Below are positions 1-46,649 of a stretch of 46,649 nucleotides of DNA, in pieces. The stretch is from Pseudomonadota bacterium. Lineage in GTDB: Bacteria; Desulfobacterota; Desulfobacteria; Desulfobacterales; Desulfobacteraceae. The position numbers and the translations under genes are program-made. The notes beneath the pieces are model-generated. The model ran no database searches. It saw only the letters and a program-made list of their open reading frames with translations, and was not told the origin of the DNA. The stretch covers positions 1 through 46,649 of the forward strand of contig JAHJLN010000430.1 in NCBI GenBank assembly GCA_018821715.1, read 5' to 3'. Every line of letters begins with the position of its first letter. Positions within the stretch are counted from its first letter, which is position 1.

Positions 1-1
1 A

Positions 2-2083
2 GCCCTTTATACCCGATCCCTTGAAACTGCTTTGAGCCGTTCAAAGACACAGTTTCACACCATTGATCTTTATGAAGCAAGTTCCACCGGGATAAGACAA
101 AATGATGCAACTGAAACCAATGTATTAAATTCGCTTTGTAGAAAAGACACCGGTCAAGCCCATTGTCATGTCACATCAAGTACCTGGGTCATTGGAAACA
201 CCAGGACTGCATCTGCGTTATTTTCCGTTATCAAGACTGCGCTGTGCCTCCATTACAGGTTGCTGCCTTCAAACAATACACTTCCTTCTGGTTTCAAAAA
301 CCTTGATAAAAACAGATTTTGCTTTATTGACGCTCCTGCTCATTGGAAAAAACAAACCGGGCAAACGACAAGAAAAGCCTGTGTTGCATCCCTCACCATG
401 GATGGTGCCTGTGCCCATGTCATCCTTGAAGAGGAACGGCATCAAAATAAACAGGCGCATGCTGTTTATTTTTCTGATGAAAAAAATCCAGGGGATGTGC
501 TTAAAACCAATTCAAATAAAGATGTTATCCTGAAAACCAATCCACGTCAGATTTCTAAAGAAACAATCCAGGAAATCCAAAATCAACTTGATATTAATAG
601 ACCTGAACTTCTTTGCAAAGAAGCGCTGATATGCAATTTTGAAGGTCTGCCTGCTTTTGACCCAGGCTTGATTGCCAAAGGCACTTTTGCCACAACCAGT
701 GCCCATGAAAAATTTCTTGAGTTTTCACAGGAAAACATGCGGCTTTATGAAAAACAATTTAAAACCCTGACCCGACTTGCAGAAAACCTTATACAAACTA
801 CAGACAAACAGATCCCCCCGGGCATGGCAAATCCTGACAGGGATCTTGAACCAGACCCTCCTGCACCTGCAACGACCCCCCTTCTGGACAGAAACCAGTG
901 CCTTGAGTTTGCAGTTGGAAAAGCCGGAAATGTCCTTGGAAAAAAATTTGATATTATTGATACCTATCCTGTCAGGGTAAGGCTGCCGGCAGAACCATTG
1001 ATGCTGGTGGACAGGATCATGGATATTCAAGGAGAGATGCTGTCTTTTTCTTCCGGTAAAATTATCACCCAGCATGATGTAAAAGAAAATGCCTGGTATC
1101 TGGACGGTGGTAAGGCCCCTGTCTCCATTTCCATTGAAGCCGGCCAGGCAGATCTGTTTTTATGCGCCTGGTTGGGGATTGACCATGTGATCAAAGGCAC
1201 CAGAAAATACAGGCTGCTGGATGCAAAGGTCACGTTTCACAGATCTTTGCCACAGCCGGGAGAAACCATTGAATACCACATTGAAATTGACCGGTTTTTA
1301 AAACAGGCAGATGTATACCTGTTCTTTTTCCATTATAAGGGGTATATTAATGACCAGTTGCTGATTTCAATGCGGGACGGGTGTGCGGGTTTTTTTACGG
1401 ATCAAGAGGTTGAAAATTCAGGCGGTATCATTCTAAAAACCCAAGATTTAAAAAAAACAGCCCCAAAATTTAAATTTTCCCCCTTTGTTCCGGTTACAAA
1501 AACAAGTTTTTGTGATGAAAAGATAGAAGCCTTAAGACACGGCAATATAAAAGCCGCATTTGGAAACAGTTTTTCCCATGTGACGCTTGGAAAAAAGCTG
1601 ATCCTTCCCGGAGGAAGGATGCATCTTGTAGACAGGGTGCTTGAATTTGATCCGCAGGGTGGACGGTTCGGACTCGGGTCGATAATTGCCGAAGCTGACA
1701 TCCACCCGGATGACTGGTTTTTGATCTGCCATTTTATTGGTGACCGTGTCATGCCGGGCACCCTGATGTATGAATGCTGTGCCCATGCCTTAAGAATTTT
1801 TACCCAGAGGATGGGCTGGATCAGCGACCGGGATGATGTTTTTTATGATGTTGTGCCAAACAATGAGAGTGATTTAAAATGCCGTGGACCTGTGACACCC
1901 GAGACAAAAAAAGCACGGTATGAAATCGAGATAAAAGAAATGGGATATGCTCCTGAACCTTATGTTATCGCCGATGCTCACATGTTTTCCGATGCGCTGA
2001 GAATTGTTCTATACAAAAACATGGGAATGAAAATCAAGGGCCTGACAAAACAGGATTTGGAATCTTTTTGGAGAAAACAATGA
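2..2083 (+). CDS. Pfa-type (PfaC-like) synthase subunit, 3' part: KS/CLF remnant plus two FabA-like dehydratase domains
   Basis: The frame is open to the left edge, so only the last ~693 residues are seen. The first ~130 residues are the C-terminal end of a ketosynthase-fold domain. The stretch SSTGIRQNDATE sits where active ketosynthases have HGTGT..GD..E, so the His is missing and this is probably a chain-length-factor-like domain. After a linker come two FabA-type hot-dog domains. The first is at about nt 950-1410 (VRLPAEPLMLVDRI, QHDV, EAGQADLFL). The second is at about nt 1560-2060 (GGRMHLVDRV, CHFIGDRVMPGTLMYE). This KS-CLF-DH-DH order is that of PfaC in polyunsaturated or 'secondary' lipid synthases. 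The stop TGA overlaps the oleA ATG, so the two are translationally coupled. The family is clear; the lipid product is not. Confidence 0.85.
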   Translation, partial: ALYTRSLETALSRSKTQFHTIDLYEASSTGIRQNDATETNVLNSLCRKDTGQAHCHVTSSTWVIGNTRTASALFSVIKTALCLHYRLLPSNNTLPSGFKNLDKNRFCFIDAPAHWKKQTGQTTRKACVASLTMDGACAHVILEEERHQNKQAHAVYFSDEKNPGDVLKTNSNKDVILKTNPRQISKETIQEIQNQLDINRPELLCKEALICNFEGLPAFDPGLIAKGTFATTSAHEKFLEFSQENMRLYEKQFKTLTRLAENLIQTTDKQIPPGMANPDRDLEPDPPAPATTPLLDRNQCLEFAVGKAGNVLGKKFDIIDTYPVRVRLPAEPLMLVDRIMDIQGEMLSFSSGKIITQHDVKENAWYLDGGKAPVSISIEAGQADLFLCAWLGIDHVIKGTRKYRLLDAKVTFHRSLPQPGETIEYHIEIDRFLKQADVYLFFFHYKGYINDQLLISMRDGCAGFFTDQEVENSGGIILKTQDLKKTAPKFKFSPFVPVTKTSFCDEKIEALRHGNIKAAFGNSFSHVTLGKKLILPGGRMHLVDRVLEFDPQGGRFGLGSIIAEADIHPDDWFLICHFIGDRVMPGTLMYECCAHALRIFTQRMGWISDRDDVFYDVVPNNESDLKCRGPVTPETKKARYEIEIKEMGYAPEPYVIADAHMFSDALRIVLYKNMGMKIKGLTKQDLESFWRKQ

Positions 2084-3132
2084 GATATTCAAAAGTATTT
2101 ATAGAATCATTTGGCTATGAACTTGCCCCCAATGTGGTGACATCGGATGATTTGGAAAAAAAACTGGCACCTTTTTTCAAGGAGATGGGCTTTGAACAAG
2201 GACAGCTTGTAGCATTGACCGGTATCAAGGAAAGAAGATACTGGGATAAAGATCACACCCTTGCAGAACATGCCGCTGTTGCCGGACAAAGAGCCCTTGA
2301 TGAAGCCGACATCTCCCCGGATCAGATCGGTGCTCTTGTTTATTGCGGCGTGGGCCAGGATGGATTTGAACCCGCCACCTCCTGTTCTGTTGCCCATCGG
2401 TTGCATCTTGGAAAAGATGCCCATATTTATGATGTTAAAAGTGCCTGTTTAGGAATGATAACCGGAATCGTCACTGTGGCCAATGAAATAGAACTTGGTA
2501 ATATTAATGCAGGCCTTGTGGTCTCCTGTGAAACCGCCAGACAAATTGTTGATTCAACCATTGATGAAATCATTGCCCACAGCAGCCTTGAATTTTATAA
2601 AGATGCCATTGCAACAATGACTGGCGGTTCAGGAGCTGCTGCCGTTCTGTTAACCAATGGAACCATTGGCAACCCGGATAACCGGAAACATGCCCTTAAA
2701 GGCGGGGTGGTAAAAAATGCCATTGAACATCACGGGCTCTGCCACTGGGGATTTGAACAAAAAGGAATGCCCACTGATTCGAAAGTCATCATGAGAACTC
2801 AGGCCCAGGGAGTTCTTGAACACGGCCTTGACCTTGCCCGAAAAACCTTTAATGCATTTAAAAAAGAATTTAACCTTCCCCAGGGTAAGCCCGATAAATT
2901 TATCGGTCATCAGGTAGGAGCGCTGCACCACCAGAAATTTTACCGGGCATTGAACGAGGATATAAAAAAAGACTTTTGTACCTTTCCATTTCTTGGCAAC
3001 ATCGGAACGGTTTCACTTCCCATCTCAGCCGCAATTGCGGATGAAAGAGGCTTTCTTAACCCCGGTGATTTTGTTGCCTTTATCGGTGTCGGATCAGGAC
3101 TGAACTGCTATATTTTAGGTGTTGAATGGTAG
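2080..3132 (+). CDS. oleA: OleA, acyl-CoA head-to-head condensing enzyme (thiolase superfamily, KAS III-like)
   Basis: OleA joins two fatty acyl thioesters by a non-decarboxylative Claisen condensation to a 2-alkyl-3-ketoacid, the first step of long-chain olefin synthesis. About 350 residues. The nucleophile Cys lies in KSACLGM (residue ~123), His in GHQVGALHH (~277) and Asn in FLGNIGT (~307). Glu in GFEPATSC (~97) lies 26 residues before the Cys, as in characterised OleA (Glu117/Cys143 in Xanthomonas). I chose the ATG at 2080 because GGAG stands 6 bases before it and it forms an ATGA overlap with the upstream synthase gene; a TTG at 2068 is an alternative. The product would pass to OleD, OleC and OleB. 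FabH or HMG-CoA synthase-like alternatives fit less well given the oleB and oleC neighbours. Confidence 0.88.
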   Translation: MRYSKVFIESFGYELAPNVVTSDDLEKKLAPFFKEMGFEQGQLVALTGIKERRYWDKDHTLAEHAAVAGQRALDEADISPDQIGALVYCGVGQDGFEPATSCSVAHRLHLGKDAHIYDVKSACLGMITGIVTVANEIELGNINAGLVVSCETARQIVDSTIDEIIAHSSLEFYKDAIATMTGGSGAAAVLLTNGTIGNPDNRKHALKGGVVKNAIEHHGLCHWGFEQKGMPTDSKVIMRTQAQGVLEHGLDLARKTFNAFKKEFNLPQGKPDKFIGHQVGALHHQKFYRALNEDIKKDFCTFPFLGNIGTVSLPISAAIADERGFLNPGDFVAFIGVGSGLNCYILGVEW

Positions 3133-4040
3133 AAAAACAATTTAATGACAAACTGACCTCCACAAAAGAGTTTGAACATCTCTATCCCTTTGATTCCAAT
3201 TTTACAAATGTGAATGGAAACACCCTTCACTATATTGACAAAGGAAAAGGAAAACCTGTTCTGATGATTCATGGTAACCCCACCTGGTCATTTTACTACC
3301 GGCACTTGATACAGACCCTTTCAAAAAATTTTCGTGCCATTGCACCGGACCATATCGGATGCGGATTTTCTGATAAACCAAATGCAAAAACATATCCGTA
3401 TACCCTTGAATCCAGGATTAAAGACATAGATTGCCTGATCAATCATTTGAACCTTAATGAAAAAATCAGCCTGATTCTCCACGACTGGGGCGGTATGATC
3501 GGTCTTGCATGGGCCGTCGACCACCTTGATAGAATCGATAAAATTGTTATTACCAATACTTCAGGATTTTTTTTACCAAAGAAAAAACAATTTCCCTTTC
3601 TCTTATGGCTTATCAAGTATATCCGGTTTTTTGCTATCCCTGCAGTGCTTGGGCTCAATGCGTTTGCCAAAGGCGCCCTCTATCTTGGCAGTGAAAAAAC
3701 ATTGGCTCCAAATGTCAAAAAAGGTCTTGTTGAACCTTATAATTCCTGGAAAAACAGGATCGCCACCTTAAAATTTGTCCAGGACATACCGATAAGTGAA
3801 AAAGATCAAAGTTATGCAATCGTTGATCATGTAGATCAACAGCTTAACCAGCTTGATGAATCCGATCTGATGTTTTTATGGGGGGCAAAAGATTTTGTTT
3901 TTGATCTGACATTTTTAAATGAGTTTAAGTCAAGGTTTCCAAGAGCCGCCACCCATGTTTTCCATGATGCAGGTCATTACCTCTTTGAGGATAAGCCTGA
4001 AGAAACAAGCCATCTGATCGCGTCTTTTTTTAATAAATAA
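3126..4040 (+). CDS. oleB: OleB, alpha/beta hydrolase (beta-lactone decarboxylase of olefin synthesis)
   Basis: 304 residues with the haloalkane-dehalogenase-like fold typical of OleB, which decarboxylates the beta-lactone made by OleC to give the cis-olefin. Visible motifs are the oxyanion region IHGNPTWSFYYR (~49-59), the nucleophile Asp in LILHDWGGMIG (~120), an acidic residue in FLWGAKDFVFD (~256/260) and the catalytic His in FHDAGHYLFEDKP (~284). The nucleophile is Asp rather than Ser, which separates it from ordinary esterases. The start ATG lies inside the last codons of oleA (7-nt overlap), with AGGTG six bases before it. Dehalogenase or epoxide hydrolase activity cannot be excluded from sequence alone, but the position between oleA and oleC decides the call. 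Confidence 0.85.
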   Translation: MVEKQFNDKLTSTKEFEHLYPFDSNFTNVNGNTLHYIDKGKGKPVLMIHGNPTWSFYYRHLIQTLSKNFRAIAPDHIGCGFSDKPNAKTYPYTLESRIKDIDCLINHLNLNEKISLILHDWGGMIGLAWAVDHLDRIDKIVITNTSGFFLPKKKQFPFLLWLIKYIRFFAIPAVLGLNAFAKGALYLGSEKTLAPNVKKGLVEPYNSWKNRIATLKFVQDIPISEKDQSYAIVDHVDQQLNQLDESDLMFLWGAKDFVFDLTFLNEFKSRFPRAATHVFHDAGHYLFEDKPEETSHLIASFFNK

Positions 4041-4090
4041 GACGATTCTTTGTTTTGACATTTAGCTATCGCTTGGGGTAAAAAGCAATC

Positions 4091-4867
4091 ATGCTTGGAT
4101 TTGGAAAAAAAAAGAAAAAAGAAAATGAAAAAGGGGAAAAAGACTCCCTTAAAAAGGATTTGCCTGAAAGCCCGGACAAGGACAAAGGTAAGGGTAAAGA
4201 CAAAGGTAAGGGTAAAGACAAAGATAAGGACAAACCTGATCCTCAGGATTCATCTGAAAAAAAGATACCTGAAAAAAAGAAAAGAAAGCTGTTTTCAAAA
4301 GAGCTTGTTTTTATTTTCCTGCTTGTGCTTATAGCGCTTGGGGCATCTTCCTATGTGGTGTATACGTTTTATTTTGCCCCCAAAAACCCTGAGACACTTA
4401 AAGCCACCTATAAAAAAATTGAGCTTAAGCATATCAACCTTCCCGAAGAGATGATAAAGTTCAGCTTTGATTATTTCCCTGATCTTTATGTCGCCATGAT
4501 CACCTTTAATAAAGAAATGGATTTGTTTGACAAGGAAATTGAAAGAATTGATGCCATTGCCCAAAAATATCCGGATCAACAAAAAATAGCAGATAAAGAA
4601 AAAAAAGCCTGGGAAAAAGCAAAAAATGCCCTGGAAAAAGCCTTTTTAAAAATTGAAAAACCCGTTAAAGAAACCTATGTTCTTTTGCGGGTGAACAAAG
4701 AGCAGGGGCTGTCTCAAATCCAAACAAAAAACAAGGAACTGACTGAGCTTGCCCTGACGGCTTTAACACCTGCACAGGAGATGACCCAAAAACTAAAATC
4801 AACCCAAGAGGTTCCTGAAGGGGTCATCCAAGGAACCATTTACAAACTCAAAAAGAAATTTTTATGA
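4091..4867 (+). CDS. Unknown single-pass membrane protein with Lys/Asp-rich cytoplasmic tail, inside the ole operon
   Basis: 258 residues; I do not recognise a family. Residues 1-70 are extremely basic/acidic and carry repeated KDKGKG units, with no hydrophobic stretch. Residues ~72-95 form one transmembrane helix (LVFIFLLVLIALGASSYVV). The rest is charged, probably helical and likely outside the cytoplasmic membrane, ending KKKFL. It sits 50 bases after oleB, and its stop overlaps the oleC ATG (ATGA), so it is co-translated with the pathway enzymes. The context suggests a membrane anchor or scaffold for the Ole assembly, or a product-handling protein; that is inference. Low-complexity repeats may make it hard to align with homologues. 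Confidence 0.75.
   Translation: MLGFGKKKKKENEKGEKDSLKKDLPESPDKDKGKGKDKGKGKDKDKDKPDPQDSSEKKIPEKKKRKLFSKELVFIFLLVLIALGASSYVVYTFYFAPKNPETLKATYKKIELKHINLPEEMIKFSFDYFPDLYVAMITFNKEMDLFDKEIERIDAIAQKYPDQQKIADKEKKAWEKAKNALEKAFLKIEKPVKETYVLLRVNKEQGLSQIQTKNKELTELALTALTPAQEMTQKLKSTQEVPEGVIQGTIYKLKKKFL
4181..4234 (+). repeat. 18-bp in-frame tandem repeat encoding DKGKGK
   Basis: The unit GACAAAGGTAAGGGTAAA occurs twice without change (4181-4198 and 4199-4216) and is followed by a degenerate third copy. It encodes the basic/acidic low-complexity tail of the membrane protein in the ole operon and could expand or contract by slippage. Confidence 0.8.
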
Positions 4868-6513
4868 CGATCTATACAAATATCTCGCTTGGCCTTAAAA
4901 AAACACAGGAAAAATATCCTTACAAAAGAGCAGTGGTTTATCCTGTCGGAAGAGACAAAAACCACAGGGTTCTTTACAGCCAGATGACATTTACCCAGCT
5001 TGAAAGAGAATCGGATAAGCTTGCTTTTGGCCTTGAAAGGATCGGCATTATCAGGGGAACCCGAACCATTTTAATGGTACCACCCGGCATGGATTTTTTT
5101 ATCACCATCTTTGCCATGTTTAAGGTGGGGGCTGTGCCGGTTGTTGTTGATCCTGGGATGGGCATTGAAAGGATGCTTCAATGCCTGCAGCAGGGAAAGC
5201 CCAGAGCCTTTATCGGTATTGAAAAAGCGCATCTTTTACGAAAACTGAAACCCGGTTTTTTTAAGTCTGTAAAACAGTGGGTTACCGTTGGCAAACGGTG
5301 GTTCTGGGGCGGGTATACCCTTGACCAGCTCATGACACAGCAGGAGGGTCCCTTTCCAAGAGCTCAGACGACCCGTGATGAAACCGCAGCCATTGTGTTC
5401 ACAACAGGATCAACCGGTCCTGCCAAGGGCGTGGTATATACCCATGGAAACTTTGAGGCCCAGATCAAACAGATCCAGGAACATTTTCAAATTGAACCTG
5501 ATGAAATTGATCTGCCCACGTTTCCTTTGTTCGCCCTTTTTGATCCAATTCTTGGCATGACAGCCGTGATTCCTGACATGGACCCGACCAAACCGGCCCT
5601 TGTCGATCCGACTAAAATCATAGAAGCAGTTGAAAACCATGGGGTCACCAATATGTTTGCCTCCCCTGCCCTTTTAAACCGGGTGGGTAAATACGGCAAA
5701 GAAAACAACATCAAACTGCCCTCTTTAAGGCGGGTGATATCAGCAGGCGCCCCTGTAACCCCTGCCAACATAGAACAGTTTTCAACCCTGCTGTCAGACC
5801 ATGCCCAGATTCACACCCCCTATGGTGCCACGGAATCTGTTCCCATCATCTCCATCGGGTCCAATGAAATCCTTGCTGAAACAAAAAAACTTTCCGAACA
5901 GGGATTCGGCATGTGTATCGGAAGACCCATCTGCGATACCCGGGTTGAGATCATTAATATCAGTGATGATCCCATCACACAGCTCCATGAAAAACTCAAA
6001 GCACCTGAAAAGCAGGTGGGTGAGATAATCGTAAAAGCCGACCTTGTGACAGAACATTATTTTAACAATCGTGAAGCAGATCTTCTGGCCAAAATCCCTG
6101 ACCCGGACGGCAAAGTCTGGCACAGGATGGGAGATCTTGGATGGAAAGATTCAAAGGGTCGGATATGGTTTTGCGGACGAAAAAGCCACCGGGTCATTAC
6201 AAAAGAGGAGACGCTTTTCACAATTCCTGTTGAAGCCATCTTCAATAATCATGAAAAAGTATTCAGAAGCGCTCTTACAGGCGTAGGTCCGATAAAAATG
6301 CAGATACCGGTTATGTTTATCGAGCCGTATTCAAAAATCAACAATGAAAAACTGTTTATTAAAGAACTTTTAACCCTTGCAAAATCAAATCCATTAACGG
6401 CAAAGATAGACCATATCTTTATTGAAAAGGCATTCCCGGTAGACATTCGGCACAACTCAAAAATATTCAGGGAAAAACTTGCAGTTAAAGCAAAAAGAAA
6501 ACTCAATTTATGA
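4864..6513 (+). CDS. oleC: OleC, AMP-ligase-type beta-lactone synthetase
   Basis: 549 residues of the acyl-adenylating (ANL) superfamily. OleC uses ATP to close the 2-alkyl-3-hydroxyacid to a beta-lactone. The P-loop-like motif is AIVFTTGSTGPAKGVVYTH (~170-190). YGATESVP is the adenine motif (~320), GDLGWKDSKGRIWFCGRK the hinge (~425-440), and the C-terminal domain carries KSHRVITKEETLF. The GRK(S/x)H hinge instead of GR.KD fits OleC rather than acyl-CoA synthetases. The start ATG overlaps the stop of the preceding membrane protein; no strong Shine-Dalgarno is seen, so translation probably depends on coupling. No oleD reductase follows; the next gene is convergent. Confidence 0.85.
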   Translation: MTIYTNISLGLKKTQEKYPYKRAVVYPVGRDKNHRVLYSQMTFTQLERESDKLAFGLERIGIIRGTRTILMVPPGMDFFITIFAMFKVGAVPVVVDPGMGIERMLQCLQQGKPRAFIGIEKAHLLRKLKPGFFKSVKQWVTVGKRWFWGGYTLDQLMTQQEGPFPRAQTTRDETAAIVFTTGSTGPAKGVVYTHGNFEAQIKQIQEHFQIEPDEIDLPTFPLFALFDPILGMTAVIPDMDPTKPALVDPTKIIEAVENHGVTNMFASPALLNRVGKYGKENNIKLPSLRRVISAGAPVTPANIEQFSTLLSDHAQIHTPYGATESVPIISIGSNEILAETKKLSEQGFGMCIGRPICDTRVEIINISDDPITQLHEKLKAPEKQVGEIIVKADLVTEHYFNNREADLLAKIPDPDGKVWHRMGDLGWKDSKGRIWFCGRKSHRVITKEETLFTIPVEAIFNNHEKVFRSALTGVGPIKMQIPVMFIEPYSKINNEKLFIKELLTLAKSNPLTAKIDHIFIEKAFPVDIRHNSKIFREKLAVKAKRKLNL

Positions 6514-6545
6514 CAATAGTATAATCTTATAAAATTATTGCATTG

Positions 6546-7844
6546 TTAATCCGGCAGCAGATCATAAAAATACATCATAGCATCTGACCGGGTAATGATG
6601 CCGATGATCTTATCATCTTTCATCACCGGGATACGTCCGATATCGTGTTTCATCATTAATCTTGCAGCTTCTATGGCACTCCTGTTATGGTCGATGGTCA
6701 CGACATTCCTGCTCATGAATGCCTTAATAGGCGATTGCATGTGATTTGACCTTCTGACTTTCTTAAAATCCCTCCTTGAAATCACCCCTACGATATGGTC
6801 ATCTTTATCGACAACCGGCATACCTGTACATCCCATGTCTCTTAAAATCATGACCACCTCTTCTACCTTTGTATCCTCACTGACAGTGACCACAGGATAG
6901 GACATGATATCTGACAATAAAACAGACGAATGCTGATTTCCAGAAATGAGTTCAATCAGCATTTCTTCAATTACATCCGGGTTTACCGCTTTTAACAGAG
7001 CTGACCCGGCCCCTGGGTGTCCACCCCCGCCAACACTTCTCATTAAAAGGCCGATGTTGATTTCATCGACATTGCTTCTGCCGATAACCATGCACTTGTT
7101 TCGTTCAACATCTCTGAAAATTCCAAAGGCAGCGTCCACATTAACAATTTCCCGGTACATCTGAAGAACCATGGCAAGATTCTGAATTCGTCCCTCGACC
7201 TCCATTTTGGAAATACTGATGGAAAACCCGGATAATTCCAATCTTTGGGCTTTCTGTATCATATCAAAGAGGATATCTTTTTGTTTTTTCCCATAGGCCT
7301 GGCGTAAAAAGGTGGAAAGAATATACAGGTCAGCTTTTCTGTCAAGAAGGAACCCTGCGGCATGTGCATCTTCCGATAAAGTTGAGGGAAATGTAAGGTT
7401 GCCTGTATCTTCATACAGTCCTATCAAAAAAAGCGTCGCCTGTATGGGGGTGATCAGCTTTCTTTGTTTTTCAATCTCCTGTACCAGCATGGTAACGGTT
7501 GCCCCGGTTTCTTTGATATTTTTCTGATCGGTTTCAATATCACCTTCGCTATGATGATCCCATATAATAATTTCAAGATCTTTTTTATCTTTCAACGCAT
7601 CCATGTCTTCCAGGCGGTTCCATGAATGGGTGTCAACAACAACAAGTGTATTCACATGCTCATAGGTAATGTCTTTAGGGGAATAAAAATCAAACAAGTC
7701 TTTATGAATGGATAAAAAAGCCTTTAAATTTGCATTAATTGATGTCGGCAAAACAGGTTTGGCACCAGGGTAAAGCAAGGTTGCCGCAACCAGTGATGCC
7801 AGTGCGTCAAAATCCGATCCTTTATGGGTGGTAACAATAATCAT
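6546..7844 (-). CDS. DHH/DHHA1 phosphoesterase with two CBS domains
   Basis: 432 residues. The N-terminal DHH domain shows THKGSDFDALASL, VVDTHSW and IIWDHHSEGD, the metal-binding set of RecJ/NrnA-like phosphoesterases. DHHA1 shows SVGGGGHPGAGSA. Two CBS repeats follow (SYPVVTVSEDTKVEEV and SRNVVTIDHNRSAIEA), which normally bind adenine nucleotides. This DHH-CBS-CBS order matches the front half of long deltaproteobacterial A-adding tRNA nucleotidyltransferases, but the nucleotidyltransferase half is absent and the protein stops after the second CBS domain. Likely substrates are small phosphodiesters or nanoRNA. I chose the ATG at 7844, preceded by GATGAGG at correct spacing, over a TTG 45 bases upstream. 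It is convergent with oleC. Confidence 0.8.
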   Translation of the reverse strand: MIIVTTHKGSDFDALASLVAATLLYPGAKPVLPTSINANLKAFLSIHKDLFDFYSPKDITYEHVNTLVVVDTHSWNRLEDMDALKDKKDLEIIIWDHHSEGDIETDQKNIKETGATVTMLVQEIEKQRKLITPIQATLFLIGLYEDTGNLTFPSTLSEDAHAAGFLLDRKADLYILSTFLRQAYGKKQKDILFDMIQKAQRLELSGFSISISKMEVEGRIQNLAMVLQMYREIVNVDAAFGIFRDVERNKCMVIGRSNVDEINIGLLMRSVGGGGHPGAGSALLKAVNPDVIEEMLIELISGNQHSSVLLSDIMSYPVVTVSEDTKVEEVVMILRDMGCTGMPVVDKDDHIVGVISRRDFKKVRRSNHMQSPIKAFMSRNVVTIDHNRSAIEAARLMMKHDIGRIPVMKDDKIIGIITRSDAMMYFYDLLPD

Positions 7845-7993
7845 GTGTGCCTCATCTTTATGGATATCCTTTTGATGAACCGTATTCAAGATTTGTATTC
7901 AATCCTCAATCACAATCCTTTTTTGAACATTATCATAATGAGCATCTATCCAAAAGATGTTTTTTAAAAGAAAACCTGCAATAACAAATATTC

Positions 7994-8024
7994 TTGACAA
8001 GTGTTTTTATTTACATACTTTAAT
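7994..8024 (+). promoter_or_regulatory. Possible sigma70 promoter before the 72-aa hypothetical gene
   Basis: A perfect TTGACA (7994-7999) is followed by AT-rich DNA. The best -10 choices are weak: TACTTT at 16-base spacing or TTTAAT at 19. It lies 30-60 bases before the start at 8055. The -10 box is uncertain. Confidence 0.35.
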
Positions 8025-8054
8025 CAGTATATAAAACTTACGAGGTGACCTGCC

Positions 8055-8273
8055 ATGCCTAAAAAGAAAATAGTCGACCTGGCCCAGTACCGACAAGAAA
8101 AAGCACAAACAGATAAGAATTTTGACCCCTCCAATAAGGATGACCTGTCATTTGAAGAAAAATTGCAAAAGTTTATTCATAGACCGCTTGGTGAAACCGG
8201 CTCGAAAAACGAATTGATTACAATTTTTGAGGAAGAACAGCTTAAAAAAGACAGGGAAGATGATGAGGGCTGA
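8055..8273 (+). CDS. Small charged hypothetical protein (72 aa)
   Basis: The ATG follows GAGGTGACC at good spacing, so I take this as a real gene. The product is short, soluble and highly charged (KKKIVDLAQYRQEKAQ at the N terminus, EEEQLKKDREDDEG at the end), with no signal peptide, membrane segment or cysteine. It stands alone between the divergent DHH-CBS gene and the convergent selenoprotein gene. I do not recognise the family and propose no function. Confidence 0.65.
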   Translation: MPKKKIVDLAQYRQEKAQTDKNFDPSNKDDLSFEEKLQKFIHRPLGETGSKNELITIFEEEQLKKDREDDEG

Positions 8274-8306
8274 ATTGGAAAAGGGTCAAGTGCAGACCCT
8301 GAAACA

Positions 8307-8753
8307 CTACAAGATTTCTTCCCTCAGCAGGTCCACCACCAAGCAGTACGCTGTGCTGACCGCCGGAAAGCAGACTGTCTGGGGGATATCAGAACTCATA
8401 AACAGCTCGATCCCCTCCGGTGTGGTCAGATCTGCCCCCGTCAATTCGCGGCAGTTGATGGTCTCCATCTCGGCTTCGAAGCGGCGGCGAAACTCCTGAA
8501 CCACCGCCAAAGTGTGGAACGATTTCTCCATGGTATCACCCCGCTCTTTCTTGAAGCCGATAGCCATCACAGCACCGGCGACAGCACCGCAGACACCCCC
8601 GGTGTTGCCGATCCCGCCGGCAAAGCCGAAGGCGATTCTAGGGATGATTTCATTATCAACTTTTAGTTCAAATTCCTGGCACACGGCCAGGAGTACGGCC
8701 TCTGCTCAAACGTAACCTTGCATTAATAATTTAGCAGCACGGTTTGTCTCCAT
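8307..8753 (-). CDS. C_GCAxxG_C_C family selenoprotein (Sec at residue 16, encoded by in-frame UGA)
   Basis: The ATG at 8753 is preceded by a near-perfect GGAGG (8 bases upstream). The frame reads METNRAAKLLMQGYV, then UGA (8708-8706), then AEAVLLAVCQEF and on to residue 148. The C_GCAxxG_C_C redox family has GYxCAxAVL at exactly this place, so UGA replaces the first motif cysteine. The remaining motif cysteines are present: GGVCGAVAGA (Cys55), INCREL (Cys101), and Cys128 and Cys137. A 7-bp hairpin with G in the apical loop begins 14 bases after the UGA, as expected of a bacterial SECIS. Ordinary ORF calling starts at an internal GTG (8684) and loses the active residue. The role is a putative redox protein, partner unknown. 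It lies 130 bases after hydA on the same strand. The alternative is a nonsense-mutated pseudogene, which the intact frame and hairpin argue against. Confidence 0.88.
8674..8692 (-). promoter_or_regulatory. SECIS-like hairpin following the selenocysteine UGA
   Basis: On the minus strand the mRNA reads TCCTGGC-CGTGT-GCCAGGA, a perfect 7-bp stem with a 5-base loop. It starts 14 bases after the UGA, and the loop starts 21 bases after it. The loop has G as its second base, which meets the usual bacterial SECIS rule of a G among the first two loop bases 16-37 bases downstream. It is within the coding region, as is normal in bacteria, and would bind SelB. Confidence 0.8.
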
Positions 8754-8882
8754 TATTTTTCCTCCTTTTTTGTTCAGAGGATACAATAATTTGAACAGTT
8801 TTTGAAATAATAAATGCAAATGAAATGGAAAGATACCCTATCCTGCTTCTCCCGGGAAAGAATGATCTATATATTCAATAGT

Positions 8883-10157
8883 TTAATGCACAGAGCAGGA
8901 AATGCACGGGTCATAAGACCTCACAAGCATTTCAGCCAGTTTTGTGATCTGTGTATCGGTTTTTCCTTTTTTTACTTCCTGTTTGACAAGTTCGGCCATG
9001 TCATGGTGGATGTTGGCATGGTTCTGGGTTGTGGGAATAATGCAATTGGCTTTTTCTATTTTGCCCGAATCATTGATGACATAATGATGATAAAGAATGC
9101 CGCGGGGGACTTCCACAGCTGAGATGCCTTGTCCGGATTTTACTGTATATTGCGCGCAGATAGTATCCAATGACATATCAAGCAGTTCATCGATCATTTG
9201 AATTGACTCATTTATGGTGTGCACACATTCCACAAGCCGGGCAATGTGGTTCATGTATGGGTTGTGGTTCACCGGTTTTAGATTGAATTCCTGAGCAATC
9301 TGTTTTGCCGGGGGATTTAGAAATTCATAATTGTTGTTTATTCTTGCAAGGGCGCCCACGGCAATAGATTCACGACTGAGTTTTGCAAATTTACTGGTGG
9401 AAAAATCAACAATATATTCATTGGTCATGGCAAGATAGTCAGTTTCATCCTTTATGATGCCGTCTGTTGATATCAGGCTGCCGCCGATCCAGGGGTAGCT
9501 TTTTTCTCCTTTTAAGGACACAAATTCAGTCTGCCTTTCAAACTCAGGCATTGTAAGGGTTTTGAAAAGCGCTACCGTTTTTTGTGCATCAAAAATTCGA
9601 TCTGATAATGCGGTTTTGATTTTTTCCAGATCTTTCTTTTTTGGGGCTTTGCTCATCCCCCCTACACAAAAGCTTGTGGGATGAGTGGTTCTTCCTGCCA
9701 GAATATCACACATATCATTGGCGCATTTTTTCAGCCGCAGCGCAATTTCCACAATATCCCGGTTTGATGATACCAATGGGATGACACTGCCCACATTAAA
9801 AAAATCAGGGGCTGCAAGGAAAAATAAATGTAAAAAATGACTTTGCAGGGTTTCTCCATGTTTGGCAAGAAGCCTGAGCTTTTTTGCGGTTTCCGGGAGG
9901 TCAATGCCAAATGCATTTTCTGTTGCCCGCAGTGATGCCAATGCATGGCCAATGGAACAGATACCGCAAATTCGTGCGGTTAAAAGATGCGCCATTTCAT
10001 AGGACATGCCTTTGAGCATGACTTCAAAGAATCTTGGGGTTTCAACCACTTCCCATTGAGATTCAACCAGTTTTCCATCTTTTACTTTGATGTGTATATT
10101 CCCATGTCCCTCTGTTCTTGCAATATGATGGACATTGATATTCATATTAACTTTCAT
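8883..10157 (-). CDS. hydA: Group 3b NiFe hydrogenase (sulfhydrogenase) alpha subunit, catalytic large subunit
   Basis: 424 residues. Ni and Fe ligands are seen in the N-terminal ARICGICSIGHA (~60-70) and the C-terminal DPCISCSVH. The protein carries the active site of a cytoplasmic bidirectional hydrogenase that exchanges electrons between H2 and NAD(P)H through the other three subunits. It overlaps hydD by 11 nt; the ATG at 10157 has GAGGT eight bases before it. The reading frame ends directly after the last motif His, so there is no C-terminal peptide for a maturation protease to remove. That is unusual, because the Pyrococcus furiosus enzyme has a short cleaved tail. The last cysteine position is TGC, so this is not a NiFeSe enzyme. 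Last gene of the hydBGDA run. Confidence 0.9.
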   Translation of the reverse strand: MKVNMNINVHHIARTEGHGNIHIKVKDGKLVESQWEVVETPRFFEVMLKGMSYEMAHLLTARICGICSIGHALASLRATENAFGIDLPETAKKLRLLAKHGETLQSHFLHLFFLAAPDFFNVGSVIPLVSSNRDIVEIALRLKKCANDMCDILAGRTTHPTSFCVGGMSKAPKKKDLEKIKTALSDRIFDAQKTVALFKTLTMPEFERQTEFVSLKGEKSYPWIGGSLISTDGIIKDETDYLAMTNEYIVDFSTSKFAKLSRESIAVGALARINNNYEFLNPPAKQIAQEFNLKPVNHNPYMNHIARLVECVHTINESIQMIDELLDMSLDTICAQYTVKSGQGISAVEVPRGILYHHYVINDSGKIEKANCIIPTTQNHANIHHDMAELVKQEVKKGKTDTQITKLAEMLVRSYDPCISCSVH

Positions 10158-10911
10158 TGCTGGTAACCTCTGTGAGCATGTTAAAAAAAGAAGTCTTTTC
10201 CTGTATCTGTTCTAACGTAAACCCGTATTCAATAAGGGTTTGTTTAAGGGCCGGCCAATTGTGTTCTTCAGCCGGTCCCCTGCAACCATAGCAGGGAAGT
10301 TTTCCGCCGGGACAGGGTGCGTTGCAGCCTGCGCGGGTAATCGGCCCCAGACAGATTTTGTTTTCATCCAGGAGACAGTGATTTAAGTTTTGTTTGCATT
10401 CCACACAAACCGGATATTTTTTAAAACTAAAATCAGCACCGGTAATCAGATGCACCACAATGTTTTCAAATTCTTTTTTATTAATGGGGCATCCGGGGAT
10501 TTCAAAGTCAATTTTTACAATCTCTTTGGCACTCTTCACCGGCAGCGTATCTATTTTATGTTTACCATAGACTTCAGTCACTGCATCTTTGGTATCATGG
10601 GTGTTGATAAGACTGTTTACACCGCCGCTGCACGCGCATGTGCCAAGGGAAATGAGAAGTTTGGCATTTTTTCTGATTTTTTTAATTCTGTCTATCTGGT
10701 CCTGACGGGAGATTGCCCCTTCAATAAACGCAATATCATAGTCGTTATTTTTATCAGAAGATATCTCTCTGAAGTTAACAATCTCTACCAAAGATAGAAG
10801 ATCTATTAATGTATCCTCTTTGTTTGTAATCTGAAGCTGGCACCCTTCGCAGCAGGTAAAGTCAAAAAACGCGACTTTTGGTTTTTCAATTTTTATTCCC
10901 AGATACTCCAA
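10147..10911 (-). CDS. hydD: Sulfhydrogenase delta subunit (NiFe hydrogenase small subunit, Fe-S electron relay)
   Basis: 254 residues of the NuoB/hydrogenase small-subunit family. FDFTCCEGCQLQI near the N terminus, SLGTCACSGG (~92) and PGCP (~139) give the proximal-cluster ligands. C-terminal cysteine sets (CVECKQNLNHC, CNAPCPGGKLPCYGCRG) provide further 4Fe-4S clusters, as in the delta subunit of archaeal hydrogenase I. No Tat signal is present, which fits a cytoplasmic enzyme. The start is TTG at 10911, supported by GGAG seven bases upstream; no ATG is available near it. It lies 11 bases after hydG and overlaps hydA. Confidence 0.87.
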   Translation of the reverse strand: MEYLGIKIEKPKVAFFDFTCCEGCQLQITNKEDTLIDLLSLVEIVNFREISSDKNNDYDIAFIEGAISRQDQIDRIKKIRKNAKLLISLGTCACSGGVNSLINTHDTKDAVTEVYGKHKIDTLPVKSAKEIVKIDFEIPGCPINKKEFENIVVHLITGADFSFKKYPVCVECKQNLNHCLLDENKICLGPITRAGCNAPCPGGKLPCYGCRGPAEEHNWPALKQTLIEYGFTLEQIQEKTSFFNMLTEVTSNES

Positions 10912-10922
10912 TTGAATTCTCC

Positions 10923-11831
10923 TTATATGGCTTCTTTTAAATTCATGACTGTCCAGAAATCCATGACCGGGCCGTCTTCACATGTAAAGGTGGAGCCTAC
11001 CATGCATCTGCAGCATTTGCCCATGCCGCAGTGCATCCGTCTTTCAAGGTCTACAAACATCCGGTCCATGGGCACGCCGATTTTATTTAAATGGGAACAG
11101 ACAAATTTGAACATCACCGGGGGGCCGCAAACGATTGCATAGGTGTTAACCGGGTCAATGGTAACCTCTTTAAACAGATCGGTTATCATTCCGGTTTTAT
11201 GCTTCCAGTTTTTATCTGGTTTTTCAACGATGAGATGGATGTCATTGTCGTAAATTTTTGACCACATTTCAAATTGATAATCAAACAGGATATCTTTTGG
11301 CGTTTTTGTGCCATAAAGGATGGTTACATCCTTATACTCAGAGCGGTGTTCATTGATCCAGAATATGGGGGCCCTTAATGGCGCCAGGCCAAGGCCTCCG
11401 GCAATTAACAAAACATTATGGCCGATCATTTTTTTCATAGGGAAATGGGTCCCAAAGGGCCCGCGCAATCCGATTTTTGTGTTAAGTTGCGCTTTATGCA
11501 GCATATGGGTGACTTTTCCTGCTTTTCGAATACAAAGCCCCACATGGCCCTTTCGAGAAGTGGAGCTTGATATTGAAATAGGGACTTCACCAAATCCAGG
11601 GAGTTCCACCATGACAAACTGGCCAGGGAGAAATGAAAAGAGCTTTGCTTCCACCGGATCTGTGATTTGAACGTGAAACAGCTTTACCATTTCCGTAAGC
11701 TGCACAATATTGGTAATCACGGCTTCATATACTTTATCTGTGCGCATCAGTTCAGTGGGCCGGTTAAAGTCAGGCAGTTTTTCCATAAACGGCTGGGTAT
11801 TTATATTATCTTCCGGGATTCTATATGTCAT
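10923..11831 (-). CDS. hydG: Sulfhydrogenase gamma subunit (FAD/NAD(P)-binding, 2Fe-2S)
   Basis: 302 residues resembling ferredoxin-NADP reductase/PyrK-type subunits. An N-terminal FAD-binding barrel ([21 protein letters not shown], shown in part) is followed by a nucleotide-binding domain ([22 protein letters not shown]). A C-terminal cysteine cluster ([17 protein letters not shown]) binds a 2Fe-2S centre. It links the hydrogenase module to NAD(P)H. The start ATG shares one base with the hydB stop (TAATG) and has GGAG ten bases upstream. The arrangement beta-gamma-delta-alpha matches the classical sulfhydrogenase operon. The name hydG here is the gamma subunit, not the radical-SAM maturase of FeFe hydrogenases. 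Confidence 0.87.
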
Positions 11832-12871
11832 TATGCGTTCTCCATCCTTAGATCATGAATCACAGCAACCGGGTATATGTTGGTTGGGCATGCATTTCCG
11901 CAGCGGTTGCAGCCGACACATTTGGGCTCATCATAGCTTTCCACAAACCCCCGGTACTGATGGTAATATCGATATTTAAGCCGGCTCATGGCACTGGGCC
12001 TGAAGTTATGTCCCCCTGCAACTTCTGCAAAGTCTATAAGGTTGCAGGAGTACAAGATTCGTTCTTTTGATGCCAAGTTTAGTGACACATCTATATTCTC
12101 TTTGACTGTGTAACAGTAACAGGTGGGGCAGACCATTGCGCAGCTTCCGCAGCTTAAACATTTGTCCCCCCATTTTTTCCAGACATCTGATTCAAACTCG
12201 ATATCCATAAGGGAGGGCAGGCCGGTTACATCCACTTCGTTTTTATAAAGACTCTCGATTTGTTTCTTTTTTTCAATATATTTTTTCTGATCTTTATCAG
12301 TAACTTCATTTGTTTTAATATTTTTTAAAAGATTAAACGCTTTGGAAGAATTGATTTCCATAAAATATTTATTGCCGATGTCTGTTAAAAAAATATCAAA
12401 TCCATGCAAGGCAACATCGGTTCCCAGAGACTGGGCAAAGCATCCTTTTGGCGGGGCATTATCGATTCCGATGATAAATGTATTTTTTCTGCGCGCCACA
12501 TAATAGGGATAGGGAAATTTGCCTTTCATCAATACCTTGTCAAGTTTCAGCAATCCATTGATATCATAAGGCCTTAATCCGATGATCACACGCGGGTGTA
12601 TGGTGTATTCAATTTTTTGATTCCATGTTCCGTCTTTAAAATGGAATGTGGAAAGGTTTTCTTTAAAAGGGAGAAAAAAATTTTTAACAGATGAATAAGT
12701 AATTGTATAGTCAATGGCCATTTCATTAAAATTGCTGATTTCTTCAAACTGGTAAATGGGCTCTCCTTTGGCGTTTCGATCTGTTTCCACCGGTCCTATG
12801 GTCTGGTTTTCCTTGATTATATTGTTTACAAATTTTTTAAAATTGCTTTTCGTGATGGTTTTAAACAGCAT
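11831..12871 (-). CDS. hydB: Sulfhydrogenase beta subunit (4Fe-4S protein, AsrA/HydB family)
   Basis: 346 residues. Two 4Fe-4S ferredoxin-type motifs occupy the C-terminal third: [17 protein letters not shown] (~238-255) and [17 protein letters not shown] (~317-333). The N-terminal part matches the HydB/anaerobic sulfite reductase A family ([14 protein letters not shown], then a [13 protein letters not shown] segment). First gene of hydBGDA; the ATG at 12871 has GGGAG seven bases before it. The beta subunit wires clusters between the gamma subunit and an external acceptor. It could be mistaken for AsrA, but the following hydrogenase subunits settle the assignment. I found no convincing promoter in the 230 bases upstream. 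Confidence 0.87.
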
Positions 12872-13164
12872 GTATGGCTCCCATTTTTTTTAATGATAAA
12901 TACTTCATTCGTTAATAATAAATAATGCCATTGTTATGATCTTGCTGTGATGGGCTGGCTCTTTAAGAGGATCAACTAAAAGCGCTTTATCAATAGTCCT
13001 GCAAAAAAAGGGTCCACAAATGTAAAATTGGTACAGCCTTTATAACTATTGAACCGGATGTTCGGCAAAGGAAATTATCAATGAGAAGTTGTTGAACAAT
13101 GTCACGGATACATAGCCGAAACGTCAATTTCTATTATGGGTTTTATATCGTTAGTTTTGTGATC

Positions 13165-13599
13165 ATGCAAGAAAAAAAGATTCTTTTAAAAGGGAAAAAG
13201 GCTGCTATTGATGCGGTTCAGCTTTGTCTTGAAAAAGGATTTTTAAAAGAAAACCTGATTGAAAAGCTTCAAACCCAGGTGTTTTCAGGGGTGGCGAACA
13301 TTATACAGGAAGGCCAGGACGGATTGTATGACGCTGTTGCCCATGGACGATCCGGCACTCAAAAAAGCCTTCTGGTAAGTCTTTTTAAAGGACCGGTCTG
13401 TTCTGTTCAAGGAGCTTCACGATGCAGCCCTGTGGATGTGTCCTTGACCGGAAAGGCTCTGATCTGGTCCAAACCGATAATGCCGGCTGAAATCACTATC
13501 AGGATATCGAATCATGCGCTTGAACCTCTTAACATGTATCGATTTTTAACATCAAATATTTCGGACTCGGAAACAACTTTGAACCCGAATTTCTCATAA
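13165..13599 (+). pseudogene. Unrecognised open frame, probably decayed
   Basis: The ATG at 13165 opens MQEKKILLKGKKAAIDAVQL, followed by plausible soluble sequence up to about nt 13350. After that the natural-looking protein sequence seems to move to another frame (LFKELHDAALWM), which then stops. Its 3' end lies antisense to a clear acetyltransferase remnant. The frame is open further upstream to 13099, but neither start has a ribosome-binding site. I do not recognise it. Most likely a frameshifted fragment; a chance ORF is also possible. Confidence 0.3.
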
Positions 13600-13706
13600 A
13601 AGCGTACATTTTTATCCAAATCTGTCTCTAAGTATGCTTCTGCGGTGGACCCAAAAAAAACAACAAACCGAGTAACACCAAAATTGCTATCAAAGAGGCA
13701 TGGGAA
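13512..13706 (-). pseudogene. C-terminal remnant of a GNAT-family N-acetyltransferase
   Basis: Read on the minus strand, 13706 to 13512 gives ~64 codons with no start, bounded upstream by an in-frame stop. The part EAYLETDLDKNVRFYEKFGF and then KVVSESEIFDVKNRYMLR is the canonical last strand-helix-strand of GNAT enzymes (LET....NV.FYEK.GF). The acetyl-CoA-binding Q/RGxGxG/A part is missing. It is a truncated relic. Confidence 0.6.
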
Positions 13707-13860
13707 TTACAAGAAACTTTTTCATAAACGCGATTTTCTGAGAGTATAACACTCAAATCAAAGTGTTAAACAAAAATAATATAATTGTTATTTTTATCAT
13801 TTTGGCGTTTGAGGGAGGGGTGAAATGTGCAATGAAATGCCTATTTGGAAAAAAGCATAA

Positions 13861-13889
13861 AAGGGGCAGCGCCGAACGCTGAACCCCTT
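13861..13889 (-). terminator. Stem-loop terminator of the tRNA gene
   Basis: On the minus strand AAGGGG...CCCCTT encloses an inner CAGCG-TTCG-rich stem and is followed by TTTTATGCTTTTTT. It begins 10 bases after the tRNA 3' end. Confidence 0.7.
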
Positions 13890-13898
13890 AGTGTCTTT

Positions 13899-13975
<77 letters not shown>

Positions 13976-14048
13976 TCAAGATCTGAGGAATATATAGAAT
14001 TGCAGGGTGCGTGTCAAGCTTTTTTCATTTTATTCAGATTTAAGTTTT

Positions 14049-15011
14049 TTAATCCGCCATGGCCTGTTTTAACTCTTCAATGGAAGCGGTTGCCGTACCG
14101 ACCTTTGCAACAACGATTCCAGCCGCGGCATTGGCAATCATTGCACTTTGTTTAAAGGTTCCACCAATGGCAAGCCCAAGGCCCAAAAGAGAAATTACCG
14201 TATCTCCGGCACCGGAAACATCAAACACCTGCCGTGCCTTTGATTCAATGGTAAAGGGGGGTTGGTCCTTTTCAAACAGCACCATTCCGTCCTTACCACA
14301 GGTAATTATCAATTTTTCCAGTTTCACCTTTGTCATGATTTTATTGCCAGCCAAAAAAAGGTCCTGGTCTGATTTAATATCCATGTTGGCGGCCAGGCTT
14401 GCCTCTTTTCTGTTCGGGGTAAGGATGGTGACCTTTTCATACTTTGAAAAATCAAGAGATTTGGGGTCGGCCAGCGTTAAAACCATATGTTTTTTTGCCA
14501 GCCGGACCGTCTGCCGGACCAGTTCTTTGGTTATCAGGCCTTTGTCATAGTCTGAAAGAATAATCAGATCCACGCCTGGAATTTTGTCCTTAATGATTTC
14601 AATGAGTCTTTTAAGGGTATCAGAATTGATGTTCTTCTTTATTTCCTTGTCAATTCTCAACACCTGCTGGTTGGATGCAATCACCCTTGTTTTTCTTGTT
14701 GTCGGCCTGTCCGGCTCACTGATGATGCCATCGGTTTTGATGCCCAGTCCTTCAAGCATCTCAAATATCATCCGGCCGGCCCTGCCGGTTCCTGCTGTTC
14801 CAATGGCCTGGACATTTGCCCCCATGGCCACCAGGTTATTTATGACATTGCCGGCCCCGCCAAGGGCCTGGCTTTCTTTTTCCACACAAACCACAGGGAC
14901 CGGCGCTTCAGGCGAGATCCGGTCCACACTGCCCCACAGGTATTCATCGATCATCAGATCGCCGATGACAAGGGCTTTTACTTTTTTAAAATCATCAATA
15001 TTAATCATCAT
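14049..15011 (-). CDS. hldA: D-glycero-beta-D-manno-heptose-7-phosphate kinase (RfaE1/HldA domain)
   Basis: 320 residues of the PfkB/ribokinase family: VIGDLMIDEYLWGSVDRISP at the start, GGAGNVINNL, and the catalytic DVSGAGDTVIS with its Asp base near residue 265. It phosphorylates heptose-7-phosphate to the 1,7-bisphosphate for LPS inner core synthesis, so the organism probably makes a heptose-containing LPS. The adenylyltransferase half found in fused HldE is not present, so it must be encoded elsewhere. Its ATG overlaps the thrH stop (ATGA). It sits as third gene after hom and thrH, a metabolically unrelated but coupled neighbour. Confidence 0.88.
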   Translation of the reverse strand: MMINIDDFKKVKALVIGDLMIDEYLWGSVDRISPEAPVPVVCVEKESQALGGAGNVINNLVAMGANVQAIGTAGTGRAGRMIFEMLEGLGIKTDGIISEPDRPTTRKTRVIASNQQVLRIDKEIKKNINSDTLKRLIEIIKDKIPGVDLIILSDYDKGLITKELVRQTVRLAKKHMVLTLADPKSLDFSKYEKVTILTPNRKEASLAANMDIKSDQDLFLAGNKIMTKVKLEKLIITCGKDGMVLFEKDQPPFTIESKARQVFDVSGAGDTVISLLGLGLAIGGTFKQSAMIANAAAGIVVAKVGTATASIEELKQAMAD

Positions 15012-15613
15012 ATCTCTAACAATGAGGCAATCATGGTTTTTAGCTCCGGGTAGTTTTTTGTTACCGGGATATCGGGAAAGTCTGTAATGACGGAATCCGG
15101 CGGGTTATAGAAAAATCCCTGGTTGGCTTCCTTGATCATCCCGATGTCATTATAGGAATCTCCAAAGGCAATGACGTGATAATTCACGTTCTTTAAAGCT
15201 TTAACCGCTTCTTTTTTCTGATTGTGAATCCTGATGTTGTAATTGGTGATATTGCCTTGTTTATCAATGGTCAGGTTGTGGCATAAAAGTGTGGGAAAAT
15301 TCAACTTTGCCAACAACGGCTTTGCAAACTCTTCAAATGTATCTGACAGGATAATGATCTGGGACTGTTCCCTGATCCAGTTTAAAATATCCAATGCACC
15401 TTCAAGAGGCTCCAGGGTGGCAATCACCGCTCGAATATCCTGAATTTTCAAATGATGCTCTTTTAATATGGAAAGCCGTTTGGTCATCAGCACATCATAA
15501 TCACTGATATCCCGGGTGGTCAGTTTCAGTTCCTCAATTCCGGTTTTTTTTGCCACATTAATCCATATTTCCGGCAAAAACACGCCTTCTAAATCTGCAA
15601 CCAATATTTTCAT
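15008..15613 (-). CDS. thrH: ThrH, phosphoserine/phosphohomoserine phosphotransferase (HAD family)
   Basis: 201 residues. HAD motif I is DLEGVFLPEIW near the N terminus (ThrH signature DLEGV..PE.W), motif II IIILSDTFEEF (~86-96) and motif IV AFGDSYNDIGM (~150). ThrH of Pseudomonas has phosphoserine phosphatase activity and can transfer the phosphate to homoserine. Placement directly after homoserine dehydrogenase (8-base gap), with no thrB in view, suggests it makes phosphohomoserine for threonine. It could instead be the serB of this organism; the context favours the threonine role. Confidence 0.85.
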   Translation of the reverse strand: MKILVADLEGVFLPEIWINVAKKTGIEELKLTTRDISDYDVLMTKRLSILKEHHLKIQDIRAVIATLEPLEGALDILNWIREQSQIIILSDTFEEFAKPLLAKLNFPTLLCHNLTIDKQGNITNYNIRIHNQKKEAVKALKNVNYHVIAFGDSYNDIGMIKEANQGFFYNPPDSVITDFPDIPVTKNYPELKTMIASLLEI

Positions 15614-15621
15614 TTCTCTTT

Positions 15622-16935
15622 CTACTCCTGGGCAATTTCTTCTATTCTAATGACAACAGGATCACCAATAACAGAATCTGTTTTTGAAATTTGTTTTAAG
15701 GCCTTTTGCACCCAAGCTTCCTTGGCAATATGGGTGATCATTACAACCGGTACTTTTCCATTGCTGTTTCTTCCCTTTTGATGAACCGATTTAATACTGA
15801 TATTGTTTTCTCCCAGAATCCCGGAAATTTTAGCCAAGACTCCAGGATGATCCTGGGCTTCGAACCGAAGATAATATCTCGTATACAATTCCTTCATGGG
15901 AAGAATCGGAATTATTTTGATATTATCTTCAGGATATCCCAAGATGGGGACCCGTCTTTTTATGCCTAAGATAATGTTTCGGGCAATATCTGCGATATCA
16001 CTTAACACAGCGCTGGCGGTCGGCATCATACCGGCCCCGTGACCGTACAGCATGGTCTGTCCTGTGGCATCGGCATCAATGACAATGGCATTCATGGATT
16101 TATCAACATGGGACAAGGGATTTGAATCCGATATCATTGTGGGATGTACTCTTGCTTCCACGTGGTCGTCATGAAATTTTCCAATGGCCAGAAGTTTGAT
16201 GGTATATCCGAATGACCTTGCAAACTCAATATCCACCGGTGTGATATTGCGGATGCCTTCCACATGAATGTCTTTTAAATTAATCTCCATGCCGTGGGCA
16301 AGAGAATTTAAAATAGCCAGCTTATGGGCGGTATCAAATCCGTCGATGTCCAAAGAGGGTTCAGCCTCGGCATATCCAAGGTCCTGGGCATCCTTTAACG
16401 CATCTTCAAAACTGGATCCGTCCTTTGATATTTTGGTAAGGATATAATTGCAGGTCCCGTTTAAAATTGCTGACATGGACTTGATATTATTGGCCACAAG
16501 AGATTCTCTGAGGGATTTGATAATCGGCATGCAGCCGCCGCAGCTTGCCTCAAAGGCCAGATCAACCAGGTTCTTCCTGGCTGTTTTGACAAGATCATTT
16601 CCATACCCGGCAAGAAGGGCTTTATTGGCAGTGACCACATGTTTTTTATTTTCAAGGGCTTTTAAAATAAACTGCCTGGCAATGGTTTCTCCTCCAATGG
16701 TTTCCACAACAATATCTATTGCAGGGTCATCGATAATCTTATATGCATCAGAAACAAGAGCGGTTGTTCCAAGATCAAGGCCTCTGTCTGTGGTGGTATC
16801 AATATCAGCAATTGTCATAAGGTTTAAAACAGCCCCAGTCCTGGATTCCAGCAATTGTTTTTTTTGTTTTAACAGCTTTGCCACTCCAGCGCCAACAACA
16901 CCATATCCTAAAATTCCAATATTGATTGTTTTCAT
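15622..16935 (-). CDS. hom: Homoserine dehydrogenase with C-terminal ACT domain
   Basis: 437 residues. NAD(P)-binding GILGYGVVGAGVAKLL opens the protein, VVTANKALLA is the conserved catalytic-domain start, and GTCNYILTKI plus LGYAEAEPSLDIDGFDTAHK is the substrate site with the catalytic Lys. From ~350 an ACT domain (YYLRFEAQDHPGVLAKISGI) probably binds threonine for feedback inhibition. It converts aspartate semialdehyde to homoserine. First gene of hom-thrH-hldA, transcribed from a good promoter at 16979-17007. Confidence 0.93.
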   Translation of the reverse strand: MKTINIGILGYGVVGAGVAKLLKQKKQLLESRTGAVLNLMTIADIDTTTDRGLDLGTTALVSDAYKIIDDPAIDIVVETIGGETIARQFILKALENKKHVVTANKALLAGYGNDLVKTARKNLVDLAFEASCGGCMPIIKSLRESLVANNIKSMSAILNGTCNYILTKISKDGSSFEDALKDAQDLGYAEAEPSLDIDGFDTAHKLAILNSLAHGMEINLKDIHVEGIRNITPVDIEFARSFGYTIKLLAIGKFHDDHVEARVHPTMISDSNPLSHVDKSMNAIVIDADATGQTMLYGHGAGMMPTASAVLSDIADIARNIILGIKRRVPILGYPEDNIKIIPILPMKELYTRYYLRFEAQDHPGVLAKISGILGENNISIKSVHQKGRNSNGKVPVVMITHIAKEAWVQKALKQISKTDSVIGDPVVIRIEEIAQE

Positions 16936-16978
16936 TCGCTTTTTATTCTCCGATAATTCCTATGTTTAAAATCTAATT

Positions 16979-17007
16979 TAGATACAATATTCAAATCATG
17001 ATGTCAA
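16979..17007 (-). promoter_or_regulatory. Sigma70 promoter of hom-thrH-hldA
   Basis: On the minus strand: TTGACA (17007-17002), 17-base spacer, TATCTA (16984-16979). It is 44 bases before the hom start codon. Confidence 0.65.
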
Positions 17008-17014
17008 AAAGCTT

Positions 17015-17043
17015 TTGACTTTTCACTGCATTCTGTTTATTAT
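17015..17043 (+). promoter_or_regulatory. Sigma70 promoter of purM-tsaD
   Basis: TTGACT (17015-17020), 17-base spacer, TATTAT (17038-17043): five of six matches in each box. It lies back to back with the hom promoter, with 7 bases between the two -35 boxes. Confidence 0.7.
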
Positions 17044-17093
17044 TGCAGGGTTTTAGATGGCTTAATCAACGTTATTCAAGAAGGTGATTTCAT

Positions 17094-18137
17094 ATGAGCA
17101 ACCCCTTAACTTATGCAGATTCAGGTGTTGATATAGATAAAGCAAACAGGCTTGTTGATCGAATTAAGGATATTGCAAGATCTACGCCGCGTACTGGCGT
17201 AATGGGTGAAATAGGCGGTTTTGGTGGTCTTTATTCCCTCAATCTGTCCAATGTTTCCAATCCGGTTCTGGTCAGTTCAACCGACGGTGTCGGAACCAAG
17301 CTGAAAATCGCTTTTATGATGGACAAACATGATACCATTGGCATTGATCTTGTGGCCATGTGCGTCAATGATATCATTGTGCAAGGTGCGAAACCCTTAT
17401 TTTTCCTTGATTACCTGGCCATGGGATCTTTAAACAATGATGTGGCTGAACAAATTCTTTTAGGGATTGCAAAAGGATGCAATGAGGCCGGATGTGCCCT
17501 GATCGGTGGTGAAACCGCAGAAATGCCGGGACTGTATCATGACGGGGAATACGACCTTTCCGGATTTTCCGTGGGAATTGTGGATAATGACAAAATCATA
17601 GACGGCTCCTATATCAGAAACGGCCATAAGCTCATTGGCCTTGCCTCAAGCGGTGTGCACAGCAATGGATTTTCCCTTGTCAGAAAAATATTTTTTGACA
17701 CCTGCAAATATACTGTGAACACAAAATTTGATGACCTTGGCACCACCCTTGGAGAAGAACTGCTTAAACCTACGACCATTTACGTTCCAACCATTCTAAG
17801 CTTAATAAGAGATCTTCCCGTCCACGGTCTGGTGCACATCACAGGCGGCGGCATTGATGAAAATATTATCAGGGTCATCCCTGAAGCCTGTAAAGCCATT
17901 GTTCACAAAGATGCCTGGCAAATCCCACCCATCTTTCAGATGCTTCAAAAAGAGGGATCTGTTCCTGATTCTGAAATGCAAAGAACATTTAACAATGGTA
18001 TCGGCATGGTGATTGTAGTGCCTGAAAAATCTGCCCAGGAAGTCATGGACAGGCTCGGTGCAATGGATGGACAAGCCTTTTTCATCGGTGAGATAGAATC
18101 CAGAAAAAACAATGAGAAACAGACTCAATGGGTCTGA
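17094..18137 (+). CDS. purM: Phosphoribosylformylglycinamidine cyclo-ligase (AIR synthase)
   Basis: 347 residues, the usual length. It closes FGAM to aminoimidazole ribotide in purine synthesis, using ATP. Conserved parts are YADSGVDIDKAN at the N terminus, STDGVGTKLKIA (~62), GGETAEMPGLY (~138) and HITGGGIDENI (~243). AAGGTGAT lies seven bases before the ATG. Followed after 15 bases by tsaD on the same strand. Confidence 0.95.
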   Translation: MSNPLTYADSGVDIDKANRLVDRIKDIARSTPRTGVMGEIGGFGGLYSLNLSNVSNPVLVSSTDGVGTKLKIAFMMDKHDTIGIDLVAMCVNDIIVQGAKPLFFLDYLAMGSLNNDVAEQILLGIAKGCNEAGCALIGGETAEMPGLYHDGEYDLSGFSVGIVDNDKIIDGSYIRNGHKLIGLASSGVHSNGFSLVRKIFFDTCKYTVNTKFDDLGTTLGEELLKPTTIYVPTILSLIRDLPVHGLVHITGGGIDENIIRVIPEACKAIVHKDAWQIPPIFQMLQKEGSVPDSEMQRTFNNGIGMVIVVPEKSAQEVMDRLGAMDGQAFFIGEIESRKNNEKQTQWV

Positions 18138-18152
18138 TAGATCATTAGCGTT

Positions 18153-19154
18153 ATGATTGTTCTCGGGATTGAATCCTCCTGTGATGAAACGGCTGCCGCT
18201 ATTGTTCAGGACGGTACCAAGATTTTATCTTCCATTGTCGCCTCCCAGGTTGATATTCATCACAAATATGGCGGTGTTGTACCGGAGCTTGCTTCACGAA
18301 TGCACATTGAAGCCATTACACCCGTTGTGGATGAAGCCGTTAAAAAAGCAGCCATTAAACTTGAAGACATTGACGGCGTAGCTGCAACAAGGGGTCCCGG
18401 GTTGATCGGTGCCCTTCTGGTGGGATTTTCTTTTGCCAAATCATTTGCCTGGGCACGGCACCTTCCTTTTGCCGGTGTCAATCATCTGGAAGCCCATATT
18501 TATTCATTGTTTTTAATGGAAAAAAAACCTGATTTTCCCTTTATTGCCCTGGTGGTATCCGGAGGGCATACCAATATCTATTATGTCACCTCATATGATA
18601 ATTTTGAACTCATGGGACAGACCAGAGATGATGCAGCCGGAGAAGCCTTTGATAAAGTGGCAAAAATGATGGGGCTGGGATATCCGGGTGGACCGATAAT
18701 TGAAGAGCTTGCAAAAACAAAAGACCCGGCCGTTATTTCCTTTCCCAGGACTTTGCTTGAAAAGCACAGCTTTGATTTTAGTTTCAGCGGTCTTAAATCT
18801 TCCGTAGCACGGTATATCCATGACAACACCGTATCAACGCAGGATGAAAAAGCCCAGGTTGCCGCCTCGTTTCAAGAAGCTGTTATTGATGTCCTTTCAG
18901 AAAAATTGATCCATGCAGCCCTTTATAAAAAGTGTAACCGCATCGGCCTTTCAGGCGGTGTGTCTGCCAATAAAACATTTGTAACCAAATTATCCCGAAA
19001 AGCAAGCGGCAAAAATATCCATATCTTTGCCCCGCCTGCAGATCTTTGCGGAGACAATGCCGCCATGATCGCTGCAAGAGGCTATGCCATGATTCAACAA
19101 GGATCTTTGTGTCATCTTGATCATGATGTCTTTTCAAGAACAAAAATAGATTAA
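18153..19154 (+). CDS. tsaD: tRNA N6-adenosine threonylcarbamoyltransferase
   Basis: 333 residues, starting with the family signature MIVLGIESSCDETAAA. HLEAH (~111) gives the metal-binding histidines; VVSGGHT (~135) and GLSGGVSAN (~267) are the ASKHA nucleotide-binding loops. With TsaB, TsaC and TsaE it makes the t6A modification at A37 of ANN-decoding tRNAs. It forms an operon with purM. Its stop codon abuts the stop of the convergent nagZ with no gap. Confidence 0.95.
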   Translation: MIVLGIESSCDETAAAIVQDGTKILSSIVASQVDIHHKYGGVVPELASRMHIEAITPVVDEAVKKAAIKLEDIDGVAATRGPGLIGALLVGFSFAKSFAWARHLPFAGVNHLEAHIYSLFLMEKKPDFPFIALVVSGGHTNIYYVTSYDNFELMGQTRDDAAGEAFDKVAKMMGLGYPGGPIIEELAKTKDPAVISFPRTLLEKHSFDFSFSGLKSSVARYIHDNTVSTQDEKAQVAASFQEAVIDVLSEKLIHAALYKKCNRIGLSGGVSANKTFVTKLSRKASGKNIHIFAPPADLCGDNAAMIAARGYAMIQQGSLCHLDHDVFSRTKID

Positions 19155-20156
19155 CTAAAGCTTTGACAGGTATTTTTTCTTAGCCCTTAATATTCTTTTG
19201 TTTGATTTTTCACTCATTAAATAAAACCGTTCATTATCATTGATCAGCCGCATCATCTCGTCAAAGGCAATATCAATATTGGGTCCTTTATGACAGATCA
19301 GGGTCATATCAATTCCTGAACTTAAAATCTGCTGGATACAGGTTTTCATATCATGTTCAATGGCTTTCATGTCCAGATCATCGGTCATCACAAGACCGTC
19401 ATATCCCAGTTGATTGCGTAACAACTCATTGACAATATAGGGGGACAGACTTGCCTGCCACTGTGAATCCAGCTGGGGGTAAAGAATATGTGACAGCATT
19501 ATGCCTGAAACATCTTGATTTTTTGCTGCCGCAAAGGGAACCATATCCGTTTGTTTAAGGGTCTCAAGATCAATATCCAATACAGGGAGATGAAAATGGG
19601 AGTCCTTAACGGTTCTGCCAATACCTGGAAAATGCTTGGCCACAGCCATAATGCCTTTTTTCTGGAGAACATGGATCACTTGTTTGCCAAGGAGTGACAC
19701 CTTTTTTTCATCCCCATTAAACACCCGGTCTTTCATAATACTATCAACTCCTTTTGGGGCAATATCCAGAACCGGGGCAAGATTCATGTTGATCCCAACC
19801 TGTTTCAGTTCATCAGCTGTGACAGAAGCAAAATCCCTGGCATCCCGGACAGATTCAATATACGGATTCCCTTTGAACAGGGTAAACGGTTCTTTAAGTC
19901 TTGCAACCGTTCCGCCTTCCTGGTCCACTGAAATAAAAAGCGGTGGAATTTTGCAGGCTTTTGCATACACCTGACATGCCGCGCAAAGAGAAGCCACCTG
20001 TTCCGGGGTTTCAATATTTCTTTTAAACAGGATGATGCCCCCGGCTTTGATCTCGCCAATGATATGTTTTAGCTCCTGGTTCAGATCAATGCCGTCAAAT
20101 CCCAACATCAATTGCTGCCCGGCCATTTCTTTTCCAGTTTTTCCGTGCGTATTCAT
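19155..20156 (-). CDS. nagZ: Beta-N-acetylhexosaminidase NagZ (GH3)
   Basis: 333 residues. FISVDQEGGTVARL (~95) and KHFPGIGRTVKDSHFHLP (~165-182) are the GH3 hexosaminidase hallmarks; the latter carries the mobile loop Asp-His catalytic pair. MTDDLDMKAI (~248) holds the nucleophile Asp. No signal peptide, so a cytoplasmic muropeptide-recycling enzyme. An ATG 33 bases inside (MAGQQLML) is an alternative start; neither has a strong Shine-Dalgarno. Confidence 0.9.
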   Translation of the reverse strand: MNTHGKTGKEMAGQQLMLGFDGIDLNQELKHIIGEIKAGGIILFKRNIETPEQVASLCAACQVYAKACKIPPLFISVDQEGGTVARLKEPFTLFKGNPYIESVRDARDFASVTADELKQVGINMNLAPVLDIAPKGVDSIMKDRVFNGDEKKVSLLGKQVIHVLQKKGIMAVAKHFPGIGRTVKDSHFHLPVLDIDLETLKQTDMVPFAAAKNQDVSGIMLSHILYPQLDSQWQASLSPYIVNELLRNQLGYDGLVMTDDLDMKAIEHDMKTCIQQILSSGIDMTLICHKGPNIDIAFDEMMRLINDNERFYLMSEKSNKRILRAKKKYLSKL

Positions 20157-20249
20157 TTTATTTGCTTGACCAATCCTTTAGTTTAATATTAGAACTTGTT
20201 TTTTAAAAAAATAATACCGGCAACCGTATTCAACCTGTTTTTGGATATC

Positions 20250-21134
20250 ATGAAATTAGACACATTAAAATCAGATTTTATATTATTGTTTGTGGCAACC
20301 ATCTGGGGTTTTGCCTTTGTTGCCCAAAGAATCGGGATGGATCATGTCGGCCCGTTTACCTTTAACGGCCTTCGGTTTGTTTTGGGATGCCTTTCCTTGG
20401 TACCCATTGTTCTATTGCCACGAAACAGAACAGCCGGGAAAAATAATATCAATCTTCTGAAATCAGGCTTTATTTCAGGTGTGTTTCTGTTTTGCGGCAT
20501 CTCCTTCCAACAGGTTGGACTTGTCTATACTACTGCCGGAAAAGCCGGGTTTATTACCGGACTTTATGTTGTCATTGTCCCGATTTTAGGTCTTTTTATC
20601 AAACAGGACAAGACAAGTATTGCAACCTGGGTCGGGGCAATTCTTGCCGGTATCGGCATGTACCTGCTGAGTGTGACCAAAGACATGACAATGGGATTCG
20701 GCGATCTGTTGGTTCTTTTTTCCGCTGTTTGTTTTGCCTTTCATCTGATTATAATCGGCAGGCTGTCCAATCGATTCAACACGGCCAGGCTGTCCCTTGT
20801 CCAATGCATGGTATGCGCTGTCTTAAGTCTTCTGGTGGCCGTCATTTTTGAAACATTTGTTCTTGCAGATATTTTAAGCGTATCCATTCCCTTGATTTAT
20901 GGCGGTGTGTTATCTGTCGGGGTTGCCTATTCATTACAGATCTACGGACAAAAAAACAGCCCGGCTTCCCATGCGGCCATTATCTTCAGCCTTGAATCCG
21001 TTGTTGCTGCCATTGGCGGATGGATAATGTTAAATGAACTGCTTTCCGGGCGTGCCATCTTTGGATGTGCTCTGATGCTGACAGGAATGCTGATATCACA
21101 ATTGTATTCAAAAAAACATGGCCAATCCCTCTAA
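20250..21134 (+). CDS. EamA/DMT-family transporter (10 TM)
   Basis: About 294 residues of almost continuous membrane segments arranged as two EamA repeats. The first begins FILLFVATIWGFAFVAQRIG and the second DLLVLFSAVCFAFHLIIIG. The family exports amino acids or other small metabolites; the substrate cannot be read from sequence. I chose the ATG at 20250 because it gives the standard MK..KSDFILL start; a TTG at 20196 would add an untypical N-terminal tail. No clear Shine-Dalgarno. It precedes rocD on the same strand by 102 bases. Confidence 0.85.
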   Translation: MKLDTLKSDFILLFVATIWGFAFVAQRIGMDHVGPFTFNGLRFVLGCLSLVPIVLLPRNRTAGKNNINLLKSGFISGVFLFCGISFQQVGLVYTTAGKAGFITGLYVVIVPILGLFIKQDKTSIATWVGAILAGIGMYLLSVTKDMTMGFGDLLVLFSAVCFAFHLIIIGRLSNRFNTARLSLVQCMVCAVLSLLVAVIFETFVLADILSVSIPLIYGGVLSVGVAYSLQIYGQKNSPASHAAIIFSLESVVAAIGGWIMLNELLSGRAIFGCALMLTGMLISQLYSKKHGQSL

Positions 21135-21236
21135 AATTATGCCCAATAAAAAGCAAGTGATTTTCTTAACTTTTTTTAGATTTTATGCTATTTTAATAAG
21201 ACTGCAATAGATTTTTCATACAAAAAAAGGGAAAAA

Positions 21237-22436
21237 ATGAACACAAAAGAAATAATCGAGCTTGAAAATAAATTTGGTGCAAAAAATTACAAGCCTCTTG
21301 ATGTCGTACTTGAAAGAGGTAAAGGCATCTGGGTCTGGGATATTGATGGCAATAAATACATGGATTGCCTTGCTGCCTACTCTGCTGTGAATCAGGGACA
21401 CTGCCATCCCAGAATCATCAAAAAGATGAAAGAACAGATGGATAAACTGTGTATCACATCCAGAGCCTTTAGAAATAATCAGCTGTCTTTGTTTTATGAG
21501 GATATCTGCAAACTGACCCATTCCCATATGGTCCTGCCCATGAACAGTGGTGCAGAAGCTGTGGAAACAGTGATTAAAGCGGTTAGAAAATGGGGGTATA
21601 GAATCAAAAATATCCCTGATGGTGAGGCCCAGATCATTGTCTGTGAAAATAACTTTCACGGAAGAACCTTGACGATTATTGGATTTTCTACAGAAGAAAA
21701 GTATAAAGAGGGGTTTGGTCCCTTTACCCCTGGATTTAAAGCCATCCCCTTTGGCGATGCCAAGGCACTTGAAGATGCCATCACTGAAAACACGGTTGCA
21801 TTTCTTGTAGAGCCCATTCAGGGAGAGGCGGGTGTCATTGTCCCGCCTGACGGATATTTAAGAGCTGTCAGGCAAATTTGTACGAAAAACAAGATTGCCC
21901 TGGTATTTGATGAGATTCAAACCGGCCTTGGCAGGACCGGAAAACTTCTGGCTGAAGAGCATGAAGGGGTGGAATCTGATGTCACATTGATCGGAAAAGC
22001 GTTATCCGGCGGCTGCTATCCAGTATCAGCCGTTCTTTCCAATGAAGAAGTCTTAGGTGTGTTCCTTCCGGGTGAGCACGGGTCTACTTTTGGCGGAAAC
22101 CCATTGGCCTGCGCCGTGGCAAGAGAGGCGCTAAAGGTATTGGTTGACGAAGGCATGATCGAAAATTCTGCCAAAATGGGAGATTATTTCCAGAAAAAAC
22201 TTAAAGAAATTCCAAGTCCTTATGTAAAAGAGGTCAGGGGCAAAGGCCTTCTGATCGGTGTTGAACTCAAACACGATACAGGGGGTGCCAGACCTTTCTG
22301 CGAAAAACTGATGAAAAAGGGCCTCTTGTGCAAAGAGACCCATGAACATGTCATACGGTTTGCCCCGCCACTGGTTATCACAAAAGAGGAAATTGACTGG
22401 GCCCTGGAAAAAATCAGGGAAGTTCTTATCCCTTAA
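21237..22436 (+). CDS. rocD: Ornithine--oxo-acid aminotransferase
   Basis: 399 residues of class III aminotransferases. [16 protein letters not shown] (~101), the FHGRTL loop, [13 protein letters not shown] with the PLP Asp (~225), the PLP Lys in LIGKALSGG (~255) and [12 protein letters not shown]. The N-terminal [17 protein letters not shown] is characteristic of ornithine aminotransferase rather than ArgD or GabT. It interconverts ornithine and glutamate semialdehyde. AAAGGGAAAAA precedes the ATG. Its 3' end overlaps the convergent His-rich gene by 11 bases. Confidence 0.88.
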
Positions 22437-22752
22437 GTGTCTTTAAAGCGTCCTTGATCAGCCGGGTAACGTCTTCGGACAAGTGCCCGGCTTTTTCAAT
22501 CTTTTCTGCCACATCGCCAAGTCCTGCTTCCTTTGCTCTCCCGGCCCAGGTAAAGAAAGTCTCCTTGTGGCTGTCATTATGGTCAATCCAGTGGCCGAAT
22601 AATTTTTCCAGCTTCTGTTCAAAGGTTAATTCGTGGGTATGCCCATGTCCGTGGTCATGGGAATGTCCGTGGTCATGGTCATGGTCATGATCATGCCCGT
22701 GGCTATGGGGCTGATGTTTGTCATGGTGATGGTCATGGTCGTGATGTGTCAT
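22426..22752 (-). CDS. Histidine-rich small protein, probably metal-binding
   Basis: 108 residues. The N-terminal ~40 residues are almost only His, Asp and Gly (a long HD/HGHDH run); the C-terminal ~65 form a soluble helical domain ([20 protein letters not shown]). The ATG at 22752 forms an ATGA overlap with the stop of the upstream DisA_N-like gene and has GGAG eight bases before it, so a longer version starting at 22821 is rejected. The histidine tail suggests binding or storage of Ni, Zn or Co; a link to hydrogenase nickel is conceivable but not shown by position. Confidence 0.8.
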
Positions 22753-24191
22753 AATATTACTCCATTCAAATATTTTTTCAGGGTCACAGGTTCCGGTGTA
22801 TATTGATATACCGGCCGCCAATGGCTGAAAGCGTTTATTTCAATCCCGTTATAGATAATAGATACCGGTCTGTCTGCCGAAACAACCACAACAATAATAC
22901 GGCTATGATCAGCAGAAAATCTTAAAGCTGAATTATATCTTGCTCCTCTTGCCATGTTTTCCCAGTTAATGGTTTTCCCATCCAGCAAACATCCGAATCC
23001 ATTAATGCACAGATCTGAGGTAATATGAACAGCACCATCAATTTTTAAAAAAGAACAGGTAAGTTTAATATTCTTGGGTTCCAGAAGGTTTAATGACGGA
23101 TCAAGAACATGACCGGACAGGTGTACCGGTGTTTCATTAAGATCAATCACCAGTGTGCAGCCATGCCGTCCTGATCCAGCACTGTTTACAAGGTGTGAAA
23201 TAAGCTGGAACAAAAGTGTGGACTTTTCCGTATCCAGATCCGAATCCAGCAGAAGTTCTTCCAATTCAACCATTTTTGCCTCCCGGGTGGTTGAATGAAA
23301 ACTGCCGTCAAAAAAGGAAGATATCCTTTCATTCCCGAGTTTTAAAAATCCGTGGTCCCCCCTGAACTCAGCTGTTATGGCATAGGAAGGAATTTCACTG
23401 TCTGTAATCCCTATGATGGTGCAGCCGTCGGAAACCAGTTTTCTGTCTGAATTTTCAACGGCAACAAGAAGCTTTCTGATATGTTTTACATTACTGATCA
23501 CAGGGCGCTCATGCTTTTGTATTTTGGTGATAAAGGATATCTCCTTGAGTCGCTGGGGATCTATAAAGAAGAGAGTGCCCCTGGCCCAAGCCCCCTCTTC
23601 ACGTGTTTTGGATATATTTAAAATATCATTTAAAATCGGCGGGATCAAAATTTTACTGTCAAACCCGAGATTTTTATCTCTTTCATCAACTATGAAATCT
23701 GCAATAGCCTGAAGGGAATAATTCTTTAATACATAATCAGAAGAGTTTATGGCAGAGGTTCTTGAATTATAATCATGAACCAAAAGGCAGGCAGCCTGTT
23801 CCAGCCATCTTTCAGTGGGATGGATGGAACACATATCCGGATGATGATTGGTCAACCACGCCTGGTAGAAAAAATCATTGGAACTCCCACCATATGAAAT
23901 CAACCCTGACAGGGCCAGATCATTTTCCGGTACCATATATCCTTGTGGTTGCCCAAAAATTTTCTCTTTAATAGTCTTTTGCCATTCCGGGTAATTGTCA
24001 AAAAAAATCTCTTTAAGTTTAGATTCGTGCCCTCTTAAAATATTCTGGGGATCAAAAACACAGACCGGATCCTCTGGTCTTGCAGCAAAAATCAAGGCCA
24101 CCTTGCTGGGATTTGAATACTTGGAGAGTCCTTCTTCAACCCCTTTTAGAATATTTGTGATACACAGTTTATGATAAAATTCCTGGTTCAT
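22749..24191 (-). CDS. DisA_N-like (diadenylate-cyclase-fold) protein, catalytic status uncertain
   Basis: 480 residues. The first ~300 match nothing I can name with confidence. From ~345 the sequence has the order expected of the DisA_N/DAC domain: GRHGCTLVIDL, FLKIDGAVHIT with the DGA motif, GFGCLLDG, then ARGARYNSALRFS and IIVVVVSADRPVSIIYNG. Active c-di-AMP cyclases have DGA plus RHR; here the second motif reads RYN. It may be a DAC-related sensor or nucleotide-binding domain rather than a cyclase, as in the DACN-type domains described by comparative genomics. It is coupled by ATGA overlap to the His-rich protein downstream. Confidence 0.7.
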   Translation of the reverse strand: MNQEFYHKLCITNILKGVEEGLSKYSNPSKVALIFAARPEDPVCVFDPQNILRGHESKLKEIFFDNYPEWQKTIKEKIFGQPQGYMVPENDLALSGLISYGGSSNDFFYQAWLTNHHPDMCSIHPTERWLEQAACLLVHDYNSRTSAINSSDYVLKNYSLQAIADFIVDERDKNLGFDSKILIPPILNDILNISKTREEGAWARGTLFFIDPQRLKEISFITKIQKHERPVISNVKHIRKLLVAVENSDRKLVSDGCTIIGITDSEIPSYAITAEFRGDHGFLKLGNERISSFFDGSFHSTTREAKMVELEELLLDSDLDTEKSTLLFQLISHLVNSAGSGRHGCTLVIDLNETPVHLSGHVLDPSLNLLEPKNIKLTCSFLKIDGAVHITSDLCINGFGCLLDGKTINWENMARGARYNSALRFSADHSRIIVVVVSADRPVSIIYNGIEINAFSHWRPVYQYTPEPVTLKKYLNGVIL

Positions 24192-24333
24192 TTATTGTCG
24201 GCCCAATTTATATATTTAACATAATAGACTTGATTGATACTCTGGTTACACACATATTGGCAAGAGTTTTTTATTGTAAAATTCAGCAAGGATTGCTATT
24301 GAAACAAAAAAAACTTATGGAGGCACAAAGAAC

Positions 24334-25056
24334 ATGAGAAAATCGTTTTTTCATTTAATGATATGGTTGATGATTGTTTGTTTATTCCCCCCGCTTTTAT
24401 TTGCTAAAACCGGCTATGTTTCAGACCTGCTGTTGTTGACGTTCAGGCAGGGCCCCGGCAACTCTTATTCTGTGACAAAAACATTAAAAAGCAACACGCC
24501 TGTTTTAATCCTGGAAGAAGAAAACGGGTTCTATAAGGTTGAACTGCAATCCAAGGAAATCGGCTGGGTAGACAAAAAATTCATTATTTTCGAATTACCC
24601 AAAACCCTTATTATCGATCAATTAAAACAGGAAAAGAAAACCCTTGAAAATAAAATTTCAATTTTAGAATCCACCTCTGAAACGATTCAAGCCAAAATCT
24701 TATCCAAGGAAGCTGACGCCTCGCAAAAAATTTTATCCCTTGAGGCAGCCTTAAAAACAGCTTTGGATGAAAATGAGCAGATGAACAAGTCACTTTTGGT
24801 TACTCAAGGAAAATATGAAACCTTGATAGAACAATCAAAGAATATCCAGAAAATCATTAAAGAAAACAAGATATTTCAGGAAAAAACCTCAAAGCTTTCC
24901 AAGGAGCTTGAGATTTTTAAAGGAAAAAATAAAGACCAGTTTAAAACCGGTATGATCAAATGGTTTCTTGCAGGGGTCGGTGTTTTACTCCTTGGATGGA
25001 TTATCGGGCAGAGCGTGTCTTCAAAGAAAAGACTATCCGGTTCTCTTTTGGATTAA
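24334..25056 (+). CDS. Membrane-anchored SH3-domain/coiled-coil protein (TIGR04211-like)
   Basis: 240 residues with a signal peptide (LMIWLMIVCLFPPLLFAKTG, cut near residue 25). A bacterial SH3 domain follows (~27-90, ending KEIGWVDKKFI), then a long coiled coil (~95-205) and a C-terminal transmembrane helix (WFLAGVGVLLLGWIIG). This is the layout of YgiM-like TIGR04211 proteins, which sit in the cytoplasmic membrane facing the periplasm; the function is not established. GGAGG lies 11 bases before the ATG. Overlaps the convergent lysC by 4 bases. Confidence 0.82.
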   Translation: MRKSFFHLMIWLMIVCLFPPLLFAKTGYVSDLLLLTFRQGPGNSYSVTKTLKSNTPVLILEEENGFYKVELQSKEIGWVDKKFIIFELPKTLIIDQLKQEKKTLENKISILESTSETIQAKILSKEADASQKILSLEAALKTALDENEQMNKSLLVTQGKYETLIEQSKNIQKIIKENKIFQEKTSKLSKELEIFKGKNKDQFKTGMIKWFLAGVGVLLLGWIIGQSVSSKKRLSGSLLD

Positions 25057-26420
25057 TTAAAAAATATATCGTGCAGCGCATGAATGGTTGTATCCAGTTT
25101 TTCTTCATGGACAAGGAAATACAATGCCGCAGTGGAGGTACCAAATGAAATCATCTCGATATTCACATTGGCATCAAAGACAGCTGTAAAACACTTTGCA
25201 GCAATGCCCCTGTTATTTTGAAGCCCTTCACCCACAATACTGACCAATGCCACATCTGTTACTATGGATGTTTTTGTGAATGGAATGGGCCTGATTTTTT
25301 TAATGCTCTGATGGCCTTTTTCAATATCACTTCTTGACAGCAGCAGACTGATACAGGTTTGAGAAGTGACCACAGACTTTATATTAATTCCTGAAGACGA
25401 CAGATTTTCAGTAATCTGGGATAAAATCCCAGATCTTGCCCCCACGCCTGACGCATGAATTTTTAGTACGGAAATGTCTTTTGTATAAGAAACGCTCTTA
25501 ATAATTTTTTCAGCAGTACGGGCATTTTTTGTAATCAGGCTTCCGGGTGCATCCGGATTATAGGTGTTTTTTATAGCAATGCCAATCCCAGCTTTTTTGA
25601 CCGGTTCAACCGTTCGGGGGTGTAAGATACCAGCCCCGGTATAGGACAACTCTGCCGCCTCTTCGTAGGTCAGTTCGGGAATCAATTTGCAATGGGGAAT
25701 ATTATCAGGATCTGCTGTCATAAATCCTTGTGTATATTTCCAGATTTCCAGCACATCCGCTTTGATGGAAGCTGCCACAACCGCAGCAGAATAGTCAGAC
25801 CCTCCCCGGCCAAAGGTTGTAATATCCCCTGATTCACTCACCCCGTAAAACCCCGGGATAAACACGATTGTTTGGGGTGTCATAATTGAATCCAGCGCAG
25901 ACATCAAATTTTTTGATGTCTTATTCATAATTGCCGACGCATCCATGAACTTGCCGTCAGAAATAATCCCGGCATCTTCAGGTAACAGACAGCAGCTTTT
26001 TTTCCCCATGCTTGACAATGCTTTTGAAAGAACGGCAGCAGATATCCTTTCTCCAAAGGTCGCAATCATATCTCTCATCCTGGGAGTTGCTTCCCTGGTA
26101 AAGCTGATACCATAATAATATCTTTCCAGTTTCTGAAAAATCATGGAAAGATCTTTGGATAATTGCTTTCTTTTGTTTATATCATCAATAAGACTTTTAA
26201 TAATGGTATTGTGCAGGGTCTTTAAATGGGTGATAATTATTGGTGCGGTATCTTCATTTTCCAATGCTTTCTCAATACCTGCAATTAAAATATCCGTTAC
26301 CCCATAAAAAGCTGACAGCACAAAAACATTGCCTTCTCCTCTTTTTGCGATCAACTCAATAATTTTTCGGGCAGCCGGTCCGTCTTTGAGACAGCCGCCG
26401 CCTATTTTTATCACTTTCAT
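25053..26420 (-). CDS. lysC: Aspartate kinase
   Basis: 455 residues. KIGGGCLKDG is the N-terminal phosphate-binding loop, ITTFGRGGSDYSAAVVAASI (~208) the catalytic segment, and two ACT domains follow (~320 SVLKIHASGVGARSGILSQI; ~395 ALVSIVGEGLQNNRGIA) for feedback control. The length and insertion between lobes are closer to monofunctional class II/ThrA-like kinases. It starts the aspartate family pathway that hom and thrH at 15-17 kb continue. TTGACT and TATATG at 16-base spacing lie just upstream, but that -10 box is only about 16 bases from the ATG. Confidence 0.88.
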   Translation of the reverse strand: MKVIKIGGGCLKDGPAARKIIELIAKRGEGNVFVLSAFYGVTDILIAGIEKALENEDTAPIIITHLKTLHNTIIKSLIDDINKRKQLSKDLSMIFQKLERYYYGISFTREATPRMRDMIATFGERISAAVLSKALSSMGKKSCCLLPEDAGIISDGKFMDASAIMNKTSKNLMSALDSIMTPQTIVFIPGFYGVSESGDITTFGRGGSDYSAAVVAASIKADVLEIWKYTQGFMTADPDNIPHCKLIPELTYEEAAELSYTGAGILHPRTVEPVKKAGIGIAIKNTYNPDAPGSLITKNARTAEKIIKSVSYTKDISVLKIHASGVGARSGILSQITENLSSSGINIKSVVTSQTCISLLLSRSDIEKGHQSIKKIRPIPFTKTSIVTDVALVSIVGEGLQNNRGIAAKCFTAVFDANVNIEMISFGTSTAALYFLVHEEKLDTTIHALHDIFFN

Positions 26421-26549
26421 GGGCGGCAGCCTACCATATAAAATCAGTTAATTTCAAGTCAAATGGACTGTCAAACATTGAATTGATGTATTTGTTATAT
26501 TTAATTTGATTCTATTTTGTAAACAATGTTTATGTTTTATTTTTTTTAC

Positions 26550-26579
26550 TTGACACAGGACCTCGTTTCCTCCTATCAA
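26550..26579 (+). promoter_or_regulatory. Possible promoter of the long-chain acyl-CoA ligase gene
   Basis: Perfect TTGACA (26550-26555), 18-base spacer, TATCAA (26574-26579), about 50 bases before the start codon. The -10 box is weak. Confidence 0.4.
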
Positions 26580-26629
26580 GCAAGACAAGCTATCTTATTT
26601 AATACATAAAATTGAAAGGGAGTGGAAAA

Positions 26630-28318
26630 TTGTCCGACCAAAGTGATTATGCAAAAAAAATGTGGGTCAATGCCTATGATCAAGGCGTAAAAGATTGCGT
26701 TGACTTCAAGAATATTCTTATTTCTCAATATCTTGAAGACTCCACCAAAAATTTTCCAGACAACCCTGCCTTGATTTTCCAGGGAGTTACGCTTTCATTC
26801 AAAGAACTCAATGAAATGGTGGCAAGGTTTGCTGCAGCATTAAAAAATTTCGGCATAAAAAAAGGAGATAGTGTTGCCATTCTTTTGCCCAATGTTATCC
26901 CTTGTGTTGTCGCCTATTATGCCACCCTTAAAATCGGCGGGATTGTTGTTCTCAACAATCCTCTTTATTCTGACAGAGAACTTTTGCATCAGTTTAATGA
27001 TTCTAATTCAACCTTTCTGATAACCCTTGATCTTCTTGCCAACAGGATGGTCAACCTTCGGGAAAAAACAAAGATAAAAACCATTGTCTATACCTCAATC
27101 GGGGATTACCTTCCGTTTGTTAAACGCCTTTTATTCCCGCTTGTGGCAAAAAAGAAAGGCCTTGCAGCCGATGTAACTGCTGCAAAAAATCTTTTTAAAT
27201 TCAAAGATGTCATTGCAAAGTATTCCCCTGACTACACCCAGACAGACGTGGACTTTGATGATGTGGCCATGTACCAGTACACAGGCGGAACAACCGGTGT
27301 GTCAAAGGGTGTCATGCTGACCCATAGAAATATCAGCTGTCAGATCCAGCAGCTTGAAGCCTGGTTCCCTGGCTTTGAAAAAGGCAAAGAAGTCATGCTG
27401 GGCGCCCTTCCGATTTTTCATGTATTCGGCATGTCGGTTTCCATGAACCTTGCCATCAGGATGGGATGGGCCAATGTACTGGTTCCCAAACCCCAGCCCG
27501 AACCCTTGCTTGAAGCCATCAGCAAATTTAAAGTCACCTTTGCACCTTTGGTACCCACCATGTACATCGGCATATTGGATCATCCGGATCTTGCCCATAC
27601 GGATCTTACCAGCATTAAGGGATGTTTTTCAGGCAGTGCGCCTCTTCCTTTGGAAGTGATCAACAATTTCCAGGAAAAAACAGGTTCCATTATTGTTGAA
27701 GGGTTTGGTCTGACGGAATCCACACCTGTTACCCATGTCAATCCCTTTAACGGTGTAAGAAAACAAGGCAGCATTGGTCTTCCGATCCCTGATACAGAAT
27801 GCAAAATTGTAGATCTTGAGGATCCGGAACGCGAAATGCCGATAGGAGAGGCAGGTGAACTTCTCATCCGGGGTCCCCAGGTCATGAAAGGTTATCTTAA
27901 CAAACCCGATGAAACAAAAAAGACATTAACCAAGGATGGCTATCTTTGCACAGGTGATGTCGCCAAAATGGATGAAGACGGCTACTGTTATATTGTGGAT
28001 CGCATCAAGGATATGATTATCTCCGGTGGGTATAATGTCTATCCAAGGGATATTGACGAAGTTTTATTTGAACACCCGAAAATTCTTGAGGCCTGTTGTA
28101 TCGGCATCCCCCATGAAAAACGAGGCGAAGCGGTAAAGGCATTTGTCATTCTCAAGGAAGGAAAAGAAATGACAGAGCGTGAAGTCATTGACTATTGCGA
28201 TACAAAACTTGCAAAATACAAGTTACCGGTTGCAGTTGAATTTAGGCACGAACTTCCCAAATCCAATGTTGGCAAAATTTTAAGAAAAGACTTGAGAATA
28301 GAAGAACAAAACAAATAA
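26630..28318 (+). CDS. fadD: Long-chain fatty acid--CoA ligase
   Basis: 562 residues of the ANL family. YQYTGGTTGVSKGVMLTHRN (~205) is the ATP loop, GFGLTESTPVTH the adenine motif (~365), CTGDVAKMDEDGYCYIVDR the hinge region and KDMIISGGYNVYPRDIDEVL the C-terminal CoA-ligase signature. It activates fatty acids to acyl-CoA, the kind of substrate OleA would use. I place the start at the TTG at 26630, because GGGAGTGG lies seven bases before it; the TTG at 26612 lies upstream of that site. The exact chain-length preference is not visible. Confidence 0.88.
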   Translation: MSDQSDYAKKMWVNAYDQGVKDCVDFKNILISQYLEDSTKNFPDNPALIFQGVTLSFKELNEMVARFAAALKNFGIKKGDSVAILLPNVIPCVVAYYATLKIGGIVVLNNPLYSDRELLHQFNDSNSTFLITLDLLANRMVNLREKTKIKTIVYTSIGDYLPFVKRLLFPLVAKKKGLAADVTAAKNLFKFKDVIAKYSPDYTQTDVDFDDVAMYQYTGGTTGVSKGVMLTHRNISCQIQQLEAWFPGFEKGKEVMLGALPIFHVFGMSVSMNLAIRMGWANVLVPKPQPEPLLEAISKFKVTFAPLVPTMYIGILDHPDLAHTDLTSIKGCFSGSAPLPLEVINNFQEKTGSIIVEGFGLTESTPVTHVNPFNGVRKQGSIGLPIPDTECKIVDLEDPEREMPIGEAGELLIRGPQVMKGYLNKPDETKKTLTKDGYLCTGDVAKMDEDGYCYIVDRIKDMIISGGYNVYPRDIDEVLFEHPKILEACCIGIPHEKRGEAVKAFVILKEGKEMTEREVIDYCDTKLAKYKLPVAVEFRHELPKSNVGKILRKDLRIEEQNK

Positions 28319-28349
28319 TTTTTGTTTTACTTGAAAAAAGGATTGTCTT

Positions 28350-29765
28350 CTATCTGTCAAGAGTCGTTATGAAGGAGTTTACAAGGGTTCCAGCCAATCG
28401 CGTTCCGTTGTCCCCCTTTTTATCAATATAGTCTAAAAACAGGGAGACACAGTCAGGGCACAGCTGGATTCCTTTGACATCATCAATGATTTGAAGTGCA
28501 TTTTCAATGTTGCTTTCCTTGCGATAGGGTCTGTTACTTGTTAACGAATGATACGTGTCGGCAACGGCTGTCATCCTGGCCAAAACCGGAATTTTGCTGC
28601 CTTTAAGACCTTGGGGGTATCCTTTCCCATCCATTCGTTCATGGTGATACCGGACAATGGGAATTGTATCTGCAAGGCTGGGAATTGATTTGAGAATTTC
28701 GGCACCAATATCCGGATGTTTCATTATTTGTGCAAACTCGACTTCGGTCAGTCTGCCTGGTTTCAGCAGTATATCGTCCCGGATGCCTATTTTACCGATA
28801 TCATGCAGCCTGCCGCCGATGAACGCAGTTTCAACTTCTGTCTTGGATGCTCCTGTAAGTTTCAGCATTCCGGAAATAATCTCTCCTACAGCCTCTGAAT
28901 GACCACGGGTATAGGCATCCCTTGCTTCAAGCGCTGTGACAAGACTTGCAATCGTGGCGATCATCAGGTCTCGTTCATTATCAATCCTTTCCTTTTCTTT
29001 GAGCAGGATCAGAAACTGGTCTGATAAGATCTTTTCAACCATGATGACAAGTTGATCAATATTGAACGGTTTGCATATATATGCCACAGCACCCTGTTGA
29101 ATCATGCGGTTCATATTCCCTCGGTCACTGTTCGCACTCATGACCATAAAAGGAATCTTCTTGAGTTCATGTTTTAAACGAACGGCCTCACAAAATTTAT
29201 AACCGTTCATCACCGGCATATCAATATCACTCAGGATCATATCCGGCAGTGTTTTGTTCAGAACATAAAGCGCCTCTTTTCCATTTTCGGCGGTAAGAAC
29301 CTGAAAGCCTGATCTTTCCAGCCCCTTTTGAACTATCCTCCTAATGGAAATGGAATCGTCAACAATTAAAATAGTTCGTTCTCTTTTAAAGCTTGTTTTT
29401 AAAAGAATGTCTTTGATGGTATTGTAAAGCAGCTCTTTGGCTTCATCTTTGGTAATATATGCAGCAGCACCAACCTGGAATCCAAGATTTATGTCTTCGC
29501 CGGAATCAAAGGAACTAACAACCACTATGGGGATATTTCTGGTTTTAGGGTTTTCTTTGATCCGTCGGCAAAACTCAATTCCATTCATCACCGGCATTTC
29601 AATATCACTCAGGATAATATCAAAGTTTCCTGCTTCTGCTAATTCAAAACCTTCCTGTCCGTTTTTAGCTTCTATGATTGTGGCGTTGAAGGGATTTAAC
29701 AGCGTTATCATGCTCTTGCGAATAGTAATGCTGTCATCAACAATAAGTATTCTGGGATTATTCAT
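28350..29765 (-). CDS. Two-receiver response regulator with HD-GYP domain
   Basis: 471 residues. Two CheY-like receiver domains are in tandem: the first has VDDSITIRKS and phospho-Asp in IILSDIEMPVMNG, the second VDDSISIRR and MILSDIDMPVMNG. A short linker leads to an HD-GYP domain with HDIGKIGI and HHERMDGKGYPQGLKG. HD-GYP proteins usually hydrolyse cyclic di-GMP to GMP, so this is probably a phosphorelay-controlled c-di-GMP phosphodiesterase. No histidine kinase is adjacent. The ATG at 29765 (MNNPRILIVDD) gives a natural receiver start; an extended start at 29807 is possible. Confidence 0.85.
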   Translation of the reverse strand: MNNPRILIVDDSITIRKSMITLLNPFNATIIEAKNGQEGFELAEAGNFDIILSDIEMPVMNGIEFCRRIKENPKTRNIPIVVVSSFDSGEDINLGFQVGAAAYITKDEAKELLYNTIKDILLKTSFKRERTILIVDDSISIRRIVQKGLERSGFQVLTAENGKEALYVLNKTLPDMILSDIDMPVMNGYKFCEAVRLKHELKKIPFMVMSANSDRGNMNRMIQQGAVAYICKPFNIDQLVIMVEKILSDQFLILLKEKERIDNERDLMIATIASLVTALEARDAYTRGHSEAVGEIISGMLKLTGASKTEVETAFIGGRLHDIGKIGIRDDILLKPGRLTEVEFAQIMKHPDIGAEILKSIPSLADTIPIVRYHHERMDGKGYPQGLKGSKIPVLARMTAVADTYHSLTSNRPYRKESNIENALQIIDDVKGIQLCPDCVSLFLDYIDKKGDNGTRLAGTLVNSFITTLDR

Positions 29766-30070
29766 TTCATGTTCAAGCTTTTTATGCCGCCTCCCCCTAA
29801 AAGTCAAAACAGAACAGCTTAGTGAATCTGAAAATCAGCACGCCAAAATAGTATGTATTAAAATATTTCTTAATAAGTGTAAACATTAAAACTTATTCTT
29901 AGGATAGGCGTTGCTTTTTGTCAAAGATAAATGACAGGATTATCATCCATGGCAAGCTTTCTTTTTATGATTAATATGGATTGTGACTTGATCTATTCCA
30001 GGTTTAATAATATTCTACCCACTTAAATATCTTCAACGATTTCAAAATAAAAACCCTTAGGAGCAACCCT
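29766..30070. other. Intergenic region between the HD-GYP regulator and acnA
   Basis: About 305 bases, AT-rich, between divergent genes. Apart from the GGAG ribosome-binding site of acnA (CTTAGGAGCAACCCT before the ATG) I see no convincing promoter pair, hairpin or small gene. Confidence 0.5.
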
Positions 30071-32722
30071 ATGACAGATCATAGTTTAAAACAAACGCTT
30101 ATTCTGGACAGCAAAGAGTTTATTGTTCACAATATAACGTTGCTTGAAAAAATGAACATAACAAAAATCAATCACCTGCCCTTTGCAGCAAGGGTCCTGA
30201 TAGAAAATCTTGCACGGAATATGGCATCAAAAACCGTTCAATGGTCAGACATAATCACGGCTGCCAACTTCTATGAAACCAGAGCTAAAACCTCGGAACT
30301 GATTGCCTTCTATCCGTCAAGAGTCCTTATGCAGGATTTTACAGGGGTTCCGGCTGTGGTTGATTTTGCCGCCATGAGGGATGCGGTTAAAGACGCTGGA
30401 AAAGATCCGAAAAAGATCAACCCTCTGGTCCCTGTGGACCTGGTCATTGATCACTCCATCCAGGTGGATCATTTCAAAGAAAAAAATTCATTTTTTTTAA
30501 ATGCTCAAAAAGAATATGAACGAAATAAAGAAAGGTATCAACTTTTAAAGTGGGCTCAGAAAAGCTTTGACAATTTCAGGGTTGTCCCGCCTGAATCAGG
30601 GATTTGTCATCAGATTAATCTTGAATATCTTGCCACGGTTGTTACTACAAAACAGACCAAAGACGGGTTTATGGCGTTTCCCGACACGCTTGTGGGCACA
30701 GATTCCCATACCACAATGATCAATGCCCTGGGCGTTCTCGGCTGGGGCGTCGGCGGTATCGAAGCTGAGGCGGTCATGCTGGGTCAGCCGTATTACATGA
30801 ACCTTCCTCAAATTATCGGTGTCAATTTTGTCGGCAAGCCCCAAAAACAGATCACATCTACAGACATCGCGCTGACGGTGACAAATATCCTTCGACAGGA
30901 AAATGTGGTTGAAAAAATTGTTGAATATACAGGGGAAGGCTTAAAATATCTGACCTTGACCGACAGGGCCACCATCTCCAACATGTCTCCTGAATATGGT
31001 GCTACAGCCGGTTTCTTTCCGGTTGATGAGCAGACGCTTTCCTATCTTAAAAAAACAAACAGACCCGAAACAGCGGCTATAGTAGAAGCATATTGCAAAG
31101 CCTGCGGACTCTTTAATTTCCATGAAAACGACATAAAATTTTATAAAAAAATCACCGTGGATCTTTCTTTGATTGAAACATCGGTTGCAGGCCCGGCTAG
31201 ACCCCAGGACAGGATTTCTCTTTTTGGCGTAAAAGAACGGGCCACCAAGATCTTTGACCTTGGAAACAGAAAAGACATTCAAATCAATCCTGAAAACAAA
31301 CCCCAGGCGCTTACCAATGGCAGCATCGTCATTGCCGCCATTACGTCTTGTACCAACACATCCAATCCTTACACCATGATCGGTGCAGGACTTGTTGCTA
31401 AAAAAGCCGTTGAAAAAAACCTTTGTATTCCCTGGTATGTAAAGACATCCCTGTCACCCGGTTCCAGGGTGGTTCTCGATTACCTGAAAGGGTCCGGGCT
31501 AATAGATTATTTCCAGGACTTAGGGTTTAACAATACCGGTTTTGGCTGCATGACCTGTATCGGGAACAGTGGTCCCCTTGATCCGTTTATTGAAGAATCC
31601 ATTAAAAAAAATAAACTGGATGTCATGTCTGTTCTTTCAGGCAACAGAAATTTTGAGGCCAGAATCCACCAGGATGTCATTGGCAATTTTTTAATGTCCC
31701 CTATCCTTGTGGTGATCTATGCCATTGCAGGAAGGATTGATATCGACTTTGAAACAGAACCGCTGGGGGTTTCAAAAGATGGAAATCCGGTATTTATGAA
31801 AGATATCTGGCCCCAGCCCGAAGAAATCAATCATTTTGTTGAAACCTATGTTCACAAGAAATTTTTCAAAGATCAGTATGCCCATATTTTTAAAGGAGAC
31901 AAACTCTGGCAGGAACTTGAGGTCGAGGAAAGTACGACCTTTAAGTTTAAAAAAGATTCCACCTACATCAGAAAACCGCCATTTTTTAAAAATTTTTCTC
32001 AAAATGCACCTGATTTTAAAGACATTACCAAAGCAAAAGCCCTTCTTGTATTGGGAGATTCCGTCACAACAGATCATATCTCTCCTGCAGGCGCCATCCC
32101 TGTGGATTATCCGGCAGGCAGATATCTGATCGAAAAAGGTGTAAAACCCTGGGAATTCAATTCATATGGGTCCCGAAGGGGGAATCATGAAGTGATGATG
32201 CGGGGGACTTTTGCAAATATCAGGATTAAGAACCAGCTGATTTCAGATACAGGTGGCCTGACCCTTAAATTCCCTGAAAATGAACAAGCTTACATATTTG
32301 ATGCTTCCCAAAAATACCGGGACGAAACCACAGATCTTCTTGTTTTTGCCGGAAAAGAGTACGGCACCGGCTCTTCAAGGGACTGGGCAGCCAAAGGCAC
32401 CACGCTTTTGGGAATAAAAGCGGTTCTCTGCACCTCGTTTGAGAGAATACACAGGGCCAATCTTGTGGGGATGGGGGTTCTGCCGTTGGTTTTCAAAGAT
32501 AAGGAATCCTTTGAAACATTGGGGCTTAAAGGAGATGAAACCTTTGACATTATGAACTTAGATCAAATCAAACCCAATGGCCTTTTAACGGTTAGGGCCC
32601 AAAAAGATGATAAAAAAATAGAATTTATAGTTATTGTAAAGCTCAATACAGATATTGAAATCGACTATATTAAAAATGGCGGGATTCTTCACTATGTCCT
32701 GCGTCAAATGATCAAAGATTGA
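30071..32722 (+). CDS. acnA: Aconitate hydratase (AcnA type)
   Basis: 883 residues, normal for AcnA. The 4Fe-4S ligands are in AAITSCTNTSNP (~418) and GFGCMTCIGNSGPL (~492). GTDSHTTMINALGVLGWGVG (~210) and VLSGNRNFEARIH (~522) are active-site segments, and TGSSRDWAAKGTTLLG (~770) is in the C-terminal swivelling domain. It isomerises citrate to isocitrate, working in the oxidative TCA cycle of a complete oxidiser or in glutamate synthesis. Monocistronic, ended by a strong hairpin. Confidence 0.95.
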   Translation: MTDHSLKQTLILDSKEFIVHNITLLEKMNITKINHLPFAARVLIENLARNMASKTVQWSDIITAANFYETRAKTSELIAFYPSRVLMQDFTGVPAVVDFAAMRDAVKDAGKDPKKINPLVPVDLVIDHSIQVDHFKEKNSFFLNAQKEYERNKERYQLLKWAQKSFDNFRVVPPESGICHQINLEYLATVVTTKQTKDGFMAFPDTLVGTDSHTTMINALGVLGWGVGGIEAEAVMLGQPYYMNLPQIIGVNFVGKPQKQITSTDIALTVTNILRQENVVEKIVEYTGEGLKYLTLTDRATISNMSPEYGATAGFFPVDEQTLSYLKKTNRPETAAIVEAYCKACGLFNFHENDIKFYKKITVDLSLIETSVAGPARPQDRISLFGVKERATKIFDLGNRKDIQINPENKPQALTNGSIVIAAITSCTNTSNPYTMIGAGLVAKKAVEKNLCIPWYVKTSLSPGSRVVLDYLKGSGLIDYFQDLGFNNTGFGCMTCIGNSGPLDPFIEESIKKNKLDVMSVLSGNRNFEARIHQDVIGNFLMSPILVVIYAIAGRIDIDFETEPLGVSKDGNPVFMKDIWPQPEEINHFVETYVHKKFFKDQYAHIFKGDKLWQELEVEESTTFKFKKDSTYIRKPPFFKNFSQNAPDFKDITKAKALLVLGDSVTTDHISPAGAIPVDYPAGRYLIEKGVKPWEFNSYGSRRGNHEVMMRGTFANIRIKNQLISDTGGLTLKFPENEQAYIFDASQKYRDETTDLLVFAGKEYGTGSSRDWAAKGTTLLGIKAVLCTSFERIHRANLVGMGVLPLVFKDKESFETLGLKGDETFDIMNLDQIKPNGLLTVRAQKDDKKIEFIVIVKLNTDIEIDYIKNGGILHYVLRQMIKD

Positions 32723-32782
32723 ACCCTTCTATCCTTGAGCCCTGGTGCAATCTTGCTGCACTAAAGGCTCAAGGATAGGGTT
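32722..32782. terminator. Strong hairpin between convergent acnA and pepA, probable bidirectional terminator
   Basis: The arms 32722-32741 and 32766-32782 pair almost perfectly (CTATCCTTGAGCC with GGCTCAAGGATAG, continued by AACCC with GGGTT). There is no long T run, but it fills the whole 60-base gap between two stop codons. Confidence 0.7.
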
Positions 32783-32785
32783 AAA

Positions 32786-34321
32786 TTATGTAAGCCCCCC
32801 TTTTTTCCAGTTTTGAATCAGATTTAAAAAAGTTCTGACCCCTATGCCGGAAGGCCCTTTGGGGATATAAGATTTTTCTGTAAAATCCCATGCTGTACCT
32901 GCAATATCCAGATGAGCCCAAGGGGTTTTGCCCACGAAATTTGACAGATAGGCTGCTGCGGTGATGGTGCCGCCGGGCTTTCCCCCCACATTTTTTATAT
33001 CTGCCACTGTTGATTCAATCTGCTTTTTATACTCTTCGGTCAGCGGTAACCGCCAGATGGGTTCTCCTGCCTCTTTGCCGGCCAGGATAAGACTTTTTGC
33101 CAAATGATCATTATTGCTTAAAAGCCCTGAATGATGGTGGCCAAGCCCTATGATCACAGCACCTGTCAGTGTAGCAATATCCACAACACAATCCGGTGAA
33201 AATCGTTTTACGCCGTAGGCCAGGGCATCTGCCAGGATCATCCGGCCTTCGGCATCTGTATTCACGATTTCAGAGGTAACCTTGTTAAAATGATGAATAA
33301 TATCCCCTGGCCGGACAGCTGTTCCGCCCGGCATATTATCTGTGGCAGGAATGATGGCCACAACGCCAACCAGCGGCTTTTCCTCTCCCACAGCCTGCAT
33401 GGTTGCCAGAACGGCTGCACCGCCGCACATGTCATATTTCATCTCTTCCATGCCGGATGAAGGCTTTAGACTGATCCCTCCCGAGTCAAATGTAATGCCT
33501 TTTCCCACCAGTAAAATCGTATTGGTTTTATTTTCAGGTGTGTATTCAAGAATGACCATCCTGGGAGGAATGGCTGATCCCTGGTTAACCGCGAGAATCC
33601 CTCCCATACCCAGTTTTTCCAATTGTTTTTTCTCAAGGCAGGTATAGGTTAGTCCATATGTTTTGGCCAGGGTTTTAGCATAATTTGAAAATTCTTTAGA
33701 TGTCCACCCATTGCCGGGTTCATTGGCCATATCCCTTGCTTCACAGGCGGCTCTGGCAGCAATAACGCCCTTTTTTGCCCCTTTTCGGATGGTTGCAATC
33801 GCTTTTTCACAAACAAATCGAATCGTCTTAAGTCCGATATAGTCGGTCTTTTTTTTGGTGATTTTCTTGTATTTTAAAAACCTGTAATCTCCAAGCAAAA
33901 GGCCTTCTGCAATGCATTGTGCCGTCTTTTCCGCACCAAGGTGTGCAAGATCGGGCAGACAAACGGTTATTGTTTTTGCTTTAATTTTTTCACACACTTT
34001 TGCCACATTGCCTCCGACCTGTCTTAACATATCAGAAACAATTGAAAGCTCTTTTTTGTTATCGATTTTACCCATCCCCATCACCAGGATTCTTCGTGCT
34101 CTTACGTTTTCCTTTATATTTACAGTGGTCGGATAAAAAAGGAGTTGTTCTTGATCCTTGGCTGAAAAATCTCCTAAATCAAATGCTTTTGCAACAAGAT
34201 CCTGTATAAAAGCATCACTCTTTGGGGCCTTATCCTTTTCCTGGGCCAGACAATATACAAGCAGATCCGTATCAATTGTCTTAGCCGGTCTTTTGTTTAC
34301 GGTTAATTGTGTGTTTTTCAT
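32786..34321 (-). CDS. pepA: Leucyl aminopeptidase (M17 family)
   Basis: 511 residues. The M17 signature NTDAEGRMILADAL (~360) carries metal and active-site residues. Further ligands lie in GKGITFDSGGISLKPSSGME, with Asp and Lys of the two-metal centre, and MCGGAAVLATM. A cytosolic hexameric peptidase, sometimes also a DNA-binding regulator. The N-terminal macrodomain-like part is present and degenerate, as is usual. I chose the ATG at 34321, preceded by AGGGAT, over an upstream ORF extension to 34351. Confidence 0.92.
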   Translation of the reverse strand: MKNTQLTVNKRPAKTIDTDLLVYCLAQEKDKAPKSDAFIQDLVAKAFDLGDFSAKDQEQLLFYPTTVNIKENVRARRILVMGMGKIDNKKELSIVSDMLRQVGGNVAKVCEKIKAKTITVCLPDLAHLGAEKTAQCIAEGLLLGDYRFLKYKKITKKKTDYIGLKTIRFVCEKAIATIRKGAKKGVIAARAACEARDMANEPGNGWTSKEFSNYAKTLAKTYGLTYTCLEKKQLEKLGMGGILAVNQGSAIPPRMVILEYTPENKTNTILLVGKGITFDSGGISLKPSSGMEEMKYDMCGGAAVLATMQAVGEEKPLVGVVAIIPATDNMPGGTAVRPGDIIHHFNKVTSEIVNTDAEGRMILADALAYGVKRFSPDCVVDIATLTGAVIIGLGHHHSGLLSNNDHLAKSLILAGKEAGEPIWRLPLTEEYKKQIESTVADIKNVGGKPGGTITAAAYLSNFVGKTPWAHLDIAGTAWDFTEKSYIPKGPSGIGVRTFLNLIQNWKKGGLT

Positions 34322-34456
34322 GCATATCCCTTTTTTTATTTTTTTTAACAAGTTTTTTCAGGATAACACTTTTTCTGAATTTGTGATATACTGCGCCTCG
34401 CTGTTTTTATGTGAAGATATTTTAATCAAATTGTAATTAAGGAATTTTTTTTAGTC

Positions 34457-36190
34457 ATGGAAATCAATCATTACGAGTTTAAGTATGGCGAATTTGGAGA
34501 AACTTTGGGAGTGCAGATAAATCTTCGAGGGTTTGATGTCCTTCGCTTCAATAACATCTGCAAAGGCACTGCCTTTACAATTGAAGAAAGACGCAAGCTT
34601 AAACTCAGCGGTTTTCTGCCGCCAAGAGTAAAAACCCTTGAGGAACAACTATCCTCAAGCCTTGATATCGTCGAAAAAAAAGAGACGGATATTGAAAAAT
34701 TTATTTACATCAGAAGCCTGTATGACAGAAATGTTGTTCTGGCTCATGCCGTTATTGCCAGCAACATCACAAAATTTTTGCCCATTATCTATACCCCGAC
34801 AGTCGGCCTTGCCTGCCAGCAATATTCTTCAACCTTTCGAGGGGCAAACGGTATCCATTTTTATCCGGGAAATATCAATTATGCTGAATATGTTCTGCGC
34901 AATTATACAGATCAGGATATTGGAATTGCAGTGGTAACGGACAACCAGGGAATTCTTGGAATTGGTGACCAGGGTGCCGGCGGTATTCCCATCTGCCTCG
35001 GAAAGCTGATGCTTTACACCCAGGGTGCTGGAATTGCCCCCTGGCATTGCCTTCCCATATCACTGGATGTGGGGACAGATAACGAAGAACTGTTAAATGA
35101 TCCAAATTACCTGGGCTGGCGGCACAAACGCTTGAGGGGAGAAGAATATTATACATTTATTGAAAAATTTGTAGCTGCGTTTAAAAAATGTTTTCCCCGT
35201 GCTTTATGCCAATGGGAAGATTTTTCAAAACAGACCGCATTTACGGTTCGTGATAAATATCTTAAGAAACTGATCTCTTTTAATGATGATATCCAGGGAA
35301 CCGGTTCCGTTGCCCTGGCCGGAATTCTTGCCGCCATGAAAATTAAAAAAGACAAGTTTACAAATCAGGTTTTTCTGGTGAATGGAGCTGGTGCCGGCGG
35401 TATCGGTATTGCTGAACAGATCCAGGTAGAACTCATGGAACAGGGCCTGAATGAAAAAGACGCGATGGATAGAATCTTTACCCTTGATTCTCGAGGGATT
35501 GTCACTTCTGACAGAGAACTTGAACCTTACAAGGTCAAATTTGCAAAAAAACCGGAAACACTGCCCTGGCTGAAATCACCGGAAGACAATACGCTTTTGA
35601 ATGTCATAAAAAATGAAAAGGTTACCGTATTGATAGGAACATCCGGGCAGCCGGGATGCTTTACAAAACAAATCGTTACTGCTGTGGGGGAAAATACCGA
35701 TAGACCCGTGATTCTGCCGTTGAGCAACCCCACTGCAAAGACCGAAGCGCTGCCCAAAGATATTTATGAATGGACAGATGGAAAAGCATTGGTAGCGACA
35801 GGGTCCCCTTTTGATCCCGTTAATTACAAGGGCAAGTCATATAGAATCGGACAGATGAACAATGCCTTTATTTTCCCGGGTGTAGGACTGGGTATTGTGG
35901 CATCTGGTGCAACAGAAGTGCTGCCGGTTTTCTTTTCTGCTGCAGCCCACGCAATTACAGAATTTATCAGCCAGGAAGATATTAATGACGGTATCCTGTT
36001 TCCGCCTCTGGATCAGTTAAGACAAGTCTCTCTTGAAGTTGCCAAAAGAGTCGGTGCTGAAGCCATTAAAGCCGATATCACCGGCAAGGGGTGTGCCTTT
36101 GCCAAATTTAAACACAATAATGATCCTGAACGGCTCAACATGATTGTGGAAAAAATGTGCTGGGATCCCAAGTATCTGGAACAAATTTAA
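34457..36190 (+). CDS. maeA: NAD-dependent malic enzyme
   Basis: 577 residues, the long eukaryote-like/SfcA class. YTPTVGLACQQYS (~115), the catalytic-lysine region VVTDNQGILGIGDQGAGG (~160), metal ligands in FNDDIQGTGSVALAG (~275) and the NAD-binding VNGAGAGGIGIAEQ (~308). It decarboxylates malate to pyruvate. It stands alone, divergent from pepA, and ends at a hairpin terminator. Confidence 0.93.
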   Translation: MEINHYEFKYGEFGETLGVQINLRGFDVLRFNNICKGTAFTIEERRKLKLSGFLPPRVKTLEEQLSSSLDIVEKKETDIEKFIYIRSLYDRNVVLAHAVIASNITKFLPIIYTPTVGLACQQYSSTFRGANGIHFYPGNINYAEYVLRNYTDQDIGIAVVTDNQGILGIGDQGAGGIPICLGKLMLYTQGAGIAPWHCLPISLDVGTDNEELLNDPNYLGWRHKRLRGEEYYTFIEKFVAAFKKCFPRALCQWEDFSKQTAFTVRDKYLKKLISFNDDIQGTGSVALAGILAAMKIKKDKFTNQVFLVNGAGAGGIGIAEQIQVELMEQGLNEKDAMDRIFTLDSRGIVTSDRELEPYKVKFAKKPETLPWLKSPEDNTLLNVIKNEKVTVLIGTSGQPGCFTKQIVTAVGENTDRPVILPLSNPTAKTEALPKDIYEWTDGKALVATGSPFDPVNYKGKSYRIGQMNNAFIFPGVGLGIVASGATEVLPVFFSAAAHAITEFISQEDINDGILFPPLDQLRQVSLEVAKRVGAEAIKADITGKGCAFAKFKHNNDPERLNMIVEKMCWDPKYLEQI

Positions 36191-36203
36191 TATAAGTTAA
36201 ACA

Positions 36204-36243
36204 CCTGCAGCCGCTTAACCCGTCCTGGGTGCGTGGCTGCAGG
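36204..36243. terminator. Terminator hairpin between maeA and rsmG
   Basis: CCTGCAGCC (36204-36212) pairs perfectly with GGCTGCAGG (36235-36243), followed by TTTAAT. It separates two convergent genes and could serve both. Confidence 0.75.
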
Positions 36244-36244
36244 T

Positions 36245-36913
36245 TTAATCTTTAACAGACAACTTGATCATATATCGGTCTGATTTTTCAAAGGGCAGTT
36301 GGTAATAATGGGTTGATACACTAAATTGATTTGAAATATCAGAAGTCATCTCCTGGTCTGCATGTTTTCCTTTCATGGCATAGAGGGTCCCCTTTTGATT
36401 TAAAAAGGGAACACCAACGGCAGCAAAGCTTGAAAGCTCTGTAAAGGCACGGGATATGACGGCATCAAACTTGTTTTTATAGGTTTGATTTTCATGAAGG
36501 TCTTCAACCCTTGTATGGATGGCATCAATATCTTTCAGATCAAGCATCCGAATGACATGCTTTAAAAAATTTATTTTTTTCCGGGAAGAATCTATCAGAA
36601 CCACTTTTAATAAAGGCATCATGATTTTTATAGGAATCCCCGGAAATCCGCCACCTGACCCTATATCCATCAGATTGGTCTCATTTTCAAAAAATGAAAC
36701 AGCTGCAATGGAATCGATAAAATGCTTTTCTGCAATCTGCAATGGATCTTTAATAGCCGTAAGATTTATTTTTTTGTTCCATGCCATCAACTCTTTTGCA
36801 TGAACGATCATCTGGTCTGCCTGATGATCTGAAACCTTTATTCCCAGATGCTTTGAGCCGTTTATTAGATGATAGTGAAATTTGGGGATAGAATGTTCTG
36901 ATAAATTATGCAA
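36245..36913 (-). CDS. rsmG: 16S rRNA (guanine-527-N7)-methyltransferase
   Basis: 222 residues. The SAM-binding motif I is MDIGSGGGFPGIPIKI (~82); NLTAIKDPLQIAEKHFIDS (~50) is the family N-terminal signature; VISRAFTEL (~160) is motif IV-like. It methylates G527 of 16S rRNA. It is not next to mnmG or parA, where it is often found. The start at 36913 is a TTG without a clear Shine-Dalgarno, so the exact N terminus is uncertain. Confidence 0.9.
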   Translation of the reverse strand: MHNLSEHSIPKFHYHLINGSKHLGIKVSDHQADQMIVHAKELMAWNKKINLTAIKDPLQIAEKHFIDSIAAVSFFENETNLMDIGSGGGFPGIPIKIMMPLLKVVLIDSSRKKINFLKHVIRMLDLKDIDAIHTRVEDLHENQTYKNKFDAVISRAFTELSSFAAVGVPFLNQKGTLYAMKGKHADQEMTSDISNQFSVSTHYYQLPFEKSDRYMIKLSVKD

Positions 36914-36929
36914 AATCTATAATTTTTAC

Positions 36930-36958
36930 TTGACAAATTAAAGGGTTAAATATATTAT
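36930..36958 (+). promoter_or_regulatory. Sigma70 promoter of the EF-G gene
   Basis: Perfect TTGACA (36930-36935), 17-base spacer, TATTAT (36953-36958). This leaves a leader of about 145 bases before the ATG at 37109. Confidence 0.75.
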
Positions 36959-37040
36959 ATCCGCTTTCATAAGCTAAGTTTAACTTCGGGTATACACTAA
37001 CAAAATCGTAATAATTTAGCAATATAAAAAATACGGCAAA

Positions 37041-37079
37041 GCCTTTGGCAACAATTGCATTCTAAAATTGTGTAAAGGC
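37041..37079 (+). promoter_or_regulatory. Leader hairpin upstream of the EF-G gene
   Basis: GCCTTT...ACAATT (37041-37056) pairs with AATTGT...AAAGGC (37066-37079), interrupted by a small internal loop and closed by an ~8-base loop. It ends 29 bases before the start codon. No T run follows, so it may act on translation or RNA stability; the role is inferred. Confidence 0.4.
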
Positions 37080-37108
37080 AAATTATACATTCAAAGGATG
37101 ATTTTAAA

Positions 37109-39190
37109 ATGATCAGAGATCTAAAAAGGGTAAGAAATATCGGAATCAGTGCCCATATTGATTCAGGTAAAACCACACTGACTGAAAGAATTCTTTTTTA
37201 CACGGACAAAATCCACAAGATCAATGAAGTCAGGGGTAAAGATGGTGTCGGCGCCATCATGGATTCCATGGAGCTTGAGAGAGAAAGAGGCATTACCATA
37301 GCTTCAGCTGCCACGTATTGTGAATGGAACAAGCATAATATCAACATCATTGACACCCCGGGCCATGTGGACTTTACCGTTGAGGTTGAACGGTCTTTAA
37401 GGGTTCTGGACGGGGTCGTACTGATTCTTTGTTCGGTATCCGGTGTTCAGTCCCAGTCTATTACAGTGGATCAGCAGATGAAACGGTATAAAGTTCCTTG
37501 TATTGCATTTGTCAACAAATGTGACAGATCCGGTGCCAATCCCATCAAAGTGAGCAAACAGCTCAGGGATAAATTAGGACATAATTCCGTTCTCATGCAG
37601 CTCCCCATTGGACTTGAAGATAAACATGAAGGGGTGATCGATCTTGTGGCCATGAAAGCCTATTATTTTGAAGGGGAACACGGTGAAAAGGTTGTGATCA
37701 AAGATATCCCGGATGCTATGATGGCAGAAGCCCGGACAGCCCGGGAAGAAATGATTGATGCCGTCTCTCTTTATTCCGAAGACCTCACCGATGCCATATT
37801 GGAAGAAAAAGAGATTACACAAGAAGTGATTATGCAGGCGGTTCGAACCGGAACCATTTCACGCCAGATGACCCCTGTTTTTCTTGGATCTGCTTATAAG
37901 AACAAAGCGGTTCAGCCTTTGCTGAATGCAGTCATCAGTTACCTTCCCTCCCCGCTTGATATTGAAAATGAAGCTCTTGATCTGAATAATAACGAAGAAA
38001 CCGTTATTCTTGAAAGCAGTTTTGATAAACCCACCGTTGCCCTGGCCTTTAAACTGGAAGACGGCCAATATGGCCAGTTGACTTATATCAGGGTCTATCA
38101 AGGATGTATTAATAAAGGCGATACACTGGTTAATTCAAGGGATGGAAGAAAATTTAAAGTCGGCCGTCTGATCCGGATGCATTCTTCTCAAATGGAAGAA
38201 GTGGAAGCCATTCCGGCAGGACACATTGGTGCCATGTTTGGAGTTGACTGTGCCTCGGGTGACACCTTTGTCTCTCCCCAGATCAGTTACGCCATGATTG
38301 CCATGCATATCATGGAACCGGTTATCTCTCTTTCAATTGTTCCCAAGGATAACAAAGCCCAGATCAACATGTCAAAGGCATTGAACCGCTTTACCAAGGA
38401 AGATCCCACATTTAAAACCTATGTGGATCATGAAACCGGTGACACCATTATCCAGGGCATGGGCGAGCTTCATCTTGAAGTCTATGTCGAGCGAATGAAA
38501 AGAGAATATGCAGCAGAGGTTACTACAGGCCAGCCAAGGGTAGCCTACAGAGAAACCATTACCAAAAAAGCCCTTTTCAACTATACCCATAAAAAACAAA
38601 CCGGCGGTGCTGGACAATATGGCCGTGTGGCTGGATTTATAGAGCCTTTTGAAGAAGATTTTGAATTTGTAAACAAGATTACCGGCGGCAGAATCCCCAC
38701 ACAATATATCCCCGCCTGTCAACAGGGCTTTGCTGGTTGTATGGACAAAGGCCCTAAACTTGAATTCCCTGTTACCGGTATTAAGGTCACCATTGAAGAT
38801 GGGGCTTACCATGCTGTCGATTCTTCGGAAATGGCATTTAAAGCTGCAGCAAGAGGTGCCTTTCTTGAGGCCTATGCCAAAGCAAGACCGGTTATCAAAG
38901 AACCGATCATGAAAGTGGTTATTGAAACGCCCAATGAGTTCCAGGGCGCCTGCATGGGCCTGATTAACCAGCGAAGAGGGATTATTCAAGGCTCACAGGA
39001 AGAGGGCGTCATGTCTGTTGTTGAGTCCCAGGTTCCTTTATCGGATATGTTTGGCTTTTCTACTGTTCTTCGATCTGCTACACAGGGGAAGGCGCAGTTT
39101 ACAATGGAATTTTCAACCTATAAACAGGTTCCCCAATCTGTTGCAGAAGAGATTGCCAGAAAAAAATTAGAAGAAAAAACTAAAAAATAA
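37109..39190 (+). CDS. fusA: Elongation factor G, SGKTT (mtEFG1/spdEFG-like) subfamily
   Basis: 693 residues, full-length EF-G with all five domains. G1 is [15 protein letters not shown]2 RGITI, G3 DTPGHVDF, G4 NKCD. The GTPase promotes tRNA-mRNA translocation. The P-loop has Ser where canonical bacterial EF-G has Ala (HIDAGKTT), a feature I associate with the mitochondrial EFG1/spdEFG branch found in deltaproteobacteria, spirochaetes and planctomycetes. It is outside the usual str operon (no rpsL, rpsG or tuf nearby), so a second EF-G may exist elsewhere. AAGGATG precedes the ATG. Confidence 0.93.
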
Positions 39191-39224
39191 TAAGACATTT
39201 ATATTACATAAAGAGAGAGGAAAC

Positions 39225-39923
39225 ATGTTAAAAAAAGATCTCATCCTTAAAAGCCCGGTTTCAAAAACCATTGGGATTGAAAATGTAAAAGACGGCAAAT
39301 TCGGTGCAGTCCTTTCAAGAGCTGGTGTTGGAAAGACCAGTTTTCTTGTCCAAATCGCTCTGACACAACTTTTGAGTGATGAAAAAATACTCCATGTCAG
39401 CCTTGATGACCCTATGGATAAAATAAATTTAAGATATAAAGAAGGCTATACAAACATCATCGACAGTGTCGGGTATATTGATCCCCAGAAAGCCCTCAGG
39501 CTCTGGGAGGATATCAGAACCAACAAGGTCGGAATCAGCTATAATGAATCCACATTTGATACCGAGAAGATAAGAGATTATCTTAAAAGCTTTAAAAAAG
39601 CAGACCTTACCCTGCCCTCCATCATGATCATTGACGGGTTGAATTTTGATAATGATGTTTCCACAATTCTTGAAGACCTGCAGAAACTGAATCAGGAATT
39701 TTCCGTATTCATATGGTTCTCCATGAAGAATCACAGGGAAGAACAATTGTGCGAAGATGGATTTCCCATCCAGCTTGAAACCTATAAGGACAAATTTGAC
39801 AAAGCGGTTTTACTTCAGCCTGTTGAAGATAAAATAGAGGCTGTCATCCTGAAAGACGGGGACAGAACAGATCATAGACATTTGCTGGATCCAGCCACCA
39901 TGATGATTGTTGAATACGCATAA
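39225..39923 (+). CDS. RecA/KaiC-like P-loop protein of unknown function
   Basis: 232 residues. Walker A is LSRAGVGKTSFL (~29-40), and LTLPSIMIIDGLNFD (~125-139) resembles a Walker B strand. The fold order (P-loop, ILHVSLDD strand) recalls RadA/KaiC ATPases, but no partner domain is seen. It lies 35 bases after the EF-G gene on the same strand with AGAGAGGAAAC before the ATG, so it is probably co-transcribed with EF-G. A strong terminator follows. Function unknown; a translation or stress link is only suggested by position. Confidence 0.72.
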   Translation: MLKKDLILKSPVSKTIGIENVKDGKFGAVLSRAGVGKTSFLVQIALTQLLSDEKILHVSLDDPMDKINLRYKEGYTNIIDSVGYIDPQKALRLWEDIRTNKVGISYNESTFDTEKIRDYLKSFKKADLTLPSIMIIDGLNFDNDVSTILEDLQKLNQEFSVFIWFSMKNHREEQLCEDGFPIQLETYKDKFDKAVLLQPVEDKIEAVILKDGDRTDHRHLLDPATMMIVEYA

Positions 39924-39946
39924 CCATTTGCCAATATTCAATCCCC

Positions 39947-39990
39947 AAAGGCTGCAAGTCAAACTCCATTGATTTGCAGCCTTTTTTTGC
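39947..39990 (+). terminator. Rho-independent terminator after the EF-G/P-loop operon
   Basis: AAAGGCTGCAAGTCAA (39947-39962) pairs with TTGATTTGCAGCCTTT (39969-39984), with one mismatch, and runs into TTTT. A textbook terminator. Confidence 0.88.
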
Positions 39991-39992
39991 TT

Positions 39993-41153
39993 CTATACTC
40001 CGGGAAGACTTTGCCAGTTAATGACTTGAACCTTGTTCCGGGTATAGGCTTTATCCCCACCATAAATCAAATAGGATTCCAGGGGCATGTCACATAGTTT
40101 GGAAAAATAACGCAATCCTTTGAAATGATCTGAAGAAACCGTCTGCCCGGATTTAATTTCAATTAGCCAAAGCGTACTTCCATTATCACAGATAATATCC
40201 ACCTCATTTCCCTTGCTGTCGCGATAAAAATACAGATTGTCTGTTTTTCCCTTGTTATACCGTGCTTTTAAAAGTTCGGAAAACACATAGGTTTCAAACA
40301 AAGCCCCTTTTAACGGATGGGAAAAGACTTGGTCAATATTGGTAATGCCAAGCAGGTAGGATGCAAGTCCGGTATCCAGGAAATAAATCTTGGGCGCTTT
40401 TATCAGGCGTTTATTAAAATTCTTATAGAATGGTTTGAGAAGCTTGATGATATAGCTTGCTTCCAATACAGAGATCCATGCTTTCACCGTATTGTGGTTT
40501 ATCCCGCAGTCATTACCCAAAGAGGACAGGTTTAAAATCTGTCCGGTTCTTCCGGCGCACAGTTTTAAAAAATTTTCAAATTGAGACAAATCCTTAATAT
40601 TGATGAGCCTTCGAAGGTCTCTTTCCACATAGGTATTAACATAAAACTGCATGGCCTCGGTTGGATCAAGGTTTTTATCAAATATCCTTGGATAAAAGCC
40701 TTTAAATAGAACCGGTTCTATTTTGTTTTGATTCCTATCTTCTTTATACGCCTCATCATAGGAAAATGGCAGCAGCTTGACAATTGCACTGCGGCCTGCA
40801 AGGGATTGGGAAATTGTCTGCATCAGATCAAACTGCTGACTGCCGGTTAAAATAAACAATCCCTCTGTGTTTTGCAGATCCACGATGGTCTGGATATATG
40901 AAATTAAATCAGGTTCCCGTTGAATTTCATCAATGATTGCACCTTCCGGGAAACGGTTTAAAAATCCTCTTGGATCTTCTTTGGCAAACAGTCTCTCATC
41001 AACATCTTCAAGGGATACATATGCCTTTTGGGGAAATATCATTTTGCAGAGCGTGGTTTTGCCGGACTGTCTCGGGCCTGTTATGGTCACAACAGGATAC
41101 TGGCTTGCAAAGGCCAGCACTTTTTCAGATATGTTCCGCCTGATCAGGGACAT
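39993..41153 (-). CDS. AAA_14/DUF4143 ATP-binding protein (first copy)
   Basis: 386 residues. Walker A TITGPRQSGKTTLCKM (~25-40), Walker B GAIIDEIQREPDL, sensor TGSQQFDLM, and a C-terminal DUF4143 domain with the nuclease-like pattern KGNEVDIICDNG...LIEIKSG (Asp, Glu, Lys). Such proteins are common, poorly characterised and often lie in accessory DNA. The ATG at 41153 has GGAG six bases upstream; a TTG at 41171 is rejected. A perfect 21-bp inverted repeat lies 41 bases upstream of it. It resembles the second copy at 42707-43948 in architecture only. Confidence 0.85.
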   Translation of the reverse strand: MSLIRRNISEKVLAFASQYPVVTITGPRQSGKTTLCKMIFPQKAYVSLEDVDERLFAKEDPRGFLNRFPEGAIIDEIQREPDLISYIQTIVDLQNTEGLFILTGSQQFDLMQTISQSLAGRSAIVKLLPFSYDEAYKEDRNQNKIEPVLFKGFYPRIFDKNLDPTEAMQFYVNTYVERDLRRLINIKDLSQFENFLKLCAGRTGQILNLSSLGNDCGINHNTVKAWISVLEASYIIKLLKPFYKNFNKRLIKAPKIYFLDTGLASYLLGITNIDQVFSHPLKGALFETYVFSELLKARYNKGKTDNLYFYRDSKGNEVDIICDNGSTLWLIEIKSGQTVSSDHFKGLRYFSKLCDMPLESYLIYGGDKAYTRNKVQVINWQSLPGV

Positions 41154-41193
41154 GGGAAACTCCGAATTCAAATTAAATTGTATCCATAGCTAT

Positions 41194-41246
41194 AGTCAAT
41201 TCGGTACAGATTGTCAATTCAATTAACAATCTGTACCGAATTGACT
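41194..41246. repeat. Perfect 21-bp inverted repeat with 11-base spacer
   Basis: The arm at 41194-41214 begins AGTCAATTCGGTACAG and is the exact reverse complement of 41226-41246. The spacer is CAATTCAATTA. It is in the gap between the ModF-like gene and the first DUF4143 gene, both on the minus strand. There is no T run, so it is not a simple terminator. The arm adjacent to the DUF4143 gene ends in TTGACT, a possible -35 box for it. Confidence 0.85.
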
Positions 41247-41272
41247 GTTTAGGAATCAACGTGCAGCCCACC

Positions 41273-42676
41273 TTAAAAAGATCTTATCCCCCCCATTTTA
41301 ATCTGCTGAACAAAAAAATCTCTGAACTCGTCTTCCCGGTGGCTGACATAGAGAATTGTACAGATATTTTTTTTAGCAATGAATTCTATAAAATCAAGGA
41401 CCGCCTTCCGGTTCAGCCCATCCAGCCCCTGGGTCGGTTCGTCCAGGACCAGGAGCCGGGGCATTTTTATCAGGGCCCGGGCGATCAGCACCAGGCGCTG
41501 GTCTGCAAAATTTAAATCCCTGAAAGCAGTCCTGGCTTTTTGGGTCATGCCGATGCGTTCAAGCCATTTCATCGCCAGCAGTTCTTGTTGTCTCGTATAA
41601 GCCTGATACACCCCAATGGAATCAAAAAAGCCTGAAAGAATACAACTCAGTGTACTGCCGGGAACAACATAATTTCTGTGCAGATCGGAACTGACAATGC
41701 CCATCTGTTTTTTTAAATCCCAGATGGATTCACCGCTTCCCCTCTGAACGCCGAACACCCGTAAATTATTCTGGTAGCAGGCAGGATGATCTCCAGTGAT
41801 AACCTGAAGAAGAGTTGACTTGCCGCTGCCGTTGGGACCGGTTACCAAGGTGTGTTCCCCCTGGTGAAGGGTCAGTGTCAACCCCTGAAAAATGTCATGG
41901 CCCCCATAGCCTGCAAATCCGTTTTCCAGAAAGATCAATTCCGGTTGATCCGTTTCCGGCTGATTGGCTACTTGTTCATCAATATCCCCTGCACCTGCCT
42001 TAAAATCCGGAACCTCCCTGCCCGCTTCATGTTCAAGTAAGGCTTGTACGTCTTGCCGCGGTCCCTGAAGGATGAATCTGCCCTGTGACACCATGCCGGA
42101 ATGGGTACACCAGCAAGGGATATCATGAATATTGGCAACAAACAGGATCAGCAGAACGTTCTGTCTGTGCAAATGGCAAAGGGCTTTGTCCACTTCTTCC
42201 CGGCTCCTGGGGTCCAGTCCTTCATAGGGAGATTCGATAATGAGACAGGAGATTCCCTTTGAAAACTGCGACAGGAGCATTAATTTTCGAGACTGTCCTG
42301 TGCTGAGCTGGCGGTATCCTTTATCCAGACACGAGGTCATATTAAAAGCCGCTATCAGGCCGGCATGATTTTGAATATCCCTGATAAACTCCCTGGCAGG
42401 CGTGCCCGGGTCTATCTTGTCTAAAAAGTCAGTGTCATCCTTTTTAAGTTCGGATTCATAGAGGGCCTGCTGTTTTTTAAAGGAAACAATTCCAGGGTTT
42501 TCCGGTAACATCAGGCAATCAGCCGTGATATCCAGATGTTCTCCGCAAATGAGCCTGAAAAAGTCATCCATCCCGGAATGATTTGATCCAAAAATGCACC
42601 AGGCCTCATGATTCAGTGCAGAAAACCGGTCAATAAAAAGGGTGTCGGTTTTACCGTTCATTATTTTCAAAGCCAT
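41273..42676 (-). CDS. ModF/PhrA-like protein with two ABC ATPase domains
   Basis: 467 residues, soluble. The second ABC domain is complete at Walker A (VTGPNGSGKSTLLQVITG) and Walker B (LLVLDEPTQGLDGLNR), with signature LNFADQRLVLIARAL instead of LSGGQ. The first domain has GSNHSGMDDFFRLI at the Walker A position, lacking the GKS/T, though its signature (LSTGQSRKLML) and SPYEGLDPRS region remain. This is the plan of E. coli ModF (PhrA), whose role is unclear. No molybdate transporter genes are adjacent. The ATG at 42676 has AGGG seven bases before it. Confidence 0.8.
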   Translation of the reverse strand: MALKIMNGKTDTLFIDRFSALNHEAWCIFGSNHSGMDDFFRLICGEHLDITADCLMLPENPGIVSFKKQQALYESELKKDDTDFLDKIDPGTPAREFIRDIQNHAGLIAAFNMTSCLDKGYRQLSTGQSRKLMLLSQFSKGISCLIIESPYEGLDPRSREEVDKALCHLHRQNVLLILFVANIHDIPCWCTHSGMVSQGRFILQGPRQDVQALLEHEAGREVPDFKAGAGDIDEQVANQPETDQPELIFLENGFAGYGGHDIFQGLTLTLHQGEHTLVTGPNGSGKSTLLQVITGDHPACYQNNLRVFGVQRGSGESIWDLKKQMGIVSSDLHRNYVVPGSTLSCILSGFFDSIGVYQAYTRQQELLAMKWLERIGMTQKARTAFRDLNFADQRLVLIARALIKMPRLLVLDEPTQGLDGLNRKAVLDFIEFIAKKNICTILYVSHREDEFRDFFVQQIKMGGIRSF

Positions 42677-42706
42677 ATTCAACCCTTTTTTAAAATAAAT
42701 CTTCTG

Positions 42707-43948
42707 TTAAAGATAAATAGCTGGAATCTGGATAATATTATCTGCAACAATTTCAATCTTTTCGGAATTGTTCACCAGGATACCAAACTTTGACCCTGTT
42801 TCCTTGAGAAATATTTTTAAAGGCCCAAGCATCCGCTGAGTAAGTTTAGTGCCCAGTTTAATCTCAATGGGAATAAACCCGAACGGTCCGTCAATAATCA
42901 AGTCTATTTCCGCCTTGTCGCGGGTTCGATAAAAATTGAAATCAATCCCAGGCTTTAACGTACTTTGAAACCCCCTGATAATCTCTTCGATAACAAAAGA
43001 TTTAAAAGAAGTGCCGGCCATGGGATGGATGAGAAGCCGGTCAATCTCATCCACCTTGAGCAGATGATGAAGAATACCCGGGTCCCGAAAAAAGCCTTTG
43101 GGCATCTTTTGGATCTTTTTCAAGCTGTTTTTTTCAAAACATCGCAGATTCCTCCAGATAAAAGTGTTGTGGAGTATCTCCAGATATTCCTTGGCGGTCA
43201 CAGAACTCACCTCCAATGCTTTTGCAATGGAGGATTGATTAATAATCGTGCCGGAATGATAAGACAGACTCTGAATAAAAAGTCTGAAATTGTGGGTATT
43301 GAGGCGGGGGAAAAGGCGTTGGATATCACGGCGGATATAGTCTGCAAAATATTCACCCATCCAGAGGCCGTAAAAGATCGGGGTTGTTTTTCCTTTTATC
43401 CTGGGCTCGGGATAACCGCCCAGCAGCCAGTGTTCATAGAGTTGATGAATCGTGACAAATGTCTTCAGATCAACCAGGTCAGCAAGGGAAGTTGAACGCT
43501 CTATCAAGAGTTCATAAATGTTTGGCAGAGGCTTTTCGTAAAATTCTATCATCTTGAACGGCCAAAGTTCAATAGTGGCAATCCGCCCGGCAAGGCTTTC
43601 GGACAGTCCCCTGACAATTTCAGGAGAGCTTGAACCGGTCAGCAGAAAACGACCGCAAGCCTTTCTGTCCTGATCAATAATTCCACGCAGGACTTTGAAC
43701 AGGTCCGGAAACTGCTGGGCTTCATCAATAATGGTTTTATCCTGCTGCCGGTTAAAAAATCCCAGCGGGTCACTGGTTATAAGCTGGTAATCATCAGGCC
43801 GCTCAAGATCATAATACTTCCAGTCAGGATACACAGACTTGACCAGTGTGGATTTTCCGCATTGCCTGGGACCGATCACGGCCACACAGGGAAACATTCC
43901 CATGAGGGTCTCGATTTTATGGGCTAAGATTCGTTTTTTATCCGTCAT
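42707..43948 (-). CDS. AAA_14/DUF4143 ATP-binding protein (second copy)
   Basis: 413 residues. Walker A AVIGPRQCGKSTLVKSVYP (~22-40), Walker B KTIIDEAQQFPDLF, sensor FLLTGSSSPEIVRGLSES, and the C-terminal DUF4143 nuclease-like motif DKAEIDLIIDGPFGF.PIEIKLG. It lies 30 bases before the ModF-like gene on the same strand and may be co-transcribed. Sequence similarity to the first copy is limited to the motifs, so this is not a recent duplication. Substrate unknown; the family includes membrane-complex and defence-associated ATPases. Confidence 0.85.
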   Translation of the reverse strand: MTDKKRILAHKIETLMGMFPCVAVIGPRQCGKSTLVKSVYPDWKYYDLERPDDYQLITSDPLGFFNRQQDKTIIDEAQQFPDLFKVLRGIIDQDRKACGRFLLTGSSSPEIVRGLSESLAGRIATIELWPFKMIEFYEKPLPNIYELLIERSTSLADLVDLKTFVTIHQLYEHWLLGGYPEPRIKGKTTPIFYGLWMGEYFADYIRRDIQRLFPRLNTHNFRLFIQSLSYHSGTIINQSSIAKALEVSSVTAKEYLEILHNTFIWRNLRCFEKNSLKKIQKMPKGFFRDPGILHHLLKVDEIDRLLIHPMAGTSFKSFVIEEIIRGFQSTLKPGIDFNFYRTRDKAEIDLIIDGPFGFIPIEIKLGTKLTQRMLGPLKIFLKETGSKFGILVNNSEKIEIVADNIIQIPAIYL

Positions 43949-44117
43949 TTTTAAACACTAACTTTAAAAAATACGGGTGTCAATAAAAATTAAAACATTT
44001 TTTGAACAAGCTTGAAGCAATAAACGATCTGCCGGAGGATGATTGTGATTTCTTTCCTTGATGCAGTCATCAAACGCAGAAAATTTGAAGAACTTGTACA
44101 TAAATAAAGAGGAACAA
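43949..44117. other. Non-coding stretch before the hicB remnant
   Basis: About 170 bases. A 22-codon ATG frame at 44039-44107 (MIVISFLDAVIKRRKFEELV...) has GGAGG just before it but ends quickly and matches nothing I know; it may be a relic of a gene once ahead of hicB. Otherwise nothing supportable. Confidence 0.3.
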
Positions 44118-44228
44118 ATGAGCGTATTTACCGCTGTAATCCAAAAAGAAGACACCCTTTATGCGGCCCAATGCCCTGAACTGGGAACAAAGCCTGAACA
44201 AGCTCCCCCAACTCTTTGTATTCTTTAG
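44118..44228 (+). pseudogene. Truncated HicB-type antitoxin
   Basis: The ATG with GAGG upstream opens MSVFTAVIQKEDTLYAAQCP, then ELGT, the standard HicB N-terminal strand-turn-strand (xYTAVI..e....A.CPELG). After that the sequence changes to unrelated KPEQAPPTLCIL and stops at codon 37. The rest of HicB and the HicA toxin are missing, so it is a broken fragment joined to other DNA. Confidence 0.6.
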
Positions 44229-44263
44229 GACATTAAACCTATTGCTCCGTTTTTGTCTTTAAG

Positions 44264-44428
44264 CGTATCCCCTTCAATACCAACCTTCTTCACCGTTATT
44301 CCGGCGGGGTGCCCAGGCCGATTAACAATATTGCCACAGCCTGCCTGATCCATGCCGCATCCAAAAACATTACCAGTATTGACGAATCCAACATCAACGA
44401 AACCATGGCAGAGTTCCAGTTGCCATAA
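44264..44428 (+). pseudogene. C-terminal remnant of a transposon-type AAA ATPase (ExeA/TniB-like)
   Basis: Frame reading RIPFNTNLLHRYSGGVPRPI, then NNIATACLIHAASKN and ending NETMAEFQLP at a TAA. The R...SGG.PR.INN.A..CL..A pattern is the end of the AAA ATPase partner of DDE transposases and of ExeA-like proteins. The Walker domains are missing and there is no start codon. It begins ~35 bases after the hicB relic. Confidence 0.6.
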
Positions 44429-44485
44429 TAAAGGGTGCTGTCCAGATTCGTGCGTAAATGCACTCTAAGGCAGATCAAATAACAA

Positions 44486-44776
44486 TCAATCCTTGAATCT
44501 TTCCGGCCATCTCATTGCTGTGTGCATGACTCTTAAAATAAAAATAACGCCATCTTTTTCCACATAAGGTAATATAAATGGTAAGTCTTGGATCACAAGT
44601 TCGCGTGTACCGGCAACCCTTCCGGGTCTGCCTATGCCTGGATGATCTGCAAGTATTTTTACTGAGTCCCAGATCTTAGCCCCGACCGCTGCTGCTGCCA
44701 TGGGTTTGTCTGCTGCAATGTACTCTATCGCCTCATTCAAATTTAAAAGGGCCTTCCGAGTCCATTTAACGCGCAT
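44486..44776 (-). CDS. parE: ParE/RelE-superfamily toxin
   Basis: 96 residues. MRVKWTRKALLNLNEAIEYI opens the typical helix-rich ParE start; DHPGIGRPGRVAGTRELVI (~55-75) and the closing FILRVMHTAMRWPE are family hallmarks. ParE toxins poison DNA gyrase; RelE relatives cut mRNA. It overlaps the parD antitoxin by 11 nt and follows it, the standard order. Confidence 0.9.
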   Translation of the reverse strand: MRVKWTRKALLNLNEAIEYIAADKPMAAAAVGAKIWDSVKILADHPGIGRPGRVAGTRELVIQDLPFILPYVEKDGVIFILRVMHTAMRWPERFKD

Positions 44777-45005
44777 CTACACCCCATTTCCGAAATGCAG
44801 CAGTTACTTCATTGTCGGTTGCTATTTCACCCTTCTCAACTTCTTTCAAACCGTCTTTCACTTCCTTAACAAACCATTCTTCATACTCGATATATCGCTT
44901 CAATGCCTGATGGATTAAATAAGACCTTGGCCTATCCTGATTCTTTGCCAGGTTGTCGAGTCGTCCGAGCATGTTTTCATCTATTCGTACAGTTGTTGGT
45001 TTCAT
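44766..45005 (-). CDS. parD: ParD/CopG-type ribbon-helix-helix antitoxin
   Basis: 79 residues. TTVRIDENMLGRLDNLAKNQ and then RSYLIHQALKRYIEYEEW is a ribbon-helix-helix DNA-binding domain; the acidic C-terminal tail would bind the toxin. The ATG at 45005 has AAGGGGGTG five bases before it; the open frame extends upstream to 45056, but that part lies over the promoter. It is autoregulated by inference, since a palindrome overlaps the -10 box. Confidence 0.9.
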   Translation of the reverse strand: MKPTTVRIDENMLGRLDNLAKNQDRPRSYLIHQALKRYIEYEEWFVKEVKDGLKEVEKGEIATDNEVTAAFRKWGVDAR

Positions 45006-45017
45006 AAACACCCCCTT

Positions 45018-45056
45018 GTATTCTTTAAAAATACAAAAGACTACAGAGAAAGTCAA
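45018..45056 (-). promoter_or_regulatory. Promoter and probable operator of parDE
   Basis: On the minus strand TTGACT (45056-45051), 17-base spacer, TATTTT (45033-45028). The imperfect palindrome GTATTCTTTAAAAATAC (45018-45034, plus strand) covers the -10 box and is a natural site for the RHH antitoxin. Confidence 0.65.
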
Positions 45057-45061
45057 TGAGG

Positions 45062-45132
45062 AAATCCAATATTAACTTTATGTAAAAAGTTAATAGTCAT
45101 CAATTCGCAGCGATGCCTTTAATTACAGGCAT
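45062..45132. repeat. Two short hairpins next to the RAYT gene
   Basis: ATTAACTTT-ATGTAA-AAAGTTAAT is a perfect 9-bp inverted repeat at about 45070-45093. GATGCCT-TTAATTAC-AGGCATC (about 45112-45132) overlaps the end of the transposase gene. REP-like hairpins are expected near tyrosine transposases. Confidence 0.45.
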
Positions 45133-45589
45133 CTTCGCTATACACCCAGTTTGATTTTCTGTCCTCAGACAAATATTGCTGATGACTGCTCCATTTGTAT
45201 TGATCTATCAAATCAATGCCGGCTTTTGAAGGATTTTGATGGATATATTTTACACATGACAGCAAATAGTTGTCTGCATCAATTAGAATAGATTTATACC
45301 GACCCCTGAAAAGTTGTCCGTCAAGCTTGTGTTTTCTATTAAACCGTTGGGTGTAGATCCCGTTGATATGCCGCATTCCTTTTGAAATGTTTGCCAATGG
45401 TGTCTGTACAACCATATGATAATGATTCGGCATCAGACAGTAGGCACAAACACGGAAATTCCAGGCATCAACCGCGTCTTTGAGAATTTTGATAAACAAT
45501 TTATAATCCTCCTGGTTATTGAAGATTCTCTCAGCTCGACGGCCCCGGTTCATCACATGATACCAGGCATTTGGAAATTCTATTCTCAA
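45119..45589 (-). CDS. REP-associated/IS200-like Y1 transposase (RAYT), probably degraded
   Basis: 156 residues. The HUH motif is PNHYHMVVQ (~53-60) and the nucleophile Tyr lies in CVKYIHQNPSKAG (~114). The N-terminal RIEFPNAWYHVMNRG is the usual RAYT start, which in intact genes is preceded by M.RPL. Here RPL is encoded upstream, but the frame has no ATG before an in-frame stop, so only a TTG (45589) can start. The C terminus ends soon after WSSHQQY, shorter than the common ~200-320 residue members. It acts on single-stranded DNA hairpins; this copy may be inactive. Confidence 0.75.
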   Translation of the reverse strand: MRIEFPNAWYHVMNRGRRAERIFNNQEDYKLFIKILKDAVDAWNFRVCAYCLMPNHYHMVVQTPLANISKGMRHINGIYTQRFNRKHKLDGQLFRGRYKSILIDADNYLLSCVKYIHQNPSKAGIDLIDQYKWSSHQQYLSEDRKSNWVYSEDACN

Positions 45590-45631
45590 AGGACGGGACT
45601 TGTCAGCTAGCTTATCATTTCAAAAAACAAG

Positions 45632-45664
45632 AGGCAAGGGCAGACTTTGACCCCTTTACTTTAC
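45632..45664 (-). repeat. Motif resembling the conserved sequence found upstream of RAYT genes
   Basis: On the minus strand: AGTAAAGGGGTCAAAG, then TCTGCCCTTGCC, 43 bases before the transposase start. I recall similar AAAGGGGTCAGAGTC-type boxes flanking such transposases in many genomes. A single copy only is seen here. Confidence 0.35.
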
Positions 45665-45749
45665 TTGGTAACTCACATTTACTTATTGTATTACCAGCAT
45701 ATTTGATTTATGTTTATAAATATAAAGATCAAGTCAGCAGGGATTCGTT

Positions 45750-46130
45750 ATGAGTATATTAGATTTACAAAAACAGATAGATTACTGGATAAATGAAGCA
45801 GAAGATAATATAGTTACAGCTGATATTTTAATTCAAAAAGATAGATTTTTACATGGACTGTTTTTTTGTCATTTAGTGATTGAAAAGGCGCTAAAAGCAC
45901 ATGTTGTAAAAACAACAAAAGACATTGCTCAACGAAGTCACAATTTAATCTTGCTGTCGGAAAAAGCAAAATTGAAATTTGATAATGATGATGATATTTT
46001 TTTAGGAATATTAATGAAGTATCAATTGCAGGGTAGATACCCGGATTATAATCCAATCATTCCAACAAAAGAAAGAGTTGAAAAATATTTTTCTCAAACA
46101 AAAGAATTATTACAATGGCTAAAAAAGTAA
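45750..46130 (+). CDS. HEPN-domain protein (toxin-like partner of MNT)
   Basis: 126 residues, all-helical HEPN fold. YWINEAEDNIVTADILIQKD and GLFFCHLVIEKALKAHVVK are the N-terminal helices. RSHNLILLSEKAKL holds the R..H region, and LQGRYPDY is the conserved RYPD tail. The classical ribonuclease motif RX4HXY is not clearly present. The stop overlaps the nucleotidyltransferase gene by 16 nt, making the standard HEPN-MNT pair, in which MNT AMPylates HEPN. The base composition is more AT-rich than its neighbours. Confidence 0.85.
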   Translation: MSILDLQKQIDYWINEAEDNIVTADILIQKDRFLHGLFFCHLVIEKALKAHVVKTTKDIAQRSHNLILLSEKAKLKFDNDDDIFLGILMKYQLQGRYPDYNPIIPTKERVEKYFSQTKELLQWLKK

Positions 46131-46432
46131 TTATAGAAACATTAGAAAAATATATTGCCTTGTTAAAAGCAGAAGGTATTGCTGTTAATAAGGCGTTTTT
46201 ATACGGTAGCTATTCTTCAGATACTGAGACCGATGATAGTGATATTGATTTGATGATAGTTACCAACAATACAGACGCTGATAATGATTTCATTGTTGGA
46301 AAAATCTGGAAATTAACAAGGAAAATAAACACAAAAATAGAACCTTTTTTAGTCGGATTAAAAAGATTTAATGAAAATAATTATTCTCCATTAATAGACT
46401 CTGTCAAAAAAAATGGTATTCAAATAATATAA
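46115..46432 (+). CDS. MNT-domain minimal nucleotidyltransferase
   Basis: 105 residues. The nucleotidyltransferase motif AFLYGSYSSDTETDDSDIDL (~28-47) supplies GS and the two catalytic Asp residues, with the later third acidic residue in KIEPFLVGL. It is the antitoxin-like partner of the HEPN gene it overlaps. Very AT-rich. Confidence 0.87.
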   Translation: MAKKVIIETLEKYIALLKAEGIAVNKAFLYGSYSSDTETDDSDIDLMIVTNNTDADNDFIVGKIWKLTRKINTKIEPFLVGLKRFNENNYSPLIDSVKKNGIQII

Positions 46433-46649
46433 ACAATGCAATACATTGTTAAGAGAGCATTTTCATTGAAAAATGTTTTCTGCCGCCGATTGCCCCTTTG
46501 CATTATATGAGGGGGGAGTTCCGGCGCTGCGGCTTTTTCCGCCAAATCTGCCGCCCTGACTCTAATTGAAACTGACATTCCGCACCCCAAAACCTAATTT
46601 TGCCGTTATTTTAGTCTCTTAAACATTTTCCAGCCATCGGGATTGGTGA
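46433..46649. other. Right-end stretch without a recognisable gene
   Basis: About 217 bases. A short hairpin AACAATG-CAATA-CATTGTT follows the MNT stop without a T run. The rest shows no promoter, gene or repeat I can support. A 14-codon open end on the minus strand (46606-46649) could be the tail of a gene outside the window. Confidence 0.4.

Follow-up and report, generated by a model that had tools for sequence, protein, structure and literature searches.

A C_GCAxxG_C_C family gene with an in-frame UGA, very probably a selenocysteine codon, in a Desulfobacteraceae genome

The locus and its product

The window, that is, the whole stretch of 46,649 nucleotides that was analysed (contig JAHJLN010000430.1 of assembly GCA_018821715.1), carries the following features in and around the gene considered here:

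8307..8753, minus strand: putative selenoprotein coding sequence, 148 codons plus TAG stop, from the reading of the frame and profile matches
8706..8708, minus strand: UGA very probably read as selenocysteine (Sec, residue 16), in the first-cysteine column of the C_GCAxxG_C_C family
8761..8766, minus strand: Shine-Dalgarno sequence AGGAGG, 7 bases 5' of the ATG, from direct reading
8674..8692, minus strand: candidate bacterial SECIS hairpin with a 7-bp stem and the loop CGUGU (8685-8681), in which G is second
8883..12871, minus strand: adjacent operon whose products are akin to NiFe sulfhydrogenase subunits; its end lies 129 bases ahead of the putative selenoprotein's ATG

The gene runs from the ATG at 8753-8751 to the TAG at 8309-8307, and its sole interruption is the TGA at 8708-8706. 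A preliminary description of this DNA had proposed an in-frame UGA at the first cysteine of the family, a strong Shine-Dalgarno sequence before the real ATG and read-through to the natural end with the other motif cysteines, and all of this was borne out. The ribosome-binding motif is found at 8766-8761, and the product matches both family profiles above their curated cut-offs, PF09719 with 89.2 bits (cut-off 27) over residues 14-138 and TIGR01909 with 79.1 bits (cut-off 47.4) over residues 15-137. The UGA residue, number 16, stands at the start of this domain, while Cys55, Cys101 and Cys128 are kept and correspond to the other invariant cysteines of an 11-row alignment.

The mechanical list of open reading frames contains for this gene only a frame of 125 amino acids from GTG 8684, in which the UGA residue is lost, the truncation that had been anticipated from standard gene calling. 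The presence of this frame would agree with a true start at GTG 8684 and an untranslated part before the TGA, but this is very improbable: the strong Shine-Dalgarno sequence lies ahead of ATG 8753, and residues 1-15 resemble those of relatives, including two cysteine forms that are read through (L025 and L026). Since the residues preceding the UGA are conserved, the N-terminal part of the frame from 8753 is most probably translated in frame.

The family itself is known to contain selenoproteins. NCBIfam already gives TIGR01909 the title 'C-GCAxxG-C-C family (seleno)protein', and the family is counted among the prokaryotic selenoproteins in the parts of two reviews that were available (PMC9312934, PMC13188914); it is not named in the available part of PMC2398784. 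The published lists, as far as given in the available part of PMC13188914, split these proteins into 'form 1' and 'form 2' with one Sec each, and both forms have their Pfam family in common with the window gene (PMC9312934, PMC13188914, both in part). The whole TIGR01909/PF09719 domain matches the window protein, and nothing that would change its category sets it apart. Two related families exclude it as a member, the HUGP/GUXX-star fusion selenoprotein NF045501 (partial match of 57.3 bits, far under the cut-off of 325) and the DVU_1555 family C-GCAxxG-C-C protein NF045669 (56 bits over almost the whole protein, cut-off 103). The window gene is a further member of a selenoprotein family that is already listed, so that the result is an annotation correction rather than a discovery, and the understanding of selenoproteins is unchanged by it.

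Conservation of the UGA codon and the selenocysteine machinery

Related loci were collected from several sets of genomes. Scanning named genome contigs yielded three (L024, labelled Desulfofustis, with TGA at the UGA column; L025 with TGC and L026 with TGT, both labelled Candidatus Bipolaricaulota). Among 389 genomes of the order, matches at E ≤ 1e-30 were found in 5, the own genome included, at six places: TGA is present in the window gene, L057, L058, L059 and L060, with L059 cut off after 138 codons by the end of its contig, and L061 is without it. In a sample of 395 genomes from the phylum, the own genome alone had a match at E ≤ 1e-30. A search of 58 near relatives at E ≤ 0.001 matched 30 of them, the best match outside the own genome having E 9.2e-22 and 37% identity, and some short matches reached 45% identity. 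Altogether the column holds TGA in five orthologues of other assemblies with 54-74% protein identity (L024, L057, L058, L059 and L060) and also in the distant L035. The alignment with cysteine homologues that had been proposed as a check thus places Cys, in L025 and L026, in the UGA column. One further TGA flag, in L031, was dismissed, as the flagged TGA is the stop codon and the motif residue is TGT.

L061 (1501-1905, minus strand) has an open frame lacking a nine-residue stretch that covers the Sec position, and comes from the same assembly as L059. This paralogue may be genuinely Sec-less, may be decaying, or may result from a mixed assembly; as this assembly has 9% estimated contamination, the two loci may stem from different organisms.

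A single base separates TGA from TGC or TGT, and the genome is a draft of 447 contigs, both of which would suit a real nonsense mutation in a pseudogene or a miscalled cysteine codon. The same codon is TGA in the five other assemblies, however, and the sequence on both sides of it stays conserved. Miscalling of TGC or TGT is very unlikely for the former reason, which also puts the UGA above chance, and the nonsense or miscall explanation as a whole has little probability.

The selenocysteine machinery, whose absence would have spoken against the proposal, was found in the own assembly. One tRNA-Sec match exceeds the cut-off (78 bits, cut-off 47), with six weaker matches below it, and there is one SelB (347.2 bits, cut-off 242.25), one SelA (598.6 bits, cut-off 267.9) and two SelD proteins over the cut-off, each with one in-frame TGA in its UxxK motif (UAAK and UASK). 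One formate dehydrogenase FdhA also passes its cut-off, with one in-frame TGA counted. The 14 control genomes behaved as they should, 5 of them passing the same cut-offs for tRNA-Sec, 2 for SelB, 1 for SelA and 2 for SelD. The genes for tRNA-Sec, SelA, SelB and SelD lie on contigs other than that of the window, in an assembly of 5.85% estimated contamination. The presence of two SelD genes (L017 and L018), each with its own in-frame TGA, may reflect duplication or contamination. Two more PF09719 genes in this genome (L022 and L023) both have Cys at the motif.

The candidate SECIS hairpin

The candidate hairpin lies 20 nt 3' of the UGA. A published rule for bacterial SECIS elements, as given in the available part of PMC13188914, asks for a loop of 3-9 nt with G in its first two positions, a spacing of 16-37 nt, an upper stem of 4-16 bp and an MFE ≤ -7.5. 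The hairpin of the window passes this rule as coded, but so do 187 of 600 synonymous recodings, so the rule has little specificity. An equally long stem arises in 250 of 2000 synonymous recodings, and the energy of folding does not stand out (z -0.7 to -1.5 over five stretches). The earlier claim of a hairpin therefore stands as to its existence, the G in its loop and its spacing within the rule, but these z-scores and recodings make it weaker evidence than had been thought, and taken alone the hairpin is not above chance. No pair of its stem was changed on both sides in a compensatory manner, and three of the seven pairs are each broken in one sequence. Rfam at the gathering threshold identified only a tRNA in the window.

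The comparison of Sec and Cys loci gives the hairpin more weight, as the former pass the rule more often. This was the case in 9 of 14 Sec sequences vs 6 of 31 Cys sequences (Fisher p 0.005, uncorrected for relatedness), after 14 of the 69 loci examined had proved to be without a readable motif and 10 identical stretches had been dropped. A narrower motif pattern, which misses some Cys loci, gives 9/14 vs 5/28, and in the smallest comparison the rule is passed by 6 of 7 Sec and none of 3 Cys sequences. The TGA loci that fail the rule as coded are L058, L074, L087, L089 and L090.

Conservation at the codon level was compared between the hairpin codons (U+4..U+12) and the rest of the gene. In six Sec orthologues the fraction of identical codons is 0.81 in the hairpin vs 0.61 elsewhere (permutation p 0.025), and in the window gene (L027), L024 and L060, a trio picked for divergence, it is 0.86 vs 0.46 (p 0.003); a Cys pair shows 0.14 vs 0.39. 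Sec pairs tested singly give p above 0.08 in five of seven cases. Other 9-codon windows of the six-sequence group reach 0.84 at U+46 and U+123 vs at most 0.82 in the hairpin, and the five-sequence group peaks at U+46 (0.96), outside the hairpin. Conservation at synonymous sites thus appears to back the hairpin to a moderate degree.

Sequence alone cannot name the residue that is inserted, and the hairpin is statistically not strong by itself, so that UGA might be read as another residue, such as tryptophan or cysteine, through ordinary suppression. Such a reading is extremely unlikely, given that Cys replaces the UGA residue in homologues and that the genome has the Sec machinery together with other Sec-family genes carrying in-frame TGA. 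Selenocysteine is very probably what the UGA encodes in this 148-residue C_GCAxxG_C_C protein, and SelB and Sec-tRNA would insert it, aided by the hairpin just downstream. What was directly observed, namely the frame, the family membership, the conserved UGA column and the Sec machinery of the assembly, forms the basis of this reading.

Distribution, neighbourhood and possible role

When the 389 genomes of the order were searched with a profile, 106 of them contained matches at E ≤ 1e-15. Loci were made from the best 30 places only, with a profile derived mostly from Sec forms, and the counts of TGA and Cys that follow are for these reasons no census. In 27 readable of the 29 best-scoring loci (L067-L095), the first-cysteine column holds TGA in 12 and Cys in 15, with repeats of earlier loci among both (four of the TGA loci: L068, L069, L070 and L072; four of the Cys loci: L071, L078, L083 and L093). 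The pattern left two loci unread: L067, which repeats L057, and L075, a Cys form. A 24-row tree requires the Sec label to change 3 times, at least 2 of these changes being forced by well supported branches; from this tree and the locus counts it follows that Sec is found at the first-cysteine position repeatedly, in several of the order's subgroups. L087, L089 and L090 form a further Sec subgroup with the motif GxRUAESVLL, and their downstream sequence is among those failing the SECIS rule as coded.

The genes upstream of the putative selenoprotein gene resemble the four sulfhydrogenase subunits, with scores below the equivalog cut-offs. No hydrogenase genes were seen in the lists of flanking open reading frames of L024, L025, L026 and L062-L066, which were inspected by eye over the first 110-150 residues; the stretches span 3-6.5 kb in four cases, and the genes of L024 and L065 border a contig end. 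On this ground a functional link with the sulfhydrogenase-like operon was given up, and the operon is probably not part of the selenoprotein system. On the other side of the gene, the protein of the frame 6546-7889 (minus strand) matches a model for A-adding tRNA nucleotidyltransferase over its first half only (1-427 of 880), and the remainder of the model is without a counterpart in this frame.

The G+C content of the putative selenoprotein gene is 0.544 vs 0.419 for the window. It is likewise well above the surroundings in L057, L058, L059 and L061 (0.61-0.62 vs 0.41-0.45) and moderately so in L024 (0.51 vs 0.44), but not in L060 (0.526 vs 0.561) or L025 (0.612 vs 0.623) and hardly in L026 (0.571 vs 0.544). 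The neighbours differ among the loci of the window, L024, L057, L058, L059 and L061. Raised G+C in six of nine loci, the scattered distribution and the differing neighbours suggest horizontal transfer of the selenoprotein gene as a single gene.

The predicted structure is confident (pLDDT 89.8) and all helical. Foldseek found no match in the PDB at E ≤ 0.001, and the structure therefore provides no functional lead. No assigned reaction was found for the C_GCAxxG_C_C family, which Pfam describes under PF09719 as a 'putative redox-active protein'. Together with the conserved cysteines, this description makes a role in thiol/selenol redox chemistry or electron transfer the most likely reading. 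In a mostly helical protein of this kind, selenocysteine would take the place of the first family cysteine, and Sec16 may be a reactive residue, acting with at least one of Cys55, Cys101 and Cys128.

Split-Soret cytochrome c contains iron-sulfur. The window protein has a weak, non-significant likeness to it around the CGA motif (PDB 1H21, E 0.49), and the match to the split-Soret-like family NF047622 is non-significant as well (E 0.073). A broader proposal, in which Sec16 joins the conserved cysteines as ligands of a metal or iron-sulfur centre and the gene moves alone between lineages, swapping Sec for Cys, is unlikely, its cluster part being drawn solely from this likeness; if true, it would provide a natural selenocysteine-ligated cluster. 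Literature on Sec as an iron-sulfur ligand and on split-Soret cytochrome c, including the available part of PMC8105010, gave no help here.

For annotation, the reading as a selenoprotein corrects a likely gene-calling error that would otherwise cost the protein its Sec residue and its true start. The small set of Sec and Cys forms within one subgroup, plus a copy without the stretch around the Sec position, offers material for asking what selenium adds.
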